From: Rossellomorea marisflavi | Lineage (GTDB): Bacteria > Bacillota > Bacilli > Bacillales > Bacillaceae_B | Length of the DNA stretch: 64,000 nt | Direction: 5' to 3' | Assembly (NCBI GenBank): GCA_003667865.1 | Contig: CP033051.1 | Span: 2,506,501 to 2,570,500 of the forward strand | Part shown: positions 1 to 64,000 of the stretch, in pieces | Position numbering within the stretch: position 1 is the stretch's first letter | How the letters are laid out: the number at the start of each line of letters is the position of its first letter | Notes under the pieces: generated by a model | Databases searched by the model: none | What the model was told of the DNA's origin: nothing | Seen by the model: the letters and a program-made list of their open reading frames with translations, nothing else | Translations under genes and position numbers: made by a program

Positions 1-584
1 ACCATTTAACTCATACATTAAAAAGAGCAATCGAACATTTTGGCAAATCTGAACACGGAAAGCTTCGTTTTGTAACGAAATTTCATCATGTTGATCATTT
101 GTTAGATGCGGAGCATAATGGAAAAACACGTTTCCGTTTTAGTATCAATGCAGATTATGTAATTAAAAACTTTGAACCAGGAACTTCTCCCCTTGCAAAA
201 CGTTTAGAAGCTGCTGGAAAAGTTGCCAGAGCAGGTTATCCACTAGGGTTCATTGTGGCTCCAATCTATATTCATGAAGGCTGGGAAGAGGGCTATAAAA
301 CGATGTTTGAACGCTTAGAAGCAGAGCTACCAGAAGAAGCAAAAAAGGATCTAACGTTTGAATTTATTCAGCATCGCTTTACGAAACCAGCAAAGAAAGT
401 CATTGAAAAAAATTACCCAATGACGAAATTGGAATTAGATGAGGAAAAAAGACGATACAAGTGGGGTAGGTATGGTATTGGAAAATACATCTACCAAAAA
501 GACGAAGAAGAGGCATTGAAGGATCACTTATTTGCTTATAAAGACAAATTCTTCCCGAATGCAAAATTGGAGTACTTTACTTAA
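1..584 (+). CDS. splB: spore photoproduct lyase SplB, C-terminal part
   Basis: This is the 3' end of a gene cut by the left edge of the window. The frame is open from base 3, giving 193 residues of a protein that is usually about 340 long. SplB is a radical-SAM enzyme that repairs the spore photoproduct (a thymine dimer formed by UV in dry spores) during germination. The radical-SAM cysteines lie upstream of the window and cannot be seen. The call rests on the distinctive C-terminal half (segments FSINADYVIKNFEPGT, GYPLGFIVAPIYIHEGW, EFIQHRFTKPAKKVIEKNYP). Identification is by recalled family sequence. Confidence 0.85.
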   Translation, partial: HLTHTLKRAIEHFGKSEHGKLRFVTKFHHVDHLLDAEHNGKTRFRFSINADYVIKNFEPGTSPLAKRLEAAGKVARAGYPLGFIVAPIYIHEGWEEGYKTMFERLEAELPEEAKKDLTFEFIQHRFTKPAKKVIEKNYPMTKLELDEEKRRYKWGRYGIGKYIYQKDEEEALKDHLFAYKDKFFPNAKLEYFT

Positions 585-794
585 ATAATAAGGTGCTTAT
601 AATGAAAATGATTTCTTTCATTTTAAAAATTTGTTAATCCACAGAGTTGCTTGGAGCTGAAAGCAACGGACTTTTAAATAAGCAAAAGAACCTGGGACAT
701 AATACTAATCCACCCTTAAAGACGAACAATATTTATATTATACTCAACATAGTACCCGTATCTATTAATCAGTATTAACCAATATAAAAGTTCG

Positions 795-1123
795 TTCCAT
801 TGCGCTACAGACACTCGCTTTCCACGGGGAGGAACCTGAGCCTCCTCTCAGAAAGGCGGAGGTGAGCGGTTAGGGACGTATGGATTGGAGCGAACCGCAC
901 GAGATAAAGGAAACACGGCGAACATAGTGAGCCGATGTTGACTTATCTGGGTATCGTACCTACTGGAACGATACCTTCCTCTTTTTTGTGAAATCCACTA
1001 GTCCCTGCGAGCCGGAGCTAGACACCGCTTCGCCTGCGGGGTTCCGTTCCAGTGGGTACGTCACCTTGGTCTCAGCCTTTCCTCTGATCCCGTAGGAGTC
1101 GAGTGTCTTCCGCTACATTCCAC
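795..1123. repeat. GC-rich intergenic repeat R1 (composite)
   Basis: This is a GC-rich, imperfectly palindromic stretch in otherwise AT-rich intergenic DNA (585-1274). Its ends carry inverted ACACTCG/CGAGTGT, and it contains a strong hairpin at 950-975 (stem GGTATCGT/ACGATACC). It shares wording with the repeats at 8911-9031, 35401-35510 and 35711-35898 (for example the 'ctttcc-cgggg' and 'cctcctc' pieces, and the loop acctactgg). A short related fragment lies near 641-676. It has no convincing coding content. I see nothing else in the rest of the gap. Confidence 0.7.
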
Positions 1124-1181
1124 TAAGTCTTTAAAAACAGCGAGTGAAATGGTAAAGCATGTTAAAAAACAGTAAATAAAG

Positions 1182-1232
1182 ACCCGAACAATTCAGCAAA
1201 ATATCCGTTAGATATCTCCTGATTGTTCGGGT
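1182..1232 (-). terminator. terminator of the 45-aa gene
   Basis: Inverted arms at 1182-1196 and 1219-1232 (acccgaacaattcag / ctgattgttcgggt) form a hairpin with a T-rich tail on the minus strand, 43 bases after the stop of the small minus-strand gene. Confidence 0.7.
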
Positions 1233-1274
1233 TTATGATTAGCTCAAATACTTATTTCCCAACCTCTTTCACTT

Positions 1275-1412
1275 TTACTCACTTTCAGGTGTTATATTAA
1301 AAAACTCAGCTTCTTTCATACGTTGAATATCATCTTTACTCTTCTTAGCCTTACTCATTTTGCCGTCAGATTCATAACTTTGCTTAAATGTCTCTTCATT
1401 TTTTTTCTTCAT
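1275..1412 (-). CDS. small charged protein, 45 aa, unknown function
   Basis: The reading frame has an excellent ribosome binding site (taaggaggct) placed 6-7 bases before ATG, and a terminator follows it, so it is likely expressed. The product (MKKKNEETFKQ...) is lysine/glutamate rich, with no signal peptide, membrane segment or cysteine. Its size and composition resemble the many small hydrophilic proteins of Bacillaceae, some of which are spore proteins, but I do not recognise the family. Divergent from the GNAT gene at 1555. Confidence 0.6.
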   Translation of the reverse strand: MKKKNEETFKQSYESDGKMSKAKKSKDDIQRMKEAEFFNITPESE

Positions 1413-1554
1413 ACTATCAAGCCTCCTTATGATTATCGTGTGTTACTAAAACGAAATTGATTCATCTTCATTTTTAGAAAAAATTATATTATAAAAGGAT
1501 ATTACCTATTTGTGTCGAACCTATAGAAAATCAAATTTTTAAGGGAGTCGACTA

Positions 1555-2112
1555 ATGTTTACTTACACAATTAATGAATCACTTTCACTAAAATTAGTTG
1601 AAATGAAGGATGCAGAAAGAATATTTGAACTTACTAACTCTAATCGCTCTCATTTACGCCAGTGGCTTCCGTGGTTAGATTGGACTCAAAACCAACAGGA
1701 TACAGAAGCTTGGATAAAGGGTGCAATGGAAGGGTATGCTTCTCAAAGAAGTATTACAACAGCAATAATATATAAAGAAAGCATCGTAGGGGTAGCTAGT
1801 TTCAATTCACTAGATTGGTCAAATAAAATAGCTTATATTGGATATTGGCTTGGCCAGGAGTTTCAAGGAAATGGTATTGTAACAAGTGTTGCAGAGGCAC
1901 TCACTCAATATGCATTTGAAACATTAGAATTTAATCGGGTTGATATCCGAGCAGCTGAATTCAATAAAAAAAGTAGAGCAATTCCTGAACGATTAGGCTT
2001 TCAATATGAAGGAAAGATCAGGCAGGCGGAATGGTTGTATGACCATTATGTTGATCATGCTGTTTATGGAATGCTTGTAGAAGAATGGAAGGCTATAAAA
2101 GAAAGTAAATAA
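1555..2112 (+). CDS. GNAT acetyltransferase, RimL/YdaF-type
   Basis: This 185-residue protein of the RimL-type GNAT fold transfers acetyl from acetyl-CoA to an amine, in related proteins usually the N-terminus of a ribosomal protein. It shows the RimL-type opening (LKLVEMKDAERIFELTNSNR, then LRQWLPWLD near residue 40), the acetyl-CoA loop region (YWLGQEFQGNGIVTSV near 98-113; Q/G-x-x-G/N-x-G/A pattern) and the late NxKSRAIPERLGFQYEGKIRQAE block. It closely resembles B. subtilis YdaF from memory. The ATG start follows 'aagggagtcgacta'. The gene is monocistronic, convergent with the photolyase gene. Substrate unknown. Confidence 0.8.
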   Translation: MFTYTINESLSLKLVEMKDAERIFELTNSNRSHLRQWLPWLDWTQNQQDTEAWIKGAMEGYASQRSITTAIIYKESIVGVASFNSLDWSNKIAYIGYWLGQEFQGNGIVTSVAEALTQYAFETLEFNRVDIRAAEFNKKSRAIPERLGFQYEGKIRQAEWLYDHYVDHAVYGMLVEEWKAIKESK

Positions 2113-2188
2113 TAGTAGAGAGTCTATAGTGATAGTTGAGCCCTCCTTTTATTAATAATAGGTGGGCCCAAAGTATTGAGCGCAATGT

Positions 2189-3602
2189 TTATTTTATCTG
2201 TTGGTATCTCTCAAGTGCTCTAATTCTAGAAGCTTTATGATCAACAATTGGATAGGGATAGTTTTCTCCTAATATGATTCCTGCTTGAAGAAGCACTTCT
2301 TTCGGGGCTTTATCAGGCTCATGAATATATTGATTTGGCAGCATCTGAAGTTCAGGTACCCACTTTTTAATATATTCCCCATTTGAATCAAATTTTTCAC
2401 CTTGAAGAGTAGGGTTGAAAATTCTAAAGTAAGGAGCAGAGTCTAAACCTGTTCCAGCTACCCACTGCCACCCCATTGTATTGTTTGCGATATCAGCATC
2501 AATTAATGTGTCCCAAAACCAGTAGGCACCTTTTTGCCACGATAGTAATAAATGTTTTGTTAAAAAAGATGCAACAATCATTCGTACCCGATTGTGCATG
2601 AAACCAGTTTCCCATAGCTCTCTCATACCTGCATCTACAATTGGATATCCTGTAAGACCTTTTGTCCATGCTGAAAAGGTATCTTGATTTTCAAGCCACT
2701 GAAATTTCGTAAACTTCGCTTGGAGAGGGTTTTGAATGCTTTCAGGAAAATGTAATAACACAGAGTAAGAAAAGTCTCGCCAAATTAATTGCCTGATAAA
2801 AGGCTCTGCTACTGATTCAGCTTGTTGTATAACAAAATGATAGACGCTTCTAATAGATAATGAACCAACTGCTAAATAGGGAGATAGTGAAGAATGTGCA
2901 TCTATGCTTGGATAATCTCGATTGTGTGTATAACTCTTCAGATGGTTTTTAACAAAGGCTTGAAGTTTTCGGAATCCTTCATATTCTCCAGCTAGCCACT
3001 TTTCTTCCAAACGACTTGTCCATTGGATTTTCGGAAGAAGCCCCAATTCATCTAGGTATAACCCTAATATTTCACTACTACGGAAAACAGAGATCTCTTT
3101 AATTCTAGGGATCGGAGGAGGGACTGATTCCTTACGATGAGCTTTATAATAAGGCGTAAATACTTTATATGGGCTACCATCTTCTTTTTTGATACGCCAA
3201 GGTTCTAGTAGTAATGTACCTTCAAATGTTTTAACTATAATTCCTTGCTCGTGTAAGAGTTCAGCTAATCGTCTATCCTTATGATATTTTATAGGGTCAT
3301 AGTTGCGATTCCAATAAACAGCTGTGGCATCATACTTATTAATCCAATTCATAAGGACTTCTTCATAAGTCCCTCTATCAAAAAACAACGTACCACCCAT
3401 ATTGATTAGGTCTTTTTTTAGTGTAAGAAGGGATTGATGGATCCACCATTTTTTTTGCTTCACCAACTCCTCCTAATGCATTGTGATCATCAAATATATA
3501 TAAAGGAATGACCTCTCCAGTTTTTGTGGCCTCGTATAATGCAGGATGGTCATGAAGGCGTAAATCCTCTCGAAAAAGAACAATAATGCGATCCTTGCTC
3601 AT
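2189..3602 (-). pseudogene. deoxyribodipyrimidine photolyase, frameshifted in an A8 run
   Basis: Cryptochrome/photolyase family protein that repairs cyclobutane pyrimidine dimers with light. Two frames together make one protein. The N-terminal 60 residues (MSKDRIIVLFREDLRLHDHPAL, the typical photolyase opening) begin at 3602 in one frame. The remainder, with the FAD-binding core (FIRQLIWRDFSY, GYPIVDAGMRELWETGFMHNRVRM, WFWDTLIDADIANNTMGWQWVAGTG), runs in another frame to 2189. The switch falls in an 8-base T run (A run in the mRNA) at 3449-3456. Removing one A restores GEAKKWWIHQSLLTL and a 470-residue protein, which is family size. It may be a true mutation, transcriptional slippage or a sequencing error; the body shows no other damage. 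Confidence 0.85.
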
Positions 3603-3760
3603 TTCTTCTTATCCTTTCCTCTTTTAATTTCCCTTTAATCGTATCGGTACTTTACTGTATAAACAAATGATAATGTGTTACAGCTTGTAAAAGGATATTA
3701 TGGAATCATAGAGTTGAATTTTTTTGGATTGCAATTTTAGTGAAGAAAGGATATGAGTAG

Positions 3761-4120
3761 ATGGATAAAGTAAATATTAAAGAGAAATTTGATTTATTTC
3801 AGGAGTATTGGAGTCCAAAAGTGGCAGGTGAAATTAATGATATGCAAGTGAAGTTTGCTAAGTTAAAAGGTGAATTTCTTTGGCATACTCATGAGAATGA
3901 AGATGAAATGTTTCTAGTGATTAAAGGGGAATTAATCATACGATTTAGAGATCGCGATGTACTGGTCAATGAGGGAGAGTTTCTGATTGTTCCAAAAGGA
4001 GTAGAGCATTTACCGATTGCGGAGGAAGAAGTGCATGTACTATTGTTAGAACCAAAGTCTACTCTGAATACTGGGGAAGAAGTAAATGAAAGAACAGTAT
4101 CACATTTAGACTATATTTAA
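3761..4120 (+). CDS. cupin-domain protein
   Basis: A 119-residue single-cupin protein. The two cupin motifs are visible: G-x5-H-x-H-x-N-E-D-E in GEFLWHTHENEDEMFLVIKGE (residues about 36-56), and the second G-x5-P-x-G-x2-H in GEFLIVPKGVEHLP (about 75-88). The His/Glu set would bind one metal ion. The product may be an isomerase, dioxygenase or sensor; nothing nearby decides this. ATG is preceded by 'aagaaaggatatgagtag'. Single gene. Confidence 0.8.
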   Translation: MDKVNIKEKFDLFQEYWSPKVAGEINDMQVKFAKLKGEFLWHTHENEDEMFLVIKGELIIRFRDRDVLVNEGEFLIVPKGVEHLPIAEEEVHVLLLEPKSTLNTGEEVNERTVSHLDYI

Positions 4121-4134
4121 CTATAAAACGAAAA

Positions 4135-4164
4135 ACAGGCTTGGGATAAGAAATCCAAGCCTGT
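4135..4164 (-). terminator. terminator of the usp gene
   Basis: A 10-bp stem, ACAGGCTTGG/CCAAGCCTGT, is followed on the minus strand by TTTTTCGTTTT. It lies between the convergent cupin and stress-protein genes and can serve both. Confidence 0.8.
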
Positions 4165-4183
4165 CCTCTATATTGATAAGCTA

Positions 4184-4687
4184 TTATTCTTTTACAACGA
4201 GTACATTTTTGGAGCTTTCTTTCGTAACTTTTTCGCTTGTACTACCCAACACCCATTTTTCTAATTTACTTTTATTATTTGTACCTACTACAATGAGGTC
4301 TGCCTCATGTTCTTCAGCATACATATGGATTTTCTCCGCTTCATTTCTTCCATGTAATTCAACATAATTGGCTTGTATTTGGTAGGAATGCAAAGTTTGT
4401 TTTACCTCTGAAAGAGTGATGGAATCGTTGTCTCTTTCAGGTACAATGTTTGATTGATCATCCGATTGATTTTTCGTTATAGACGGACCATAACCAACAA
4501 ACATATTATCAGGTGTAGGGGTTGTTGGAGCGACATTCAGAGATGTTCTGTCTAAATCTTCTTGAGCACCAACATGAATGATCGTCAGTTTACTTTCTGG
4601 TGAAACATTCTTTAGTTTGATCACTTTATTCAAAGCTCTTTTACTTCCGTCTGTATGATCGTAAGCTAACACAATATGATTAAACAT
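4184..4687 (-). CDS. universal stress protein (UspA family)
   Basis: A nucleotide-binding-fold stress protein. It begins with the beta-strand FNHIVLAYDHTDGSKRAL and ends with the typical ATP-binding loop: DLIVVGTNNKSKLEKWVLGSTSEKVTKESSKNVLVV, matching G-x2-G-x9-G-S/T with asparagine variants. A hydrophilic insert (about residues 55-90) makes it longer than the usual 140-150 residues. I prefer the ATG at 4687 over the GTG at 4699, because AAGGTGATG then sits at normal distance. Its role is inferred from family only: stress adaptation, cytosolic. Confidence 0.85.
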   Translation of the reverse strand: MFNHIVLAYDHTDGSKRALNKVIKLKNVSPESKLTIIHVGAQEDLDRTSLNVAPTTPTPDNMFVGYGPSITKNQSDDQSNIVPERDNDSITLSEVKQTLHSYQIQANYVELHGRNEAEKIHMYAEEHEADLIVVGTNNKSKLEKWVLGSTSEKVTKESSKNVLVVKE

Positions 4688-4930
4688 GGATATCATCACC
4701 TTTTCGTCTATTTAATGTTGTATATACCCCCGAATATTGCCTTCTAATCATAGTTTTAAAAAAACAGTCATTGAGACACTGAAGAATTATTATAGTGCAG
4801 TTTTTTTTATAGATTTTTGTATCCAGAATTTATTTAATGCTTACTTTTTTGTTAACAACGAGTGAAGAAAAAAAAAGACTAGACGGATGGAATTTTTTGG
4901 GTAATATATATTAGGAAGGTGATGATAGAA

Positions 4931-5764
4931 ATGAATTCGAGATGTATTTTTATAGAAGGTATTCCGGGTGCTGGAAAAACAACAGCATTAGAAACAGTAT
5001 CAAAAATGATACAAAAGCAACTTTCGAACGTTAAGACTTTTTACGAAGGAGATTTATTTCAACCCGCAGATTATGAAGGAGTAGCATTTTTTTCGCATGA
5101 AGCATTTGAGGTACTTCTTACTAAATTAACGACAACAATTGAAGCTTTATACTTAGAGGAAGTGGAAGATGGTATCCTGATTCACTATAAAGCTCTGCTA
5201 AATAATGAAACAATCGATGAGAGACAGTTTGAGTATATATCCAAACATGATGTCTATGAACAAGACGTTACGGTTTATCAGAAGCTTATTTTATATAAAT
5301 GGGCACAGTTTTCAAAAACACTGGAGTCTACAGAAGACGTATTTATAATGGATTGCTGTCTGCTACAAAATCCTCTGACGATGCTACAGGCAAAGTTTGA
5401 TGTTTCAGCTTCTGAAATTAAACGGTTTATTATAGAGTTATTTCGCATGATAGAGAAATATAATCCTATTGTTCTATACATATTACCTAGAGATATCCGT
5501 AGTTCTCTCCAGTTTGTAAGAACCCAGAGGTCAAATGAGTGGTTCACCTTTGTAGCACATTATTATACACAGCAGAATTTTGGTAAGAACCATGATTTAA
5601 CGAACGATGTAGATGGGGTCGTTTATTTGCTTAAATCCAGAGTTGCCCTTGAGAAGTCTATTTGTCAATCATTTGGAGAGAAAGCCTATATTATTGAACG
5701 AACTCAGGACTCATGGAATGAAATGGAGAATACGATTACTTCTATTATTTCCTCACATCTGTAA
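4931..5764 (+). CDS. P-loop NTPase, nucleoside/thymidylate kinase-like
   Basis: About 277 residues with a clear Walker A near the N-terminus (FIEGIPGAGKTTALE, residues about 7-21), the form typical of thymidylate/deoxynucleoside kinases and related P-loop proteins. A candidate Walker B/DRx region is VFIMDCCLLQNPLTM (about 137-151). The remainder is helical and I do not recognise the exact family. Start at ATG 4931 rather than GTG 4919, because GGAAGGTGATG then serves as the ribosome binding site. Single gene; substrate unknown. Confidence 0.6.
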   Translation: MNSRCIFIEGIPGAGKTTALETVSKMIQKQLSNVKTFYEGDLFQPADYEGVAFFSHEAFEVLLTKLTTTIEALYLEEVEDGILIHYKALLNNETIDERQFEYISKHDVYEQDVTVYQKLILYKWAQFSKTLESTEDVFIMDCCLLQNPLTMLQAKFDVSASEIKRFIIELFRMIEKYNPIVLYILPRDIRSSLQFVRTQRSNEWFTFVAHYYTQQNFGKNHDLTNDVDGVVYLLKSRVALEKSICQSFGEKAYIIERTQDSWNEMENTITSIISSHL

Positions 5765-5897
5765 GGTTCTTTGAATTGCTTAGTCAATATCCGACTTAGG
5801 GCTGAGATGAAAACCATCATTAGACTCTAAAGAAGATAAGAATAATGGCTTAAGATAAAACCATCATCAATAAAATGAATGGATGGGAGAACGTTTT

Positions 5898-7175
5898 ATG
5901 AAGAAATTCAAAGAAATCTTTCAAAAACCTGTATTTGTAAAATTGTTTTTTGCAAATGTTACATCGCAAATGGGAAGTATTATCGGTTTAACGGCATTTA
6001 TGTTTTATTTATTAGATCGGTTTTCAGAGCAGCCTGCATATGCAACTCTGACGGAAATGATGTATTCATTGCCTACACTTGCCGTGTTCTTTATCGTAGG
6101 AGTGATCGCTGATCGTATGGATCGTCAAAAGGTTGCCTATCATTGTGACACGATTAGTGCCGTACTAACAGTTTGTTTGCTAGGTGCAATCTATTTAGGG
6201 TGGATGCCACTTATATTTGCAGTACTTTTTCTCCGAAGTGGTGTTCAAAAATTCTTCTTTCCGGCTGAATCTGCTATCTTACAAGGAGTCCTTTCAAAGG
6301 ATGATTATGCAACTTCAGCAGGCTTAAACCAAATGGTAATGAGTCTCTTTATGTTAGTGGGGAATGGGATTGCGATTCTTGTGTATTGGAGTGCAGGAAT
6401 CTACGGTGCCGTTCTAGTTGATCTCGTATCTTTTATTATTAGTGCCATTCTTATTAAGAGATGTGTGATACCAGAAGAGGTTCGTCTTCCAAATGGTCAT
6501 CATACGTTAAAGGATTTAAACTTTAAGTTTGTAATAAAGGATTTTTCCTTAGGAATGAAATATATATTAAGTAGTAAATTATTGTTATCACTTATCGGTG
6601 GGTTCTTTGTTTTTGGGATTGTAAATGGTGGATTTAGTGTTATGCCGATATTTATTTTAAAGTATAAGCTAGCTCCGGAAACATACGAAGAATATTCCAT
6701 ACTATTAGGGATCGTGTTTGGAGCAGGTGTACTTATTGGAAGTGTTATCGCATCTGTTCTTACACAGAAATTTAAATTTCATCAACTGATTGTTGCTGGT
6801 CTTGTATTCACCGGAATCTTTATCATTGCTGCTTCCTTTGCATCTACAACATGGTTATTTCTTTCGGTAATCTTCTTTGCAGCTCTAGGGTTACCCTTCG
6901 TAAACATTGCAATAGGTGGTTGGATGCCAAGTATTATTGATCCTAAGATGATGGGGCGAGTACAAGGATGGATAAGTCCACTTATGATGCTATCTCAAAC
7001 CATAACATTAGGATTGATTGCAGTGAGCTTTCCCTCAATGATTAAGGTTGAAATGCTTTATTGGGTTGTAGGAGGATGCATTTTATTTGTAGGAGTTTTT
7101 TATAGCATCATTCTACCTAGATTTATCAAAAATGAAGAAGTGGAAATCGTTCAAGCTATAGAGAAAACTGTCTAG
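5898..7175 (+). CDS. MFS transporter, macrolide-efflux-like
   Basis: Membrane protein of about 425 residues with some 10-12 hydrophobic segments, including the MFS loop after helix 2 (GVIADRMDRQKVAYHCD, variant of GxxxDRxxRR). The arrangement resembles the MefA/MFS_3 drug exporters: conserved FPAESAILQGVLSKDDYATSAGLNQ between helices 4 and 5, and GRVQGWISPLMMLSQ late in the protein. Likely a proton-driven exporter in the cell membrane; substrate not deducible. The second ATG (5898) fits the ribosome binding site GGATGGGAGA better than ATG 5883. A terminator follows. Confidence 0.75.
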   Translation: MKKFKEIFQKPVFVKLFFANVTSQMGSIIGLTAFMFYLLDRFSEQPAYATLTEMMYSLPTLAVFFIVGVIADRMDRQKVAYHCDTISAVLTVCLLGAIYLGWMPLIFAVLFLRSGVQKFFFPAESAILQGVLSKDDYATSAGLNQMVMSLFMLVGNGIAILVYWSAGIYGAVLVDLVSFIISAILIKRCVIPEEVRLPNGHHTLKDLNFKFVIKDFSLGMKYILSSKLLLSLIGGFFVFGIVNGGFSVMPIFILKYKLAPETYEEYSILLGIVFGAGVLIGSVIASVLTQKFKFHQLIVAGLVFTGIFIIAASFASTTWLFLSVIFFAALGLPFVNIAIGGWMPSIIDPKMMGRVQGWISPLMMLSQTITLGLIAVSFPSMIKVEMLYWVVGGCILFVGVFYSIILPRFIKNEEVEIVQAIEKTV

Positions 7176-7239
7176 CTAGTAAGTTGAGACTGTTTCAGAG
7201 GTTAAAAGTGTTTGATTCCTTTAGGATAATGTCCTATGA

Positions 7240-7277
7240 GCTGAGAATGCTAATCTTAGAAGCATTCTCAGCTTTTT
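7240..7277 (+). terminator. terminator after the MFS gene
   Basis: A 12-bp stem GCTGAGAATGCT/AGCATTCTCAGC is followed by TTTTT, about 65 bases after the MFS stop codon. Confidence 0.9.
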
Positions 7278-7308
7278 CCTATGTCATCATATTTTTTATA
7301 AAAATTTT

Positions 7309-7333
7309 TGAACGAAATTAAATGATGTTCGTC
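7309..7333 (+). promoter_or_regulatory. ECF-type autoregulatory promoter of the sigY-like operon
   Basis: TGAAC at 7309-7313 and CGTC at 7330-7333, separated by exactly 16 bases, match the canonical ECF sigma -35/-10 pair. It lies 67 bases before the sigma gene start, as expected for an ECF sigma factor that drives its own operon. Confidence 0.75.
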
Positions 7334-7399
7334 ATATCAATAGAAGGCTAATAAGAAAATCTCAACAGAAGCTTATTAGACTTGGGAGAGAGGATTGTC

Positions 7400-7939
7400 A
7401 TGACTGAAAAGGATTGGATAAAAAAAGCAAAAAAAGGTGATCATGAAGCTTTTGCTTTTTTGTTTAAAGAACATTACCCTTTTCTTATAAAATATTTAAT
7501 TAAAGTCACGATGAATCGTGATATTGCAGAAGAATTAGCACAGGATACAATGGCAAAATGTGTAGAAAAAATCCACCAATATAACGGCAAAGCAAAATTC
7601 TCCTCCTGGCTTATTACCATTGCAACAAACCGATACATTGATCAACAACGAAAGAAGAAAAACGAAATAAAATTTCAAGCTGAAGAAATGAGCCGTAAAT
7701 TAAAATGGCAGGTAGAGAGTCGCAATGAGGAATGGAATGATGTCCTTGATGCATTATCAAAGCTTGATGATGAGATTCGACTGCCTATCGTCTTAAAGCA
7801 TTATTATGGCTATTCTTATGAGGAAATTGGAGTCCTGGTTCGCTTACCAGAAGGAACAGTGAAGTCCAGAGTGTTTTACGGCATTCAGGAGCTGAGAAAG
7901 GAGTTGAAAGTCGATGCCAAAAGAACCAAAGTCAAATGA
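7400..7939 (+). CDS. sigY: ECF RNA polymerase sigma factor, SigY-like
   Basis: A 179-residue two-domain sigma factor. Region 2 spans about residues 10-85 (FAFLFKEHYPFLIKYLIKVTMNRDIAEELAQDTMAKC, KFSSWLITIATNRYIDQQRKKK). Region 4 has the helix-turn-helix LPIVLKHYYGYSYEEIGVLVRLPEGTVKSRVFYGIQELRKEL (about 130-168). ATG 7400 follows GGGAGAGAGG; an upstream ATG at 7382 is less well placed. It overlaps the next gene by 26 bases. The following small membrane proteins look like the YxlC/YxlE class that restrains SigY in B. subtilis, so the SigY assignment is context plus similarity. An ECF promoter lies just upstream. Confidence 0.7.
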   Translation: MTEKDWIKKAKKGDHEAFAFLFKEHYPFLIKYLIKVTMNRDIAEELAQDTMAKCVEKIHQYNGKAKFSSWLITIATNRYIDQQRKKKNEIKFQAEEMSRKLKWQVESRNEEWNDVLDALSKLDDEIRLPIVLKHYYGYSYEEIGVLVRLPEGTVKSRVFYGIQELRKELKVDAKRTKVK

Positions 7940-8258
7940 TTCCTTGGAATTAATGGATGATGATCAGCTTAACGAGCTTCTAGGTAAAGGCTTTGAAGCC
8001 ATTGATCAAAATATAGACGAAGAAGCTCCATCTCAGCAATGGTTTGAGCAGTTTGTACTAGAGAAACAGCAAGAAAACCGAGAACGATTTAAACGAGATT
8101 TATTCATATTTATTGGAGTAGCTTGTATTATCCTGACCCTTCTTGCAATCACAATGATTCAAGTACCTACTATATTTCTAGTTATTCAGGCTGTAGTATT
8201 TATTGTTGCGATCCTTTTAGGAGGCGTAAAGTATTTGAAGCAGGTGAATAATGTATGA
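7914..8258 (+). CDS. yxlC: YxlC-like putative anti-sigma membrane protein
   Basis: A 114-residue protein with an acidic cytoplasmic N-terminal half (residues 1-60, rich in D/E/Q) and two hydrophobic segments (about 64-82 and 85-105). In B. subtilis, YxlC and YxlD restrain SigY. The size, topology and position directly after the sigma gene suggest the same role here: holding the sigma factor at the membrane until a signal arrives. It overlaps the sigma gene by 26 bases and the next gene by 4, implying coupled translation. Function inferred from context. Confidence 0.6.
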   Translation: MPKEPKSNDSLELMDDDQLNELLGKGFEAIDQNIDEEAPSQQWFEQFVLEKQQENRERFKRDLFIFIGVACIILTLLAITMIQVPTIFLVIQAVVFIVAILLGGVKYLKQVNNV

Positions 8259-8443
8259 CGAAAGAAGAACTTATTATATTACCACTCGTCATCGTGTTGT
8301 TATTAGTACAGAGTATTTTTCTGTTCACGGATGCAAGAAAAAGAGGTCATAATTATTGGTTTTGGGGAATTTGGGGCTTAATTCAATGTCCAATGCCAAT
8401 CTTATTTTATTTATTATTCGCACGGAAAATTTTAAAAAAATAA
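8255..8443 (+). CDS. small PLDc_N/YxlE-type membrane protein
   Basis: A 62-residue protein with two membrane helices (about residues 5-23 and 35-58). The connecting loop TDARKRGHNYWFWGIWGLIQCPMP is typical of the YxlD/YxlE and phospholipase D N-terminal-like mini-proteins encoded next to sigY in B. subtilis. The ATGA overlap with the previous gene indicates one operon. Likely part of the sigma-restraining membrane complex. Confidence 0.65.
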   Translation: MTKEELIILPLVIVLLLVQSIFLFTDARKRGHNYWFWGIWGLIQCPMPILFYLLFARKILKK

Positions 8444-8459
8444 TAAGGGAGGATTCACA

Positions 8460-8774
8460 ATGATTATCGTAACAACGGAAACAGTACCAGGTAAAGAAAT
8501 TAAAGAATTAAAAGGGTTTGTAAGAGGAAGCACTGTTCAAGCAAAGCACATCGGAAAAGATATCGTCGCAGGACTAAAAACCATCATCGGTGGAGAAATC
8601 TCTGAATACAGCGAACTAATGGAAGAAGCAAGACAAAGTGCGATCAACAGAATGATCAACGAAGCAAACAAACTCGGAGCAAACGCAATCGTAACCGTAC
8701 GATTCGAAACATCAGCCGTAATGCAAAACGCCTCGGAGATCATCGCCTACGGAACAGCCGTTGTCGTTGAATAA
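8460..8774 (+). CDS. YbjQ/UPF0145 family protein
   Basis: A 104-residue protein of the YbjQ (UPF0145) family, a pentameric heavy-metal-binding-like fold of unknown role. It is recognised by the opening MIIVTTETVPGKEIKELKGFVRGSTVQAKHIGKD, by SAINRMINEANKLGANAIVTVRFETS, and by the closing AYGTAVVVE. The ribosome binding site is AGGGAGGA. The spacing (16 bases) suggests it is the last gene of the sigma operon. From about 8540 to the stop it strongly prefers C-ending codons (ATC, AAC, GCC, TTC, TAC), unlike its AT-rich neighbours; this may reflect high expression or foreign origin. Confidence 0.85.
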   Translation: MIIVTTETVPGKEIKELKGFVRGSTVQAKHIGKDIVAGLKTIIGGEISEYSELMEEARQSAINRMINEANKLGANAIVTVRFETSAVMQNASEIIAYGTAVVVE

Positions 8775-8910
8775 TAAAAGAAATATGAGGCATTGGTCTT
8801 GTCATGAAGAAATGTAAGGAATAGACTATCGCAATATATATGTACATGACTTTGACACTTTTGTTTGGTCCTATAGTAGTTTTTATTTTTTATATCTTAT
8901 GCACTGAGTT

Positions 8911-9031
8911 GCTCGGAGCGGAAGATGCTTGACTCCAGCGGGACATAGCGGGCAAAGTGAGACCCCACAGCGAAGCGAGGAGGCTCACTCCCGCCCCGCG
9001 GAAAGCAAGCATCTGGAGCGGAGAGCAACGG
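8911..9031. repeat. GC-rich intergenic repeat R2
   Basis: An imperfect palindrome of about 120 bp, with ends GATGCTTG/CAAGCATC and GGAGCGGA at each side. It is nearly the reverse complement of the repeat at 35401-35510, sharing the central part 'gagaccccacagcgaagcgaggaggctcac' over most of its length. It occupies the gap between the YbjQ gene and the bmr leader. No gene inside. Confidence 0.85.
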
Positions 9032-9193
9032 ACTATGATAAAGGACATTCTCAAATCACAGTACTATCGGAAAAAATTAAAAACTTTTTGAAAAATTAAA
9101 ATTGACACAAGATACAGTCCTATAGTAAGGTAAGTAAGTAAATTAGAAAATTTTACTAATTAATAAAAACGTAAAGAGAAGGAGGGGAACGTG

Positions 9194-9271
9194 ATGATTG
9201 TTATGACAAACACAGTACTAAGAAACAGAATTGCAGCAATTTCATTACCATCATCACGTAACCTGAAGTAA
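9194..9271 (+). CDS. bmrB-like leader peptide, 25 aa
   Basis: A short frame (MIVMTNTVLRNR... ending ...SSRNLK) follows a strong ribosome binding site, GGAGGGGAAC. Its last codons (9256-9265) are complementary to 9302-9311, which is also part of the terminator stem just downstream. In B. subtilis the bmrCD exporter is controlled by ribosome-mediated attenuation through the leader bmrB. The position and architecture here suggest the same: a ribosome slowed on this peptide by an antibiotic would change pairing and let transcription continue into bmrCD. The peptide itself is not recognisably similar to BmrB from memory. Confidence 0.7.
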   Translation: MIVMTNTVLRNRIAAISLPSSRNLK

Positions 9272-9331
9272 GTAAACTCCTCTCTATAATTTAAGGAGGC
9301 ACAGGTTACGTATGTAAACCTGTGCCTTTTT
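9256..9331 (+). promoter_or_regulatory. transcription attenuator 1 of the bmr operon
   Basis: Terminator stem AGGCACAGGTT (9297-9307) / AACCTGTGCCT (9317-9327) followed by TTTTT. The competing antiterminator pairs ACGTAACCTG (9256-9265, end of the leader ORF) with CAGGTTACGT (9302-9311), a perfect 10-bp match that uses the left side of the terminator. Mutually exclusive pairing is the hallmark of attenuation. Confidence 0.85.
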
Positions 9332-9341
9332 GTGTCTAAAT

Positions 9342-9415
9342 GAGACCAAGTAAAGGCATTGAACCCTCTTTTTAAGTGGGAACAGGAATGTTGTCTTTAT
9401 GTGGTCTCTTTTTTT
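9342..9415 (+). terminator. second terminator-like hairpin in the bmr leader
   Basis: GAGACCA (9342-9348) pairs with TGGTCTC (9402-9408), which runs into TTTTTTT. Inner segments (aaaggcatt / aatgttgtcttt) extend the stem. It lies between leader ORF 1 and leader ORF 2, so it may be a second control point. Confidence 0.65.
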
Positions 9416-9480
9416 ATTGGGTGGTGGTTATAGAGCATAGACTCTATTCACATATAAAACAAATTTAGGAGGAATGCAAG

Positions 9481-9537
9481 ATGAACAGAACACAAAGAAA
9501 AATGATGATTGTATTGGTCGAGACAGAAGGCGGCTAG
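9481..9537 (+). CDS. second leader mini-ORF, 18 aa
   Basis: ATG at 9481 follows AGGAGGAATGCAAG and gives MNRTQRKMMIVLVETEGG before a stop at 9535-9537. It ends 31 bases before bmrC, whose own ribosome binding site (GGGAGGAA) is separate. Its good ribosome binding site and position after the second hairpin suggest a regulatory uORF or translational coupler. No homologue recognised. Confidence 0.5.
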   Translation: MNRTQRKMMIVLVETEGG

Positions 9538-9568
9538 TTACAGACAACCAGATAAGGGAGGAAACGAA

Positions 9569-11326
9569 ATGTTTAGTGTATTAAAGAAATTAAGTTGGTT
9601 TTTTAAAGAGAATTGGAAACGCTATACGATTGCGATTAGCTTATTAATTATTGTGGGTGTGTTAGATGTGATCCCACCTAAAATAGTGGGGGATGCCATT
9701 GACGATATTCATTTAGGCAAAATGAGTACAGACATCCTATTCGATTATTTATGGATTCTAGTCGTCATTATGGTTGTGTCCTATATCATCACATATATTT
9801 GGTTGTCTCAACTATTCGGAGGGGCTTTCTTAATTGAACGAAAGCTTCGCTCAAACTTTATGAATCATTTAGTGAAAATGACGCCAACGTTCTTTGAGAA
9901 GAATAGAACAGGAGACTTAATGGCAAGAGCAACTAATGATTTAAAGGCGATATCAAATACAGCAGGATTCGGAATTTTGACATTAGTAGATTCGAGTATT
10001 TTCATGCTTACAATATTAGTGACAATGGGATTTCTAGTCAGCTGGAAGCTTACGCTAGCAGCAATCTTACCTTTGCCAATCATGGCAGTCTTAATAAAAG
10101 TATACGGTGCTAAAATTCACAAACGTTTTACTGAGGCGCAGGACTCTTTTGGTGATTTAAATGATAAAGTTCTAGAATCAGTAGCTGGTGTTCGTGTCAT
10201 ACGTGCATATGTTCAAGAACGAGCTGACGAGAATCGTTTTGCGAACATGACAGAAGATGTATATCAGAAAAATATCAAGGTTGCTAAAATTGATTCACTC
10301 TTTGACCCAACCATTAAAGTTCTAGTCGGTATGAGTTACTTAATAGGCTTGGGTTATGGTGCTTATCTAGTATTTCATCAAGAGATTACTCTCGGAGAGC
10401 TTGTGTCGTTTAATGTGTATCTAGGTATGCTGATTTGGCCTATGTTTGCTATAGGTGAGTTGATCAACGTTATGCAAAGAGGAAATGCATCTCTTGACCG
10501 TGTTCTAGAAACCCTTTCTTACAAACAGGATGTCACAAATCCTACTGTTCCAAAGCAAGTCGATACTCCTGATGCTATTCACTTTGGAGAGCTAACATTT
10601 CAATACCCTTCTTCTAAGGTTCATAACCTTTCAAAGATTAGCATTGAACTGAATAAGGGTGACACACTTGGGATTGTTGGGAAAACAGGAAGCGGTAAGA
10701 CGACCTTTATTAAACAACTCCTAAGAGAATATCCAAAAGGAGAAGGGACTCTTGCAATTGGTGGCGTTCCAATCGAAGAGATGACGACAGATTCTGTTCG
10801 TGATTGGATTGGATATGTTCCACAAGACCATGTCTTGTTTTCAAGAACGGTAAGAGAGAATATCTTGTTTGGTCGAGAGGATGCAACAGAGGCAGACCTA
10901 CAAGAAGCGATTGTTCTTGCGGATTTTAAAAAGGATTTAGAAATGCTGCCAGATGGTCTCGAGACGCTAGTTGGGGAAAAAGGGGTTGCCTTATCGGGTG
11001 GTCAAAAACAGCGTATATCGATTGCCAGAGCATTAATTAAAAATCCAGAAATTCTTATATTAGATGATTCTTTGTCTGCTGTGGATGCAAAAACAGAAGC
11101 AAAGATTATCGAGAATATACAAAGAGAACGTCATGGAAAAACGACCCTCATCACAACACATCGATTATCGGGTGTTGAGCATGCCAATTGGATTATCGTA
11201 TTAGATGACGGAAAGATTGCAGAGGAAGGAACTCACGAACAATTACTTGCGAATAATGGCTGGTACAAGAAACAATACGACCGTCAGCAAGTGGAAGACC
11301 CTTCCCTACAGGAGGTGGGAGCATGA
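9569..11326 (+). CDS. bmrC: multidrug ABC exporter subunit BmrC (degenerate ATP site)
   Basis: A 585-residue half-transporter: six membrane helices (residues about 15-310), then an ATPase domain. Walker A GKTGSGKTT is near 371, signature LSGGQ near 474, and Walker B ILILDDS near 494-500. Aspartate replaces the catalytic glutamate after Walker B. This matches heterodimeric exporters, in which one site is degenerate; BmrC of B. subtilis has the same feature and length. ATG 9569 with GGGAGGAA is preferred over an upstream TTG at 9509. The stop overlaps bmrD by 4 bases. Likely exports drugs as BmrCD in the cell membrane, under the attenuator upstream. Confidence 0.9.
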   Translation: MFSVLKKLSWFFKENWKRYTIAISLLIIVGVLDVIPPKIVGDAIDDIHLGKMSTDILFDYLWILVVIMVVSYIITYIWLSQLFGGAFLIERKLRSNFMNHLVKMTPTFFEKNRTGDLMARATNDLKAISNTAGFGILTLVDSSIFMLTILVTMGFLVSWKLTLAAILPLPIMAVLIKVYGAKIHKRFTEAQDSFGDLNDKVLESVAGVRVIRAYVQERADENRFANMTEDVYQKNIKVAKIDSLFDPTIKVLVGMSYLIGLGYGAYLVFHQEITLGELVSFNVYLGMLIWPMFAIGELINVMQRGNASLDRVLETLSYKQDVTNPTVPKQVDTPDAIHFGELTFQYPSSKVHNLSKISIELNKGDTLGIVGKTGSGKTTFIKQLLREYPKGEGTLAIGGVPIEEMTTDSVRDWIGYVPQDHVLFSRTVRENILFGREDATEADLQEAIVLADFKKDLEMLPDGLETLVGEKGVALSGGQKQRISIARALIKNPEILILDDSLSAVDAKTEAKIIENIQRERHGKTTLITTHRLSGVEHANWIIVLDDGKIAEEGTHEQLLANNGWYKKQYDRQQVEDPSLQEVGA

Positions 11327-13341
11327 AGGTCGGAAAACGATTAGTTGATTATGCGTTACTTTATAAAAAAATTATTATTGCAGCTCTGTTAATGTTAACC
11401 GTTTCGGTTGCAGCAGAGTTAGCAGGTCCTTTTATTGCTAAAAAAATGATTGATGACCATATATTAGGAATTGAAACAGCTTGGTATGAAACTACAGAAG
11501 GTAAGGATGCAGTTTTCTATGAAGGATCATGGTATAAAAGAGCGGAGTATTTCTCAGATTCTGAACAAAAAGGGAAGGAAGTTCGAATTCTTCAAGTAGG
11601 TAGAGAATTTTATTTTATTCCACAATCAGTTGGTATAGATGGAACGCGTTCTGTTCAGAGTGGAGAATTAACCATTACAAGAAAAGGAGAGCAACAAAGC
11701 TTTCCTGCAACAAAGCTTTCAGGAGAGCAGCTTTTAGATTTTTATAATCCGGAAATTCCGAGGTTAGTGAAATTGATTTCGTTTTATTTTGGTTTGCTAG
11801 TTCTTGCATCCTTTTTCCAATATGGTCAACGATTTTACCTTCAAAAGTCAGCAAACCGAATTATTCAAAAAATGCGAAACGATGTGTTTCAGCATATCCA
11901 AAGTCTACCTATTCGTTATTTTGATAATTTACCTGCTGGGAAAGTTGTTGCAAGGATTACGAATGATACAGAAGCGATTCGTGAACTATATGTCACAGTA
12001 CTTTCTACATTCTTCACAAGTGTTATCTACATTACTGGGATTTATATTGCTTTATTTATTCTAGATGCAAAGCTCGCAGCAATCTGTTTAATTTTGATAC
12101 CGATACTTGTTATCTGGACGATTTTATATAGAAGATATGCTAGTCAATACAACCACGTGATTCGCTCAAAGGTTAGTGACATAAATGCCATGATTAATGA
12201 ATCAATACAAGGAATGAATATTATTCAGGCATTCCGTCGTGAGAAGAAAACAAGGGAAGAATTTGAAGAATTAAATGATACGCATTTTCGCTATCAAAAT
12301 AAGTTATTAAGTTTAAATTCTTTTACATCTCATAACTTAGTAGGTGTTCTAAGAAATATTACGTTTGTAGCATTTATATGGTACTTCGGCGGAGCTTCAC
12401 TTGGGGTAGGAACTGTTATATCTCTTGGCGTGCTTTATGCCTTTGTAGATTACATTAACCGTTTATTCCAACCAATTACGGGGATTGTAAATCAATTAGC
12501 AAACTTAGAGCAAGCACTGGTAGCGGGTGAACGAGTTTTTAGGCTATTAGATCAGAACGGGACAGATGTAGCGGACCAGAGAATGGAGCGTTATACCGGT
12601 AATGTTACTTTTGATTCTGTTTTCTTTGGCTACAAAGAAAATGAATATGTCCTTAAGGATATTACCTTTTCAGCAAACCAAGGAGAAACAGTTGCCCTTG
12701 TTGGTCACACTGGATCAGGTAAGAGTTCGATTATGAATCTATTGTTCCGTTTCTATGATTGTAATGAAGGGAACATCACGATTGATGGTAAGGATATTAA
12801 AGAAATCCCTTATCAAACGATTCGAGAGCATATGGGTATCGTACTGCAAGATCCATATCTCTTTACAGGAACAATAGCTTCTAATGTAAGTTTAGATGAT
12901 CCGAAAATATCAAGAGATAAGGTTGAGGAAGCATTAAAAGCTGTTGGAGCAGAAACGGTTTTCAAGAATTTAGAGAACGGATATGATGAGCCTGTTATTG
13001 AAAAGGGAAGCACGTTGTCATCAGGTCAGCGTCAGTTAATATCGTTTGCGCGAGCACTTGCTTTTGATCCGGCTATTCTTATACTGGATGAGGCAACATC
13101 AAGCATTGATACTGAAACAGAGGCAATAATTCAAAATGCCATGGAAGTCTTGAAAAAAGGTAGAACGACGTTTATTATTGCACATCGTTTATCAACAATA
13201 AAAAACGCTAATCAAATTTTAGTATTGGATCGTGGCGAAATTGTTGAAAGAGGAAATCATGATGAACTCATGGAGCGAAGAGGACGTTACTATCAGATGT
13301 ATCAACTTCAGCAAGGAACAAATACAGAAAAAGCTGGATAA
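11323..13341 (+). CDS. bmrD: multidrug ABC exporter subunit BmrD
   Basis: A 672-residue half-transporter and partner of BmrC. It has a long insertion between helices 1 and 2 (about residues 48-150, WYETTEGKDAV...), characteristic of BmrD-type subunits and outside the membrane in the known heterodimer. The ATPase domain has Walker A GHTGSGKSS near 459, a variant signature LSSGQ near 564, and Walker B ILILDEA with the catalytic glutamate near 585-591. Thus the full catalytic site pairs BmrD Walker motifs with the BmrC signature. Start by ATGA overlap with bmrC; 'caggaggtgggagc' is the ribosome binding site. Confidence 0.92.
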   Translation: MKVGKRLVDYALLYKKIIIAALLMLTVSVAAELAGPFIAKKMIDDHILGIETAWYETTEGKDAVFYEGSWYKRAEYFSDSEQKGKEVRILQVGREFYFIPQSVGIDGTRSVQSGELTITRKGEQQSFPATKLSGEQLLDFYNPEIPRLVKLISFYFGLLVLASFFQYGQRFYLQKSANRIIQKMRNDVFQHIQSLPIRYFDNLPAGKVVARITNDTEAIRELYVTVLSTFFTSVIYITGIYIALFILDAKLAAICLILIPILVIWTILYRRYASQYNHVIRSKVSDINAMINESIQGMNIIQAFRREKKTREEFEELNDTHFRYQNKLLSLNSFTSHNLVGVLRNITFVAFIWYFGGASLGVGTVISLGVLYAFVDYINRLFQPITGIVNQLANLEQALVAGERVFRLLDQNGTDVADQRMERYTGNVTFDSVFFGYKENEYVLKDITFSANQGETVALVGHTGSGKSSIMNLLFRFYDCNEGNITIDGKDIKEIPYQTIREHMGIVLQDPYLFTGTIASNVSLDDPKISRDKVEEALKAVGAETVFKNLENGYDEPVIEKGSTLSSGQRQLISFARALAFDPAILILDEATSSIDTETEAIIQNAMEVLKKGRTTFIIAHRLSTIKNANQILVLDRGEIVERGNHDELMERRGRYYQMYQLQQGTNTEKAG

Positions 13342-13369
13342 TGATTTTGGCTACCAACCAACCTTAATA

Positions 13370-13432
13370 ACATGACTGTTTCAAATGATTAAGAGATTTT
13401 GTCTTCTAATCATTCAACAGTCATGTTTTTTT
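13370..13432 (+). terminator. terminator of bmrCD
   Basis: ACATGACTGTT (13370-13380) pairs with AACAGTCATGT (13416-13426), with an inner aatgatta/taatcatt stem and a TTTTTTT tail. Confidence 0.9.
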
Positions 13433-13569
13433 ATAAAAAGGAATGATACGGTGAGCTTGTTTATCTACATCTCCAGACCGATACAAAGTTAATTCTGTAG
13501 TGCGTTTTGGAAAGTATACTCCTTCAGTAAGATAAGAGTATAAATAATTTATCACTGGAGGAAACAAAA

Positions 13570-14301
13570 ATGAAAAAACAATTAATGGTTGGTGCTGTTT
13601 TAGGAACGGTACTATTTTTAGTAACTGGCTGTGGTACGTTTACAGTTCTAGGTAACGATGATACTTTAAGTGAAGAAATAATAGTAGAAAAGGATAAGGC
13701 AAAGGAGCTCGAAGTAGAGCTCAACTTAGGAGTAGGTGAAATGAATATTACTGGAGGCTCAGATGAATGGATTACTGGAGAAATTGAATATACAGACAAG
13801 AAGTTTAAACCAGAGCTTTCATATGATTTAGATGGTGATACTGGTGAAATTTTAGTAGAACAAGAGAAAAAAATAAATGTGTATTTTGGGCGTAATAATG
13901 AAAAGAACGTTTGGGATTTACAGTTGAATGATGAAGTTCCCATTAGATTAGAAGTAAATTCAGGTGCAACAGATACTAACTTAACTCTTAGTGGATTACA
14001 GCTGTCGGAGTTATCTGTAAATGCAGGAGTAGGGGATATTGATGTTGATTTAAGTGGAGAATGGAAGGAAAGCTTTGATGTGACTCTGGAAACAGGGGTA
14101 GGAGAAACTACAGTTATTCTTCCGAAAGGTGTTGGCGTGAAAGTAAAATCCGAAGAAGGTGTAGGGAGCTCAAACTACGAAGGGCTGATCTCTCAAGGAG
14201 ATGGAGTCTATGTTAATGAGTTGTATGAAGAGGCCGATGTAATGATTAACATTATGGCAGAAACAGGAGTAGGAGAGATTACATTTAAAGAAGAAAATTA
14301 A
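13570..14301 (+). CDS. lipoprotein with toast-rack beta-repeat domain
   Basis: A 243-residue secreted lipoprotein: signal peptide with lipobox LVTGC (Cys21). The rest has repeating short beta segments built on the motif GVG(E/D/S): LGVGEMNI, AGVGDIDV, TGVGETTV, EGVGSSNY, TGVGEITF. Such spacing suggests the 'toast_rack'/DUF2154-like beta-solenoid found in envelope stress proteins related to LiaF, an assignment by pattern only. ATG follows CACTGGAGGAAAC. Single gene, just after the BmrCD terminator; probably anchored on the outer face of the cell membrane. Confidence 0.7.
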   Translation: MKKQLMVGAVLGTVLFLVTGCGTFTVLGNDDTLSEEIIVEKDKAKELEVELNLGVGEMNITGGSDEWITGEIEYTDKKFKPELSYDLDGDTGEILVEQEKKINVYFGRNNEKNVWDLQLNDEVPIRLEVNSGATDTNLTLSGLQLSELSVNAGVGDIDVDLSGEWKESFDVTLETGVGETTVILPKGVGVKVKSEEGVGSSNYEGLISQGDGVYVNELYEEADVMINIMAETGVGEITFKEEN

Positions 14302-14322
14302 GTGTGTAAGAAGTCTTTAAAG

Positions 14323-14363
14323 TTACTGAGATAGCATATTATGATACCTAGCTATCTCAGTAA
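14323..14363. terminator. hairpin between the lipoprotein and esterase genes
   Basis: A perfect 13-bp stem, TTACTGAGATAGC/GCTATCTCAGTAA, lies between two convergent genes. No long T run follows on either strand, so it is a weak or atypical terminator. Confidence 0.5.
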
Positions 14364-14403
14364 TTCAGGAGAGCAGCCCGTAAAAAGTGATTAGATAAGT
14401 GAT

Positions 14404-15672
14404 CTATAGTAAAACTTCTCTTAATTGAAGGGGCTTTAAAGCCGTTGTTTCTTCAATATAAATAAAAGCATCATAACGTTCCGACACTTTTGTAGGAACA
14501 TAGTTACCGTATTGCTCATAACGAGGATTATAGACAACACCGATTGCTCGGTGCCCAATTGTATTGTTAAATAGAGCTCGGTTTTCATCGTCAAATAATA
14601 GAATTTGATTATAAGGTCCTGCCTGATGTAATAGATGCTCCCAGCTACCTTTAACTGCTTTTGGAACAACCATTTCTTCGATATTTTGTCCCCAACCAGA
14701 AGAAGCAATAACACGTCCTCTGTTTGTACCAAAACCTACAATGTAAACATCTTCCTCGTTATGTTGTTCACGTACAAGCTGTCCGACATTGACCATTCCT
14801 TCTTCCGCCATATCTGTAGCACGAGCATCTCCAACGTGGGTATTATGCTCCCAAACAATGACTTTTGCCTTTTCACCATAATAGTTCATAACAGACTGTA
14901 GAACCTCTACCATATGTTCATCGCGAATATTCCAAGATCCATGATCATCTACGACCATCGTTTTATAGTAATGTTCAGCATTTTTCAAAACTAGGGCATT
15001 CATTTCTAAGTTTAGACTAAGCTCCTCTTCAAAATGCTCATATTCATGCTTCTTTTTACGGATAGAAGTTAAAAGATTTACAACTTCCTTCGTGCAATCA
15101 TCTGATAGTAATCCTGCTGAAATAGCGTATTGCTGAGAATCCTCTCCAAAAGGCTCAAAACAAGAAAATGCCTTTTGGGCTAGCTCTAATTCAGGTGAAT
15201 TTGTTTCTTTCAAATAATGAAGTACTTCCTCCATTGATTCCCATAGACTGTACACATCAAGTCCATAAAAACCAACCTGTTCTGAACTTGAAGACATCCC
15301 TTCATTAAATTGTTTCAACCATGTAATAAACTCAACAATTTCTTCATTTGCCCACATCCATGTCGGCCATCGCTTATAGGATTCTAACACTTCCTTTGAA
15401 CTAGTTTGATGATCATAGCCCTTTATATAGCTATTGACCGCCTGGCTAGCTGGCCAGTCTCCTTCAACCGTTATAATAGTAAAACCTTTTTCCTCTATAA
15501 GGCGTTTAGACAATTCAGCCCGAACCGTATAGAACTCTGAAGTTCCATGAGAAGCTTCACCTAGTAAGACAATCTTAGCATCACCAATTGCTTGTACAAT
15601 TGAATCTAGGTCCTTCTCCTGCTTATATGGAATAGAATAGCTTTGAATAGAGTGGATCATTGTATTGTCCAT
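14404..15672 (-). CDS. erythromycin esterase family protein
   Basis: A 422-residue member of the erythromycin-esterase superfamily. Key blocks are visible: IVLLGEASHGTSEFYTVRAELSKRLIEEKGF (residues about 33-65, with the GE-x2-HG-x2-E active-site pattern), EGDWPASQAVNSYI, GFYGLDVYSLWESM, VIVWEHNTHVGDARATDM and GFGTNRGRVIASS. Some relatives open macrolide lactones, but many chromosomal Bacillus members do not confer resistance, so activity here is unproven. Ribosome binding site AAAGGAGGATAATA. Follows the 126-residue gene by 32 bases, likely one operon. Confidence 0.85.
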   Translation of the reverse strand: MDNTMIHSIQSYSIPYKQEKDLDSIVQAIGDAKIVLLGEASHGTSEFYTVRAELSKRLIEEKGFTIITVEGDWPASQAVNSYIKGYDHQTSSKEVLESYKRWPTWMWANEEIVEFITWLKQFNEGMSSSSEQVGFYGLDVYSLWESMEEVLHYLKETNSPELELAQKAFSCFEPFGEDSQQYAISAGLLSDDCTKEVVNLLTSIRKKKHEYEHFEEELSLNLEMNALVLKNAEHYYKTMVVDDHGSWNIRDEHMVEVLQSVMNYYGEKAKVIVWEHNTHVGDARATDMAEEGMVNVGQLVREQHNEEDVYIVGFGTNRGRVIASSGWGQNIEEMVVPKAVKGSWEHLLHQAGPYNQILLFDDENRALFNNTIGHRAIGVVYNPRYEQYGNYVPTKVSERYDAFIYIEETTALKPLQLREVLL

Positions 15673-15704
15673 TATTATCCTCCTTTAAAATTGGAAATTA
15701 AGTG

Positions 15705-16085
15705 TTAATCCTCCGCTAAAAACTCAGCCTGATAGGAATTCAAGCCGGCATGTACTGATAATAAGGTGTCAGCATAACCAACTAAACGATTAATAATTTC
15801 TTCAGATAAATAGTAGATAAGTGGAGAAGCTTCCTTTTTATGTAACGCTGGATCATCGTATACAACTGTCGTGTTAATAAACACATCTTTATTACCATAA
15901 AGGTTGTAGTGAATGATTACTTTTCCAACAGCGCCACCTGATAACGGGTCCTTATAGCTTGGTAAGAAAACATACCATTCTTCCGCAGTGGCTGAACGAA
16001 AATTTTTTGTGAACGTCATTGCACGAATTTCATTTTCAATATGCTTTTTCTGCACATCGTCTAGATTATGGAACATTTCGTTCAT
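15705..16085 (-). CDS. conserved hypothetical protein, 126 aa
   Basis: A soluble 126-residue protein without signal peptide or membrane helix. ATG follows GGGGGAGTTT. The sequence mixes beta strands (KVIIHYNLYGNKDVFINTTVVYDD) with a helical C-terminus (PLIYYLSEEIINRLVGYADTLLSVHAGL). I do not recognise the family. It is transcribed just ahead of the erythromycin-esterase family gene (32-base gap), so the two may be co-expressed. Divergent from the DUF2935 gene. Confidence 0.7.
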   Translation of the reverse strand: MNEMFHNLDDVQKKHIENEIRAMTFTKNFRSATAEEWYVFLPSYKDPLSGGAVGKVIIHYNLYGNKDVFINTTVVYDDPALHKKEASPLIYYLSEEIINRLVGYADTLLSVHAGLNSYQAEFLAED

Positions 16086-16220
16086 AAAACTCCCCCAACT
16101 ATAATGTAAGGCTAGTATTCCCCATTTCTAAAATGTCATGACTTATATAGAAAATATTGACATAAGCCAAGCTTGTTTAAGAGTAGGATGAGATGATGAC
16201 ATATTTGAGGGGGAAAGGTA

Positions 16221-16991
16221 GTGGATCATTATAAAGAGAAAGCATTATATGAACATGAATTTTGGTTAGAGGTATTACGAGATCATTCAATTTTTATTGA
16301 AGGTGCACTTCAACATACGGAAAAAGAGGATTTAAAAAAAGTAACTGCTTTTAAAGACACTTTTGTAGGTTATTTAACAAAGATTCCATCATTTACTACT
16401 GACGAGTTAGTATCATTTAGTAAGGAAATGGAACCGATTGTTTATTCGTTCCGTGAATACAAATTGACTATTATTGAACGAATGCTGAAAGGAACGATTA
16501 AGATAAATTTAGGTCCGACTTTTGTGAATCACATGGTGAACGAGATTGAAGAATATATGAAAGTATTGGCTTACCTACAAAAGGAGAAGCTACCACCAGT
16601 CTTTCATGAACTGCATCATCACCTCCTATGGTTATTAGATGCTTCAGGACATGCAGGTGCGATTGCAGGATCAATGGATTTATCCGAACGAGATGTAAAA
16701 CAGAAGAGTATGATGTTTGAAAAACAATTTAATGAATTTTACTTGAAAGCGGTTGAAATGGCAGGCTTTTTACGTACAAATCTTAAACATTTTCCTGCTC
16801 TAGCACGCTTCAACAAAGAAGTGGAGTTAGAAATTCAGCTTTTTCAAGGATTTCTTGAGGAATTAGAGGAAATGGAGATGGATGTGAAAGTGCTAGGGAG
16901 TTTTTCAGCGCTTATGGCGGACCATATGTTTAGAGAAGAACAATACTATCTAATGAAAGTTGCACAGGCAGAAAAGCTGCGAAAGGTATAA
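16221..16991 (+). CDS. DUF2935 family helical protein
   Basis: A 256-residue all-helical protein that begins with the DUF2935 signature YEHEFWLEVLRDHSIFIEGAL. It has a second, related helical bundle (ELHHHLLWLLDASGHAGAIAGSMD, then DHMFREEQYYLM). Histidines and glutamates spaced along the helices suggest hemerythrin-like metal binding; function unknown. GTG start after GAGGGGGAAAGGTA. Single gene followed by a terminator shared with the convergent yheG-like gene. Confidence 0.8.
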   Translation: MDHYKEKALYEHEFWLEVLRDHSIFIEGALQHTEKEDLKKVTAFKDTFVGYLTKIPSFTTDELVSFSKEMEPIVYSFREYKLTIIERMLKGTIKINLGPTFVNHMVNEIEEYMKVLAYLQKEKLPPVFHELHHHLLWLLDASGHAGAIAGSMDLSERDVKQKSMMFEKQFNEFYLKAVEMAGFLRTNLKHFPALARFNKEVELEIQLFQGFLEELEEMEMDVKVLGSFSALMADHMFREEQYYLMKVAQAEKLRKV

Positions 16992-17022
16992 AAAAGGATG
17001 AGGAGCACTCATCCTTTTTTTT
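16991..17022. terminator. bidirectional terminator
   Basis: Stem AAAAAGGATGAG/CTCATCCTTTTT with T runs on both strands. Its edge overlaps the stop codon of the convergent minus-strand gene. Confidence 0.9.
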
Positions 17023-17644
17023 AGTAACAGATACCCACTCGACACTTATTGAAGTCATTCGTTTTAGAATGCAATAGCTTATAAATATAATCGCCCGTAT
17101 CATAGATGGAAATGCTCTTGCCGTTAAGTGGTAATAGGTCTTTCTCCGTTCTGTAATGTCCCAATCTTTCACCGTCAGGTAAATAGGTTGGGCAGACAAT
17201 GGTCCAATCAAATGTTGATGATTTTAGCATAAGATATGCTTTTAAATGATCTTCTGCAGCCTTTGTGCTCTTTCTTTTAGATTCATCGGTTTGGAAACGA
17301 TAGAGGTGGTCTGCAGAACGAGCCTGTAGAATACCTGCAGTTCCTACAGTGATAATTCTTGAAATACTATGTTTTCTCATTGATTTCAAAACTAGTGGCA
17401 TGCTTCGAGAAATAACATCAGATTTATCTGTACCGAGACAGCTGATGACTGCTTGGCATCCTTTTAAAGTCCTATCAATATCATTTTCATTACAAGCATC
17501 TCCACTAATAATATGTTGCCGTCTTGACTCTTCAAGGCTTGATGAATCGCGAACAAGTAGGTTTACGGAGTAACCGTTTTCAAGTAAATGAGGTAGAACA
17601 ACGGAACCCACTCTTCCTGTGCCTCCTAGTAGTGCAATCCTCAT
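17021..17644 (-). CDS. yheG: NAD(P)-binding oxidoreductase-like protein (YheG-like)
   Basis: A 207-residue Rossmann-fold protein of the NmrA/atypical SDR group. The dinucleotide-binding loop is at the start (MRIALLGGTGRVGSVVLPHLLENG, GGxGxxG at residues 7-12), followed by LLVRD at the end of strand 2, GCQAVISCLGTDKSD and SRIITVGTAGI. It may act as a flavin/biliverdin-reductase-like enzyme or redox sensor; substrate unknown. Size and position (after bmrCD) agree with B. subtilis yheG. Ribosome binding site AAAGGAGGAATTGT. Confidence 0.75.
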   Translation of the reverse strand: MRIALLGGTGRVGSVVLPHLLENGYSVNLLVRDSSSLEESRRQHIISGDACNENDIDRTLKGCQAVISCLGTDKSDVISRSMPLVLKSMRKHSISRIITVGTAGILQARSADHLYRFQTDESKRKSTKAAEDHLKAYLMLKSSTFDWTIVCPTYLPDGERLGHYRTEKDLLPLNGKSISIYDTGDYIYKLLHSKTNDFNKCRVGICY

Positions 17645-17840
17645 ACAATTCCTCCTTTTGGAACATAATATCTATGAATATTGTATCCTTTTTAACCTTC
17701 ACGTCCTAAAAATTAGCTTAAATAAATGAAAATTTTCATAATTGCTGTTCTCTTACAATAGGTGTTCTCGAAAATTTTTAGACAAAAACAATATTGAAAA
17801 GAAAAACTATTTAATCTTTTTTTATCTTAAAGCAGTTATG

Positions 17841-17870
17841 TTGACAAAAGATATTGTCTCAAATTATGAT
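17841..17870 (+). promoter_or_regulatory. sigma-A promoter of tcyABC
   Basis: TTGACA at 17841-17846 and TATGAT at 17865-17870 with an 18-base spacer, 51 bases before tcyA. I do not see an S-box or T-box leader, and no regulator operator could be assigned. Confidence 0.65.
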
Positions 17871-17920
17871 GTCCTTCGTAGAAAGAAAATTAATCCGATA
17901 AATTTAATGGGGGTTTAACG

Positions 17921-18742
17921 ATGAAGAAGAAATTATTATTTATGTTATTAGTAGCATTTTCAATTGTTCTGGCTGCTTGCGGTGAAGGAACTGAAAATAA
18001 TGAAAGTAATACGGAAGGTGCTACTGAAGAAACAGCATCTTTATTTGACAAAGTTAAGGAAGAAGGCAAGCTATTAATTGGAACTGAGGGAACATATCCT
18101 CCTTTTACGTTTCATGATGATAGCGGAGAGTTAACTGGATTTGATGTTGAGATTGCTCGTGAAGTTGCTAGTAGACTTGGAGTAGAGGCTGAATTTAAGG
18201 AAACTCAATGGGATGCAATGTTCGAAGGGTTAAATTCAGAACGCTTTGATATGATAGCAAATCAAGTAGGAATTCGTGAGGATCGTCAGGAAAAGTATGA
18301 CTTCTCAAGCCCTTATATTCAATCAAGTGCCGTTGTGGTTGTATTGAAAGATAATAATGATGTCAAAGGATTTGAAGATCTTCAAGGTCTTAATTCTGCT
18401 CAATCCTTAACGAGTAACTACAAAGATATTGCTGAGCAAAATGGAGCAACAATTACTCCTGTAGAAGGATTAGCTCAAGCAATCCAGTTAGTAGAACAAG
18501 AGCGTGTTGATGTTACAGTGAATGATAAGCTATCAATTCTAGATTATTTAAATAAACAAAAAGGAGCAAATATCAAAATTGCTGCTGAAGCAGAGGATGC
18601 ATCTGTAAGTGGCTTAATGTTCCGTAAAGGGAATGAAGAGCTAGTAGAAGCAGTAAATAAAGCGTTAGAGGAAATGATGGAAGATGGAACGTATTTAGAA
18701 ATCTCAGAGAAATGGTTCGGAGAAGATGTATCTCCTAACTAG
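17921..18742 (+). CDS. tcyA: cystine ABC transporter substrate-binding lipoprotein
   Basis: A 273-residue solute-binding lipoprotein with lipobox VLAAC (Cys20). It carries the polar amino-acid binding fold: [62 protein letters not shown]. This wording is close to the cystine-binding protein FliY/TcyA, so L-cystine is the best substrate guess. First gene of a three-gene importer operon; its end overlaps the permease start by 17 bases. Anchored on the outer face of the membrane. The tcyABC naming rests on recalled similarity and operon form; other polar amino acids cannot be excluded. Confidence 0.8.
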
Positions 18743-19421
18743 TATTTTTCAAGATCCTGAAAAGTTACTATCACTTTTACAAAGCTCCCTACTCCCAATG
18801 GTAAAGGGAGCTTTGTATTATACAATTCCTCTAACAATCTGTTCGTTTATCATTGGGATGATACTAGCTGTTTTAACCGCAATGGCACGAATTTCCGGTC
18901 CTATGATTTTAAGAGGTATTGCAAGGGTATATGTTTCAGCTATTAGAGGTACACCTTTGCTTGTTCAATTATTCATTATCTTTTATGGGCTACCAAACCT
19001 AGGGTTAAAGTTTGACCCATTTCCATCAGCAGTTATTGCTTTCTCTCTTAATGTAGGGGCATATGCATCTGAAATTGTCAGAGCTGCGATTCAATCTATT
19101 CCAAAAGGGCAGTGGGAGGCTGGATATTCAATAGGGATGACGTATTGGCAAGCAATGAAGAGAATTATTCTTCCGCAGGCAGCAAGGGTATCTATTCCTC
19201 CACTTTCTAACTCCTTTATTAGTCTTGTGAAAGATACTTCACTTGCTTCACTAATATTAGTAGCTGAGTTATTTCGCAAAGCACAAGAAATTGCCGCAAC
19301 TACGTATGAATTTCTTCTTTTATATATGGAGGCAGCATTCCTATATTGGATCATGTGTTTTCTGTTAACGATTGTACAGGATCGAATAGAATCAAGACTT
19401 GATCGGTATATTGCGAAATAA
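18726..19421 (+). CDS. tcyB: amino-acid ABC transporter permease (cystine)
   Basis: A 231-residue permease of the HisM type with about five membrane helices. It carries the EAA loop that contacts the ATPase ([34 protein letters not shown], about residues 125-158) and the [17 protein letters not shown] block (about 78-94). The start ATG lies inside the 3' end of tcyA, with GGAG only three bases upstream, so translation is probably coupled to tcyA. Works with the adjacent ATPase and binding protein as a cystine importer. Confidence 0.82.
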
Positions 19422-19443
19422 ACGAAAGGAGGTTAGTGCCAGT

Positions 19444-20178
19444 ATGATCACGATTAATCGATTGCACAAACGTTTTGGTGAATTAGAAGTATTAAAAGGA
19501 ATGGATGTAACTGTAAAGAAGGGGGAAGTGGTTGTTTTAATTGGTCCCTCGGGTTCAGGTAAAACAACATTTCTTCGTTGCTTAAATGCATTAGAGATTC
19601 CAAATGAAGGCTCCATTCGTATAGATAATGTTTCACTTGATTTTACTAAGAAATCAAATAAAAAAGAACTACTACAACTAAGAAGGCAAACAGGAATGGT
19701 GTTTCAGGGCTATAATTTATTTCCTCATAAAACAGCTTTAGAAAATGTTATGGAAGGCCCAACGATTGTTCAAAAAAAATCTAAGACTGAAGTAAAAGAC
19801 AAAGCGATTCGTTTGCTACAAAAGGTAGGCTTAGGTGACAAGTTAGACTTCTATCCATTTCAACTTTCTGGTGGTCAACAACAGCGTGTTGGTATAGCTC
19901 GTGCACTTGCTATTGAACCAAAAGTCATGTTATTTGATGAGCCTACCTCTGCTTTAGATCCAGAATTAGTCGGTGAAGTGTTAAAGGTGATGAAGAACTT
20001 AGCAGAAGAAGGCATGACGATGGTTGTTGTCACACATGAAATGCGTTTTGCTAAAGAAGTAGCAGATAAAGTTATATTTATGGATCAGGGAAAAATCGTA
20101 GAAGAAGGAGACCCAAGCCGGATTTTTGACCAACCTACAAATGAGAGAACAAAACAATTTCTGAGCTTAATTCAATAA
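19444..20178 (+). CDS. tcyC: amino-acid ABC transporter ATP-binding protein (cystine)
   Basis: A 245-residue ATPase. Motifs: Walker [10 protein letters not shown] (about residues 35-43), Q-loop [17 protein letters not shown], signature LSGGQQQR (about 142), Walker [15 protein letters not shown] and H-loop VVTHEM. This is the standard set for the polar amino-acid importer family. I start it at ATG 19444, which follows AAAGGAGGTTAGTGCCAGT; an in-frame ATG at 19399 lies inside tcyB and lacks a site. It energises the TcyAB importer. Confidence 0.85.
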
Positions 20179-20209
20179 GTGGGTAACGTTTAACTTGGTG
20201 CGGGTGATG

Positions 20210-20388
20210 CGGACATTTAGTACGCTATTATTGAAATAAACGCATATTTAGATGATTTTGAGGACATTTGTTCCGCTATTTAGAGAGAATAGGATGAAAT
20301 CAACGGTGATTTTATATAATAACGGAATAAATGTCCGTAGACATCCCATATATTCGTCTTTTTATCAATATAACGGAATAAATGTCCG
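20210..20388. repeat. 179-bp four-unit palindromic element, copy A
   Basis: Two forward units (starting 20210 and 20261; cggacatttagtacgctat, aggacatttgttccgctat) and two reversed units (ending 20337 and 20388; ataacggaataaatgtccg twice). Spacing is 51, 77 and 51 bp. It lies between tcyC and a terminator. The two 31-bp spacers are partly complementary. No coding potential. See the copies at 39894-40072 and 49913-50091. Confidence 0.9.
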
Positions 20389-20475
20389 CTCGGATTACTT
20401 GCTTCTATTCCTAATCAGCAATGTTGTTAAGTGCATTCTAGAGTACTTAGGTCAAACAGTTAAGTATATTAAAGT

Positions 20476-20507
20476 AACGCTTGGTTGCACTAACCAAGCG
20501 TTTTTGT
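20476..20507 (+). terminator. terminator downstream of tcyABC and repeat A
   Basis: Stem AACGCTTGGTT (20476-20486) / AACCAAGCGTT (20492-20502) followed by TTTTT. It is 300 bases after tcyC, so the repeat element would be part of the tcy transcript. Confidence 0.85.
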
Positions 20508-20707
20508 ATATGTAATTCAGTATGATTTATTCAGTTCTAATAACTGTCTTCAGCGCATTAATGGAAGTAGCTAACACCTTACAATGATCTGTTTCTTTTA
20601 TAAAAATGTCATTAATAAAAAATATTTAACAGAATTTAATTGAAAGTAGGTTAATACGTATCTAATGGTGGTAAAGATGATAATAACGCGTAAAAGGAGA
20701 TGATTTG

Positions 20708-22084
20708 GTGGACTACAGAATTGAAAAGGATACTCTTGGTGAAATCAAGGTTCCCACAGATCGTTATTGGGGTGCCCAGACACAAAGAAGTAAAGAAAAC
20801 TTTAAAATTAGTCATGAAAAAATGCCGATAGAAGTTACATATGCGTTTGCTCAACTCAAAAAAGCAGCTGCCATTGTAAATCATTCACTTGGAACGATAT
20901 CACAAAATAAGTCAGAAGCCATTGTAAAAGCATGTGAAGATATTATTTCAGGGAAGTATGATGATCATTTTCCACTCGTTGTATGGCAAACTGGTAGTGG
21001 AACTCAATCGAATATGAATGTAAATGAAGTTGTTGCCAATCGGGCAAATGCCTATTTAGCTGAAAAAAACTCTGAAGAAAAGGTGCATCCTAATGATGAT
21101 GTAAATATGTCACAAAGCTCCAATGATACTTTTCCGACGGCTATGCACATTGCGGTATATCATGAAATTGTCTCCTCTTTAGTTCCAGTATTAAAGACAT
21201 TTGTTGAGACACTTCGTACTAAAGAAGAAGCATTTTCAGATATTATCAAGATCGGTCGAACACACTTGCAGGATGCAACACCCTTAACTCTTGGGCAGGA
21301 AATTAGTGGTTGGAGAACCATGATAGAGCGTTCTCTTTCTATGGTAGAAGAGAGTAAAATGCATATTCTAAATTTAGCTATCGGAGGAACTGCAGTAGGT
21401 ACTGGTATTAATGCTGACCCTACTTTTGGGGAAAAAGTCGCTGAACAATTGCAAAAGCAAACAGGATATCCTTTTGTATCTTCAGAAAATAAATTTCATG
21501 CATTAACAGCCCATGATGAATTGGTATATGTCCATGGGGCATTAAAAGCAATAGCATCAGATATTATGAAGATTGCAAATGATGTAAGATGGCTAGCGAG
21601 TGGACCAAGAAGTGGAATTGGAGAAATCACAATCCCAGCAAACGAACCTGGTAGCTCTATTATGCCAGGTAAAGTGAATCCAACTCAAAGTGAAGCAATA
21701 ACAATGGTTTCTGCACAAGTATTTGGAAATGATGCAACGATTGGGTTTGCTGCAAGTCAAGGGAATTTTGAATTGAATGTATTTAAACCTGTAATTGTTT
21801 ATAATGTTTTACAATCAATTCGATTATTAGCAGATGGAATCCAGTCATTTAATGCAAAATGTGTAGTAGGAATAGAAGCAAATCTAGAGGTGATCGAAAG
21901 GTTTGTTGAAAATTCATTAATGCTCGTTACAGCACTGAATCCACATATCGGCTATGAAAAGGCAGCAGAAATTGCGAAGCTTGCACATAAGGAGAATCTA
22001 ACTCTAAAGGAAGCTGCAATTCAAACAGGGTATTTAACAGAAGAGAAGTATGATGAGTGGATTAATCCTGCAGGTATGGTGTAA
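20708..22084 (+). CDS. fumC: class II fumarate hydratase FumC
   Basis: Cytosolic TCA-cycle enzyme that interconverts fumarate and malate without iron-sulfur. At 458 residues it is family length. The fumarase/aspartase signature [11 protein letters not shown] is at about residues 315-325, with the conserved [31 protein letters not shown] and [14 protein letters not shown] blocks. I choose GTG 20708 (product [12 protein letters not shown]) over TTG 20705, because AAGGAG is then at normal distance and the N-terminus matches B. subtilis FumC. Monocistronic. Confidence 0.95.
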
Positions 22085-22114
22085 GGAGCTAAAAGTAATA
22101 TAAAATAAATAGAA

Positions 22115-22141
22115 GAGCCCCTGATAGAGTATCAGGGGCTC
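22115..22141. terminator. hairpin between fumC and the SASP gene
   Basis: A perfect 12-bp stem, GAGCCCCTGATA/TATCAGGGGCTC, with a 3-base loop, between convergent genes. The minus-strand tail (TTCTATTT) is the more terminator-like. Confidence 0.8.
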
Positions 22142-22164
22142 AAGCCATTAATATTTAATTTTCA

Positions 22165-22380
22165 TTATTGTTGAGTGTATCCACCGATTTGTTGTTCAGC
22201 CATCTGAACTAAACGTTTCGTGATTTCTCCACCAACTGAACCGTTAGCGCGAGATGTTGCATCTGGTCCAAGATTTACACCAAATTCAGAAGCGATTTCA
22301 TACTTCATTTGGTCAATTGCTTGTTGTGCTCCAGGTGCTACTAATTGGTTTGAATTGTTGCTGTTAGAAGATTGTGCCAT
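22165..22380 (-). CDS. alpha/beta-type small acid-soluble spore protein
   Basis: A 71-residue DNA-coating spore protein (SspA/SspB type) that protects spore DNA and is degraded at germination. Family marks: [42 protein letters not shown]. The germination protease site lies in EIASEFG (residues 28-34), and the [14 protein letters not shown] motif binds DNA. Ribosome binding site AAGGAGATGACAGAAC. It has a sigma-G-type promoter at 22515-22544 and an unusual cloverleaf in the roughly 130-base leader. Position near yheE-type genes suggests sspB, but alpha/beta paralogues cannot be told apart here. Confidence 0.95.
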
Positions 22381-22412
22381 GTTCTGTCATCTCCTTGTTG
22401 TAATTTTTTTTT

Positions 22413-22475
22413 GGGTTAGCTGGAATTGCACCAGCGCGCAATCGATTATTGCGACCATCTTAAATGGTGTAACCC
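22413..22475 (-). promoter_or_regulatory. perfect four-way-junction (tRNA-like) element in the SASP leader
   Basis: Closing stem GGGTTA/TAACCC (22413-22418 with 22470-22475) encloses three hairpins: GCTGG/CCAGC (22419-22435), CGCAAT/ATTGCG (22437-22453) and ACCAT/ATGGT (22454-22468). All 22 pairs are Watson-Crick, with only two unpaired junction bases. Read on the minus strand it is a cloverleaf whose last arm has a 7-base loop, TGCAATT, close to a tRNA T-loop. It lacks D-loop guanines, U33 and a variable loop, so it is not a normal tRNA. Function unknown. Confidence 0.75.
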
Positions 22476-22514
22476 ACCGTGTAAGAATTGTTTCTTTGTT
22501 GCGTTGTCATTAAG

Positions 22515-22544
22515 TAGTATGTTTCAGTTATTTTTTTTTATACA
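22515..22544 (-). promoter_or_regulatory. sigma-G-type promoter of the SASP gene
   Basis: On the minus strand: -35 TGTATA (22539-22544), 17-base spacer, -10 CATACTA (22515-22521). This fits forespore sigma-G promoters (TGAATA / CATACTA) and is upstream of a gene class known to use sigma-G. It sets a leader of about 130 bases containing the cloverleaf. Confidence 0.7.
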
Positions 22545-22788
22545 AGAAATTTAATTTAATTTTTTATTTCTTTTTTGAGGCTTGAGAAATTCTTTTGCCT
22601 TATGAGCTGTTTGAATTTCTTTCTTGCCTCTGCACTAACTATTGTGGATGTTTTTAAAAGAAATATACAAAAAGAAGCAAAGAAATTTCTTCCATTAAAA
22701 GTACCAAGAATATGATTACATAATAAAACTGCTTTCGAAAAATATAAGATTATAACAAAATAATGAAAGAAAGTAGTGGTGATAATGC

Positions 22789-23040
22789 ATGAAAGCATGT
22801 GCATTATGCAATGGTATCATTGAACATAGAGGGAATTGTTCTAAATGTGGTTTTGATACAATGGATCAAGGAAGATATTATGATTACTATGATGACTACA
22901 GTGCATATATGGATATAGAACAAATCAAATTAGCAGATGGAGTCCCAAACAGCAGCTGTTCAGATGAGTGTCTTCATTTATTCTTATGTGTGAATTGTGG
23001 TAATGAAGAAGGAAAAACTATTCAATTTACTGAATTCTAA
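22789..23040 (+). CDS. small zinc-ribbon-like protein, 83 aa
   Basis: A short acidic, tyrosine-rich protein with paired cysteines: CALCNG (residues 4-7), NCSKCGFD (17-20) and a later C-x3-C / CVNCGNEEG. The pattern suggests a small zinc ribbon, but I do not know the family. ATG follows GTGGTGATAATGC, a modest ribosome binding site. A perfect 34-bp palindromic terminator follows. Function unknown. Confidence 0.7.
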   Translation: MKACALCNGIIEHRGNCSKCGFDTMDQGRYYDYYDDYSAYMDIEQIKLADGVPNSSCSDECLHLFLCVNCGNEEGKTIQFTEF

Positions 23041-23066
23041 TATAAAGATTACTATACGAATGAAAT

Positions 23067-23100
23067 AAGAGTGCCCCGGTATTAATACCGGGGCACTCTT
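23067..23100. terminator. perfect 34-bp palindromic terminator
   Basis: AAGAGTGCCCCGGTATT is followed directly by its exact reverse complement, between the convergent zinc-ribbon and msmX genes. Confidence 0.9.
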
Positions 23101-23127
23101 CTCTATATTAAGGAAAGGGGGATTAGG

Positions 23128-24225
23128 TTAGCGAATTCGTAATTCTGTTTCAAGGTCAAAGAAATGTGCTTTGTTCATATCTAATGCAAGCTCTACAGAT
23201 TGACCTGCCTTAAGGTCAGAGCGAGAATCAACACGTGCAACAAATTCCTGTCCATCTAATGATGAATATAGCATTGTTTCAGCACCAAGTAGCTCAGCAA
23301 CCTCGATCGTAACATTGATTTTAGAACCCTGAGCAGACTCAATGAAGATTGGCTCATCATGAATATCTTCAGGTCTTACCCCAAGAGCAACTTCTTTTCC
23401 GACATAGCCTTGGTCACGTAATGTTTTCATTTTTCCTTCTGGTACATTTAAGCTTAGATTACCTAATTTAAATACGCCATCTTCAAGTGTTCCATTGAAG
23501 AAGTTCATAGCTGGTGAACCAATGAACCCACCTACGAAGATATTTTCTGGCTTATCATATACTTCTTTTGGAGAACCAACTTGCTGAATAACTCCATCCT
23601 TCATAATAACGATACGAGTTGCCATTGTCATTGCTTCAGTTTGGTCATGTGTTACATAGATTGTTGTTGTTTGAAGACGTTGATGAAGCTTTGCAATTTC
23701 AGCACGCATTTGAACACGAAGTTTTGCATCTAAGTTTGATAACGGCTCATCCATTAAGAAAACTTTAGCGTCACGTACAATGGCACGTCCTAAAGCAACA
23801 CGTTGACGTTGTCCACCAGATAATGCTTTAGGCTTACGGTCTAGTAATGCATCAAGGCCTAAGATTGCTGCAGCTTCTTTAACACGACGATCAATTTCAG
23901 CTTTATCAAACTTACGAAGTTTAAGACCAAATGCCATATTATCATAAACACTCATATGTGGATATAATGCATAGTTTTGGAATACCATCGCAATATCGCG
24001 ATCTTTTGGCGCAACGTCATTTACACGTTGACCATCGATAAAGAAGTCACCCTTTGAAATTTCTTCAAGACCAGCAACCATACGTAACGTTGTTGACTTA
24101 CCACAACCAGATGGTCCAACAAATACGATAAATTCTTTATCTTGGATGTCTAGGTTGAAATCTTTCACTGCGGTTACTTTATTATCATAAATCTTATATA
24201 TATTCTGTAATTTTAACTCTGCCAT
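23128..24225 (-). CDS. msmX: multi-sugar ABC importer ATPase MsmX
   Basis: A 365-residue ATPase, the same length as B. subtilis MsmX, which energises several carbohydrate importers that lack their own ATPase. Motifs: Walker A GPSGCGKST (37-45), Q-loop MVFQNYALYPHMSVYDN, signature ALSGGQRQRVALGRAIVRD (about 133-151), Walker B VFLMDEPLSNLDAKLR and H-loop YVTHDQTEA. A C-terminal OB/TOBE domain contains the typical GVRPEDIHDE. It stands alone, without permeases, as expected for a shared ATPase. Ribosome binding site ATAGGAGGTC. A near-consensus cre site lies just upstream. Confidence 0.93.
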   Translation of the reverse strand: MAELKLQNIYKIYDNKVTAVKDFNLDIQDKEFIVFVGPSGCGKSTTLRMVAGLEEISKGDFFIDGQRVNDVAPKDRDIAMVFQNYALYPHMSVYDNMAFGLKLRKFDKAEIDRRVKEAAAILGLDALLDRKPKALSGGQRQRVALGRAIVRDAKVFLMDEPLSNLDAKLRVQMRAEIAKLHQRLQTTTIYVTHDQTEAMTMATRIVIMKDGVIQQVGSPKEVYDKPENIFVGGFIGSPAMNFFNGTLEDGVFKLGNLSLNVPEGKMKTLRDQGYVGKEVALGVRPEDIHDEPIFIESAQGSKINVTIEVAELLGAETMLYSSLDGQEFVARVDSRSDLKAGQSVELALDMNKAHFFDLETELRIR

Positions 24226-24245
24226 TGAAAAGACCTCCTATAAAT

Positions 24246-24260
24246 TTAAAACGTTTTCAT
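24246..24260 (-). promoter_or_regulatory. candidate cre (CcpA) site upstream of msmX
   Basis: On the minus strand ATGAAAACGTTTTAA, which matches the cre consensus WTGNAANCGNWNNCW at all constrained positions except the C near the end. It lies 21-35 bases before the msmX start. Regulation by CcpA is only inferred. Confidence 0.4.
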
Positions 24261-24318
24261 TTCTAAACTTATTGTATAGAAAGCGGATACAGAAAGAAAT
24301 GGTTAACGTGCACAAACT

Positions 24319-25242
24319 TTAACTCTGTTTTTTATGCACCCTGCTAGATTCATACTCTAAGCATGCAAAATAGACAAATAAAGATCCTTCAAATGATTTT
24401 AGATCAATCTTTGTTTTCTCCATAAATCGATCAATTCGATATTGTACACTATTACGATGCATGTACAATTCTTTTGCGGTTTGACTTGTATTTAACTGGT
24501 TTTCTAGGAAGGTTTTTATTGTTTTTAATACAATTTCGTCTTCTGAAAACACGGAGAATATGCTACCAAAGAGGCTATCCCTAAGCTCCTTTGGTGCAAA
24601 CTGCACTATATAGTAGGAGGAAATGGACTCAATAGAAAATATTCTCTTAGCTTGAAACTGTTCCTTTGCGAAAAGAAACATCTTCTCTTCCTCATGAAAC
24701 CCACTTGAAAATTCATTGTTTACAGTTCGAGATTGGCCAATAAAGAAGGAAGGGGATACATAGAAGTCTGCCTCGATTACTTTTGCTGCAGAAAGTAGTT
24801 CTTCTTTAGAAGTTAACGAGCTAGATAAATTTTCAAGAACAACTCCAGAAAAATGATTTTTAAAAATAATAATACAATCATTAGCAAACAAATGTTGCAT
24901 TGCTTCTGAAAGTGCAACGAGATCAATTTCTCCTTCAAGGGAAAAGTGGATACTACGAAAATCCCTATGTTCTTCATTAGGAAGAGTCTCTGAACCTCGA
25001 TACAAATAATCAAACCATTTTACGCTTTCAGGATGCGGCTGAAATAAATGCTCATTCATTGTTACTTCTTTAAATAAACAGACAAGTAAGGAGTGCTCAG
25101 CTTCATTGAGTTCATTTTTTGGAATTCCTAAGTATTCATTTTCATCTTGTGTTGTAAACCAGAAAAAATCATTATCTACTTGAACGGGAGAAAGCTCCTG
25201 GTAAATGGCATTTTGGTATTTTTTTAGCAAGGATTTTAGCAT
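24319..25242 (-). CDS. PucR/CdaR-type transcription regulator (YxkF-like)
   Basis: A 307-residue protein with a C-terminal PucR-type helix-turn-helix (LNTSQTAKELYMHRNSVQYRIDRFMEKTKIDL, about residues 250-282). The middle part resembles a degenerate GGDEF-like sensor, and the N-terminus is unassigned. It is encoded just upstream of msmX on the same strand (93-base gap). From memory, B. subtilis yxkF has the same position next to msmX, so a role in carbohydrate uptake control is plausible but unproven. Ribosome binding site is GTGAGGGAAAAA. Confidence 0.72.
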   Translation of the reverse strand: MLKSLLKKYQNAIYQELSPVQVDNDFFWFTTQDENEYLGIPKNELNEAEHSLLVCLFKEVTMNEHLFQPHPESVKWFDYLYRGSETLPNEEHRDFRSIHFSLEGEIDLVALSEAMQHLFANDCIIIFKNHFSGVVLENLSSSLTSKEELLSAAKVIEADFYVSPSFFIGQSRTVNNEFSSGFHEEEKMFLFAKEQFQAKRIFSIESISSYYIVQFAPKELRDSLFGSIFSVFSEDEIVLKTIKTFLENQLNTSQTAKELYMHRNSVQYRIDRFMEKTKIDLKSFEGSLFVYFACLEYESSRVHKKQS

Positions 25243-25574
25243 TTTTTTCCCTCACTCTAACTATTATTAGGATTAAGTTCTATTAACTTGTCCTTATTGT
25301 ATGAAAAGTTCTACTTGTATTCAAAAATTTGGTTCTTAAAATTATATCATTTAATACCTATAGTAAGGGCTTTTTGTTTTTATGAATCTAGTTTGTGATT
25401 TCAATACTCACATTGTTTTACAACCTCAATTTGGGTTCTTTTGCATAGAAACACTAACTTACTTATAGTGCTCGATTTTTAATAAAAATACAGTCGAAAC
25501 AATACTAAATATGGTAAAATATTGATGGAATTGTAGTTAGTATTTAGAATTTTTTTTAAAAAGGGGAAGGTAGT
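25243..25574. other. intergenic gap, no gene seen
   Basis: AT-rich spacer between the divergent regulator and yvbH genes. It presumably holds both promoters, but I could not pick out a convincing -35/-10 pair. No hairpin or repeat of note. Confidence 0.5.
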
Positions 25575-26189
25575 ATGTTTAAGAAGATTGCTGCGGATGC
25601 ATTAGGTTTGTCGGATATCGGGAAAATTATTGGTCCATCTGATTATGATAAGACAGATGCTGACGATTATGTAATGCATGAAGATGATGAAAAAATATTC
25701 TTCTTAATTAAAACCAAGTCTGATGAGTATTGCTTTACAAATTTAGCATTAATTCATGTTGATGGTGAGAGTGCAACTTCATCAAAGCGTACACTAAAGA
25801 GATTTCCTTATTCACAGCATAAAATTCGTAATGTATTACTTGAAACAGCTGGTAAAATTGATATGGATGTTGAAATTAAATTTACTTTGGGAGAAATACC
25901 ATTTGACATTGATGTCCATAAGGAACAAATTGAACCACTTAAGGATCTTTATAAAGCCCTACTACGAATTTCTGAGATAACGTATGAGAATGAGAAGATT
26001 CAAGATATGGCAAAAGAGAGTTTAGATAAAGCTGTAACGGTTCTTCATAATGCTAGACAAGTGGACACAGATTTAGCGGCACAATATAAGGAATTAACAG
26101 AGTATGGCTTTGAATGGCTTACATCGATTAAAGAAAAATATCATGAAAAAGATTTTGGTGATATTTTTAGAAAGTATATCAATAATTAA
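25575..26189 (+). CDS. yvbH: bacterial PH-domain protein YvbH
   Basis: A 204-residue soluble protein, the same length as B. subtilis YvbH. The first 125 residues form a bacterial pleckstrin-homology-like beta domain (EKIFFLIKTKSDEYCFTNLALIHVDGESATSSKRTLKRFPYSQHKIRNVLLETAGKIDMDVEIKFTLG). The remaining part is helical (YvbH extension). Function unknown. Ribosome binding site AAAAGGGGAAGG. Single gene with a terminator. Confidence 0.85.
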   Translation: MFKKIAADALGLSDIGKIIGPSDYDKTDADDYVMHEDDEKIFFLIKTKSDEYCFTNLALIHVDGESATSSKRTLKRFPYSQHKIRNVLLETAGKIDMDVEIKFTLGEIPFDIDVHKEQIEPLKDLYKALLRISEITYENEKIQDMAKESLDKAVTVLHNARQVDTDLAAQYKELTEYGFEWLTSIKEKYHEKDFGDIFRKYINN

Positions 26190-26197
26190 AAGGATAT

Positions 26198-26256
26198 AAA
26201 AAAAGAGGCAAACTAATAGGTGAGACATTACCTAAATTAGAATGACCTCTTTTTTA
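26198..26256 (+). terminator. terminator of yvbH
   Basis: AAAAAAGAGG/CCTCTTTTTT arms, with inner CTAATAGGT/ACCTAAATTAG pairing. Confidence 0.85.
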
Positions 26257-26432
26257 TATTCTATTTGCGATTTGTAAAGTAGCTTTATTTGAATTGAAAG
26301 GAATCGCGATAGGGTAGAAGCCTATTCTCCAGGGGAAATAAGTACCTAGAGGGGCAAACTACGGCCTATTTTAAGGACAAATTTTCAAAAAGTAAAATGT
26401 GTTCTGTAACAAACTATATTTCCATGAAGTTG

Positions 26433-26618
26433 TTACTGTGGTGGATCTTCTTTAGGAAAGTCATGGGCTTCTTCGATATTTGTATGTTCTGCATCTCTCA
26501 TATGAACGGAGCCACCTGAAAGGCCCTCGTTGATATAGCGATCGACGTCAAGTGCCGCTTTGCTTTTTCCTTCATAATCTACATCGCTTTTAAATTTTCT
26601 TTTGTGTTCTCGTGTCAT
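26433..26618 (-). CDS. small hydrophilic protein, 61 aa
   Basis: A charged, unstructured-looking protein (MTREHKRKFKSDVDYEGKSKAALDVDRYINEGLSGGSVHMRDAEHTNIEEAHDFPKEDPPQ is the whole chain, here described by its N-terminal MTREHKRKF and C-terminal KEDPPQ). The start at 26618 puts AGGAGG 8 bases upstream; the ATG at 26624 would be only 2 bases away. No family recognised. Lies in a cluster of small genes near yheE. Confidence 0.65.
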   Translation of the reverse strand: MTREHKRKFKSDVDYEGKSKAALDVDRYINEGLSGGSVHMRDAEHTNIEEAHDFPKEDPPQ

Positions 26619-26682
26619 ATCCATCGCCTCCTATTGAGTATTGTGGATAGGATCACGGTTATGTATTCAGAAATTACGGAGT

Positions 26683-26895
26683 TTACTCATATACATGAAA
26701 TAGCATCAACTCATGTATTTGCTTTGTTAGTAATTCCTCTTCATGTACGTCTATTGATGGTTTTTGATTCCACTCAATTTTACCATTCTTATGGTAGATT
26801 CCATTAATCTTTTCACCCTTATAGTAAAAGGATATACTCCAGCCGGGTAACTCTTTATTTGCAAAAAGACTTTTGTATTGGAAATGTTGTATCAT
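26683..26895 (-). CDS. yheE: YheE family protein
   Basis: A 70-residue protein with the YheE (DUF5342) pattern: MIQHFQYKSLFANKELPGWSISFYYKGEKINGIYHKNGKIEW, then a helix. Function unknown. Ribosome binding site AGAGGTGATAGT. As in B. subtilis, it is close to the ATP-grasp (yheC/yheD-type) genes. Confidence 0.8.
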   Translation of the reverse strand: MIQHFQYKSLFANKELPGWSISFYYKGEKINGIYHKNGKIEWNQKPSIDVHEEELLTKQIHELMLFHVYE

Positions 26896-27012
26896 ACTAT
26901 CACCTCTAGTTATATTGTATACGCAATAATCATTTGATAAAAGACTTATGATTTTTACATATTTTTCTCTTTCTATTAATAGGATGTAGTAATTGATAGA
27001 GGGGGAGAAACG

Positions 27013-27411
27013 ATGACTGCATTTTCATTAAAATTACAAAAGTCTATTGCGGATGAATGGACGGCCCATCACTTTTATAAAGAATTATTAGAAAAGACGA
27101 ACAATCCTTTGTACAAAGAATTTATTGAACATAGCAAAAAAGATGAGAAAGAGCATTATGAAATGTTTCAATATCTTCACTATTTGATTTTTGGTAGTTA
27201 TTATCATCACAAAAAAGAAACAGTCTCATTTACGACCTTTAAAGAAGGAATAGTAATGGCATTGAAATCTGAATTAGATGCAGCGGAATTTTACCGTGAC
27301 ATGCTGTTTGAGATTCCTAATAGACAAGCCTATCAACCGGTGTTTATTGCCATGACAGATGAAATGGAACATAGTACTCGATTCTCCACTATCTATAATG
27401 CACTAAAATAA
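27013..27411 (+). CDS. ferritin-like (rubrerythrin-type) protein
   Basis: A 132-residue four-helix protein. Glutamates and histidines are spaced as in di-iron carboxylate proteins: ADEWTAHHFYKELLE (residues 13-27), HSKKDEKEHYEMFQYLH (40-56), ALKSELDAAEFYRDML (77-92), AMTDEMEHSTRFSTIY (113-128). The two ExxH-like helices suggest metal binding, so it may protect against iron or oxidative stress. Ribosome binding site GAGGGGGAGAAACG. Convergent with the ATP-grasp operon. Confidence 0.75.
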   Translation: MTAFSLKLQKSIADEWTAHHFYKELLEKTNNPLYKEFIEHSKKDEKEHYEMFQYLHYLIFGSYYHHKKETVSFTTFKEGIVMALKSELDAAEFYRDMLFEIPNRQAYQPVFIAMTDEMEHSTRFSTIYNALK

Positions 27412-27446
27412 TCTAAAAGGCTGATTTTCTTACTCAGCCTTTTAGA
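27411..27446. terminator. bidirectional terminator
   Basis: ATCTAAAAGGCTGA pairs with TCAGCCTTTTAGAT, with T-rich tails. It overlaps the last codons of the minus-strand ATP-grasp gene that ends at 27434. Confidence 0.85.
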
Positions 27447-28624
27447 TTTTGATTTGATAGGTGTAGAAAGGTTTGAATTAACTGTTTTACTCGTTTTTCT
27501 TCGATCGTTTGTTCGTCAAAACTCATTGGCTTAGAATTCACTTCAAAAAGAACAAATCCACCCTCCACTCTAGGTGCTAAATCAATGGAAAATTCTCCAA
27601 TGTAGCCAAAATCCTTTGATAAAATACGTCCACATTCTTCACTTATAGCTTGAAGGTCTGTGTTCAAACCTTTTGATGAAACTTCATTGATAGAGATTAT
27701 TTTTCCGCCTGCTGGTACATGTGTTGTCACATCTTGACGTTGTGAAAGACGGATACCAACTCCAGTAATCTTATATGTTTCTCCTGAATGCTGTACTAGT
27801 ACTCGGTAATCGAAACGGCTGCCTTTATGAGTTTCACATTCAATGGATTTCTGGATAATCCATTCTCCTTCATCAAACCATGAGGAATAGTTTGAGAGGA
27901 AGCGTTCTATGGAAGAATATTTTTCAATTTTGCGAGTGCTTTTACAGCATATTTTTCCACTGTTATCTAGCTCAATCAAGCGAATCCCTTTTCCTTGAGA
28001 GGAAAGAGAAGGTTTAACGTAGATTTTCTTATGCTGTTGTAGAAAATCAACAAATCTTTCTTTATCCGTAATCTGTTCGGTTTCAGGTAGTAAGGGTAGG
28101 AGCGTTTTACTTTTTTTAAGAACGTTATGAATTTCCCATTTGTGAAAAAAATGAGGATTGAAAAAGGGAGTACCCTTTTCTTTAATATCATTGAAAAATC
28201 TTTGATAAAGGTCACTAGCTTCATCCTGGCGACTTGGAACACGATTGTAGATAAGACTAGGAAGTGGGAAAAAGCACTTCAACCATTTGCCACTTTCCTT
28301 ATTAAAACAGATTCCTTCAACTCCATCTACGTGAACATCATCTGGTGCAAATACAAAGCTGAAGGCTCCCTTCGTTTGAAGGTGTTCTTGTATAGTAGTA
28401 AAAAGTTTGAAATTCCCTTTATATACGCCACTTGCTTTTTTGCTTGCTAAGATTCCTATAAGTGGAATATGGTCAAGACGTTGAGTGGAGTCAAGGATAA
28501 ATTCTGTATCGCTAGCGCCAATTTTTTTTGATAATAAGAATGAATTTCGTCCAAAAGGTACAGTCACAATTGCATTCTCGTTTATATAAAATTGCTTTTT
28601 TGTAGAGTTATAGTACAGCTTCAT
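27434..28624 (-). CDS. YheC/YheD-type ATP-grasp protein 4 (last in operon)
   Basis: A 396-residue ATP-grasp protein of the YheC/YheD group, described as endospore coat-associated. Visible blocks: LPSLIYNRVPSRQDEA (N-terminal domain motif), LLPETEQITDKERFVDFL, KIYVKPSLSSQGKGIRLIEL (ATP-binding loop), FDYRVLVQHSGETY, and the Mg-binding FGYIGEFSIDLAPR...FEVNSKPMSFDE. ATP-grasp enzymes join a carboxylate to an amine using ATP; the substrate here is unknown. Start overlaps the previous gene by 4 bases (ATGA). Confidence 0.82.
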   Translation of the reverse strand: MKLYYNSTKKQFYINENAIVTVPFGRNSFLLSKKIGASDTEFILDSTQRLDHIPLIGILASKKASGVYKGNFKLFTTIQEHLQTKGAFSFVFAPDDVHVDGVEGICFNKESGKWLKCFFPLPSLIYNRVPSRQDEASDLYQRFFNDIKEKGTPFFNPHFFHKWEIHNVLKKSKTLLPLLPETEQITDKERFVDFLQQHKKIYVKPSLSSQGKGIRLIELDNSGKICCKSTRKIEKYSSIERFLSNYSSWFDEGEWIIQKSIECETHKGSRFDYRVLVQHSGETYKITGVGIRLSQRQDVTTHVPAGGKIISINEVSSKGLNTDLQAISEECGRILSKDFGYIGEFSIDLAPRVEGGFVLFEVNSKPMSFDEQTIEEKRVKQLIQTFLHLSNQNLKG

Positions 28625-29994
28625 CGAACTAGCCCCTTATCCTCTTCCGCAATCATCTTAGTAAGGTAGATTCCAAAGGACAATGACAGTTTCCTAGTTA
28701 AATAATCAAATGAACGAAGTTGAGGATTCGAGAAAATGGATCGTCCAGGTTTGGAGTTCGCTTCGAACATCCAAACAGATCCAGCGTGATCAATGCCGAG
28801 GTCAAACCCAATTTCACCAATATACCCTTCCATATTTCGTTCAATAGATTGCGATAAATCTAGGGCTGCTGATTTTAATGCCTCTTCGTATTGTTTTCTT
28901 TCAGTAGGATCCTCAAATAATTCAGTTAGACTTTTTACTTCTCCACCACTTTTTACATGGGTTGTAACACTGCCGTTTCCTGCAATCTTTGCTGCTATTG
29001 CACTTACTTGCCATTCGCCATCTTCATTTTTGTTTGTATGCACACGAAAATCTATGGGCCTTTGGTCAACAGAAAGTAAAGAGATTCCTTGCTGTAAAAT
29101 CATTCGATCTAATTTTCCATTTTTAAAAAGTGTATTTACTAATAATTCAAGGGTCGGGAATCTCAATAATCTATTTTGGTCTTCGGAATCCCTGAAGCGA
29201 CAATAATAGGAATCCGTTGTGCGATTGTAGGTAATACGATGAATCCCATTCCCAAGGCTTCCGTTCTTAGGCTTTATATATAGATAACCATGCGTTGCAA
29301 TCATTCGTTCTAGTTGTTCAAAAGATTGAAATGCATGTGTTTCTGGAAGATAGGGATGTGCAAGCTCATCAGATTCAAGTCGTTCAAAAACATCTAACTT
29401 ATTAAAAAATCCAGGATTATACCAAGGTATTCCATATTCCTTTTGTAGTTTTTCTTTTATTGATTGATAGGTTTTTCGTTTTTCACTTCTTCGATTTGGG
29501 AGCCGATCATAAATAACATTTGGCAAAGGTACAATCCTTCGTTCCCATTTTTGTTTGGTGTAGAATAAACCTTCAACTGTTCCACTCTCCCAATCAATAT
29601 CCTTTTCACCAAATACAAAAGAAATGACGCCTAAAGATGACTGTACGGAAAGTAGCTTAGAAAAGAAATGAGATCGTTCACCAATTGGTTTTACCTGAAA
29701 AGGTGAGAAGCCTGATGTGAATATGCCAATCAGTGGACCTAAAAAAAGCTGTTCATCGAGTGTAAATACAAACAACTTTTCAATATCTTTTGGGATTAAG
29801 AGTTCATCTGCTAAAGAAGAGCTTATCGAAATAATATTTCTCCCATTAGGATGTGGTTTGCATTTTGCATGACACTGCTTTGACCCTAAAATGACCGTTT
29901 GTATGGAGTAAAGCATGCCTTCTTTCAAAGAAGGAGGCAAGTAGATAATCGGTTCCTGGTGTTCAAACGTTTCAACCTTTAGAGGTTTAATCAT
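28621..29994 (-). CDS. YheC/YheD-type ATP-grasp protein 3
   Basis: A 457-residue ATP-grasp protein, in size close to B. subtilis YheD. It has an extra N-terminal region (about 90 residues, LKVETFEHQEPIIYLPPSLKE...) shared with ATP-grasp protein 1, then PNVIYDRLPNRRSEKRKTY, YLPETHAFQSFEQLERMI, LYIKPKNGSLGNGIHRITY, DFRVHTNKNEDGEWQVSAIAAK, THVKSGGEVKSL and YIGEIGFDLGIDHAGSVWMFEANSKPGRS. Overlaps both neighbours by 4 bases. Confidence 0.82.
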   Translation of the reverse strand: MIKPLKVETFEHQEPIIYLPPSLKEGMLYSIQTVILGSKQCHAKCKPHPNGRNIISISSSLADELLIPKDIEKLFVFTLDEQLFLGPLIGIFTSGFSPFQVKPIGERSHFFSKLLSVQSSLGVISFVFGEKDIDWESGTVEGLFYTKQKWERRIVPLPNVIYDRLPNRRSEKRKTYQSIKEKLQKEYGIPWYNPGFFNKLDVFERLESDELAHPYLPETHAFQSFEQLERMIATHGYLYIKPKNGSLGNGIHRITYNRTTDSYYCRFRDSEDQNRLLRFPTLELLVNTLFKNGKLDRMILQQGISLLSVDQRPIDFRVHTNKNEDGEWQVSAIAAKIAGNGSVTTHVKSGGEVKSLTELFEDPTERKQYEEALKSAALDLSQSIERNMEGYIGEIGFDLGIDHAGSVWMFEANSKPGRSIFSNPQLRSFDYLTRKLSLSFGIYLTKMIAEEDKGLVR

Positions 29995-31097
29995 TTAGAA
30001 TCCCTCCTTGAAGCTGTTGGTAGTGAGAAAGATTGTAGATAATGGACATATTTTAACGGTGCAGCATATAGCTCATCCAGTTTCGTCGGATTGAGTATTT
30101 GTACCATTTTTCTTCCCGGTTTTGAGTTCATATCTAAAATCCATATTGAATCATTTTGATCCATAATGATGTCGAGTCCCATTTCAAATAATGGAGCAAA
30201 GGAAGATTCTAATGCGGTTGGAAGATGATTGAAAATATTCCGTAGTTGATGCTCAAGCTGATTCCATGGTAGATGACGATGTCTCTTCTTCCACTCTTCA
30301 TAGTTGTGTAGACTAGCACCTGCACTAATGTTCGTTAAAATGCCTTGTTTATCCCCTTCTCGTATCCCTTTTTGAATGACAATCCACTTTCCGTTTTCAT
30401 CTTTTTGCAGAAAAGCACGAAGGTCAAATGGTTTCTCATCAGAGGTGAGATTTTTCAAACGTTTTTGAGCGATAAACGTCTGTGATTGTAATAGGTGATC
30501 AATAAAGGAAATAAAGGTTTCATAGTCATGAAATTCAGATTGTATGAGTCTTTTTTTCTTGGTTGTTTTAACTGTTATCGTGTTAGATGAGGAGTCTAAT
30601 AGAATATTATAGACAGAAAAACCATGAGCACCATCAAACGGCTTTAATATGATATCAAGATGTTCATTTAAGATAGACAATGCATGTTTTCCGTTTTCAA
30701 CTAGATGTGTTTCAACAATAAAAGAAGAGAGCCTTGGGTGGTCTTTTAAAGTATTGTAAATCCTCCATTTGTTTGGCAATCCGTATCCTAGGAATTCAAT
30801 ATTCCGCTTGTTCTTTAACTGCTGAACAATTTTCTTTGCTTCAAGAGATACAGAATCTTTTCTATAAAATGTACGATCATAAATGTAAGTAGGAAGTGGG
30901 AAGGTGTCTTTTTCCCATTGCTCTGATGTTGGATTAAAATGAAAACCAACAACGGTATCATGAAATAAATCAATAGAAATCGGTGAAAACATACAGACAT
31001 CAAGAGCATAGATGCTTCCTCTTCTTGCAATTTCATCATGATAGGATTTCTCCGTTTCAGGGGTTAAGGTCATAATACCTAGTGTCTGATTCATCAT
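29991..31097 (-). CDS. YheC/YheD-type ATP-grasp protein 2
   Basis: A 368-residue ATP-grasp protein, in size close to B. subtilis YheC. Key blocks: LPTYIYDRTFYRKDSVSLEA, FIVETHLVENGKHALSIL, DIILKPFDGAHGFSVYNILL, FDLRAFLQKDENGKWIVIQKGIR, GASLHNYEEWKK and FEMGLDIIMDQNDSIWILDMNSKPGRKM. The N-terminal extension present in proteins 1 and 3 is missing. ATGA overlaps on both sides show translational coupling. Confidence 0.82.
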   Translation of the reverse strand: MMNQTLGIMTLTPETEKSYHDEIARRGSIYALDVCMFSPISIDLFHDTVVGFHFNPTSEQWEKDTFPLPTYIYDRTFYRKDSVSLEAKKIVQQLKNKRNIEFLGYGLPNKWRIYNTLKDHPRLSSFIVETHLVENGKHALSILNEHLDIILKPFDGAHGFSVYNILLDSSSNTITVKTTKKKRLIQSEFHDYETFISFIDHLLQSQTFIAQKRLKNLTSDEKPFDLRAFLQKDENGKWIVIQKGIREGDKQGILTNISAGASLHNYEEWKKRHRHLPWNQLEHQLRNIFNHLPTALESSFAPLFEMGLDIIMDQNDSIWILDMNSKPGRKMVQILNPTKLDELYAAPLKYVHYLQSFSLPTASRRDSK

Positions 31098-32443
31098 TCT
31101 TTGCCCCTTTCAACCCAATTTTGATAAAAAAAGCGAATTAAAGCTTTTACTGAAGGACGTATTGCTGTTTTAGATAAATAGTTCTGTTTTGAAGGTTTTG
31201 AATTCACTTCAATAATCCAAGGTTTTCCGTTTATATCAACTCCGATGTCAATACCAAGCTCTGCAAAGCCTCCAGAATATGAAGTGGATATTTCACTACA
31301 AGTAAGTGCAGCTAATTTCCTCATATCGTTCATAATTTGTTTTGCCTCATGTTCAGAAAACAAGTGAGAAAGAACCGATAATGGTTTTTTCATTTCTCCT
31401 CCTTGATCAACGTTAGATACAAATTGGTTGTTTGCTGCCACTCTTGCTACAATAGAGGAAATGGACCAGTCTTCTTTACTAAGGTGACATAAAAAACGAA
31501 AATCAAGTTTTTTTCCGTCAAAATCAACCAATGGAATGGTCTCTTGTACAATGTAATCTCTTGTTTTACACCAAGCATGGATCTGTTTTTCTAGTTCTTT
31601 ATAGTTTTGATATGTGTACTGAGGTTTTTTCGAAAAGGAATTTTGTTGTAGGTGGAATGTTTGATCTTCCTGAATAAATACTCGAATCAATCGTCTTCCT
31701 TGGCTTCCGTGATCGTACTTAATAAACAAATCATTATGTTCTTGAAGCATTTCTTCTAACAATTGAAGGCCAAATGAAGTATCTGGTAAATGATTTTTTA
31801 ATGAAGGATGCTCCTTTAACACTTGATATATATCATACTTGGATAAGAAGGATTCATTATAGATTGAGCTTCCTTGCTCCTTCCAAGATAGGCAAGCATT
31901 TTTAAAGTGCTGGGATCCTTCAATTTTTCTAGAATGAATACGGTTATATATGAAGTTTGGTGCTGGGATTGGTTGTAGTACCCAATTGTTTTTTTCTTCG
32001 TTATATACAAAGGCAGATGTTTCACCCTTTAAAAAGGAAGCTACTGGCATAATGGAGAACAATCCTCCATGCTTCCGACAGAAAGTAGCCATCTCATAAC
32101 TAAAAGGAAGATAAGCATTCAACTTCAAATCAGTGCCTTCTGGAATATTCATAATCATTGTAATGATTGGGCCAATGTGAATCTTTTGGTTGATCTCATC
32201 GTATAAAAAAAGAAAATACTCTTTCAAATCCATTAAGACGTCATCATGCCATTCCAGTATAATGTCGAATTCATCATCATAGAGAGGTTGTATCTTTAGT
32301 TTTCTTTCATTTGCACCTATTTTTACAATTAGATTATCTTTAGAATTCTTTACAATATGTTGATAAAGATCCTTTCGGAGATACAATATTTGTTCTTCTT
32401 TACTTGAAAGTGGTTTGACATAACAATTACAAATTAGAAGCAT
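31094..32443 (-). CDS. YheC/YheD-type ATP-grasp protein 1 (first in operon)
   Basis: A 449-residue ATP-grasp protein with the long N-terminal domain (about residues 1-95) and the group blocks PNFIYNRIHSRKIEG, HLPDTSFGLQLLEEML, DLFIKYDHGSQGRRLIRVFI, LDFRFLCHLSKEDWSISSIVARVA, VDQGGEMKKPLSVL and FAELGIDIGVDINGKPWIIEVNSKPS. It opens a four-gene operon. Start ATG at 32443 follows 'atgagggattgcc', a weak ribosome binding site. A sporulation-type promoter lies upstream at 32515-32543. Confidence 0.82.
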   Translation of the reverse strand: MLLICNCYVKPLSSKEEQILYLRKDLYQHIVKNSKDNLIVKIGANERKLKIQPLYDDEFDIILEWHDDVLMDLKEYFLFLYDEINQKIHIGPIITMIMNIPEGTDLKLNAYLPFSYEMATFCRKHGGLFSIMPVASFLKGETSAFVYNEEKNNWVLQPIPAPNFIYNRIHSRKIEGSQHFKNACLSWKEQGSSIYNESFLSKYDIYQVLKEHPSLKNHLPDTSFGLQLLEEMLQEHNDLFIKYDHGSQGRRLIRVFIQEDQTFHLQQNSFSKKPQYTYQNYKELEKQIHAWCKTRDYIVQETIPLVDFDGKKLDFRFLCHLSKEDWSISSIVARVAANNQFVSNVDQGGEMKKPLSVLSHLFSEHEAKQIMNDMRKLAALTCSEISTSYSGGFAELGIDIGVDINGKPWIIEVNSKPSKQNYLSKTAIRPSVKALIRFFYQNWVERGKE

Positions 32444-32514
32444 GGCAATCCCTCATTTGCACAACCTAAATAAATATCTTTATAATATTTAATTGGGCTA
32501 TTGTTGATATAGGC

Positions 32515-32543
32515 ATTGTATGTAAAACAATAAAAAGATGTTC
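32515..32543 (-). promoter_or_regulatory. sporulation-type (sigma-E/sigma-K-like) promoter of the ATP-grasp operon
   Basis: Minus strand: -10 CATACAAT (32515-32522) matches sigma-E CATACANT exactly, and also fits sigma-K CATANNNTD. The -35 GAACATC (32537-32543; 14-base spacer) matches the sigma-E form at 5 of 7 positions and contains the AC of sigma-K. Mother-cell expression would suit coat-associated proteins. Confidence 0.55.
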
Positions 32544-32571
32544 ACAGGCTGAAAACAAAGGAAGTGATGTT

Positions 32572-33711
32572 ATGCAAGAAGCACTATTATTAATTCTTTT
32601 TATGATTATTATTGGAGCTGCAATAGGTGGGGTCACGAACTCCTTAGCAATTAAGATGCTGTTTCGACCATATAGAGCGTATTACATTGGAAAATGGAAA
32701 GTACCTTTTACCCCAGGGTTAATTCCGAAAAGAAGGGGAGAACTTGCCAATCAGTTAGGGAATATGGTAGTTGACCACCTTTTAACAGCAGACAGTTTAC
32801 AAAAAAAATTACTGAATGATGAGTTTCAATCAGAAGTGATAACGTGGGCACAAGATGGTACGAAGCCATTATTCCGCTCAGAAGAATCAATTGAAGAATG
32901 GTTAAGCAAGCTTCAGATCCCGTTATCAACAGCCTTTATTCATAAACATTTAGACATATGGATAGAAGGGAAAGTGCTAGAAACAAAAGAGCGATATAAA
33001 GAAAAGTCATTTCATGATGTCATCCCAAGTGACTTGCAGGAGAAAATAGATCAACAAATCCCAGTGGTTGTTCAGTGGATTACAGATAAAGCAGAAGATT
33101 ATTTTGCTAGTGAAGAAGGACGTACAAAAATTAAGATTATGATTGATGATTTTCTGAAGAATCGTGGAACTCTCGGAAACCTTTTAGGTATGTTCTTGGG
33201 GAATCAATCCATTGTAGATAAGGTCCAACCAGAATTAATTAAGTTTCTTAAGCATGATGGAACAAAGGAAATACTACAAAAGCTGATTCAAAAAGAATGG
33301 ACAAAGCTTAAAGAAAGAAAGGTAGAAGAGCTTTTTGATTATATTTCAGAAGAAAAGATGATTAACACGATTCAAAATGTTGCTAAACAAGCACTTGATG
33401 TCCCAGAATTGCTTTCAAAATCACTAAGCGATGTTATTGGTCGATATGAGGTTTATGTAACCGAGGTGTTATTACCTTCGTGGATTCATAAAGGGACAGT
33501 ACTTTTGTCAAAGCAAATCGAAAACATTATGAAAAAGCTTCACTTGAAAGAAATTGTTCGAGACCAGGTAGAATCCTTTTCAATTGACCGTGTTGAAAAA
33601 ATGGTGCTTGATATTTCGCGGAGAGAATTTAAAATGATTACGTACCTTGGTGCCTTGCTTGGCGGAATCATCGGGCTCGTTCAAGGTGCCGTCATCCTAT
33701 TCATGGGGTAA
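32572..33711 (+). CDS. yheB: DUF445 family membrane protein YheB
   Basis: A 379-residue protein with membrane helices at both ends (about residues 2-25 and 355-377) and a long helical middle. The N-terminal block GAAIGGVTNSLAIKMLFRPYRAYYIGKWKVPFTPGLIPKRRGELANQLG is the DUF445 hallmark. Length is close to B. subtilis YheB. Function unknown. Ribosome binding site GGAAGTGATGTT. Followed by yheA, as in B. subtilis. Confidence 0.9.
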   Translation: MQEALLLILFMIIIGAAIGGVTNSLAIKMLFRPYRAYYIGKWKVPFTPGLIPKRRGELANQLGNMVVDHLLTADSLQKKLLNDEFQSEVITWAQDGTKPLFRSEESIEEWLSKLQIPLSTAFIHKHLDIWIEGKVLETKERYKEKSFHDVIPSDLQEKIDQQIPVVVQWITDKAEDYFASEEGRTKIKIMIDDFLKNRGTLGNLLGMFLGNQSIVDKVQPELIKFLKHDGTKEILQKLIQKEWTKLKERKVEELFDYISEEKMINTIQNVAKQALDVPELLSKSLSDVIGRYEVYVTEVLLPSWIHKGTVLLSKQIENIMKKLHLKEIVRDQVESFSIDRVEKMVLDISRREFKMITYLGALLGGIIGLVQGAVILFMG

Positions 33712-33801
33712 GAATTCCCCGAATTAAGGGAACATCCTAGAATTCCCATACATAGTTTGTTATAGTGGGGGAGTGTCAAGTACATTTAGGAGGTTTCTAT
33801 T

Positions 33802-34152
33802 TTGGGAGTAAACTTATACGATTACGCAAACGAGTTAGAAAAAGCATTACGTGAGAGCGATGAATTTCTTGAATTAAAGAAAGTCTACGATGAAGTAAAT
33901 GCAGATGAATCAGCAAAGAAAATGTTCGATAACTTTAGAAACATTCAAGTGACTTTACAGCAAAAACAAATGAATGGTGAACAAATTACACAAGAAGAAG
34001 TAGAACAAGCTCAAAAAACAGCTCAACTTGTTCAACAGCACGCAACCATCTCAAAGCTTATGGAAGCAGAACAACGCATGAGCATGGTCATTAATGAACT
34101 GAACAAAGTCATTATGAAGCCATTAGAAGAGCTATATGGTTCTATGCAATAA
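33802..34152 (+). CDS. yheA: YlbF/YmcA family protein YheA
   Basis: A 116-residue all-helical protein related to YlbF and YmcA, the RNase Y-associated proteins. It contains YDEVNADESAKKMFDNFRNIQVTLQQKQMNGEQITQEEVEQAQKTAQLVQQH. Very similar in length and wording to B. subtilis YheA; its precise role is unknown. TTG start after TTAGGAGGTTTCTATT. Downstream of yheB, 90 bases apart, probably co-transcribed. Confidence 0.9.
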   Translation: MGVNLYDYANELEKALRESDEFLELKKVYDEVNADESAKKMFDNFRNIQVTLQQKQMNGEQITQEEVEQAQKTAQLVQQHATISKLMEAEQRMSMVINELNKVIMKPLEELYGSMQ

Positions 34153-34170
34153 TACTTAGAAGTACAAGCA

Positions 34171-34273
34171 AAGAGTGGATGTCTCAAAAGAACCATCATG
34201 GAACCTTTGATACTTAGTGTTTAAGTATCTTTCTGGGATTGTGATGCAACTTTGGGGCATCCTCTTTTGTTTT
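34171..34273 (+). terminator. terminator of yheBA
   Basis: AAGAGTGGATGTCTCAAAAG pairs imperfectly with CTTTGGGGCATCCTCTTTT, with an inner GATACTT/AAGTATC stem and a T-rich tail. It fills the first part of the 320-base gap before yhaX. Confidence 0.7.
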
Positions 34274-34402
34274 TGTTTAGATATTTTGAGTGCAATTTAC
34301 TCACTTAACTAGAAATATTCCCTCTAAATGATACATACTTTAACCACTTAAAACGGCAAATATAGAGTCGTAGTAATTATCCCTGCGTATCCTTAATCCT
34401 TG

Positions 34403-34431
34403 TCATATTTGTACAATTCCTCTCATAAGAG
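34403..34431 (+). promoter_or_regulatory. candidate sigma-E-type promoter of yhaX
   Basis: -35 TCATATT (34403-34409), 14-base spacer, -10 CATAAGAG (34424-34431; 5 of 8 to CATACANT). The -35 and spacing are good and the -10 is poor. From memory, B. subtilis yhaX belongs to the sigma-E regulon, which supports the call. Confidence 0.35.
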
Positions 34432-34472
34432 TATACAAACGGGTATGACAACTATTAGGGGGGAACACACCA

Positions 34473-35342
34473 ATGATTTATAGATTGTTAGCTTTAAATA
34501 TTGATGGAACGATTGTGGGCAATGGCGGACGTATTTCTAGAGAGACAAAGGAAGCCCTTGACTACGTTCGAGAAAAAGGAGTTTATGTTACGCTCGTATC
34601 TGGTAGGAGTTTTCCTTCAGCTACTAAGGTGGCAAGAGCTTTAGATATTGAAGAACATTTAGTCACACATCATGGGGCTTATATCGGGAAGGAAGAGGAA
34701 GATCCAATTCAAGTAAGTCGCTTGGATAAAGAACTAACATACGACTTAGTTCAATTTCTCGAAAGTTTTACTGCACGAATAGGCCTTGTTCATGAAGAAT
34801 ATTCCGTTATGAATAAGACGAATCCAAATCAAACCTTACTTGGAAGGATGACATGGTCTAGAGAATCCCGTTTTGTCTATAGCAAGCAATATGTCAATGT
34901 ATTAAGTGATTACTTATTAGAGAACCCGGAAGAATCTCCACTTATGACTGTTGAGTTTTTCTCCAAGCAAGAAGCAAGTGATGCGATTGAAGCATTAAGA
35001 GCAATGTATAACGAAGTAGATTGTATCAAGACAGGAGATTTAACGTACGCCATTGTTCGACGAGGTGTATCAAAGCTTCGAGGTTTACTGTTAGTAGCTG
35101 AGAAACTTGGAATTTCAAAAGAACAAATTGTTATGATTGGTTCTGGTGTGGATGATATAGATGCCTTTAACTGCTGTGGTTTAGGAGTAGCAATGAGAAA
35201 TTCATCTGCTGAAGTCAAAGCGGCAGCAGATTGGGTAACACGTTCACAAGAACAAAATGGAGTTGCCTACTTTGTGCACGAATTTTTCAGAAAACAACAA
35301 CCAATCGAATTCTTGAAGAAAATGAACATTATTAAGTCATAA
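34473..35342 (+). CDS. yhaX: HAD hydrolase, Cof type (YhaX)
   Basis: A 289-residue HAD-superfamily phosphatase-like protein of the Cof class. Motif I is unusual: LLALNIDGTIVGNGGRIS, in which asparagine stands where the nucleophile aspartate (DxDGT) is normal. Motif II is VTLVSGRSFPSA. Motifs III/IV are KLRGLLLVAEKLGISKEQIVMIGSGVDDIDAFNCCGLGVAMRNS (normally GDxxND). Several catalytic positions are changed, so it may be inactive as a phosphatase. Ribosome binding site TTAGGGGGGAACAC. Position matches yhaX. Confidence 0.85.
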   Translation: MIYRLLALNIDGTIVGNGGRISRETKEALDYVREKGVYVTLVSGRSFPSATKVARALDIEEHLVTHHGAYIGKEEEDPIQVSRLDKELTYDLVQFLESFTARIGLVHEEYSVMNKTNPNQTLLGRMTWSRESRFVYSKQYVNVLSDYLLENPEESPLMTVEFFSKQEASDAIEALRAMYNEVDCIKTGDLTYAIVRRGVSKLRGLLLVAEKLGISKEQIVMIGSGVDDIDAFNCCGLGVAMRNSSAEVKAAADWVTRSQEQNGVAYFVHEFFRKQQPIEFLKKMNIIKS

Positions 35343-35400
35343 TTTATTCTTCTTTTATTGGTTCATTAAATTAACGTTGTTATTAAATGGGTTCGTTGTT

Positions 35401-35510
35401 TTCCGCTCCAGATGCTTGCTTTCCGCGGGGCGGGAGTGAGCCTCCTCGCTTCGCTGTGGGGTCTCACTATTCCCGCTATGTCCCGCAGGAGTCAAGCATC
35501 TTCCGCTCCA
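35401..35510. repeat. GC-rich intergenic repeat R3
   Basis: A GC-rich palindrome that is nearly the reverse complement of 8911-9031: ends CCGCTCCAGATGCTTG / CAAGCATCTTCCGCTCC, with the shared centre 'gagcctcctcgcttcgctgtggggtctcac'. It lies in the 760-base gap between yhaX and hemZ, which also holds a terminator and repeat R4. Confidence 0.85.
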
Positions 35511-35612
35511 AACAACTAAGTACTAATAACACTTTGAGACTTAATTTTTGAATGAAACTTTCTTAATCCTGACATTTATTATAGAGTGATTAGGTCACAA
35601 GTTTATGATACC

Positions 35613-35662
35613 CCCGAACTATAGGTGAAATTTAAAAGATTCACTAATAGTTCGGGTTTTTG
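35613..35662 (+). terminator. terminator downstream of yhaX
   Basis: CCCGAACTAT (35613-35622) pairs with ATAGTTCGGG (35647-35656), with an inner GGTGA/TCACT stem and a TTTTTG tail. Confidence 0.8.
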
Positions 35663-35710
35663 TTTTTGTCTTTGATTAATGTATTAAATTTACATATATT
35701 TTTATGAAGG

Positions 35711-35898
35711 AATGGAATGAAGCGGAAGTCACTCGACTCTTACGGGAAATAGGAAAGGCGGAGCAAGGTTCCGTACCTACTGGACGGAACCCCACAGGAA
35801 CAAAGTGACGAGGGCTGTTATAAGAGCTAATGTTTGCAAGGCTTGAATTATAGGTGCATGTAGCGACCCGCGGAAAGCAAGCACCCTGGAGCGCAAAG
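35711..35898. repeat. GC-rich intergenic repeat R4
   Basis: About 190 bp with a strong hairpin at 767-791 of the 35 kb line (35767-35791; stem GGTTCCGT/ACGGAACC, loop acctactgg) and a right end (cgcggaaagcaagcaccctggagcg) like R2. The same loop occurs in R1 on a different stem. No gene inside. Confidence 0.7.
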
Positions 35899-35961
35899 CT
35901 ACTGATCAATTTAAAAGCAAATTCTTATTAAGTTAGACTAACAACCTAAAAAAATTTTTTT

Positions 35962-35995
35962 AGAAAGGACTGATCCTAATGGGTCAGTCCTTTCT
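35962..35995. other. perfect 12-bp hairpin before hemZ
   Basis: AGAAAGGACTGA (35962-35973) and TCAGTCCTTTCT (35984-35995) with a 10-base loop. No T run follows, so it may be a transcript end of another kind or a structured spacer. Confidence 0.5.
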
Positions 35996-36037
35996 GAATT
36001 AAGGAAAATAACACCAATAAGAACACAAAGGGATTTG

Positions 36038-36066
36038 TTGACCGTAATGATATCATTCTGTACACT
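36038..36066 (+). promoter_or_regulatory. hemZ promoter with palindromic operator
   Basis: TTGACC (36038-36043), 17-base spacer, TACACT (36061-36066). The spacer holds a perfect 12-bp palindrome, AATGATATCATT (36046-36057), ideally placed for a repressor. Which regulator binds cannot be told from sequence. Confidence 0.6.
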
Positions 36067-36102
36067 TAAATGGCTTATAGTTATGTAGAAAGGTGATTAA
36101 TT

Positions 36103-37602
36103 TTGAATATACAATGTAACGGCATTAATGATAGCCGCTTTATAAAACCATTACAAAATATAGCGAATCTATTTTTTGAGCATCCTACAGTCTCTTTAAC
36201 ACGGGTAGAAGAGCCCGATATTGAGATTACATTTTCGATTGAAACAGAAACAGTAGCACAAGCTTCCGCTCATTTACAAGTGAAGCACACCAATCAGTCA
36301 TTTTATGCTACTTTTCAAAAGGAATGGCTCGCATTCAATAATGAAAAAGAGCAGTTTAAGCAAGTAAAGCTCGTTGTGTCTCATGTTTACTTGAGCGTGT
36401 TACAAGACTACACAGGAATGCGACAAAAATGGGGGTTCTTAACAGGTGTTCGTCCTACTAAGCTCCTTCATAATCAAATGAAAATGGGTACACCACTTGA
36501 GGAAGCACATCAGTACTTACGAGATAACTATTTAATTACAGATGAAAAAATCGAATTGATGCAACGAATAGTCGATCGTCAGCTTTCGGTTGTGCCAGAT
36601 TTGTACAATTTGCAAGATGAGGTAAGTATCTATATCGGAATTCCTTTTTGCCCTACAAAGTGTGCCTATTGTACATTCCCTGCCTATGCGATTCTTGGCA
36701 AACAAGGACGAGTCGATAATTTCTTAGCTGGATTACATTATGAAATACAAGAAATCGGAAAGTGGTTAAAGCAAAAAGGGATAAAGATCACAACGATTTA
36801 CTATGGTGGGGGAACGCCAACAGCGATTACTGCTGAGGAGATGGATGCTCTTTATGAAGAGATGTATCAGTCTTTTCCTGATGTCGCAAATGTGCGTGAA
36901 GTAACGGTTGAGGCAGGAAGACCGGATACAATCACTCCTGAAAAGTTGGAAGTACTAAAAAAATGGAACATTGACCGAATTTCAATAAATCCACAATCCT
37001 ATACACAAGAAACGCTAAAAGCCATTGGAAGACATCATACTGTTGAAGAAACCATAGAAAAATTTCATCTTGCACGTAATATGGGGATGAAGAATATTAA
37101 TATGGATTTAATCATCGGACTTCCAGGTGAGGGTGTACCTGAATTCCAACATACGTTAGATGAAACAGAAAAGCTAATGCCGGAATCACTGACGGTCCAT
37201 ACATTATCTTTTAAAAGAGCGTCTGAGATGACAAAGAACAAAGAGAAGTATAAAGTAGCTGATCGTGAAGAAGTTGAGAATATGATGGAACTTGCTGAAA
37301 CTTGGACGAAGGAAAATGGATATACACCTTATTATCTGTACCGTATGAAAAACATTCTTGGAAACCTTGAAAATGTTGGCTATGCACTAGAAGGACAGGA
37401 TAGCATTTACAATATTATTATTATGGAAGAGGTTCAAACCATAATTGGAATTGGCTGTGGTGCTGCAAGTAAATTCATTGATCGCAGAACAGGTAAGATT
37501 ACTCAGTTTGCCAATCCGAAGGAACCTTTAGCCTATAATATGTCTTTTAAAGAGTACACAGATAAGAAAATTGATATACTTGAGGAACTATTTTCAAACT
37601 AA
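36103..37602 (+). CDS. hemZ: oxygen-independent coproporphyrinogen III oxidase-like HemZ
   Basis: A 499-residue radical-SAM protein. The 4Fe-4S/SAM motif CxxxCxxC is FCPTKCAYC with Cys183, Cys187 and Cys190. Then follow YYGGGTPTAITAEEMDAL and EVTVEAGRPDTITPEKL, typical of HemN/HemZ. It has the long N-terminal region of HemZ (about 175 residues, GFLTGVRPTKLLHNQM). Expected to decarboxylate coproporphyrinogen III, or a related porphyrin, without oxygen. TTG start after GAAAGGTGATTAATT. Followed by a good terminator. Confidence 0.88.
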   Translation: MNIQCNGINDSRFIKPLQNIANLFFEHPTVSLTRVEEPDIEITFSIETETVAQASAHLQVKHTNQSFYATFQKEWLAFNNEKEQFKQVKLVVSHVYLSVLQDYTGMRQKWGFLTGVRPTKLLHNQMKMGTPLEEAHQYLRDNYLITDEKIELMQRIVDRQLSVVPDLYNLQDEVSIYIGIPFCPTKCAYCTFPAYAILGKQGRVDNFLAGLHYEIQEIGKWLKQKGIKITTIYYGGGTPTAITAEEMDALYEEMYQSFPDVANVREVTVEAGRPDTITPEKLEVLKKWNIDRISINPQSYTQETLKAIGRHHTVEETIEKFHLARNMGMKNINMDLIIGLPGEGVPEFQHTLDETEKLMPESLTVHTLSFKRASEMTKNKEKYKVADREEVENMMELAETWTKENGYTPYYLYRMKNILGNLENVGYALEGQDSIYNIIIMEEVQTIIGIGCGAASKFIDRRTGKITQFANPKEPLAYNMSFKEYTDKKIDILEELFSN

Positions 37603-37609
37603 ATATATT

Positions 37610-37659
37610 AGCTGTTTGACAACATGTTACTGTACTCCAATTGTCAAACAGCTTTTTTT
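37610..37659 (+). terminator. terminator of hemZ
   Basis: AGCTGTTTGACAA / TTGTCAAACAGCT stem followed by TTTTTTT. Confidence 0.92.
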
Positions 37660-37744
37660 ATTGAAACAAACTACTTAAATTAATTTAAAATATTCTGTAA
37701 AATAAAAAGGGTTATAATTTCTATAATCTAATGGGGGGATACAA

Positions 37745-38317
37745 ATGATGAACTTGGTTCAAATACCGTTACTAGAAACAGAACATTATATTCTAAGGGA
37801 ACCTATGATAGAGGATGCGAAACAGTTATTTTTGTTTATGAAGGACAAAGATACAATGAAGTATATTACGCCACATCCGGTTACGGAATTAGAAAAAATG
37901 GAAGAAAAACTTCAAGCTCATCTTCAAGGGTTCCAAAATGAGAAAGAGATTCCTTGGGTTGTGACTCATAGGGAAACAGGTGAAATCATCGGTTTCTTTC
38001 GCTTACATAAGTTAAACATGTGGCATCGGAAAGCCGAAATGGGAACGACAATAAAAAAGGACTATCAGCAAAAAGGGGTTATGACGGAAATTTTAAGGAG
38101 TATCATACCATACTGTTTTGAGGAGTTAAACCTAAACAGATTAGTTGGGGACATCTTTTCCTCAAATCAAGGATCACAAAAGCTGTTGGAACGTTGTGGC
38201 TTTCATAAGGATGGAGTTCTCCGTCAAACGGACTTTGATGGAAAGGAATATCATGATACAGTTGTGTATTCAATGTTGAGAAGTGAATATGAGCAGAAGA
38301 AGGAATTTTTCCTTTAA
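37745..38317 (+). CDS. GNAT acetyltransferase, RimJ/RimL family
   Basis: A 190-residue acetyltransferase: LETEHYILREPMIEDAKQLFLFMKD (N-terminal RimJ/L block), TGEIIGFFRLHKLN, EMGTTIKKDYQQKGVMTEILRSII (acetyl-CoA loop QxxGV near residues 110-115), LNLNRLVGDIFSSNQGSQKLLERCGFHKDGVLRQ. Likely acetylates an N-terminal amine; substrate unknown. Ribosome binding site GGGGGGATACAA. Monocistronic, with a strong terminator shared with the convergent kinase gene. Confidence 0.82.
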   Translation: MMNLVQIPLLETEHYILREPMIEDAKQLFLFMKDKDTMKYITPHPVTELEKMEEKLQAHLQGFQNEKEIPWVVTHRETGEIIGFFRLHKLNMWHRKAEMGTTIKKDYQQKGVMTEILRSIIPYCFEELNLNRLVGDIFSSNQGSQKLLERCGFHKDGVLRQTDFDGKEYHDTVVYSMLRSEYEQKKEFFL

Positions 38318-38327
38318 CATAATTATA

Positions 38328-38369
38328 AATAGAAAGGTACCTCCAGAACAGAAGGTACCTTTCTATTTA
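38328..38369. terminator. bidirectional terminator
   Basis: AAATAGAAAGGTACCT / AGGTACCTTTCTATTT, a 16-bp perfect stem between the GNAT and histidine kinase genes. Confidence 0.88.
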
Positions 38370-38392
38370 TGTTGAGTCAATTCGTTAATTCG

Positions 38393-39652
38393 TTATTTCA
38401 TTGATGCTTTTGTAAGGGGCAATGATATTTTTACAGCTGTACCCTTATCAGGCTCACTTTTATATTCTATGGTACCATTCATTTCCCTTACAATTTTGTT
38501 CGTAACCATACTTCCTAATCCTGTACCCTTTGTTTTCGTCGTATAAAAAGGCAAACCAATCTTTTCTAGCTGCTCAATGGCCATCCCTTTACCGGTGTCT
38601 GTTACAATAATGTGAATCAAGTTTTTAGAAGTATCAGGCTGTAATTCAATGTTGATTTGTCCCTGTTCATGTATTGATTCTATTCCATTTTTGATTACAT
38701 TCATTAGAGCTTGTTTTAGGTATTGCTCGTCACCTTTAATAAAGTATGATTTTTCTTCTTTAAAACTAATCGTAGTGTTCGAGTATGAAGCTAATGGTCG
38801 TAAAAGTTCAACCGAATCAAATATAATGTTGTTCAAATTGATGATTGATAACTGAAATTTCTCCGGTTTTGCTACATTTAGATAGTTCGTAATAATTTTA
38901 TTTGTACGATCCAGTTCATCAAGAATTAACGGAGAGAATTTTTTAAGCTGTTCATCGTTTGTACCCGTACTAAGGTGTTGAATAAAGCCTCTTACAGTTG
39001 CAAGTGGATTTCGGATTTCATGTGCAAATGATGCAGCCATTTGTCCAACCATATTCAGCTTATCTAGGTAGACCATCTCTTCAATTTGTTTATTCGTTCG
39101 AATCAAACTCTCAATAATAAATACTAAAGCAATAAAGGTAAAACAAAAAATGGAGAAGTAGATAATGTAAAATTTCAAGTCCAAAAATGACACGGTATAA
39201 TCAATCACTAAGATATATAGGGTTGAATAGATTAGTAAAATTAAGGCGCTTAATGAAAACTTGTATTTTGTTTTTAAGAATGATTTTCTAAATACTAATG
39301 CAGTCACAAAAGCTAGTAGATTTACGGCTATACCGACATCAGCATAAGGTCCTGATATGATAAAGCGGCTAATGGAAACACTCATTAGCACAATCGTCCC
39401 TGGAAAAAAACCTGCATATAATGTGGTTATGAGGATGGCAATCATTCTAAGGTCGAAATGGGTTGTACCTAATGTTTCAATAGGATAAAGCATGCAAAAT
39501 AGAGCACCAAATGCTCCAAAAAAACCATAGGTGATCTTTTGCTTAAGAGAAGTCGATTGCTTATATGAAAAAGGGAAAAATAAATTGGCATTAAAAGTGA
39601 ACGAAAAAAGTATTGTTATATTTACTAATAGTGTCTTAATTAATGTGAGCAA
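38393..39652 (-). CDS. membrane sensor histidine kinase, KinB-like
   Basis: A 419-residue kinase with a membrane sensor of about six hydrophobic segments (residues 1-180), of the 5TM-LYT type seen in KinB. The HisKA domain contains the phospho-accepting histidine: MAASFAHEIRNPLATVRGFIQHL (about 205-227). The ATPase domain shows N box ALMNVIKNGIESI, G1 VTDTGKGM, F box GLPFYTTK and G2 GTGLGSMV. No response regulator is adjacent, as for sporulation phosphorelay kinases. TTG start after GCGGAGGATATCGCC. The signal is unknown. Confidence 0.82.
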   Translation of the reverse strand: MLTLIKTLLVNITILFSFTFNANLFFPFSYKQSTSLKQKITYGFFGAFGALFCMLYPIETLGTTHFDLRMIAILITTLYAGFFPGTIVLMSVSISRFIISGPYADVGIAVNLLAFVTALVFRKSFLKTKYKFSLSALILLIYSTLYILVIDYTVSFLDLKFYIIYFSIFCFTFIALVFIIESLIRTNKQIEEMVYLDKLNMVGQMAASFAHEIRNPLATVRGFIQHLSTGTNDEQLKKFSPLILDELDRTNKIITNYLNVAKPEKFQLSIINLNNIIFDSVELLRPLASYSNTTISFKEEKSYFIKGDEQYLKQALMNVIKNGIESIHEQGQINIELQPDTSKNLIHIIVTDTGKGMAIEQLEKIGLPFYTTKTKGTGLGSMVTNKIVREMNGTIEYKSEPDKGTAVKISLPLTKASMK

Positions 39653-39893
39653 GGCGATATCCTCCGCTGGAACAAGGCTAGATGAAGTGATTCTACTATA
39701 ACTAGGATATCAATCAAAGGAAAGATACTCAATAACAAATAAAAAAACAATCTTAGACCTAAATGTAAATGGTTCATCTTAAAGGTGTACAATATATAGT
39801 TGAAATAAAAATGTGGTGAGGCAAACGGACATCCGTTTTATTATGACCTTTTTTGGATTATGGAGTTTTGACAATATCAATATTATTTCTTCG

Positions 39894-40072
39894 CGGACAT
39901 TTATTCCTTTATTTTAACAGAATGCTCTCATTTTGAGGGTTTTGTGGACATTTATTCCGCTATTTAACCTACATTACTATGAATTTGCTCCAGTCTTGCT
40001 AAATAACGGAACAAATGTCCGCCAGCACCTCATAATCATTGTTTTTACGGATATTAACGGAACAAATGTCCG
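39894..40072. repeat. 179-bp four-unit palindromic element, copy B
   Basis: Forward units start at 39894 and 39945; reversed units end at 40021 and 40072. Spacing (51, 77, 51 bp) is identical to copies A and C. It fills the 511-base gap between the divergent kinase and PhzF genes, both on the minus strand. A perfect palindrome AAACGGACATCCGTTT sits just outside at 39823-39838 and reuses the CGGACAT head of the unit. Confidence 0.9.
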
Positions 40073-40163
40073 ATGATTTTTACTAAACATTCCTAGTAAG
40101 AGAGTTCAATAAAACCTCATATCTATAAAGTTTGTTGCTTGTACACTAAAAGTAGTCCTATAG

Positions 40164-41075
40164 TTAAAGATACAACTCACCTGTTCCTACAATAATTGAT
40201 GCCCCTCCAATAGAAACTTTATGAAACATCTCATGTTTTTTCTGTATCTTTATGGATATAAAACTAGGTCGGTTCATCTGAATGCCTTGTTCACTAATCA
40301 TGTGGTAATGACCTTGATTGCCCTCTATTAATCCATACGTAACTATATAACACCCTAGAGGTCCACTTGCACTACCTGTAGCGGGGTCTTCAGAAATCCC
40401 CATGGCTGGTGCAAACATTCTTGAATGTACATGGCTCTCTTTATGTGTAGTCTCTAAAGTAAAGGCAAAAATATGGCTTGTTTCTTCAAGCTTGGAGAAT
40501 TCATCCTTCCAAATGTCTAATCGTAATTGAATGTTGTTCATAGCATGTAATGTCCTTACTGGAATGTATAAGAATGGTACACCTGCTGATACGGTTTGGA
40601 TAGGATATCTGTTGTCAATATCTTCAATATCCAATGAGAGCAGCTCTGCAATTTTTTCTGGATTCGAGTAAGGCTCATAAAAGGTCGGGATCGGTTGTAT
40701 CATCTCAGTAGTTGTAATCTTGCCATCTATTTGATTTATAAGGACTTCAATATTACCGACATTTTCTTCAAATATATAGTGATTGCTGCCAGGACTCACT
40801 GGAATCATACCTTTTGCCGCAAGTAAATAAGCTGTACCAATTGTTGGATGTCCCGCCATTGGAAGCTCAGTGTTAGGCGTAAAGATTCTTAACCGTTTAC
40901 TACTCGGAGTGGAACCTGGTAAAACAAAAACAGTCTCTGATAAATTCAGCTCTTTAGCAATCGTTTGCATTGTTTCTGTTGGAAGGAGGACTTCATCAGT
41001 GAATACAGCTAATTGATTTCCTCCAAAGGGTTGCTCTGTAAATACATCTAAAAGCCAATAACGAAGGCACTTCAT
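40164..41075 (-). CDS. PhzF-family isomerase/epimerase
   Basis: A 303-residue protein of the PhzF fold, related to diaminopimelate epimerase. The general-acid/base glutamate lies in the NLSETVFVL block (about residues 44-52); [33 protein letters not shown] and [24 protein letters not shown] are the family landmarks. Reaction in this organism is unknown; most Bacillus members are not in phenazine pathways. Ribosome binding site AGGTGGGGGAAGATT. Confidence 0.88.
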
Positions 41076-41281
41076 AATCTTCCCCCACCTAAAAATTTTT
41101 TTGCTATTCGAATCTTATATTGACCAAATTCGAAGGCAATGGACCCTCGCATTTCGAGAAAAATCATCTATTTTATTATAATGCTTCATCTTAGTAAGTC
41201 ATAGTATAAGCGATCTCATGTTTCAGGAAGAGCTATTGAGTGAAAAGGAAAAATAAGAAGGTAGTAAGGAGTGGTTGTACA

Positions 41282-42565
41282 TTGGATAGCTTGAAAAAAT
41301 TTCTGCTTTTTTTCATCATTGTTTACACAATGATAGGGTGCTCTAATGGGGAAGAGACTTCAAATGAGACTAGTAATAACAACAATGAACATACTCAATC
41401 TCAAGAACAAGATGAAACACATAATCAGCAAGAAAAACCTAGTCCAGATGATTCTGAAAGACAGTTACCGGAAGAGAAGGCAATAGATATTTTGCAAAAG
41501 TATAAAGAGACATTCATGGTCGAGACTAGTGCAAATGGTGATGTTCAAGACTTTGAATCGAAAAAAGAAATCGTAAATCATTATAAATCAATTATGTCTA
41601 CTGACCTTGCAGAAGCGTATGTAAATCAGTATTTTAAAGAAGAGTCAGGTAACTTAAAAATAATTGCAACAGAAGCTCCAATTTGGTTTGATGAAACACA
41701 GCCCTTTCAATTTGAAAACATCAATGATTCAACGTACCATGTTATTCAAGAAAGACAAAGTGAGCTTTATGGTCATAAAGAATTTACTTTTGAACTAACT
41801 TATTCGGAAAATAACTGGGTGGTTAATCGTGTTAAAAGTGATGAGATAGGGTTTACTAAAGAAGAAGCTGAAGAGCTAGTTCGAAGAGAAGCGAATATAG
41901 AAATCGGAACCGAAACAAAAGTAGCATTTGATCATAAGAAAGATGGCCAATTTATCATTCATGTGTATGATGTTATCGAAAATGATGGTACAACCCACAA
42001 TGCAACAAGGGGTTGGTTTAAGGTTGACCCAGAGGCGAAACAAGTAACAAATATGTTTGATAATCAAGAGCACATAACTACGGTTATTAAGGAAAAGGGG
42101 CAGGAAATTGTCAACGCTCTTTCTAAAGGAGAGATGGAGAACGTCTCAACTTACGTCCATCCCGAGAAAGGACTCCTTATTTCACCACACATATATATTG
42201 ATCAAGATGCGATTGTTCTAAAAAAGCAAGAAGTAGCCAACGTACTTCAAAATAAGAATGAATATACCTGGGGATATCATGATGGCAGTGGGAAGCCAAT
42301 GATTTCAACACCTAAGGAATACTTCAAAAGATATGAGAACTTTATAAACGCAGATGAAATTACAGTAGATAATATAAAGCAAAGAGGGAACACATCTCCA
42401 AACATAAAAGAAACATTTCCAGAATCTCATGTTGTAGAGTTTTACTTAGATGGTACTTCAGAAAACAACCATATGGACTGGAGTAGCCTATACATTGTAT
42501 TTGAGATGGACGCTCATGGAGAGTGGAAGGCGGTTGCGTTCGTAAGTGATCACTGGTCAATTTAA
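41282..42565 (+). CDS. large lipoprotein of unknown function
   Basis: A 427-residue exported lipoprotein. From TTG 41282 (AAGGAG 10 bases upstream) the signal peptide is MDSLKKFLLFFIIVYTMIGC, with the lipid-bearing cysteine at residue 20. This fits better than the upstream GTG at 41240, which adds 14 charged residues. Next comes a long linker rich in N/E/Q/T (about 21-60) and then mixed alpha/beta domains (EKAIDILQKYKETFMVETSANGD, SELYGHKEFTFELTYSENNWVVNRVKSDEIGFT, KVDPEAKQVTNM). Family not recognised. Likely acts at the outer face of the membrane. Confidence 0.75.
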   Translation: MDSLKKFLLFFIIVYTMIGCSNGEETSNETSNNNNEHTQSQEQDETHNQQEKPSPDDSERQLPEEKAIDILQKYKETFMVETSANGDVQDFESKKEIVNHYKSIMSTDLAEAYVNQYFKEESGNLKIIATEAPIWFDETQPFQFENINDSTYHVIQERQSELYGHKEFTFELTYSENNWVVNRVKSDEIGFTKEEAEELVRREANIEIGTETKVAFDHKKDGQFIIHVYDVIENDGTTHNATRGWFKVDPEAKQVTNMFDNQEHITTVIKEKGQEIVNALSKGEMENVSTYVHPEKGLLISPHIYIDQDAIVLKKQEVANVLQNKNEYTWGYHDGSGKPMISTPKEYFKRYENFINADEITVDNIKQRGNTSPNIKETFPESHVVEFYLDGTSENNHMDWSSLYIVFEMDAHGEWKAVAFVSDHWSI

Positions 42566-42583
42566 TTTCACACAGTAATCAGA

Positions 42584-42643
42584 GAGTTAACGGAGGCATT
42601 TAATATTTGCATCATTTGATTCTGTTTCCGTTAACTCCTCGTT
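42584..42643 (+). terminator. terminator after the lipoprotein gene
   Basis: GAGTTAACGGA (42584-42594) / TCCGTTAACTC (42627-42637), then a short T-rich tail. Confidence 0.75.
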
Positions 42644-42848
42644 TTATCAATCGTTTAGTAAGTTACCTATTATATTTTCAACAACTAATTAGTTGTGGTA
42701 ATTACATAGATTAAATCAATATTTTCTGTGAGTAAATGTAGTATGTATCCTCTATTGTGAACAGCTGCTCTTATAGTAAGATTATAATCATAGTATAGGC
42801 TTGATATAATGTAATAAATATAACCTCAAAGAAAGAAGGAAACTTGAA

Positions 42849-43190
42849 ATGAGTACAGTCGCAATAGAATTAGCCCAAAAGCAATTAGATGCATACAATA
42901 ATAAGAATATTGAAGCATTTCTCGACGTCTACAGTAACGATGTGATCGTGATGGAATTCCCTTCAAATAATATCATTTATACAGGGATTGATAACATGCG
43001 AGAGGTTTATACAAAGCTATTTAATCATAACCCGAATCAGCATGCTGAGTTACGTTCTAGAATAGCGTATCAAAACATAGTCATTGACCATGAATGGGTT
43101 ACAGGTAGAGCGAATGGTATTGAAGTAGAAGCAGTTGCTATGTATGAAGAGAGCGGAGGAGAAATTTCAAAGGTCTGGTTTATTAGATAA
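42849..43190 (+). CDS. SnoaL/NTF2-like protein
   Basis: A 113-residue cone-shaped-fold protein with the SnoaL/nuclear-transport-factor-2 pattern: ALEQ-like opening helix (IELAQKQLDAYNNKNIEAFLDVYSNDVIVMEFPSNNIIYTGIDNMREVYTKLF), then beta sheet to EISKVWFIR. In this family the pocket binds a small ligand; function cannot be read. Ribosome binding site AGAAGGAAACTTGAA. Starts a run of small metabolic genes. Confidence 0.75.
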   Translation: MSTVAIELAQKQLDAYNNKNIEAFLDVYSNDVIVMEFPSNNIIYTGIDNMREVYTKLFNHNPNQHAELRSRIAYQNIVIDHEWVTGRANGIEVEAVAMYEESGGEISKVWFIR

Positions 43191-43247
43191 GTTAATCTAT
43201 CATAATGAGAGCTCAACTAATTTCCACTGGATAAATAAGGAGAAAAT

Positions 43248-43871
43248 ATGGAACATGAGATGTTAAAAGTATTTGATGGACAAAGACAACATATTGGTGA
43301 GGCAGCACGTGTTGAGGTACATAATAAAGGTCTATGGCATGAAACATTTCACTGCTGGGTAATAAGTACATCCACTTCGAATCCACGAATTTATTTGCAA
43401 TTAAGAAGTGATAGAAAAAAAGATTTTCCCAATCTATTTGACATTACCGCTGCAGGACATATTTTGATGAATGAAACAATGGAAGACGGAGTACGCGAAA
43501 TTAAAGAGGAGATTGGACTTTCCTTAGACTATAAAGACTTGCAGTTCTTAGGAGTTGTTAAAAACTGTATTGTAACAGAAGGATTTATTGATAAGGAGCA
43601 CTCCTACATCTTTTCTTATGAGTTTGATGGGGCCGTTGAGGATTTTAAGCTTCAGCCAGAAGAGGTGTCAGGTATTGTAGAAGCAGACTTAGATGAATTT
43701 ATTAACATGCTCCTGGGGAATCATGATACATTAAAGGTAGAAGGGTATTCTATTAACTCGCTAGGAAAGAAGAGTGCCCTTAAGAAAGAAATAGGATTAA
43801 AAGACTTTGTTCCACATGAGAAACAGTATTTTATTGAGGTTGCACATTTAATAAGCCAAACCATTGCGTAA
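43248..43871 (+). CDS. NUDIX hydrolase
   Basis: A 207-residue Nudix protein. The Nudix box is visible: GHILMNETMEDGVREIKEEIGL (G-x5-E-x7-REU-x-EE-x-G-U, about residues 67-88). The layout, with the HETFHCWVIS beta region and LRSDRKKDFPNLFDITAAGH, resembles isopentenyl-diphosphate isomerase-like Nudix enzymes of Bacillus. Substrate unknown. Ribosome binding site AAGGAGAAAAT. The next gene begins 18 bases after it, probably co-transcribed. Confidence 0.87.
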   Translation: MEHEMLKVFDGQRQHIGEAARVEVHNKGLWHETFHCWVISTSTSNPRIYLQLRSDRKKDFPNLFDITAAGHILMNETMEDGVREIKEEIGLSLDYKDLQFLGVVKNCIVTEGFIDKEHSYIFSYEFDGAVEDFKLQPEEVSGIVEADLDEFINMLLGNHDTLKVEGYSINSLGKKSALKKEIGLKDFVPHEKQYFIEVAHLISQTIA

Positions 43872-43889
43872 GAAAAAAGGGGGCCTAAG

Positions 43890-44708
43890 ATGGTACACAA
43901 TCATGAAGACGATCAAACTGATCATAATTCTCCTGGTGAGGAACAAACAAAAGGAAATGAAGTAAATCATGATCATGATGAACCCCCATTAGAAGATTTT
44001 TTATTTACTGAGGAAGATACAATAGCATCAGAAAACAGAAAGAAAAAGAAAGCAGTTGTTGGGAGAATTGTTTCATTTTTTATTGTAGTTGGTTTAGTTC
44101 TTAGTGGATTAGGGGTATGGGTCAAGATTTTTAATCTACCTTCTTTTGAATTTCTAGAAAAGTCAAATGAACTTTCTCAAATAGAAAATATACAGGATTA
44201 TAAAGAAGCTGTTGTGACCATTCAAGGAACGAATAGTAAGGGAACCGGTTTTAATATATCTCCAGATGGCACAATCATTACCAATTATCATGTAATTGAG
44301 CATATTCCTACTATAGCCGTCGTTTTTCCAAATGGTGAGATTTATTCTGCTGAAGTGATTGAACAAGATCCAGAGCTAGATATTGCATTGCTAGATATAG
44401 ATGCTGAATCTTTGCCACATCTAGACCTACAAGAAGATAACTCATGGTCAGAAGGAAACCATATTTATGTAATCGGAAATCCGCTTGCCTATAGTCAAGT
44501 CGTAATGGAAGGTGAGATTTCTACTAGTGATGCCACAATGAGAATAACAGCACCTATTCACAAAGGAAATAGTGGGAGCCCTGTCATTGATGAACAAGGT
44601 AAAGTGATCGGTGTTGTGTATGCGAAGACCATTCCTGAGATCGGTAGTGGTAAAGAATCACTCGGACTAGCAGTTCCGATTGAAGAGGTTTTCCACCTAC
44701 TTAATTAA
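43890..44708 (+). CDS. HtrA-like trypsin-type serine protease, no PDZ domain
   Basis: A 272-residue membrane-anchored protease. An acidic, histidine-rich cytoplasmic tail (residues 1-45) is followed by one membrane helix (about 55-72) and a trypsin-like domain outside. The catalytic triad appears as His in NYHVIEH (about 133), Asp in ELDIALLDI (about 164) and Ser in GNSGSP (about 229). Unlike full HtrA there is no PDZ domain. Ribosome binding site AAAGGGGGCCTAAG. Likely envelope protein quality control or signalling. Confidence 0.85.
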   Translation: MVHNHEDDQTDHNSPGEEQTKGNEVNHDHDEPPLEDFLFTEEDTIASENRKKKKAVVGRIVSFFIVVGLVLSGLGVWVKIFNLPSFEFLEKSNELSQIENIQDYKEAVVTIQGTNSKGTGFNISPDGTIITNYHVIEHIPTIAVVFPNGEIYSAEVIEQDPELDIALLDIDAESLPHLDLQEDNSWSEGNHIYVIGNPLAYSQVVMEGEISTSDATMRITAPIHKGNSGSPVIDEQGKVIGVVYAKTIPEIGSGKESLGLAVPIEEVFHLLN

Positions 44709-44748
44709 ATAAATACAAACTTACAAGTCGATTATAAGGGCTGTATAC

Positions 44749-44783
44749 AAAACATGTAGATTTTTTAATCTGCGTGTTTTTTA
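44749..44783 (+). terminator. terminator after the protease gene
   Basis: Stem AACATGTAGATT / AATCTGCGTGTT (with two G-T pairs) followed by TTTTT. Confidence 0.75.
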
Positions 44784-44879
44784 TTTCTACATACACATCT
44801 AGGTACTTCTTTGAATATGGTGAATAGACATTTACCTAAAGATTTTGACATAAAAGCAACGATAAATGGAGGGTTATAT

Positions 44880-45794
44880 ATGAAAGACCAATATCCTATG
44901 TATCCTTACTATGGTGTAGAAATGAAACAAGTACAACAGCCGATTCCTTTTCCGCCTCAGCATCAGAACTTCCATCCAGGAGTAGAGTCTTTAATGGTGC
45001 CAGCTCCGATTATAGAAAATCCAAACTATAAAGGAAGTCAGAAACTGAACGGGAAGGTAGCAATTATTACAGGTGGGGACAGTGGAATTGGCGCAGCAAC
45101 AGCTATTGCATTTGCGAAAGAGGGAGCACATATTGTTATTCCGTATTATAAGGATTATGAGACGCAGGATGCATTACGAACAAAGAAACGTATTGAGGAG
45201 CTAGGATGTAAATGCCTATTAATCGTAGGTGATTTGGCAGATCCGAAGCATAGTCAATATGTCATCCAAGAAACGATAAGACAGTTCGGAAGAATCGATG
45301 TGTTGGTAAATAACCATGGTGTCCAATATACACAAAAAAGCCTACTAGATATTTCAATTGAACAATGGGATAAAACCTTTAAAACAAACATTTATGCATT
45401 CTTTTACTTAACAAAAGCAGCACTTCCTTATATGAGAAAAGGATCATCCATTATTAATACAGCTTCAGTTGTAGCCTATGAAGGACATAAGGAGCTTATT
45501 GATTATACAGCAACAAAAGGAGCAATAGTTGGCTTTACACGTGCGCTCTCTCAGAACCTAGCAGATAAGGATATCAGAGTAAATGCTGTTGCACCTGGGC
45601 CAATCTGGACACCGTTAATTCCTTCAAGTTTTTCTGCAGAAAAGGTGAAAACCTTTGGAACAGATACTCCAATGGAACGTCCTGGTCAGCCATTTGAGCT
45701 TGCTCCGGCCTATGTGTATTTAGCTTCTAATGACTCTAGATACGTAACGGGTCAGGTAATTCATGTTAATGGGGGTAAGATGGTAAGTTCATAA
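44880..45794 (+). CDS. short-chain dehydrogenase/reductase (general stress type)
   Basis: A 304-residue SDR with a 50-residue proline-rich N-terminal extension (QPIPFPPQHQNFHPGVESLMV) as in YhdF/YhxC-type enzymes. Cofactor site GGDSGIGAATAIAFAKEGA (TGxxxGIG), NNHGVQ (NNAG variant), the catalytic Ser/Tyr/Lys in NTASVVAYEGHKELIDYTATKGA (YxxxK), and the closing RYVTGQVIHVNGG. Uses NAD(P)H; substrate unknown. ATG 44880 after TGGAGGGTTATAT is preferred over an in-frame ATG at 44817. Confidence 0.88.
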   Translation: MKDQYPMYPYYGVEMKQVQQPIPFPPQHQNFHPGVESLMVPAPIIENPNYKGSQKLNGKVAIITGGDSGIGAATAIAFAKEGAHIVIPYYKDYETQDALRTKKRIEELGCKCLLIVGDLADPKHSQYVIQETIRQFGRIDVLVNNHGVQYTQKSLLDISIEQWDKTFKTNIYAFFYLTKAALPYMRKGSSIINTASVVAYEGHKELIDYTATKGAIVGFTRALSQNLADKDIRVNAVAPGPIWTPLIPSSFSAEKVKTFGTDTPMERPGQPFELAPAYVYLASNDSRYVTGQVIHVNGGKMVSS

Positions 45795-45875
45795 AATACT
45801 GATCTAAAAACAAATGTGATAAAATACTGGCATTCGCAAATTCTAAAAGTAAATAAGACTTTTGGAGGTAACCGT

Positions 45876-46166
45876 ATGTCAGATTCTGATGGTAGATCTT
45901 TAATTAACAGAAATGATGAGTTATTTGTTTTTGATGACACAAAGCTTGAACATGATCGATATGAAGTTTTTGTAAATAATAAACTTATTGGGCATAAAAC
46001 ACTTCAGAATCAGGGAGAACAATTATCAGATATTGATGATTTTCTAAAACAAAGTGGCTATAATGATTTCTCAGCTTATCAAGAGGGTGATCATTATCTA
46101 ATTAACGCAAAAGGTCAGGACCAAGAAATCGTAAATGCTTTACAAGTATATTTTCAGAATCGGTAA
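45876..46166 (+). CDS. conserved hypothetical protein, 96 aa
   Basis: A small soluble acidic protein (begins MSDSDGRSLINRNDELF, ends ALQVYFQNR). ATG 45876 follows TTTGGAGGTAACCGT, a better site than that of the in-frame start at 45816. No motif, signal peptide or membrane helix is visible and I do not recognise the family. A good terminator follows. Confidence 0.65.
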   Translation: MSDSDGRSLINRNDELFVFDDTKLEHDRYEVFVNNKLIGHKTLQNQGEQLSDIDDFLKQSGYNDFSAYQEGDHYLINAKGQDQEIVNALQVYFQNR

Positions 46167-46177
46167 ATTTGTTTAAT

Positions 46178-46220
46178 AAAGAGGTTGCTTTCATGATTCA
46201 TGTAAAGCACCTCTTTTTGA
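46178..46220 (+). terminator. terminator
   Basis: AAAGAGGT-GCTTT / AAAGCACCTCTTT stem followed by TTTTTG. Confidence 0.85.
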
Positions 46221-46313
46221 TATGCCCTTATTCTGAATTGCTATAAAAAACACAGACAACACATTAAATTTTAAAAACGAATTTCTTTATTGAAAGTGAA
46301 GCCATAATGAACA

Positions 46314-46607
46314 TTATAGTCTGTTACAAGATAAGTTATAACGTAATCGAATCACCTGATACATTAGACGTGCATGTCTTCCCTTTTTGGTGCGAGAATC
46401 TAACTTTGATTGCAAACAATCTAAAAACATTCGATCACATTCGCAAGAGCTACCATATCGTTCAATACATTGATCATGCCGTTTACAGCATGCATCAACA
46501 TCATTAATCGGAGATCCTGGTCCACTACAACCAGGACCGCACCAGCGATACCCTGGAAAAACACATCTTCCTGTACGAGGTCTATTTCTCCTATAGTGTG
46601 TTACCAT
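46314..46607 (-). CDS. phospholipase A2-like mini-protein
   Basis: A 97-residue cationic, cysteine-rich protein. It carries the catalytic PLA2 signature: calcium-loop-like YRWCGPGCSGPG (residues about 20-31), and D-x-CC-x2-HD-x-C in NDVDACCKRHDQC (active-site His44-Asp45). This resembles the PLA2 domain of parvovirus VP1 and small Bacillus proteins annotated as 'parvovirus coat protein VP1-like'. No signal peptide is evident. Expected to hydrolyse or bind phospholipids; activity unproven. Ribosome binding site TAGGGGGACGAAT. Confidence 0.75.
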   Translation of the reverse strand: MVTHYRRNRPRTGRCVFPGYRWCGPGCSGPGSPINDVDACCKRHDQCIERYGSSCECDRMFLDCLQSKLDSRTKKGRHARLMYQVIRLRYNLSCNRL

Positions 46608-46766
46608 ATTCGTCCCCCTAATTTACGTCCTTGTTCTACTACTATATGTACAAGTTCAAATAGAGACTGTTTAGGAGCCTAATTTGTTCTTTTTAACAAA
46701 AGGTAAAGGGAACGATTTCGAACTTATGGGCAAAGTAAAAGAGAAACGAAAGGAGTGTGAATAAAA

Positions 46767-46910
46767 ATGAAACGCAAAGAGGATCCAAAATATGCACCAG
46801 GGATGGATGACAGTGAAGAGTTGGAACAGAAAGCCTCAACAAAGGAAGTAACTACAGGTGAGTACACGCATGTAACCACTCTTTCATTTGATGAGGTTGA
46901 TCCTAGCTAA
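46767..46910 (+). CDS. small protein, 47 aa, unknown function
   Basis: ATG at 46767 with AAAGGAGTGTGAATAAAA upstream. The product begins MKRKEDPKYAPGMDDSEELE and ends THVTTLSFDEVDPS. It is acidic and disordered-looking. The C-terminal motif reads like a conserved Bacillaceae small protein, but I cannot name it. Divergent from the PLA2-like gene. Confidence 0.6.
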   Translation: MKRKEDPKYAPGMDDSEELEQKASTKEVTTGEYTHVTTLSFDEVDPS

Positions 46911-47060
46911 TAAATTTCTAGTACCACTGCTTTTTACAGTCCCTAAAAGGAAGTAATAAGTGGTGGTATGGTTTTAATAAACTGAATTTTCAAAAATAAA
47001 AGAGGGATTTTCAATTGTGACGATGAATATAATGAATGACAACTATTTTATTGGTTGGAA

Positions 47061-47075
47061 TTGAAAACGTTTACA
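47061..47075 (+). promoter_or_regulatory. cre (CcpA) site before the acyl-CoA ligase gene
   Basis: TTGAAAACGTTTACA matches the cre consensus WTGNAANCGNWNNCW at every constrained position. It lies 15 bases before the ligase start, where CcpA would block expression in rich carbon, as is usual for fatty acid catabolism genes. Confidence 0.65.
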
Positions 47076-47089
47076 AAAGGAGAGCGATA

Positions 47090-48709
47090 ATGATGATGCA
47101 AACCCCTCTATTGCTAACTCAAATGATTGAGAGAGCGGAAAAATATTTCCCTCAGAAACAAGTTATCTCAAGAACAGAATCAGGTATTCAACGCTTTACC
47201 TATAAAGAATGGGGACAAAGAACTCGTAGATTAGCAAGTGCACTTACTAAGCTAGGGATGCAAGAAGGTGATAAAATCGGAACACTAGCTTGGAATCACC
47301 ATCGCCATTTAGAGGCGTATTTTGCCATTCCATGTAGTGGTGCTGTTCTACACACTATTAATATTCGTTTATCCCCCCAGCATGTTTCTTACATTATTAA
47401 TAATGCTGAAGATCAGATTCTACTTATAGATTCAGATGTTGTACCTCTAATTGAAAAAATTCAACACGAATTAAACTCCGTTAAAGCCTACATAATCATG
47501 ACAGATTCTGATACCTTACCTGAAACATCTTTACATCCTGTTTATCACTATGAAACGTTATTAAAAGAAGGCGATCCTAGTTTTGCGTTTCGTGATGACC
47601 TGGACGAAAATGCCCCAGCTGGAATGTGTTACACAAGTGCTACTACAGGGAATCCAAAAGGAGTTGTCTATTCTCATAGAGGAACGGTATTGCACAGTCT
47701 TTCATTAGGGTTAACGGATACTACTGGAATCAGTGAACGTGATGTTGCCTTACCCGTTGTCCCGATGTTTCATGTAAATGCTTGGGGATTACCATTTGCA
47801 GCTGTTTGGTTTGGTACAACTCAAGTTCTTCCTGGACCGTATTTTACACCGAAAATTCTTGCTGAGCTCATGGAATCAGAGAAGGTAACCGTTTCGGCTG
47901 GGGTACCAACTATCTGGTTAGGTCTTTTAAACGAATTAGAGTCTAACACATATGATTTATCAACAGTGCGTTATTTACTCTGCGGTGGTTCAGCTGCACC
48001 AAGAGGCATGATCAAAACATTCGAACAAAAATATAATATTCCATTTATGCATGCCTATGGTATGACTGAGACGAGTCCTTTAGCAGTAGTGTCAGTCACA
48101 AAAAGTTACTTAGAAACAGAGGATTATGAAGAACAGTTAAATATTAAAGCGAAACAAGGCTTACTTGTCCCAGGTCTTGAAATGAAGATCATCGGCAAGG
48201 ACGGTGAGGTTAAATGGGACGGTCAAGAAATGGGAGAGCTTGCATTAAGAGGGCCATGGATTGCTTCTGAATACTATAAGGATGAACGAACACAAGATAG
48301 CTTCCGAGATGGCTGGCTATATACCGGGGATGTTGTGACGATTGACGAAGAGGGCTACATCAAAATTGTCGACAGAACGAAAGATTTAATTAAATCTGGA
48401 GGAGAGTGGATTTCTTCTGTTGACATTGAGAATGCACTTATGGCACATGAAGAGATCTTTGAAGCAGCAGTTGTTGCTGTCCCTCATGAGCAATGGCAGG
48501 AACGTCCAATTGCATGTGTTGTAGTAAAAGAACAAGCAAAAGGCAAGTTAGACAAACAAGAAATCTATGAATTTCTCAGACCACAATTTGCAAAATGGTG
48601 GTTGCCAGACGATATTCTATTCTTAGATGAAATTCCAAAAACGTCAGTAGGGAAATTCTTAAAACGGGCACTTCGTGAACAAATTCAAGAAAATATGAAA
48701 GAAGTGTAG
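47090..48709 (+). CDS. fatty acyl-CoA ligase (AMP-forming)
   Basis: A 539-residue ANL-family enzyme. Motifs: AMP loop YTSATTGNPKGVVYSHRG (about residues 188-205), MHAYGMTETSP (about 321-331), YTGDVV and the hinge IVDRTKDLIKSGGEWIS (about 424-440), catalytic lysine in KTSVGKFLKRALR. The long AlkK-type layout (FHVNAWGLPFAAVWFGTTQVLPG) suits medium/long-chain fatty acids. ATG 47090 after AAAAGGAGAGCGATA is used; the upstream in-frame start at 47036 lies across the cre site. Makes acyl-CoA for beta-oxidation. Confidence 0.88.
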   Translation: MMMQTPLLLTQMIERAEKYFPQKQVISRTESGIQRFTYKEWGQRTRRLASALTKLGMQEGDKIGTLAWNHHRHLEAYFAIPCSGAVLHTINIRLSPQHVSYIINNAEDQILLIDSDVVPLIEKIQHELNSVKAYIIMTDSDTLPETSLHPVYHYETLLKEGDPSFAFRDDLDENAPAGMCYTSATTGNPKGVVYSHRGTVLHSLSLGLTDTTGISERDVALPVVPMFHVNAWGLPFAAVWFGTTQVLPGPYFTPKILAELMESEKVTVSAGVPTIWLGLLNELESNTYDLSTVRYLLCGGSAAPRGMIKTFEQKYNIPFMHAYGMTETSPLAVVSVTKSYLETEDYEEQLNIKAKQGLLVPGLEMKIIGKDGEVKWDGQEMGELALRGPWIASEYYKDERTQDSFRDGWLYTGDVVTIDEEGYIKIVDRTKDLIKSGGEWISSVDIENALMAHEEIFEAAVVAVPHEQWQERPIACVVVKEQAKGKLDKQEIYEFLRPQFAKWWLPDDILFLDEIPKTSVGKFLKRALREQIQENMKEV

Positions 48710-48994
48710 ATATAGGACGGCTCGTAGCTGTAGCATAATGCAAAAAATAAATAATGTAGTGGAATTTACTTAAATACTAGGATATGAAATAACTTTACCT
48801 ATTCTTGAATGATAAGATAAGGGTTGAGTGTTCTATCGCTAGTAACGTAATAAATTCCACTTACAATCCTATTGAGGAAAAGAAACCTACAAGATACATA
48901 AGTAATAGGTAGTAAATAATTTGAAATATTCTAAAATATAGGTTTTTCTCAACAATAAAATAAGGTATTCTAAAGGAAAGGGGAGGGTTTACAC

Positions 48995-49789
48995 ATGTCA
49001 CTTTCACAGACGTTTGAGACAGTTCAATTACATATTGATGGGAAAATTGCCAAAGTCCAATTAAATCGGCCAAAAGCTCTAAATGCATTGGATACGACAT
49101 TATTGAACGAATTATTAGAAGTCTTACAGAAATTAAAAAAGGATCCATCAGTATTAATTATTGAATTAACAGGAGAAGGAAAAGGATTTTCAGCAGGTGG
49201 TGATATAAAAACAATGCTTTCAGAAGCCACTGAGGAGAATTTTCTTACAATCATGGACTCCATTTCAGAGCTTGTTGTCACCCTTTATACGATGCCGAAA
49301 TTAGTGGTAACTGGAATACATGGTGCTGCAGCAGGCTTAGGCTTTGGATTAGCACTGGCTTCTGATTACATCATTTGTGAGGAAAGTAGTAAGCTTGCCA
49401 TGAACTTTATCGGAATTGGATTAATTCCTGATGGAGGTAGTCATTTTTTACTTCAAGAACGAATCGGTACTGTTGACAGTAAAAAATTGATTTGGAACGG
49501 AAAAATCATGGAGGGGCAAGAAGCGTTAATGAAAGGGTTAGTCGATGAGGTTACTTCAACAGGTAAGCTAAGAGAATCGTTGGACCGCTTTGAAGAAGGT
49601 TGTCTTCAAAAGCCGATACTAGCAATGCTAAAAACAAAAGAAATTTATGTTGAGAGTAATAAAGAAAGACTTATAAAAGTGTTAGAGCTTGAAAAACAAG
49701 GGCAAACGTTAATGAGAAGTACCGAGGACCATAGAGAAGGAATCCAAGCGTTTATTGAAAAACGTAAGCCTTCATTTAAAGGGAAATAA
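48995..49789 (+). CDS. yhaR: enoyl-CoA hydratase/isomerase family protein YhaR
   Basis: A 264-residue crotonase-fold protein. The oxyanion-hole segments are present (LTGEGKGFSAGGDIKTMLSE near 60-80; GIHGAAAGLGFGLALASDYIICEESSKLAMNFIGIGLIPDGGSHFLLQERIG near 107-158). The second catalytic glutamate of true enoyl-CoA hydratases sits near the start of IGLIPDGG and is replaced by a hydrophobic residue here, so isomerase or another activity is possible. Ribosome binding site AAAGGGGAGGG. Same position as B. subtilis yhaR, and neighbour of the acyl-CoA ligase. Confidence 0.87.
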   Translation: MSLSQTFETVQLHIDGKIAKVQLNRPKALNALDTTLLNELLEVLQKLKKDPSVLIIELTGEGKGFSAGGDIKTMLSEATEENFLTIMDSISELVVTLYTMPKLVVTGIHGAAAGLGFGLALASDYIICEESSKLAMNFIGIGLIPDGGSHFLLQERIGTVDSKKLIWNGKIMEGQEALMKGLVDEVTSTGKLRESLDRFEEGCLQKPILAMLKTKEIYVESNKERLIKVLELEKQGQTLMRSTEDHREGIQAFIEKRKPSFKGK

Positions 49790-49829
49790 TCTATAACCGA
49801 TGAACAAGGATTTGTAGCAAGTAATGAAC

Positions 49830-49875
49830 AGAACAAAACGCTTGGATCGAGCTCCAAGCGTTTTGTTCTATTTTT
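49830..49875 (+). terminator. terminator of yhaR
   Basis: AGAACAAAACGCTTGG / CCAAGCGTTTTGTTCT, a 16-bp stem followed by a T-rich tail. Confidence 0.92.
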
Positions 49876-49912
49876 CAATTCAACTAATGCAAGATAAAAT
49901 TGTTGTTAGGAC

Positions 49913-50091
49913 CGGACATTAAGTACGCTATTTTGGAAAAATGCAAGGTTTTTTGGGAGTGTGAGGACATTTGTTCCGTTATCTAAGGTTCATTAAAGGA
50001 AAGCAGTTAGTTTTTCAATGAATAACGGAATAGATGTCCGTGAACCATCTTAAAGCCCACCTTTTTGCCTAAATAACGGAATAAATGTCCG
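49913..50091. repeat. 179-bp four-unit palindromic element, copy C
   Basis: Forward units start at 49913 and 49964; reversed units end at 50040 and 50091. Spacing 51, 77 and 51 bp as in copies A and B. The first unit (cggacattaagtacgctat) shares the 'agtacgc' variant with copy A. It lies between the yhaR terminator and the end of yhzD. Confidence 0.9.
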
Positions 50092-50140
50092 ATGGAAATA
50101 CATTAACACTTCTTATACTTTCTGCCCATCTTATAAAATA

Positions 50141-50169
50141 GCGTACCGCTCACGATGTGAATGGTACGC
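50141..50169 (-). terminator. hairpin downstream of yhzD
   Basis: GCGTACC/GGTACGC arms; on the minus strand followed by TATTTTAT. Probably ends the yhzD transcript. Confidence 0.6.
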
Positions 50170-50221
50170 CACTTAATCATTAATTTCGTTTTCTCACCAG
50201 CTAAAGGCTCATCCTTTTCGC

Positions 50222-50407
50222 TTATACATGAAATAAAACAAGCTTCCCAGTAGGTGAAGTACAACGATGTGTATGATTCAAATATTCTTTTTCAGAAAGG
50301 ATTTTTTCAGCTTTCTCCTTTGCTTCCTGATCACTTTGTGCCTCTACGGAATCATTTAATAGCATTTCCCCACTTTTATCAAAAACGGTTAATTTATAAA
50401 TCTTCAT
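50222..50407 (-). CDS. yhzD: YhzD-like protein
   Basis: A 61-residue protein with the YhzD pattern: YKLTVFDKSGEMLLNDSVEAQSDQEAKEKAEKILSEKEYLNHTHRCTSPTGKLVLFH. Small alpha/beta protein of unknown role. Ribosome binding site AAAGGGGTATAAACAG. In B. subtilis yhzD also lies in the yhaR-yhaQ region. Divergent from yhaQ. Confidence 0.8.
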   Translation of the reverse strand: MKIYKLTVFDKSGEMLLNDSVEAQSDQEAKEKAEKILSEKEYLNHTHRCTSPTGKLVLFHV

Positions 50408-50649
50408 CTGTTTATACCCCTTTATGAAAATATTCTGATAGTTACTATTATTTTTACATAACTTTCTCTGTTTGGAAAGTCTGAAACGTATTAAATCTCT
50501 TTTTTATATGTATTATAGTGTTTCAAGATAAATACACGATGAAAAACGAACAAGGTCCAAAATTTAACAAAAAAAGAATAGTAAGTGAAACTAATTTTCG
50601 TTAAAATCGTATAAGTACATAAATAGAGGAATGAGAGGTGGAATGCACC

Positions 50650-51549
50650 GTGGGACTAGTATTGAAAAACGTTACAAAGCAGTTTGGTTCTTTTACTGCT
50701 GTTAATAATATTTCACTTGAAATACCAGAGAAAGAAATGTTTGGTTTCTTAGGTGGAAATGGTGCAGGGAAAACAACAACATTCAGGATGATATTAGGTT
50801 TACTTGATCAGACTGAGGGAGAAATTACTTGGAATGGACGCAACATTAATTATTCTACAAGTTCAGAAATCGGCTATCTTCCTGAAGAACGTGGTCTTTA
50901 TCCAAAAATGAAGGTCAGTGAGCAAATTGTGTATTTGGCTCGTCTTCGCGGTATGAGTAAAAATGATATTCTAAAAGAGTTGGATTACTGGTTAGAGAGA
51001 TTTAAAGTACCTGATTATAAAAATAAAAAGGTAGAAGAGCTTTCCAAAGGAAATCAACAAAAAATACAATTTATTGCTTCTGTTATTCATAAACCTAAAT
51101 TGTTAATTCTAGATGAGCCCTTTAGTGGATTAGATCCAGTGAATGTTGAGTTGTTAAAGGATGCTGTTAAAGATATCCGTAATAATGGGACAACAATTGT
51201 TTTCTCGAGTCACCGCATGGAGCATGTAGAAGAATTATGTGAGAATCTTTGTATTATGCATAAAGGACAACCAGTGGTTCATGGACAATTAAAGAAAATC
51301 AAAAGATCCTTCGGCAAGAAGAATATTGCCATTCATGCTGATTTTGATTTAAGGTTCCTTCAATCCATTTCAGGTGTATTAAAACTAAGAGAAACAGCAG
51401 AAGGAGTTCATCTACAAGTTGAATCGGAAGAAATTGCTGAGGAAGTATTCAAGGAGGTTGTAGCGAAGGGCTTTGTAAGAAAGTTTGAGTTAGAAGAGCC
51501 TTCTCTTCATGATATATTTATTGAAAAGGTGGGAACTTCCTATGAGTAA
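50650..51549 (+). CDS. yhaQ: ABC exporter ATP-binding protein YhaQ (NatA-like)
   Basis: A 299-residue ATPase: Walker A GGNGAGKTTTF (about residues 36-46), EIGYLPEERGLYPKMKVSEQ Q-loop region, signature LSKGNQQKIQF, Walker B LLILDEPFSGLDPVNVELL, H-loop SSHRMEHVEEL, then a C-terminal regulatory tail. Start at GTG 50650 (M-GLVLKNVTKQFG) with GAGAGGTGG upstream, in preference to GTG 50638. Partner of the next gene; the pair resembles the NatAB sodium exporter. Substrate not proven. Confidence 0.87.
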   Translation: MGLVLKNVTKQFGSFTAVNNISLEIPEKEMFGFLGGNGAGKTTTFRMILGLLDQTEGEITWNGRNINYSTSSEIGYLPEERGLYPKMKVSEQIVYLARLRGMSKNDILKELDYWLERFKVPDYKNKKVEELSKGNQQKIQFIASVIHKPKLLILDEPFSGLDPVNVELLKDAVKDIRNNGTTIVFSSHRMEHVEELCENLCIMHKGQPVVHGQLKKIKRSFGKKNIAIHADFDLRFLQSISGVLKLRETAEGVHLQVESEEIAEEVFKEVVAKGFVRKFELEEPSLHDIFIEKVGTSYE

Positions 51550-52792
51550 TTTTTGGATTATGTTATCGCATTCCTATTTTTCAAAGTTACGAGCTAAGTC
51601 TTTTATTATAACAACGTTAATTGTTGCTGCTGGTATTCTTGTATTAGCAAATATGCAACAGATTATAGACTTGTTTAAAGGTGAAGACAGTCAGGATAAG
51701 ATTGCAGTCATTGATGAAAGTGGGATGTTATACGAGCCTCTAAGTGAACAAATTTCACTCGTAAACGAAGATATCAAGCTTGAACGATCAAAGAAGACAG
51801 TTGAAACATTAGAATCAGATGTGCAAGAAGGAATCTATGAGGGAATGTTACTTTTATCTACAGATTCGGATGGATTACCAGAAGCTACTTATAAGTCTCA
51901 ATCCCTTTCAGCAACGGCTATTCCTTCAGATTTACAAGTAGCACTTCAAAATATTAAGTCAACATTAGCGGCAACGATGCTTGATTTAACACCAGAAGAG
52001 CTTACAGCACTTAATTCTCCGGTATCTTTTACAAAAGAGGCTTTAGTTGAAGGTTCCAAAACAGAGGAGGAGCTAAGTCAGGCGAGAGGAATTGTATATG
52101 TTATTTTGTTTTTTATTTACTTCTCTGTAATCATGTATGCAAGTATGATCGCAATGGAGGTAGCCACAGAGAAAGCTTCTCGTGTGATGGAGATTCTTAT
52201 CTCGAGTGTTTCTCCTGTTAAACAAATGTTTGCTAAGATTATTGGTATTGGATTAGTTGGTTTAACGCAAATGACCATCCTATTCCTAGTAGGTTATTTT
52301 GCAATTATACGAAACCAAGAAGAACTAGTGGGTGGATTTTTTGATGCCTTTGGATTTGGTAATCTATCCATTTCGATTATCGTATATGCTATTCTTTTCT
52401 TTGTTCTAGGTTATTTCTTGTATGCGACACTTGCAGCACTTCTTGGATCTGTTGTAAGTAGAATTGAAGATGTGCAACAAATGATTATGCCAATGACCTT
52501 CTTAATTATGATAGGATTCTTTATTGCAATGTTTGGGTTAGGCAACCCAGAATCCTCTTTTATTACGGTTTCATCATACATTCCATTTTTTACTCCAATG
52601 GTTATGTTCTTAAGAGTAGGAATGCTAAACATCTCGGCAATTGAACCGATTATCGGTATCCTTATCCTTGTGATATCTATTGTTATACTTGCAGTATTTG
52701 GAGCAAAAGTGTACCGAGGTGGTGTTCTAATGTATGGTAAATCAAATTCATTTAAAGACATTAGAAAAGCAATCCAATTAACGAAAAAATAA
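51542..52792 (+). CDS. yhaP: ABC exporter permease YhaP (NatB-like)
   Basis: A 416-residue ABC-2 type membrane protein: one N-terminal helix, a large external domain (about residues 45-165, DKIAVIDESGMLYEPLSEQIS), then six helices with the loop MEVATEKASRVMEILISSVSPVKQMFAKIIG, typical of NatB/YhaP. ATG 51542 lies after AAGGTGGGAACTTCCT and overlaps yhaQ by 8 bases. Forms the exporter with YhaQ. A terminator follows. Confidence 0.88.
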   Translation: MSNFWIMLSHSYFSKLRAKSFIITTLIVAAGILVLANMQQIIDLFKGEDSQDKIAVIDESGMLYEPLSEQISLVNEDIKLERSKKTVETLESDVQEGIYEGMLLLSTDSDGLPEATYKSQSLSATAIPSDLQVALQNIKSTLAATMLDLTPEELTALNSPVSFTKEALVEGSKTEEELSQARGIVYVILFFIYFSVIMYASMIAMEVATEKASRVMEILISSVSPVKQMFAKIIGIGLVGLTQMTILFLVGYFAIIRNQEELVGGFFDAFGFGNLSISIIVYAILFFVLGYFLYATLAALLGSVVSRIEDVQQMIMPMTFLIMIGFFIAMFGLGNPESSFITVSSYIPFFTPMVMFLRVGMLNISAIEPIIGILILVISIVILAVFGAKVYRGGVLMYGKSNSFKDIRKAIQLTKK

Positions 52793-52800
52793 AGCTTGGA

Positions 52801-52834
52801 AAGCTGACTTGCAAATAAGCAAGTCAGCTTTTTT
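52801..52834 (+). terminator. terminator of yhaQP
   Basis: AAGCTGACTTGC / GCAAGTCAGCTT stem followed by TTTTT. Confidence 0.92.
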
Positions 52835-53048
52835 GTGTAAGTACCTTAATTTTAAATTTGGGTGGGGCCCCTTGTTAAAGAATTGGATAATCCCTAATGT
52901 GTTCATTACTAGCCTTCTGTACTTTAGTATTACTAATATTTCCCTGTGTTGACCTATTAAACAAGACGTTGCAGCATAAAGATCCTGTTAATGAGTGATA
53001 TATTCTTGTAAAATAGTCTATAATAGAATAGAACGTATATTCGTTTAT

Positions 53049-54275
53049 TTGGGAAGTGATCTTATCAAAGTAACATTTATTCATGCAGCAGATTTACATC
53101 TAGATAGTCCATTTATAGGACTAAGGCATCTGCCGGAAACTATATTTAATAGAATACTTCAAAGTACATTTACAGCGTTTGAAATAATAGTAAATCATGC
53201 AATTGAAAGATGCGTGGACTTTGTCATCATAAGTGGTGATTTATATGATGAAGAAAATCGCAGTATTAAAGCGCAAGCAAAATTAAAGAATCTATTTGAT
53301 AGGCTCGATCGTGTTGGGATTACCGTCTATATCATACATGGCAATCATGACTATATAAACAGTAGTTGGCTCGGGATCACAATGCCTTCAAATGTTCATG
53401 TGTTTCATACAGAGGTGGAGACGAAATATCATAGATTAGTTGACGGAACAGAAGTAAGGCTAGTTGGCTTTAGTTATCCAACTAGAAACGTAACAGAACG
53501 TAAGATCGAAGAATATCCAATCAATCAGATTAGAGAAGGCTATACAATAGGGTTGTTACATGGAAGTGAGGGAAGTGTAGAATCTTCTCATAGTGTATAT
53601 GCTCCCTTTACCAAGCAAGACCTTATCTCTAAAAACTATAATTATTGGGCCTTAGGTCATATACACGCACGACAAATAGTACATGAACATCCAGCAATCG
53701 TATATCCTGGGAATATCCAAGGACGACATCGTAAAGAAGTCGGAATGAAAGGTTGTTATGAAGTTACTCTGGACGGCGAAAGCGTACACATGCAGTTTTT
53801 ACACACAAGTGACGTTATTTGGGAGAATACAAGAGTAGTGCTTGACTCGGCAAATGATTTTAGCGAAGTGTATGATACCTTATTGGAATGCATGGATTCA
53901 TTTAGACAAGAGAAAAAAGGGATATTACTAGAAATTAGTTTAGACAATTATCACCATTTAGATAAAGAGATTCTATTCAAAATTAATAGTGGTGAATTAC
54001 TTGAAGCACTTCAAGCAGATGAGGAGCATAAGACTTCTTTTGTATGGATTCATAAGCTAACTCTAGTAGAGAGTAATGAAGAAGAATATATGAATCATGA
54101 ATTTGTTGAGACGTACTTATCAACATTACAAAGCTTTCAACAAAATGAATGGAGAGAAGCTTTGCAGGACCTGTTTGAACATCCACAAGGGATGCGCTAT
54201 CTTGACCGTCTATCAGAAGCAGATCAACAAGAAATTATAGGTAGTGTTAAAAGACTAATTTTATCAAAAAAGTAA
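53049..54275 (+). CDS. yhaO: SbcD-like metallophosphoesterase/nuclease YhaO
   Basis: About 404-409 residues. The phosphoesterase motifs are FIHAADLHLDSPF (D-x-H), ISGDLYDEENRSI (GDxxD), IHGNHDYINSS (GNHD) and YWALGHIHARQI (GHxH), the metal-binding set of SbcD/Mre11 nucleases. It pairs with the long coiled-coil ATPase YhaN 9 bases later, like an SbcCD complex. The start is uncertain: the site GGAAGTGAT (53052-53060) precedes CTT ATC AAA, with no ATG, GTG or TTG at normal distance. I list the in-frame TTG at 53049; ATC 53064 is the alternative. Confidence 0.82.
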   Translation: MGSDLIKVTFIHAADLHLDSPFIGLRHLPETIFNRILQSTFTAFEIIVNHAIERCVDFVIISGDLYDEENRSIKAQAKLKNLFDRLDRVGITVYIIHGNHDYINSSWLGITMPSNVHVFHTEVETKYHRLVDGTEVRLVGFSYPTRNVTERKIEEYPINQIREGYTIGLLHGSEGSVESSHSVYAPFTKQDLISKNYNYWALGHIHARQIVHEHPAIVYPGNIQGRHRKEVGMKGCYEVTLDGESVHMQFLHTSDVIWENTRVVLDSANDFSEVYDTLLECMDSFRQEKKGILLEISLDNYHHLDKEILFKINSGELLEALQADEEHKTSFVWIHKLTLVESNEEEYMNHEFVETYLSTLQSFQQNEWREALQDLFEHPQGMRYLDRLSEADQQEIIGSVKRLILSKK

Positions 54276-54284
54276 GGTGATATT

Positions 54285-57251
54285 TTGAAAATTGTAGAGT
54301 TACATATATATGGCTACGGGAAGCTTGAAAACGTAACGATTCATATAAACAATCATCAAGTATTATATGGTCAAAATGAAGCTGGTAAGACTACTCTTAT
54401 GTCATTTATCCATAGTATGTTGTTTGGTTTTCCAACTAAACAACAATCTATTTCTCGTTATGAGCCTAAGAATCATTCTAAGTACGGTGGGAAATTGGTA
54501 ATGGAACTAGAAGGATCTGATGGGGAAGTTATCGTTGAAAGAGTCAAGGGGAAAGCTACTGGAGATGTAACGGTGATGTTTCATGATGGAAGAATTGAAG
54601 GGGAAGAGTACTTGACTACCTTGTTGAATGGGATGGATCGGCTTACTTTCGAGAATATATTTTCCTTCAACTTAAACGGCCTTCAGGACATACACCGTAT
54701 CCGTGAGGAAGATTTAAACCGCTTTTTGTTCAGTGCTGGCTCTACAGGAGCTGATACGCTACTTGCTTTAGAAGATACATGGGAAAAAGAGCAATCTCAA
54801 CTTTTTAAGAAATCGGGTAAAAAACCTGAAATCAACCAGCTTATCCATGAATTAAGAGTTGAAGAAAAGGCATTGAAGGTGGCAAAGGACAAAAATCAAG
54901 AGTATAAGCCCCTTCAAGATGACAAACAGAGGATTATTGCTGAAAACAAGCAGTTAGAAGGCAATTTGGAGAAGCTTGAAGAGAATCTAATACAACATAA
55001 AGAGCTCGTTCAGGCATGGGATCTATACCAGGAATATTATGTACTAAAAGAAAAGCTAGAACGATTAAAAGAATATGAATCATTTCCTTCGAATGGGTTG
55101 AATCGTTATAAAACGCTTATAGAACGTAGAAATAATTGTCAGTTGGGGTTAGAAACGTTACAAAAAAAGCATCAAAGCTTGAAAGAGAAGTGTAATGCGT
55201 TTACCCCTAATTCGCTCATCGTGGATAAGTATTCTACTCTAGAATCACTTGTCTCTAATTATTCTCATGTTGTAAGTTGGCAAGAGCGTTTAGCAGATAT
55301 TTCACGGAGACTCTCTCACACAGAGGAGCAAATAAATGATTCAATCAGAGAGCTTGATCTTTCAATAAAATCCTATGAAGATATCATATCAATTGATACT
55401 AGTATGGTGAAATCAGAAGAGGTTAAAACATTACTTGATCAGCGCTTACAATTAGAGCATCAGGTAGAACAAGTACGAAAGTCTGAAAAAATTGAGATAG
55501 TCAAACTTCAGAAGCTAGAAGAAAAGTGTAGTGGAGTAGAGAGAGAACTACTCGAAGAAGGGGAATTCCAGTCTCTCGTGAAAAAGAAAAAGCAGCTGGA
55601 AGAACAGCAAAAAAAGTCAGAGAAGATAGAATGGTTAACGAATCAAATTCGTATACTGGAAGGACAAAAATCTTCTTCATCTCTAATACCGGTACTTTTT
55701 TTTACACTGTCAATTTCTGTAGGGGTGTGGGGCATGCTCCAAAGAGATTGGTTTTTGAGTATTATAGGATGTGTTACTGCAATCTTGAGTATCTTTCAGT
55801 TTTTACGAAATAGACAAAATAAAAACCATTCACTAATTCAATCATTGAGGCAAGAAGTTGCTTCTATTCAAAGTGATTTTGTAGACGAAGCAGAACGTGA
55901 AAGGGAATTTGTTCATATTGAAAATACATTTGAAGAACAAGTTCGGCTCAGAGAAGAGTGGAAGCATTGGATCGTAAAAATTGAAGAAGCAAATGAAATT
56001 TGTGGGGAAATCAGTAAGGAACGGGAATCATTAGATTCGTCTTTAAACCAATCTAGCTTTAAGATTATACAAGTACTTAATAGTTTAAACCTACCGAGAA
56101 ATCTTCACTGGACTATGCTTGATGAAGCATACAGAAAAATAAAAGATTTAATAAAAAAATGTGAACAGTACAAACAGCTTCACAATGAAAAAGTCTTTTT
56201 TGAGGAAAAGTTGGAAGAATTTCAAGCAGACTGTAAGCTTTTAGTAGAGAGTGTAGATGTAACCTATACATCAATTAGTGAAACAGTTATTAGGATCAAG
56301 GATATTTTATATAAGCATAAAGAAAATCAGCTTGCTTATAGTCAGTATGTAGTGGAATTATCTGAAGTAGAAGAGACCATACAGCAAAATACTACAAATC
56401 TTAATTCAATTTTAAGAGATATAAAGAACCTAAAAGAAAGTGTAGAGGTTGTGGATGACGAAGCCTTTTTATCATATGGTAAGGCGCACGAACAATATGT
56501 TACTGTAAAGGATCGTGTTCTGCTACTCTACCAGCAACTGGGGGAAAGAATTCTGTTTCTAGGCGAAAAGTACGAAGAGAAGTCAGAAATCCAATTGCAA
56601 TTACATCAGCTCCAGCAATCTCTACAGGAGTATAAGAACAAGCTAAAAAACAATCAAGAGCATTTAGCTGAAATACAGTACAAGATGGATCGCCTTGAGG
56701 AAGGTACTGAATACACAAAGCAGCTATATCGTTATTATGAAAAGAAAGAAGAGCTAAATGCCTTGGCGAAGAGATGGGCAACTTTTGCTATAGCACAAAA
56801 AAGCTTACAAAAAACTATTGAACATTATAAGCGGGACCGACTACCGACAGTTATCAAAAATGCAGAGTATTACTTTTCAATTCTAACTCGTGAAAGATAT
56901 ACAAGTATCTTTGTATATGAAGAGAATGAAATCCAAGTACGAGACAAGAATGGACAACTCTTCAAATCAAATGAGCTAAGCCAAGGGACAAAAGAGCAAT
57001 TGTACCTCTCGTTTCGATTGGCCTTAGTTCGGTTTATGAAGAAGCGTTTTCCGCTCCCGATCATAATCGACGATGGACTTGTTAACTTTGATATTGAGAG
57101 AGCCACATCATTCATACAATTACTTGAAACAGAATTCAAGGATCAGCAATTTCTATTCTTTACTTGTCATGAGCATATTGCTACAGCATTTAAACAAAGT
57201 GGATTTCTTAACTTAGAAACAGATTTGCTGAAAAGCGTTGCTGTAAACTAA
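54285..57251 (+). CDS. yhaN: SbcC/Rad50-like AAA ATPase YhaN
   Basis: A 988-residue SMC/Rad50-type protein. The N-terminal half of the ATPase has Walker A YGQNEAGKTTLMSFIHSMLFGF (about residues 29-50). Long coiled coils follow (about 180-450 and 560-860), interrupted by a hydrophobic two-helix stretch (SSSLIPVLFFTLSISVGVWGMLQRDWFLSIIGC near 465-497), so it may be membrane-tethered. The C-terminus supplies the signature ELSQGTKEQLYLSFRLALV and Walker B PLPIIIDDGLVNFD. TTG start after AAGGTGATATT. It acts with YhaO, probably on DNA ends. Confidence 0.88.
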   Translation: MKIVELHIYGYGKLENVTIHINNHQVLYGQNEAGKTTLMSFIHSMLFGFPTKQQSISRYEPKNHSKYGGKLVMELEGSDGEVIVERVKGKATGDVTVMFHDGRIEGEEYLTTLLNGMDRLTFENIFSFNLNGLQDIHRIREEDLNRFLFSAGSTGADTLLALEDTWEKEQSQLFKKSGKKPEINQLIHELRVEEKALKVAKDKNQEYKPLQDDKQRIIAENKQLEGNLEKLEENLIQHKELVQAWDLYQEYYVLKEKLERLKEYESFPSNGLNRYKTLIERRNNCQLGLETLQKKHQSLKEKCNAFTPNSLIVDKYSTLESLVSNYSHVVSWQERLADISRRLSHTEEQINDSIRELDLSIKSYEDIISIDTSMVKSEEVKTLLDQRLQLEHQVEQVRKSEKIEIVKLQKLEEKCSGVERELLEEGEFQSLVKKKKQLEEQQKKSEKIEWLTNQIRILEGQKSSSSLIPVLFFTLSISVGVWGMLQRDWFLSIIGCVTAILSIFQFLRNRQNKNHSLIQSLRQEVASIQSDFVDEAEREREFVHIENTFEEQVRLREEWKHWIVKIEEANEICGEISKERESLDSSLNQSSFKIIQVLNSLNLPRNLHWTMLDEAYRKIKDLIKKCEQYKQLHNEKVFFEEKLEEFQADCKLLVESVDVTYTSISETVIRIKDILYKHKENQLAYSQYVVELSEVEETIQQNTTNLNSILRDIKNLKESVEVVDDEAFLSYGKAHEQYVTVKDRVLLLYQQLGERILFLGEKYEEKSEIQLQLHQLQQSLQEYKNKLKNNQEHLAEIQYKMDRLEEGTEYTKQLYRYYEKKEELNALAKRWATFAIAQKSLQKTIEHYKRDRLPTVIKNAEYYFSILTRERYTSIFVYEENEIQVRDKNGQLFKSNELSQGTKEQLYLSFRLALVRFMKKRFPLPIIIDDGLVNFDIERATSFIQLLETEFKDQQFLFFTCHEHIATAFKQSGFLNLETDLLKSVAVN

Positions 57252-57401
57252 TTTAGCCTATGCTCATTTCTTCTATTTTGGTGGAATGGGCGTTTTTAAA
57301 TAGCTAAATTACCCATTACATGTAAGTGTTGCTGCACTTTTTCCAACGAAAAATATGGTATACTGACAATAAAAGATTCATAGAAACGGAGGGGTTTTGA
57401 A

Positions 57402-58343
57402 ATGAGTGGTGTCACACATTACGGTGTGGGTGAAACGGTTGAAGTATTTCTTTTCATTAAACATATGACAAAGGGTACTACAAATACAGGAAAACCATTT
57501 TTAACCTTGATTTTTCAAGACAAAAGTGGAGAAATCGAAGCTAAGCTATGGGATGCGAATGAAGAAGATGAACGAAACTATCAGCCGGAAACGATTGTTA
57601 AAGTGGCTGGAGAAATCCAAAGCTATCGCGGGAAAAACCAACTTAAAATTAGACAAATACGCTTAGCAAATATAAGTGATGGTGTGACAAAGTCAGATTT
57701 CTTAGAAACTGCACCCGTTAGTGTTGAAGAAATGACGAGTAAAATTACTCAATATATATTTGAAATGCAAAACCCAAATATACAAAGAATTACTAGACAT
57801 CTATTAAAAAAATATCAAGCACCATTTTTAGAGTATCCAGCTGCAACAAAAAACCATCATGAATTTGTTTCTGGATTGGCCTATCATGTTGTGTCGATGC
57901 TAGATTTAGCCAAAGCCATTGCCAACTTGTATCCTTCTTTAGATCGAGATCTGTTATATTCCGGAATTATCTTGCATGATCTTGGGAAGGTAGTAGAACT
58001 ATCGGGACCTACATCGACAACATATACAGTTGAAGGTAATTTAATTGGACATATTTCAATAATGGTTAATGAAATTGGGAAAGCTGCGGATGAGTTAGGG
58101 ATAAACGGAGAAGAAGTCATGGTTCTTCAACACCTAGTATTATCTCATCACGGAAAAGCAGAATGGGGAAGCCCTAAGCCTCCAATGATTCGGGAGGCAG
58201 AGATTCTCCACTATATTGACAATATTGATGCTAAAATGAATATGTTAGATCGAGCATTATCTCGAGTCAATCCGGGTGAATTTTCTGAAAGAATTTTCCC
58301 TCTGGATAACCGTTCATTTTACAAACCTACGTTTCATAAATAA
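57402..58343 (+). CDS. yhaM: 3'-5' exoribonuclease YhaM
   Basis: A 313-residue enzyme that degrades RNA (and ssDNA) from the 3' end. An OB-fold domain comes first ([42 protein letters not shown]), then an HD domain with metal ligands in [30 protein letters not shown] and [17 protein letters not shown]. Length is almost identical to B. subtilis YhaM. Ribosome binding site ACGGAGGGGTTTTGAA. Downstream of yhaO-yhaN, as in B. subtilis. Confidence 0.95.
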
Positions 58344-58352
58344 GTAGTATAG

Positions 58353-58385
58353 GAGGGGACAGTTTATATACTGTCTTCTTTTTTT
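58353..58385 (+). terminator. terminator of yhaM
   Basis: GAGGGGACAGT / ACTGTCTTCTT with G-T pairs, followed by TTTTTT. Confidence 0.85.
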
Positions 58386-58513
58386 GTCTATAATGTAAAA
58401 ACGTTTTCAGTGAAACAAATCAAACTATAAAATTAATAGATATCGTAATCTTTTTCACTAGTCTTGCATATAGATTTTAGTAAGTAGCACAAACTTAGGA
58501 GGAGATGGAGCAG

Positions 58514-58693
58514 ATGTCACTACCAATTTGGATGTACTTCGTTGTTGTAGGGATTTTTGTTAGTGCCTTTATGACGGTAAAGGCAGCAAAGGAAGAGAAA
58601 GAAATGGAAGATGAATGGATTGAAAAAGAAGGAAATATCTATATTGAGCGGATGGAGCAGGAAAAAGAAAAGAAAAAACAGTTTATGGCATGA
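58514..58693 (+). CDS. yhaL: sporulation protein YhaL
   Basis: A 59-residue protein: one membrane helix at the N-terminus (PIWMYFVVVGIFVSAFMTV), then a highly charged cytoplasmic tail (KAAKEEKEMEDEWIEKEGNIYIERMEQEKEKKK). This is the SporYhaL pattern. ATG 58514 is chosen because AGGAGGAG is then 11 bases upstream; ATG 58505 is too close. Ends the conserved yhaO-N-M-L block. Confidence 0.88.
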   Translation: MSLPIWMYFVVVGIFVSAFMTVKAAKEEKEMEDEWIEKEGNIYIERMEQEKEKKKQFMA

Positions 58694-58709
58694 TATACTA
58701 GATTATACT

Positions 58710-58750
58710 AAACATATAGGTGCAGATGCCTATATGTTTTTTATTTTGAA
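58710..58750 (+). terminator. terminator of yhaL
   Basis: AAACATATAGG / CCTATATGTTT stem followed by TTTTATTTT. Confidence 0.85.
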
Positions 58751-58882
58751 CGAACAATCTCAGAAGGTGTTTATAGAATTAAACAATAAAAATAAAAAGG
58801 AACTCTGCATCATTTCACGAATTAAGTAAAGAAATAGTTTGTCTGGAAAGTAGAGTATGCTAACGAGAAAGAGGTCCGAAGA

Positions 58883-60253
58883 ATGAATGTTGAAGAACTG
58901 AATGCACTCGATATACTAGATAGAATAACAGACGGATTTTTTGCATTGGATTATGCATGGAATTTTACTTATGTTAATGAAGAGGCTACAAAACTATTGT
59001 TTCGAAACCGTGAAGGATTAGTAGGGAAAAATGTTTGGGATGAATTTCCCGAAGCAATTGAATTACCTTTTTACGAAATGTACAATCATGCAATTAAACA
59101 GCAAGTGCCTGTTACATTTGACTCCTATTTTCCACCGTTACGTACGTGGTTTGATGTGAGAGCATATCCATCTCCAAATGGCTTATCGGTTTTTTTCCAA
59201 GATATAACTGAAAAGAAGGAAGCTGTATTGCAAAGTGAACAGCATTACAAGTCACTCTTTGAACACCACCCAGATGCAGTATTTTCTTTTGATCTCGAAG
59301 GGAATTATTTAAGTGTAAATAAAGGGATGGAAGAGTTACTTGGTTACTCAGAAGAAGAATATAAGAAACTCTCTTATATCCCTCTAGTAAGTGAGGATAG
59401 TTTGGAAATAACAAATGCTCACTTTAATAAAGCAGCTAATGGTGAAACACAAAACTATGAAACAAAGGCACTTCATAAAAATGGTCATGTTGTACATGTG
59501 TGTGTTGCCAATATTCCAATCATTGTTAATGAAAAGATTGTTGGGGTATATGGAATTGCCAAAGACATCACGAAGCAAAAACAAGCAGAGGAAATGCTTA
59601 TTCGCTCAGAAAAACTCTCGGTCGTTGGTGAATTGTCTGCTTCTATAGCTCATGAAATAAGAAATCCATTAACCTCACTTAAAGGCTTTCTTCAACTTAT
59701 GAAATCCACTGGTACAGAGGTACCAGCATATTTTGATATTATGACGGATGAAATATCTAGGATTGAAAGTATCACTGGTGAATTGTTGCTGCATGCTAAA
59801 CCACAGGCACATCGTTTCAATTATGAAAATGTGAAAGAGATTACAGAGCATGTATTAGTATTGTTGGGTTCACAGGCATTAATGAACAACGTAGAGGTTG
59901 TAACAGATGTTGATACAATTCCACCATTTAAATGTATCGGTAACCAAATTAAACAAGTACTTATAAATGTAATTAAAAATGCAATAGAGTCAATGCCAAA
60001 TGGTGGAGAGTTAGTCGTTCAAGTGAAACATCGTGAAAATAAGGTTTGCATCCAAGTAAGAGACACTGGGTGTGGAATACCAGAGGAGTTTTTAGATGAA
60101 GTTGGTCTACCATTCTATACAACAAAGGAGAAGGGAACAGGATTAGGAATGATGACGACAATGAGGATTGTAGAGACACATGGAGGAGAGTTCAGAATTT
60201 CGAGTAAAGTAAATGTCGGAACAGATATAGAAATTAATCTTCCTATTACATAA
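58883..60253 (+). CDS. PAS-domain histidine kinase, sporulation-kinase-like
   Basis: A 456-residue soluble kinase: two PAS domains (about residues 5-115 and 122-240; DGFFALDYAWNFTYVNEEATKLL and PDAVFSFDLEGNYLSVNKGMEELLGYSEEEYK), HisKA with the phospho-histidine near 256 (SIAHEIRNPLTSLKGFLQLM), then the ATPase with VLINVIKNAIESMPNGG, VRDTGCGIPEEF, GLPFYTTKEKGTGLGMMT. No membrane segment and no adjacent response regulator. These fit KinA/KinE-type inputs to Spo0F. The signal is unknown. Confidence 0.85.
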   Translation: MNVEELNALDILDRITDGFFALDYAWNFTYVNEEATKLLFRNREGLVGKNVWDEFPEAIELPFYEMYNHAIKQQVPVTFDSYFPPLRTWFDVRAYPSPNGLSVFFQDITEKKEAVLQSEQHYKSLFEHHPDAVFSFDLEGNYLSVNKGMEELLGYSEEEYKKLSYIPLVSEDSLEITNAHFNKAANGETQNYETKALHKNGHVVHVCVANIPIIVNEKIVGVYGIAKDITKQKQAEEMLIRSEKLSVVGELSASIAHEIRNPLTSLKGFLQLMKSTGTEVPAYFDIMTDEISRIESITGELLLHAKPQAHRFNYENVKEITEHVLVLLGSQALMNNVEVVTDVDTIPPFKCIGNQIKQVLINVIKNAIESMPNGGELVVQVKHRENKVCIQVRDTGCGIPEEFLDEVGLPFYTTKEKGTGLGMMTTMRIVETHGGEFRISSKVNVGTDIEINLPIT

Positions 60254-60270
60254 GATAGCTAAAAAGATAG

Positions 60271-60299
60271 AAAAAGCTTGGGAAGAACCCAAGCTTTTT
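60271..60299. terminator. bidirectional terminator
   Basis: A perfect 12-bp stem AAAAAGCTTGGG/CCCAAGCTTTTT between the convergent kinase and the small-protein pair. Confidence 0.92.
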
Positions 60300-60300
60300 G

Positions 60301-60519
60301 TTATGTATTTTGCAATTTTGCTTTTGCTTCTTGAATGGTTTTGTCGAGAATCGGGTCCTCATAATTTAGATCTGTTATTTTGGTTTCACCATTCTGTAAC
60401 ATGGATAAAATATGGTGCACGTCTTCAGAAATGGATAATGGAATTTGATCTTCTTCAATCATTGTAAGTAATATGTTCGTAAGCTGCTGTTCATTATTCA
60501 AGTGAGCATCTCCGTTCAT
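60301..60519 (-). CDS. small hypothetical protein, 72 aa
   Basis: An acidic, helical protein (MNGDAHLNNEQQLTNILLTMIEEDQIPLSISEDVHHILSMLQNG...). No family recognised. Start overlaps the end of the 68-residue gene by 4 bases (ATGA), so the two are translated together and may work as a pair. Confidence 0.65.
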   Translation of the reverse strand: MNGDAHLNNEQQLTNILLTMIEEDQIPLSISEDVHHILSMLQNGETKITDLNYEDPILDKTIQEAKAKLQNT

Positions 60520-60722
60520 TGTTTTATTGTTAGTCCTTGCTGTTCTAGTCTTTGAACAATAGAGTCATATGACACCTGGTCTGGTGCATAATCAATTTTA
60601 ACCTCACCATCAGATACATCCACTAACGCTCGTTCAATACCCTCAATATTATTTAATAAAGACTCGATTTCTTGAATACTCACATGAGAATCTGCTTCAA
60701 TGTAGAGTGTAAGATGTTCCAT
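60516..60722 (-). CDS. HMA-fold-like protein without the metal motif
   Basis: A 68-residue ferredoxin-like beta-alpha-beta-beta-alpha-beta protein: LTLYIEADSHVSIQEIESLLNNIEGIERALVDVSDGEVKIDYAPDQVSYDSIVQRLEQQGL. The fold pattern matches heavy-metal-associated (copper chaperone) domains, but the CxxC metal site is absent (DSHVS at that place). It may therefore be a protein-binding module. Ribosome binding site AGAAAGGAGCGTTAAGT. Confidence 0.7.
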   Translation of the reverse strand: MEHLTLYIEADSHVSIQEIESLLNNIEGIERALVDVSDGEVKIDYAPDQVSYDSIVQRLEQQGLTIKQ

Positions 60723-60926
60723 ACTTAACGCTCCTTTCTATTCAAGATCTAGTAATATCTTCTCCTTATTACGATGGAATTATGAACGGATATAATTTTA
60801 GAGCCCATTTTACTAGCTTCGGTAACGTTAGAGTAGTTAAGGATATTCTTTGAAAAAAATGGACCCACATAAGCTTGGAAAATAATTATAATAGTACTAA
60901 CAAAATATAAAAATCTAGGGGGAAAG

Positions 60927-61565
60927 ATGAAAAGAATATTACTTACTTCAAAGGGGATATGTAATCAAGAAATTGAACGAGCATTTTTTTCTCTATTGAT
61001 TAAACCAATCGATCAATGCAGAGTAGCTATCATACCAACTGCTGCAGTTAAGGAGAAAAAAAGTCATCCAAGGGTTGTGCAAGCAAAAGACCAATTTATT
61101 GAGTTTGGAGCAAAAGAAGTTACTTGTATTGATATTGAAGACGATCCAGCTAAAAACTTAGAGAAGTATGATGTTATTTATCTTGCTGGGGGAAATCCAT
61201 TTTACTTGTTGTATCATTTGAAAAAGTCAGGTGCTGACAATATGATTATGAAAAGTGTGGATACTGATACTGTAATAGTAGGAACTAGTGCAGGTGCATT
61301 AGTATTAGGACCGCACATTAAAATCGTTCGATACTTGACACCTTTAATTGAAGAAGGCATTGTTCTTGATAATATAAATGGATTAGGAGCTTTTTCATTT
61401 CCAATTATGCCACATTCAAACCGAGAAGACTTGTTTCCACATGAAACTTCTCTTGAAGAAAGACTTGATCTGTTTGAAAAAGAAACGGAGGAGAAAGTTG
61501 AAAGAATTAAGGATGAGGAAGCAATGGTAGTAAAGGGGAGTCACGTATATAAAATTATGCCTTAA
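60927..61565 (+). CDS. peptidase S51 family (peptidase E-like)
   Basis: A 212-residue protein with the S51 nucleophile elbow VIVGTSAGALVLG (catalytic Ser, about residue 117) and YLAGGNPFYLLYHLKKSG before it; PHSNREDLFPHE carries the likely active-site histidine. Family members cleave Asp-X dipeptides or act as related hydrolases. Ribosome binding site CTAGGGGGAAAG. Cytosolic. Followed by a terminator shared with prsA. Confidence 0.85.
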   Translation: MKRILLTSKGICNQEIERAFFSLLIKPIDQCRVAIIPTAAVKEKKSHPRVVQAKDQFIEFGAKEVTCIDIEDDPAKNLEKYDVIYLAGGNPFYLLYHLKKSGADNMIMKSVDTDTVIVGTSAGALVLGPHIKIVRYLTPLIEEGIVLDNINGLGAFSFPIMPHSNREDLFPHETSLEERLDLFEKETEEKVERIKDEEAMVVKGSHVYKIMP

Positions 61566-61578
61566 AAGTCTATACAAA

Positions 61579-61610
61579 AAAAGAACCAAAGAAAATTCTT
61601 TGGTTCTTTT
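61579..61610. terminator. bidirectional terminator
   Basis: AAAAGAACCAAAGAA / TTCTTTGGTTCTTTT, a perfect 15-bp stem between peptidase S51 and prsA. Confidence 0.92.
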
Positions 61611-61617
61611 CTTACCA

Positions 61618-62571
61618 TTATTCTTCTGTTGTATCAGCCTCAGTTTCAGTTTCTACCTCTGGGGCTGGAGTTTCACCAGCTTCTGGTGCCTCTGGTGGAT
61701 TTAGAATTAGATCAAATGCTTTACTTAAATCTTCATCTTGAATATCAATATCTGCTTCTTCAATTTCTCTTTTTAAAGCTTCTTGAATTTTAGCTTGGTC
61801 TACTTGGGTGAGCTTTAGTTCTTTTTCAAGCTCTTCCTTCATTTCATCAAATGGCTTTTTCTCTTTTGCTTCTTCAATCTCAATGATATGGAAGCCGTAT
61901 TGTGTTTTTATTGGCTCACTAATGACTCCAGGCTCTAGAGTATCTAAAGCTTCTGAGAACTCAGGAACAAATCCTTGTCGTCCTTGGTAGTCTACCCAGC
62001 CAAGGCTTCCACCATTTTGAGCAGACCCAGTATCAGTAGAGAATTCTGTTGCTAAATCTTCAAATTTCTTTCCTTCTTCAAGCTGCTTCTTAATATCTTT
62101 TGCAGTGCTTTCATCTTCTACTAAAATATGACGTACTTTAATCTCAGGCTTCCAGTTCTCGTAGTATTCCTTTAACTCATCCTCTGTCACTTCAACATCT
62201 GAAATAGCAGCTTTTTCTTGAAGTAATTGAAGCTTTAAGTATTCCTTAAAAGATTCTTCGTCCAGATTGTATTGAGATAAGAACATTTCAAATTGAGCAC
62301 CTAATTGATCTTTAGCCTCATTTAATTTCTCATCTACTTCTTCATCTGTTACTTCATATTTCTCAGAAAGTACTTTTGTATAAACGAGCTCCTGAAGCGC
62401 CTGCTCCATTTGTGGAGTGAATTTCTCTTTCATTTCCGTGTATAACTCTTCTTTTGTAACATCTCCAGCACCTGTTTTAACAACAACTTCACTGTTTCCA
62501 CCGTCGTTGTTACATCCAGCTAGGGCCACTACACCTGCAGCTAGAGAAACACCAATAATCCATTTTTTCAT
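61618..62571 (-). CDS. prsA: foldase lipoprotein PrsA
   Basis: A 317-residue peptidyl-prolyl isomerase on the outer face of the membrane, needed to fold secreted proteins. Lipobox ALAGC with Cys20. A PpiC-type domain spans about residues 144-234 (KVRHILVEDESTAKDIKKQLEEGKKFEDLATEFSTD; GGSLGWVDYQGRQGFVPEFSEALDTLEPGVISEPIKTQYGFHIIEI). Flanking helices form the chaperone parts, and the C-terminal tail is acidic and proline rich (PPEAPEAGETPAPEVETE). Ribosome binding site GTAGGAGTTGTTCAC. Confidence 0.95.
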   Translation of the reverse strand: MKKWIIGVSLAAGVVALAGCNNDGGNSEVVVKTGAGDVTKEELYTEMKEKFTPQMEQALQELVYTKVLSEKYEVTDEEVDEKLNEAKDQLGAQFEMFLSQYNLDEESFKEYLKLQLLQEKAAISDVEVTEDELKEYYENWKPEIKVRHILVEDESTAKDIKKQLEEGKKFEDLATEFSTDTGSAQNGGSLGWVDYQGRQGFVPEFSEALDTLEPGVISEPIKTQYGFHIIEIEEAKEKKPFDEMKEELEKELKLTQVDQAKIQEALKREIEEADIDIQDEDLSKAFDLILNPPEAPEAGETPAPEVETETEADTTEE

Positions 62572-62755
62572 GTGAACAACTCCTACATATGTATTCTAGA
62601 AGGCTTGTCTAAAAATCTACAAACCATACTATAACACAATTTACCTTTTAACAAAAACATTTTAATAATAAATATTCCCAAAAATGGGCAAATGCTCACC
62701 CATCCTTACACATCATACATAAGATATAACGAATAGAGAAAAGGAGGTATTTAAC

Positions 62756-62842
62756 ATGAGTGCAGGATACAGTGGTGGATTTGCTTTAATCGTTGTGCTG
62801 TTCATTCTTCTTATTATCGTAGGTGCAGCTTACGTTTGCTAA
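62756..62842 (+). CDS. YjcZ-family sporulation mini-protein 1, 28 aa
   Basis: MSAGYSGGFALIVVLFILL... ending VGAAYVC: a glycine/tyrosine head and one membrane helix, the YjcZ/YhzE-type pattern of small spore-associated proteins. Ribosome binding site AAAAGGAGGTATTTAAC. First of three similar genes in a row. Confidence 0.85.
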   Translation: MSAGYSGGFALIVVLFILLIIVGAAYVC

Positions 62843-62936
62843 TGACAAAGAATTTATAAAAAATAAGACAAATGCCTAAACGAATGGCAAAGTACTTGAA
62901 TAGTATAAATTAACGCTTCAAAAGGAGGTGGGAATT

Positions 62937-63020
62937 ATGGGTCACGCATACGGCGGAGGTTTCGCGTTAATCGTTGTATTGTTCATCTTGTTAATCATTG
63001 TTGGTGCAGCTTGGCTATAA
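62937..63020 (+). CDS. YjcZ-family sporulation mini-protein 2, 27 aa
   Basis: MGHAYGGGFALIVVLFILL... ending VGAAWL. Almost the same helix as its neighbours, with a different head (GHAYGG). Ribosome binding site AAAAGGAGGTGGGAATT. It uses C-ending and G-ending codons more than copies 1 and 3. Confidence 0.85.
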   Translation: MGHAYGGGFALIVVLFILLIIVGAAWL

Positions 63021-63120
63021 TTTGAACTCACCTGAGATCAAATAGCTAGTAAAGTAAGGTGGGGGGGATAAAATTTCCTCCCCTTCATGGAAATATAATC
63101 AATAAAAGGAGGCACATTAC

Positions 63121-63204
63121 ATGTCTTACGGTTATAACGGTGGATTTGCGTTGATTGTAGTGTTATTCATTCTTTTAATTATCATAGGTGCATCTTACCT
63201 ATAA
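63121..63204 (+). CDS. YjcZ-family sporulation mini-protein 3, 27 aa
   Basis: MSYGYNGGFALIVVLFILL... ending IGASYL. Ribosome binding site AAAAGGAGGCACATTAC. A terminator follows it directly and closes the array. Confidence 0.85.
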   Translation: MSYGYNGGFALIVVLFILLIIIGASYL

Positions 63205-63208
63205 AATA

Positions 63209-63246
63209 TAAAGCAAAAAGGAGGCCAGTGGTCTCCTTTTTGCTTT
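63209..63246 (+). terminator. terminator of the YjcZ array
   Basis: AAAGCAAAAAGGAG / CTCCTTTTTGCTTT, a 14-bp stem. It touches the last codon of the convergent minus-strand small gene. Confidence 0.9.
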
Positions 63247-63424
63247 ATGTATAGAGAATTTCAATATAAGACGATACGAGTAAAATCGTGATTAATATAT
63301 TGATAGTACGAAAGACCTTTGGTTGTCTCTCTTCTGGGATTTCTTTTTGTACACAAAGGGTATTCGTCATTGTATTAATGAAAAATAGAATACATACTGA
63401 AAAGATTAAGAAAATGGAGATCAT
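63245..63424 (-). CDS. small two-helix membrane protein, 59 aa
   Basis: ATG at 63424 follows GCAGGGAGGGGTTA, an excellent ribosome binding site. The product has one hydrophobic helix at each end (ISIFLIFSVCILFFINTMT; VFRTINILITILLVSSYIEILY) with a short charged centre (VQKEIPEERQPK). No family recognised; probably a membrane mini-protein. Lies between the YjcZ array and the DUF3267-like gene, downstream of the latter on the same strand. Confidence 0.65.
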   Translation of the reverse strand: MISIFLIFSVCILFFINTMTNTLCVQKEIPEERQPKVFRTINILITILLVSSYIEILYT

Positions 63425-63537
63425 ATTAACCCCTCCCTGCTATCTCCCTATAGTATACAATACCAAAAATTTGAGGGAAATGGTAGGGAAAGGGTTGGTA
63501 AAACGATTGGAAAGTGTTAATATGTTCCAACCCAATC

Positions 63538-64000
63538 TTATTGAGTAATAAGAATTTCATATCCCTCATCATTTTCTTCAATCATGGCATGTCTAGGCGA
63601 AGTTAGTAAATACTTCGTATATATAAAGTCTGTAGCACAAATTCCGGAATGATAAGCTAAAAGGATGGTAAAGTAATGAGCATAGTGCGGAAAATATGCA
63701 CAACCTAATAATAATAATGAATTTATGACGACAAATGGGAAAATCAATGCTGTAATAAATCGATATTTGGGTATCGGTATGTGAACACAAATTGAAAAAA
63801 GTGGGATAAACCCTAGCCTTCTTCTCCATGTATACTTTACATGTTTCAAATAACTTAATATTGGTAGGAAATGAAACAGTTTATGCAAAGGATATAAACT
63901 GACGATCCCGATGATAAATAAAATAAAATGATTGTCATAAAGATTTTGTGAGAATAATAGGTTTACAGGTACATAAATGACAGAGAATACAATCATCATA
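63538..64000 (-). CDS. DUF3267-like membrane protein, truncated by the window edge
   Basis: At least 153 residues, with the N-terminus beyond the right edge. About four membrane helices are visible (IVFSVIYVPVNLLF, HFILFIIGIVSLYPLHKLFHFLPI, ITALIFPFVVINSLLLLGCAYF, YFTILLAYHSGICATDFIYT). The HxxxH in LYPLHKLFHFL resembles the HExxH-like site of DUF3267 putative zinc peptidases. Function unknown. In B. subtilis a similar gene follows prsA. The call is tentative. Confidence 0.6.
   Translation of the reverse strand, partial: MMIVFSVIYVPVNLLFSQNLYDNHFILFIIGIVSLYPLHKLFHFLPILSYLKHVKYTWRRRLGFIPLFSICVHIPIPKYRFITALIFPFVVINSLLLLGCAYFPHYAHYFTILLAYHSGICATDFIYTKYLLTSPRHAMIEENDEGYEILITQ

Follow-up and report, generated by a model that had tools for sequence, protein, structure and literature searches.

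A leader element of one alpha/beta-type SASP mRNA per genome whose sequence points to tRNA-Gln

The window analysed here, a 64,000-nt stretch of contig CP033051.1 of Rossellomorea marisflavi, contains a gene for an alpha/beta-type small acid-soluble spore protein (SASP), and in front of this gene lies a segment that can be folded like a tRNA. This raises the question of what a tRNA-like structure might do at the head of a spore protein mRNA. The initial annotation had described a perfectly paired cloverleaf and had offered three explanations, i.e., stabilisation of the mRNA, a ligand sensor or translation switch, and derivation from a tRNA. The 63 nt at 22413-22475 of the minus strand indeed folded into a cloverleaf, with a minimum free energy of -22.8 kcal/mol, compared to a mean of -13.0 kcal/mol for 200 dinucleotide shuffles (z = -3.5), none of which was as stable. 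The stems were all paired as had been proposed, but two of them had to be redrawn. The closing stem is not 6 bp but 7 bp long due to the additional pair U22476-A22412, so that the element extends from 22412 to 22476, and the first hairpin, which had been given 5 bp, folds with 6 bp and a 3-nt loop. The 5-bp T-like arm with its TGCAATT loop and the 17-nt middle arm were recovered unchanged by sequence inspection and folding. A chance fold could be ruled out by the shuffle z-score together with the covariation described below.

The location of the element between a sigma-G-type promoter and the SASP gene was borne out by the promoter pattern, the open reading frame and its match to PF00269 (Table 1). 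The pattern GTATA-17-CATACTA at 22515-22543 occurs a single time in the window, while 0.01 occurrences would be expected by chance, and the motif CATAHTA preceded 53 of the 77 related elements, compared to 31 in the reversed control. Since a sigma-G-type promoter lies upstream, the SASP transcript should contain the element; its start was inferred and has not been mapped. When the whole leader was folded, the element persisted, the Shine-Dalgarno sequence stayed outside of it, and the CA-rich leader beside it was unstructured apart from one weak hairpin. The spacing between the CCA and the Shine-Dalgarno sequence in the relatives has a median of 16 nt. The mRNAs of sspB and sspE have been reported to be peak transcripts of mid-sporulation (PMC10745405).

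Table 1. Features of the SASP locus and of its leader element (positions refer to the window).
Feature	Position	Strand	Basis
Sigma-G-type -35 element GTATA	22539..22543	-	Exact pattern GTATA-17-CATACTA
Sigma-G-type -10 element CATACTA	22515..22521	-	Pattern match and relatives
Short CA-rich mRNA leader before the element	22477..22510	-	Distance from the -10 element; start inferred near 22510, unmapped
tRNA-like structure (positions 1-72 of a putatively tRNA-Gln-derived cloverleaf)	22412..22476	-	Folding, homologues, covariation, similarity to tRNA-Gln
Acceptor-stem 5′ strand UGGGUUA	22470..22476	-	7 bp with 22412-22418; compensatory changes at 6 of 7 pairs in relatives
D-arm-like hairpin, loop without GG	22454..22468	-	Folding; sequence free in relatives
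Anticodon-arm-like hairpin, without U33	22437..22453	-	Folding; length differs among relatives
T-arm: GCUGG, UGCAAUU loop, CCAGC	22419..22435	-	Retained in relatives; compensation at 3 of 5 stem pairs
Acceptor-stem 3′ strand UAACCCA, contiguous with the T-stem	22412..22418	-	Pairing comparison in relatives
Discriminator and CCA position: AAAA in the window, ACCA/GCCA in relatives	22408..22411	-	77 representatives
A-rich unpaired linker to the Shine-Dalgarno sequence	22397..22407	-	Sequence, leader fold
Shine-Dalgarno sequence AAGGAG	22391..22396	-	Sequence
Alpha/beta-type SASP gene, 71 aa	22165..22380	-	Open reading frame; PF00269, 79 bits
Intrinsic terminator downstream of the SASP gene	22115..22141	-	12-pair stem with T tail

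A functional tRNA gene was ruled out, as ARAGORN called none of the tested elements. The window copy was not among the 71 tRNA matches of its own genome and had no match to the Rfam tRNA family (RF00005) at the gathering cut-off of 29 bits; of the loci scanned only L073 passed this value (29.1 bits), while L107 and L074 came near with 24-25 bits; these loci represent one family in which the tRNA features have stayed almost intact. A 7-bp acceptor stem contiguous with a 5-bp T-stem and a 7-nt T-loop is present as in a tRNA. Missing from the window copy are U33 and a usable anticodon, the D-loop G18G19 and the variable loop, absences that had already been read from the sequence; in the relatives the length and sequence of the anticodon-like arm vary, and 0-5 nt replace the variable loop. 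Because position 55 is a G instead of a U in most elements and the GG of the D-loop is gone, the normal tRNA elbow cannot form. The Rfam scan revealed no family at its cut-off in the window, tmRNA (RF00023 and relatives) gave no match at cut-off, and no T-box leader (RF00230) was matched in the window. On the opposite strand, window positions 22410-22476 (+) showed a weak match, below its cut-off, to RF04354 (plastid ycf2 5′ UTR), the consensus of which resembles the complement of a tRNA T-arm.

The distribution of the element was analysed with several searches. When 100 relatives were searched by BLAST with the leader, dozens of SASP leaders were retrieved with 73-82% identity. Among 299 genomes sampled from the order, 101 were matched by a 26-nt pattern comprising the T-arm and the 3′ strand of the acceptor stem, a minority of the matches being genuine tRNA-Gln genes. 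In a collection of named genomes the pattern matched 85 stretches, all but a few of them directly upstream of an alpha/beta SASP gene, in Rossellomorea, Metabacillus, Cytobacillus, Niallia, Heyndrickxia, Robertmurraya, Anoxybacillus, Parageobacillus and Aeribacillus as well as in the B. subtilis group (B. spizizenii, B. tequilensis, B. inaquosorum, B. mojavensis and B. halotolerans). Judged by its protein sequence and neighbourhood, the gene behind the element in B. mojavensis and its relatives corresponds to the gene that we take to be sspB of B. subtilis. A covariance model, R1, was built from 77 representatives, all of them SASP leaders, and it found a match in all 44 sampled genomes of the genus that holds the B. 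subtilis group; in 4 to 6 of these the element scores near the tRNA-Gln genes, but the places are separate. Counted by hand, about 115 of the 299 genomes sampled from the order carry the element, and these belong to about 26 of 47 families. The majority of the sampled genomes are thus without a detected element, and therefore it cannot be essential for SASP expression.

Within a genome the element is rare. Of the seven PF00269 genes in the genome of the window this is the only one that carries it, which rules out a general feature of SASP leaders, and in each of ten further genomes at most one of the fetched SASP genes has it. A genome-wide repeat was ruled out as well, because there is a single copy in the own genome besides tRNA-Gln. 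The exact pattern was not found in viral contigs, which speaks against a virus-borne element, and strong R1 matches elsewhere in the class or phylum, i.e., outside of the order, were ordinary tRNAs wherever they were checked, mostly for Gln. In one genus (g62; L308, L309, L331, L332) a single SASP leader contains two tandem elements, the second of which is weaker and has no CCA. No element precedes a second group of SASP genes, which are sspA-like (L291, L298, L306, L315, L320) and share another conserved promoter with a very short leader (AATTACCA...GAATGAAGCCATGTGTTT...ACTCACAAGGAGG).

Absence of pairing conservation in orthologous leaders had been defined beforehand as the result that would refute the proposed structure. 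Covariation was therefore analysed for the acceptor and T-stems in the alignment of the 77 sequences, with 500 shuffles as a control. The two stems were paired in 97.8% of the cells, and changes on both sides of a pair were observed at 9 of the 12 pairs, so that the structure passed this test. The compensatory changes comprised 48 cells, compared to 7.1 in the shuffles, none of the 500 shuffles reached the observed value, and the signal collapsed in controls with slid registers. The acceptor stems UGGGUUA/UAACCCA, UGGGCUA/UAGCCCA, UGGAUUA/UAAUCCA and UGAGUUA/UAACUCA are all kept paired, and so are UGGACCA/UGGUCCA, AGGGUUA/UAACCCU and UGGGUUU/AAACCCA. The T-loop of the relatives is UGCAANU or, in some lineages, the canonical UUCRANY.

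Per position, the acceptor stem, the T-arm and the NCCA carry 1.5-1.8 bits of information, compared to 0.35 bits for the middle region. The conservation of the T-arm and the CCA is inflated, as some of the loci had been gathered with a pattern that spans both; the 5′ strand of the acceptor stem lies outside of this pattern. Downstream of the stem, 65 of the 77 representatives have ACCA, 10 have GCCA and 2 have AAAA, and eight further elements that were found by R1 likewise keep the A/G-CCA. The middle region forms two hairpins in 69 of 77 elements (mean z of -2.4 against mononucleotide shuffles), and it measures 22 to 42 nt among the representatives; bigger insertions occur in L112, L113, L156 and L169. 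Large insertions in the anticodon-like arm were observed in L112, L113, L156, L159, L169 and L173, giving elements of up to about 128 nt with an intact acceptor stem and T-arm. For the D- and anticodon-like arms the claim is limited to folding and does not extend to covariation, because MAFFT aligns the middle unreliably. This comparison of sequences showed that the upper half, i.e., the 7-bp acceptor stem, the 5-bp T-arm, the T-loop and the RCCA, is under selection while the D- and anticodon arms have been freed, and therefore the element does not decode.

The elements were compared with the 26 isotype/anticodon classes of tRNAs in the genome of the window. tRNA-Gln was the best isotype for 75 of the 77 elements, with a fit of 24.5 of 32 fixed positions compared to 19.4 for the next isotype, and for the acceptor stem alone Gln was best, or tied with Trp, in 76 of 77. 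The R1 model, applied to the genome of the window, gave tRNA-Gln 38 bits, Trp 24 and Cys 19, and many of its matches outside of the order are tRNA-Gln according to ARAGORN. L116 has even retained GCCAAGCGG from the D-arm of tRNA-Gln. Among the three explanations offered initially, derivation from a tRNA thus received strong support from the isotype comparison and the R1 scores, and the isotype could be specified: the leader element of one alpha/beta SASP mRNA per genome points to tRNA-Gln. Convergence was not formally excluded, but descent is the simpler assumption, because the similarity spans the acceptor stem, the T-arm and remnants of the D-arm. In the living lineages the elements form a series that begins with a canonical UUCRANY T-loop and ends with forms that have decayed strongly. 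Genomes of one family, f3 (G225, G083, G839, G250, G857), contain stand-alone tRNA-Gln genes (L355, L356, L357, L358, L360) with sigma-G-like promoters just upstream, e.g., GCATA-17-CATACTT and GAATA-17-CATACTA, and in two species a CAG anticodon is found in the Gln-type body. These could be forespore tRNA genes, and an ancestor of the SASP leader element may have looked like them.

What is the function of half a tRNA in a leader? RNase P reads the acceptor stem, the T-stem-loop and the 3′ RCCA (PMC11143913), it requires the T-loop while the D-loop is dispensable, and RNase Z has the CCA as its primary antideterminant (PMC4919913). The relatives have the features of an RNase P substrate according to sequence and covariation, i.e., a 12-bp stack of acceptor and T-stem with the T-stem-loop, followed by RCCA; in the window copy the 12-bp stack is present and the CCA is missing. 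The 5′ flank of the elements resembles the pre-tRNA leaders of the same genome, with A at -5, U at -4, a pyrimidine at -3 and a purine at -2. The pyrimidine was present in 76 and the purine in 74 of 77 elements, whereas both were found in 32 of 60 tRNA genes. The base class at positions -3 (pyrimidine, mostly C) and -2 (purine) is thus nearly invariant, more strongly than in tRNA genes, and no pairing partner was identified for these positions.

Our tentative preference, held with a little less than even confidence, is that RNase P trims the leader and that the remaining tRNA-like cap stabilises the SASP mRNA. Cleavage and stabilisation are both inferred, in the absence of 5′-end data, and the cut before U1 is inferred because the kept and lost parts, the 5′ flank and the CCA fit to tRNA processing. 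The machinery for tRNA end processing, most likely RNase P, would recognise the element inside the mRNA and would cut 5′ of U1 (22476), whereby the short leader would be removed and the acceptor stem would enclose the resulting 5′-monophosphate end. RNase P would be aided by the encoded CCA, which at the same time would block an RNase Z cut after position 73, so that the cap would stay joined to the coding region. The 5′ end may then resist RNase J, which would yield a stable and uniformly processed SASP mRNA in the forespore. Some observations do not fit: the normal tRNA elbow cannot form, position -1 is not predominantly U, unlike in tRNA genes, and the window copy and L054 have no CCA. Runs of A replace the RCCA in the window copy (22408-22411) and in a few others, among them L316/L054, while nearly all relatives have kept it; because of its AAAA, the window copy may have relaxed this feature. 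It is tempting to speculate further that a SASP gene acquired as its upstream neighbour a tRNA-Gln gene read by a forespore sigma factor, and that this tRNA gene evolved to serve in cis as a 5′ cap with an end made by RNase P and protected by the fold, a scenario that is possible, although we regard it as doubtful as a whole.

Cleavage is not the only way in which a tRNA-like structure could be used. A tRNA-binding protein, e.g., GluRS, GatCAB, the CCA-adding enzyme or a tRNA-modifying enzyme, might bind the leader without cutting it and might tune translation or stability, for instance in accordance with the capacity for glutaminylation. The pair U1-A72, which is rare outside of tRNA-Gln and is an identity feature for GatCAB, is present in 71 of 77 elements, and SASPs are rich in Gln and Asn. 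However, U1-A72 has been swapped to A-U in four elements, as if pairing and not identity matters, the anticodon arm, which is also read by GluRS, is not conserved, and without cleavage the 3′ end is not free for charging, so that we regard such a function as unlikely. Somewhat less weight still was given to a plain structural stabiliser, for which any stable fold would suffice and the tRNA form would be merely historical. In Bacillus, structure at the 5′ end acts against 5′ exonuclease, and a stable fold was indeed observed. Stabilisation of the mRNA, as considered in the initial annotation, thus remains possible, but on its own it would leave unexplained why the T-loop and the NCCA, which add no helix, are conserved with 1.5-1.8 bits, and why the acceptor and T-stems are contiguous with 7+5 bp in nearly all elements.

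Excision at both ends, which would release a free tRNA-like small RNA, is improbable: the tandem copies in some lineages would be expected of a product rather than of a cap, but the encoded CCA should block RNase Z at the 3′ side (PMC4919913), and the A-rich linker contains no second conserved processing signal. A small-molecule riboswitch or translation switch, as had also been suggested for this structured and conserved leader, can hardly be upheld, as there is neither an alternative pairing of the Shine-Dalgarno sequence nor a terminator in the leader nor a match in Rfam, and it is the core of a tRNA that is conserved.

If RNase P does trim the SASP leader, the tRNA machinery would both generate and protect the 5′ end of a class of cellular mRNAs, and RNase P would have, in a model bacterium, a natural mRNA target for which the structure offers an explanation. 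RNase P affects mRNAs of B. subtilis, but direct cleavage of an mRNA by the enzyme of this species is described as still lacking evidence (PMC11898665); the SASP leader is a concrete and testable candidate for it. A structure apparently descended from a tRNA heads one of the most strongly expressed mRNAs of sporulation in Bacillus and its relatives, apparently also in the B. subtilis group, and represents a bacterial case of a tRNA turned into a 5′ element of an mRNA. In open-access full texts no description of a tRNA-like element in SASP leaders was found; subscription papers, including the early work on ssp cloning and start sites, were outside of the search, and therefore an earlier notice cannot be excluded. 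Taken together, the machinery for tRNA processing may recognise and trim a developmental mRNA.

Among known RNAs, the closest likeness is to bacterial tRNA-Gln(UUG) (RF00005), with which the element shares the UGGGYUA/UARCCCA acceptor stem with U1-A72, the encoded R-CCA, GCCAAG...GGC remnants of the D-arm in several lineages and a CUGGUUCNANUCCAGCUA T-arm in some. It differs by the loss of the D-loop GG, U33, the anticodon, the variable loop and usually U55, and by sharing a transcript with a protein gene under a sigma-G-type promoter. The tRNA-like domain of tmRNA similarly connects the upper half of a tRNA (acceptor, T-arm, CCA) to a coding sequence and has its lower half replaced, but the SASP element has no tag peptide, and its coding part is the ordinary downstream gene. 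MALAT1/mascRNA and viral 3′ tRNA-like structures are further examples of a tRNA-like fold in a longer RNA that is processed by tRNA enzymes, and they are known targets of RNase P. They are located at the 3′ end, or close to it, of RNAs from eukaryotes or viruses, whereas the SASP element resides in the 5′ leader of a bacterial developmental mRNA and has an identifiable tRNA source. In B. subtilis, RNase P action on a non-tRNA target has been described for the pbuE mRNA, alongside other bacterial mRNAs (cited in PMC2777011); these targets, unlike the SASP leader, have no tRNA-descended structure. T-box leaders (RF00230) are likewise mRNA leaders of Bacillota that are tied to tRNA, but they bind a tRNA, while the SASP leader element resembles one.
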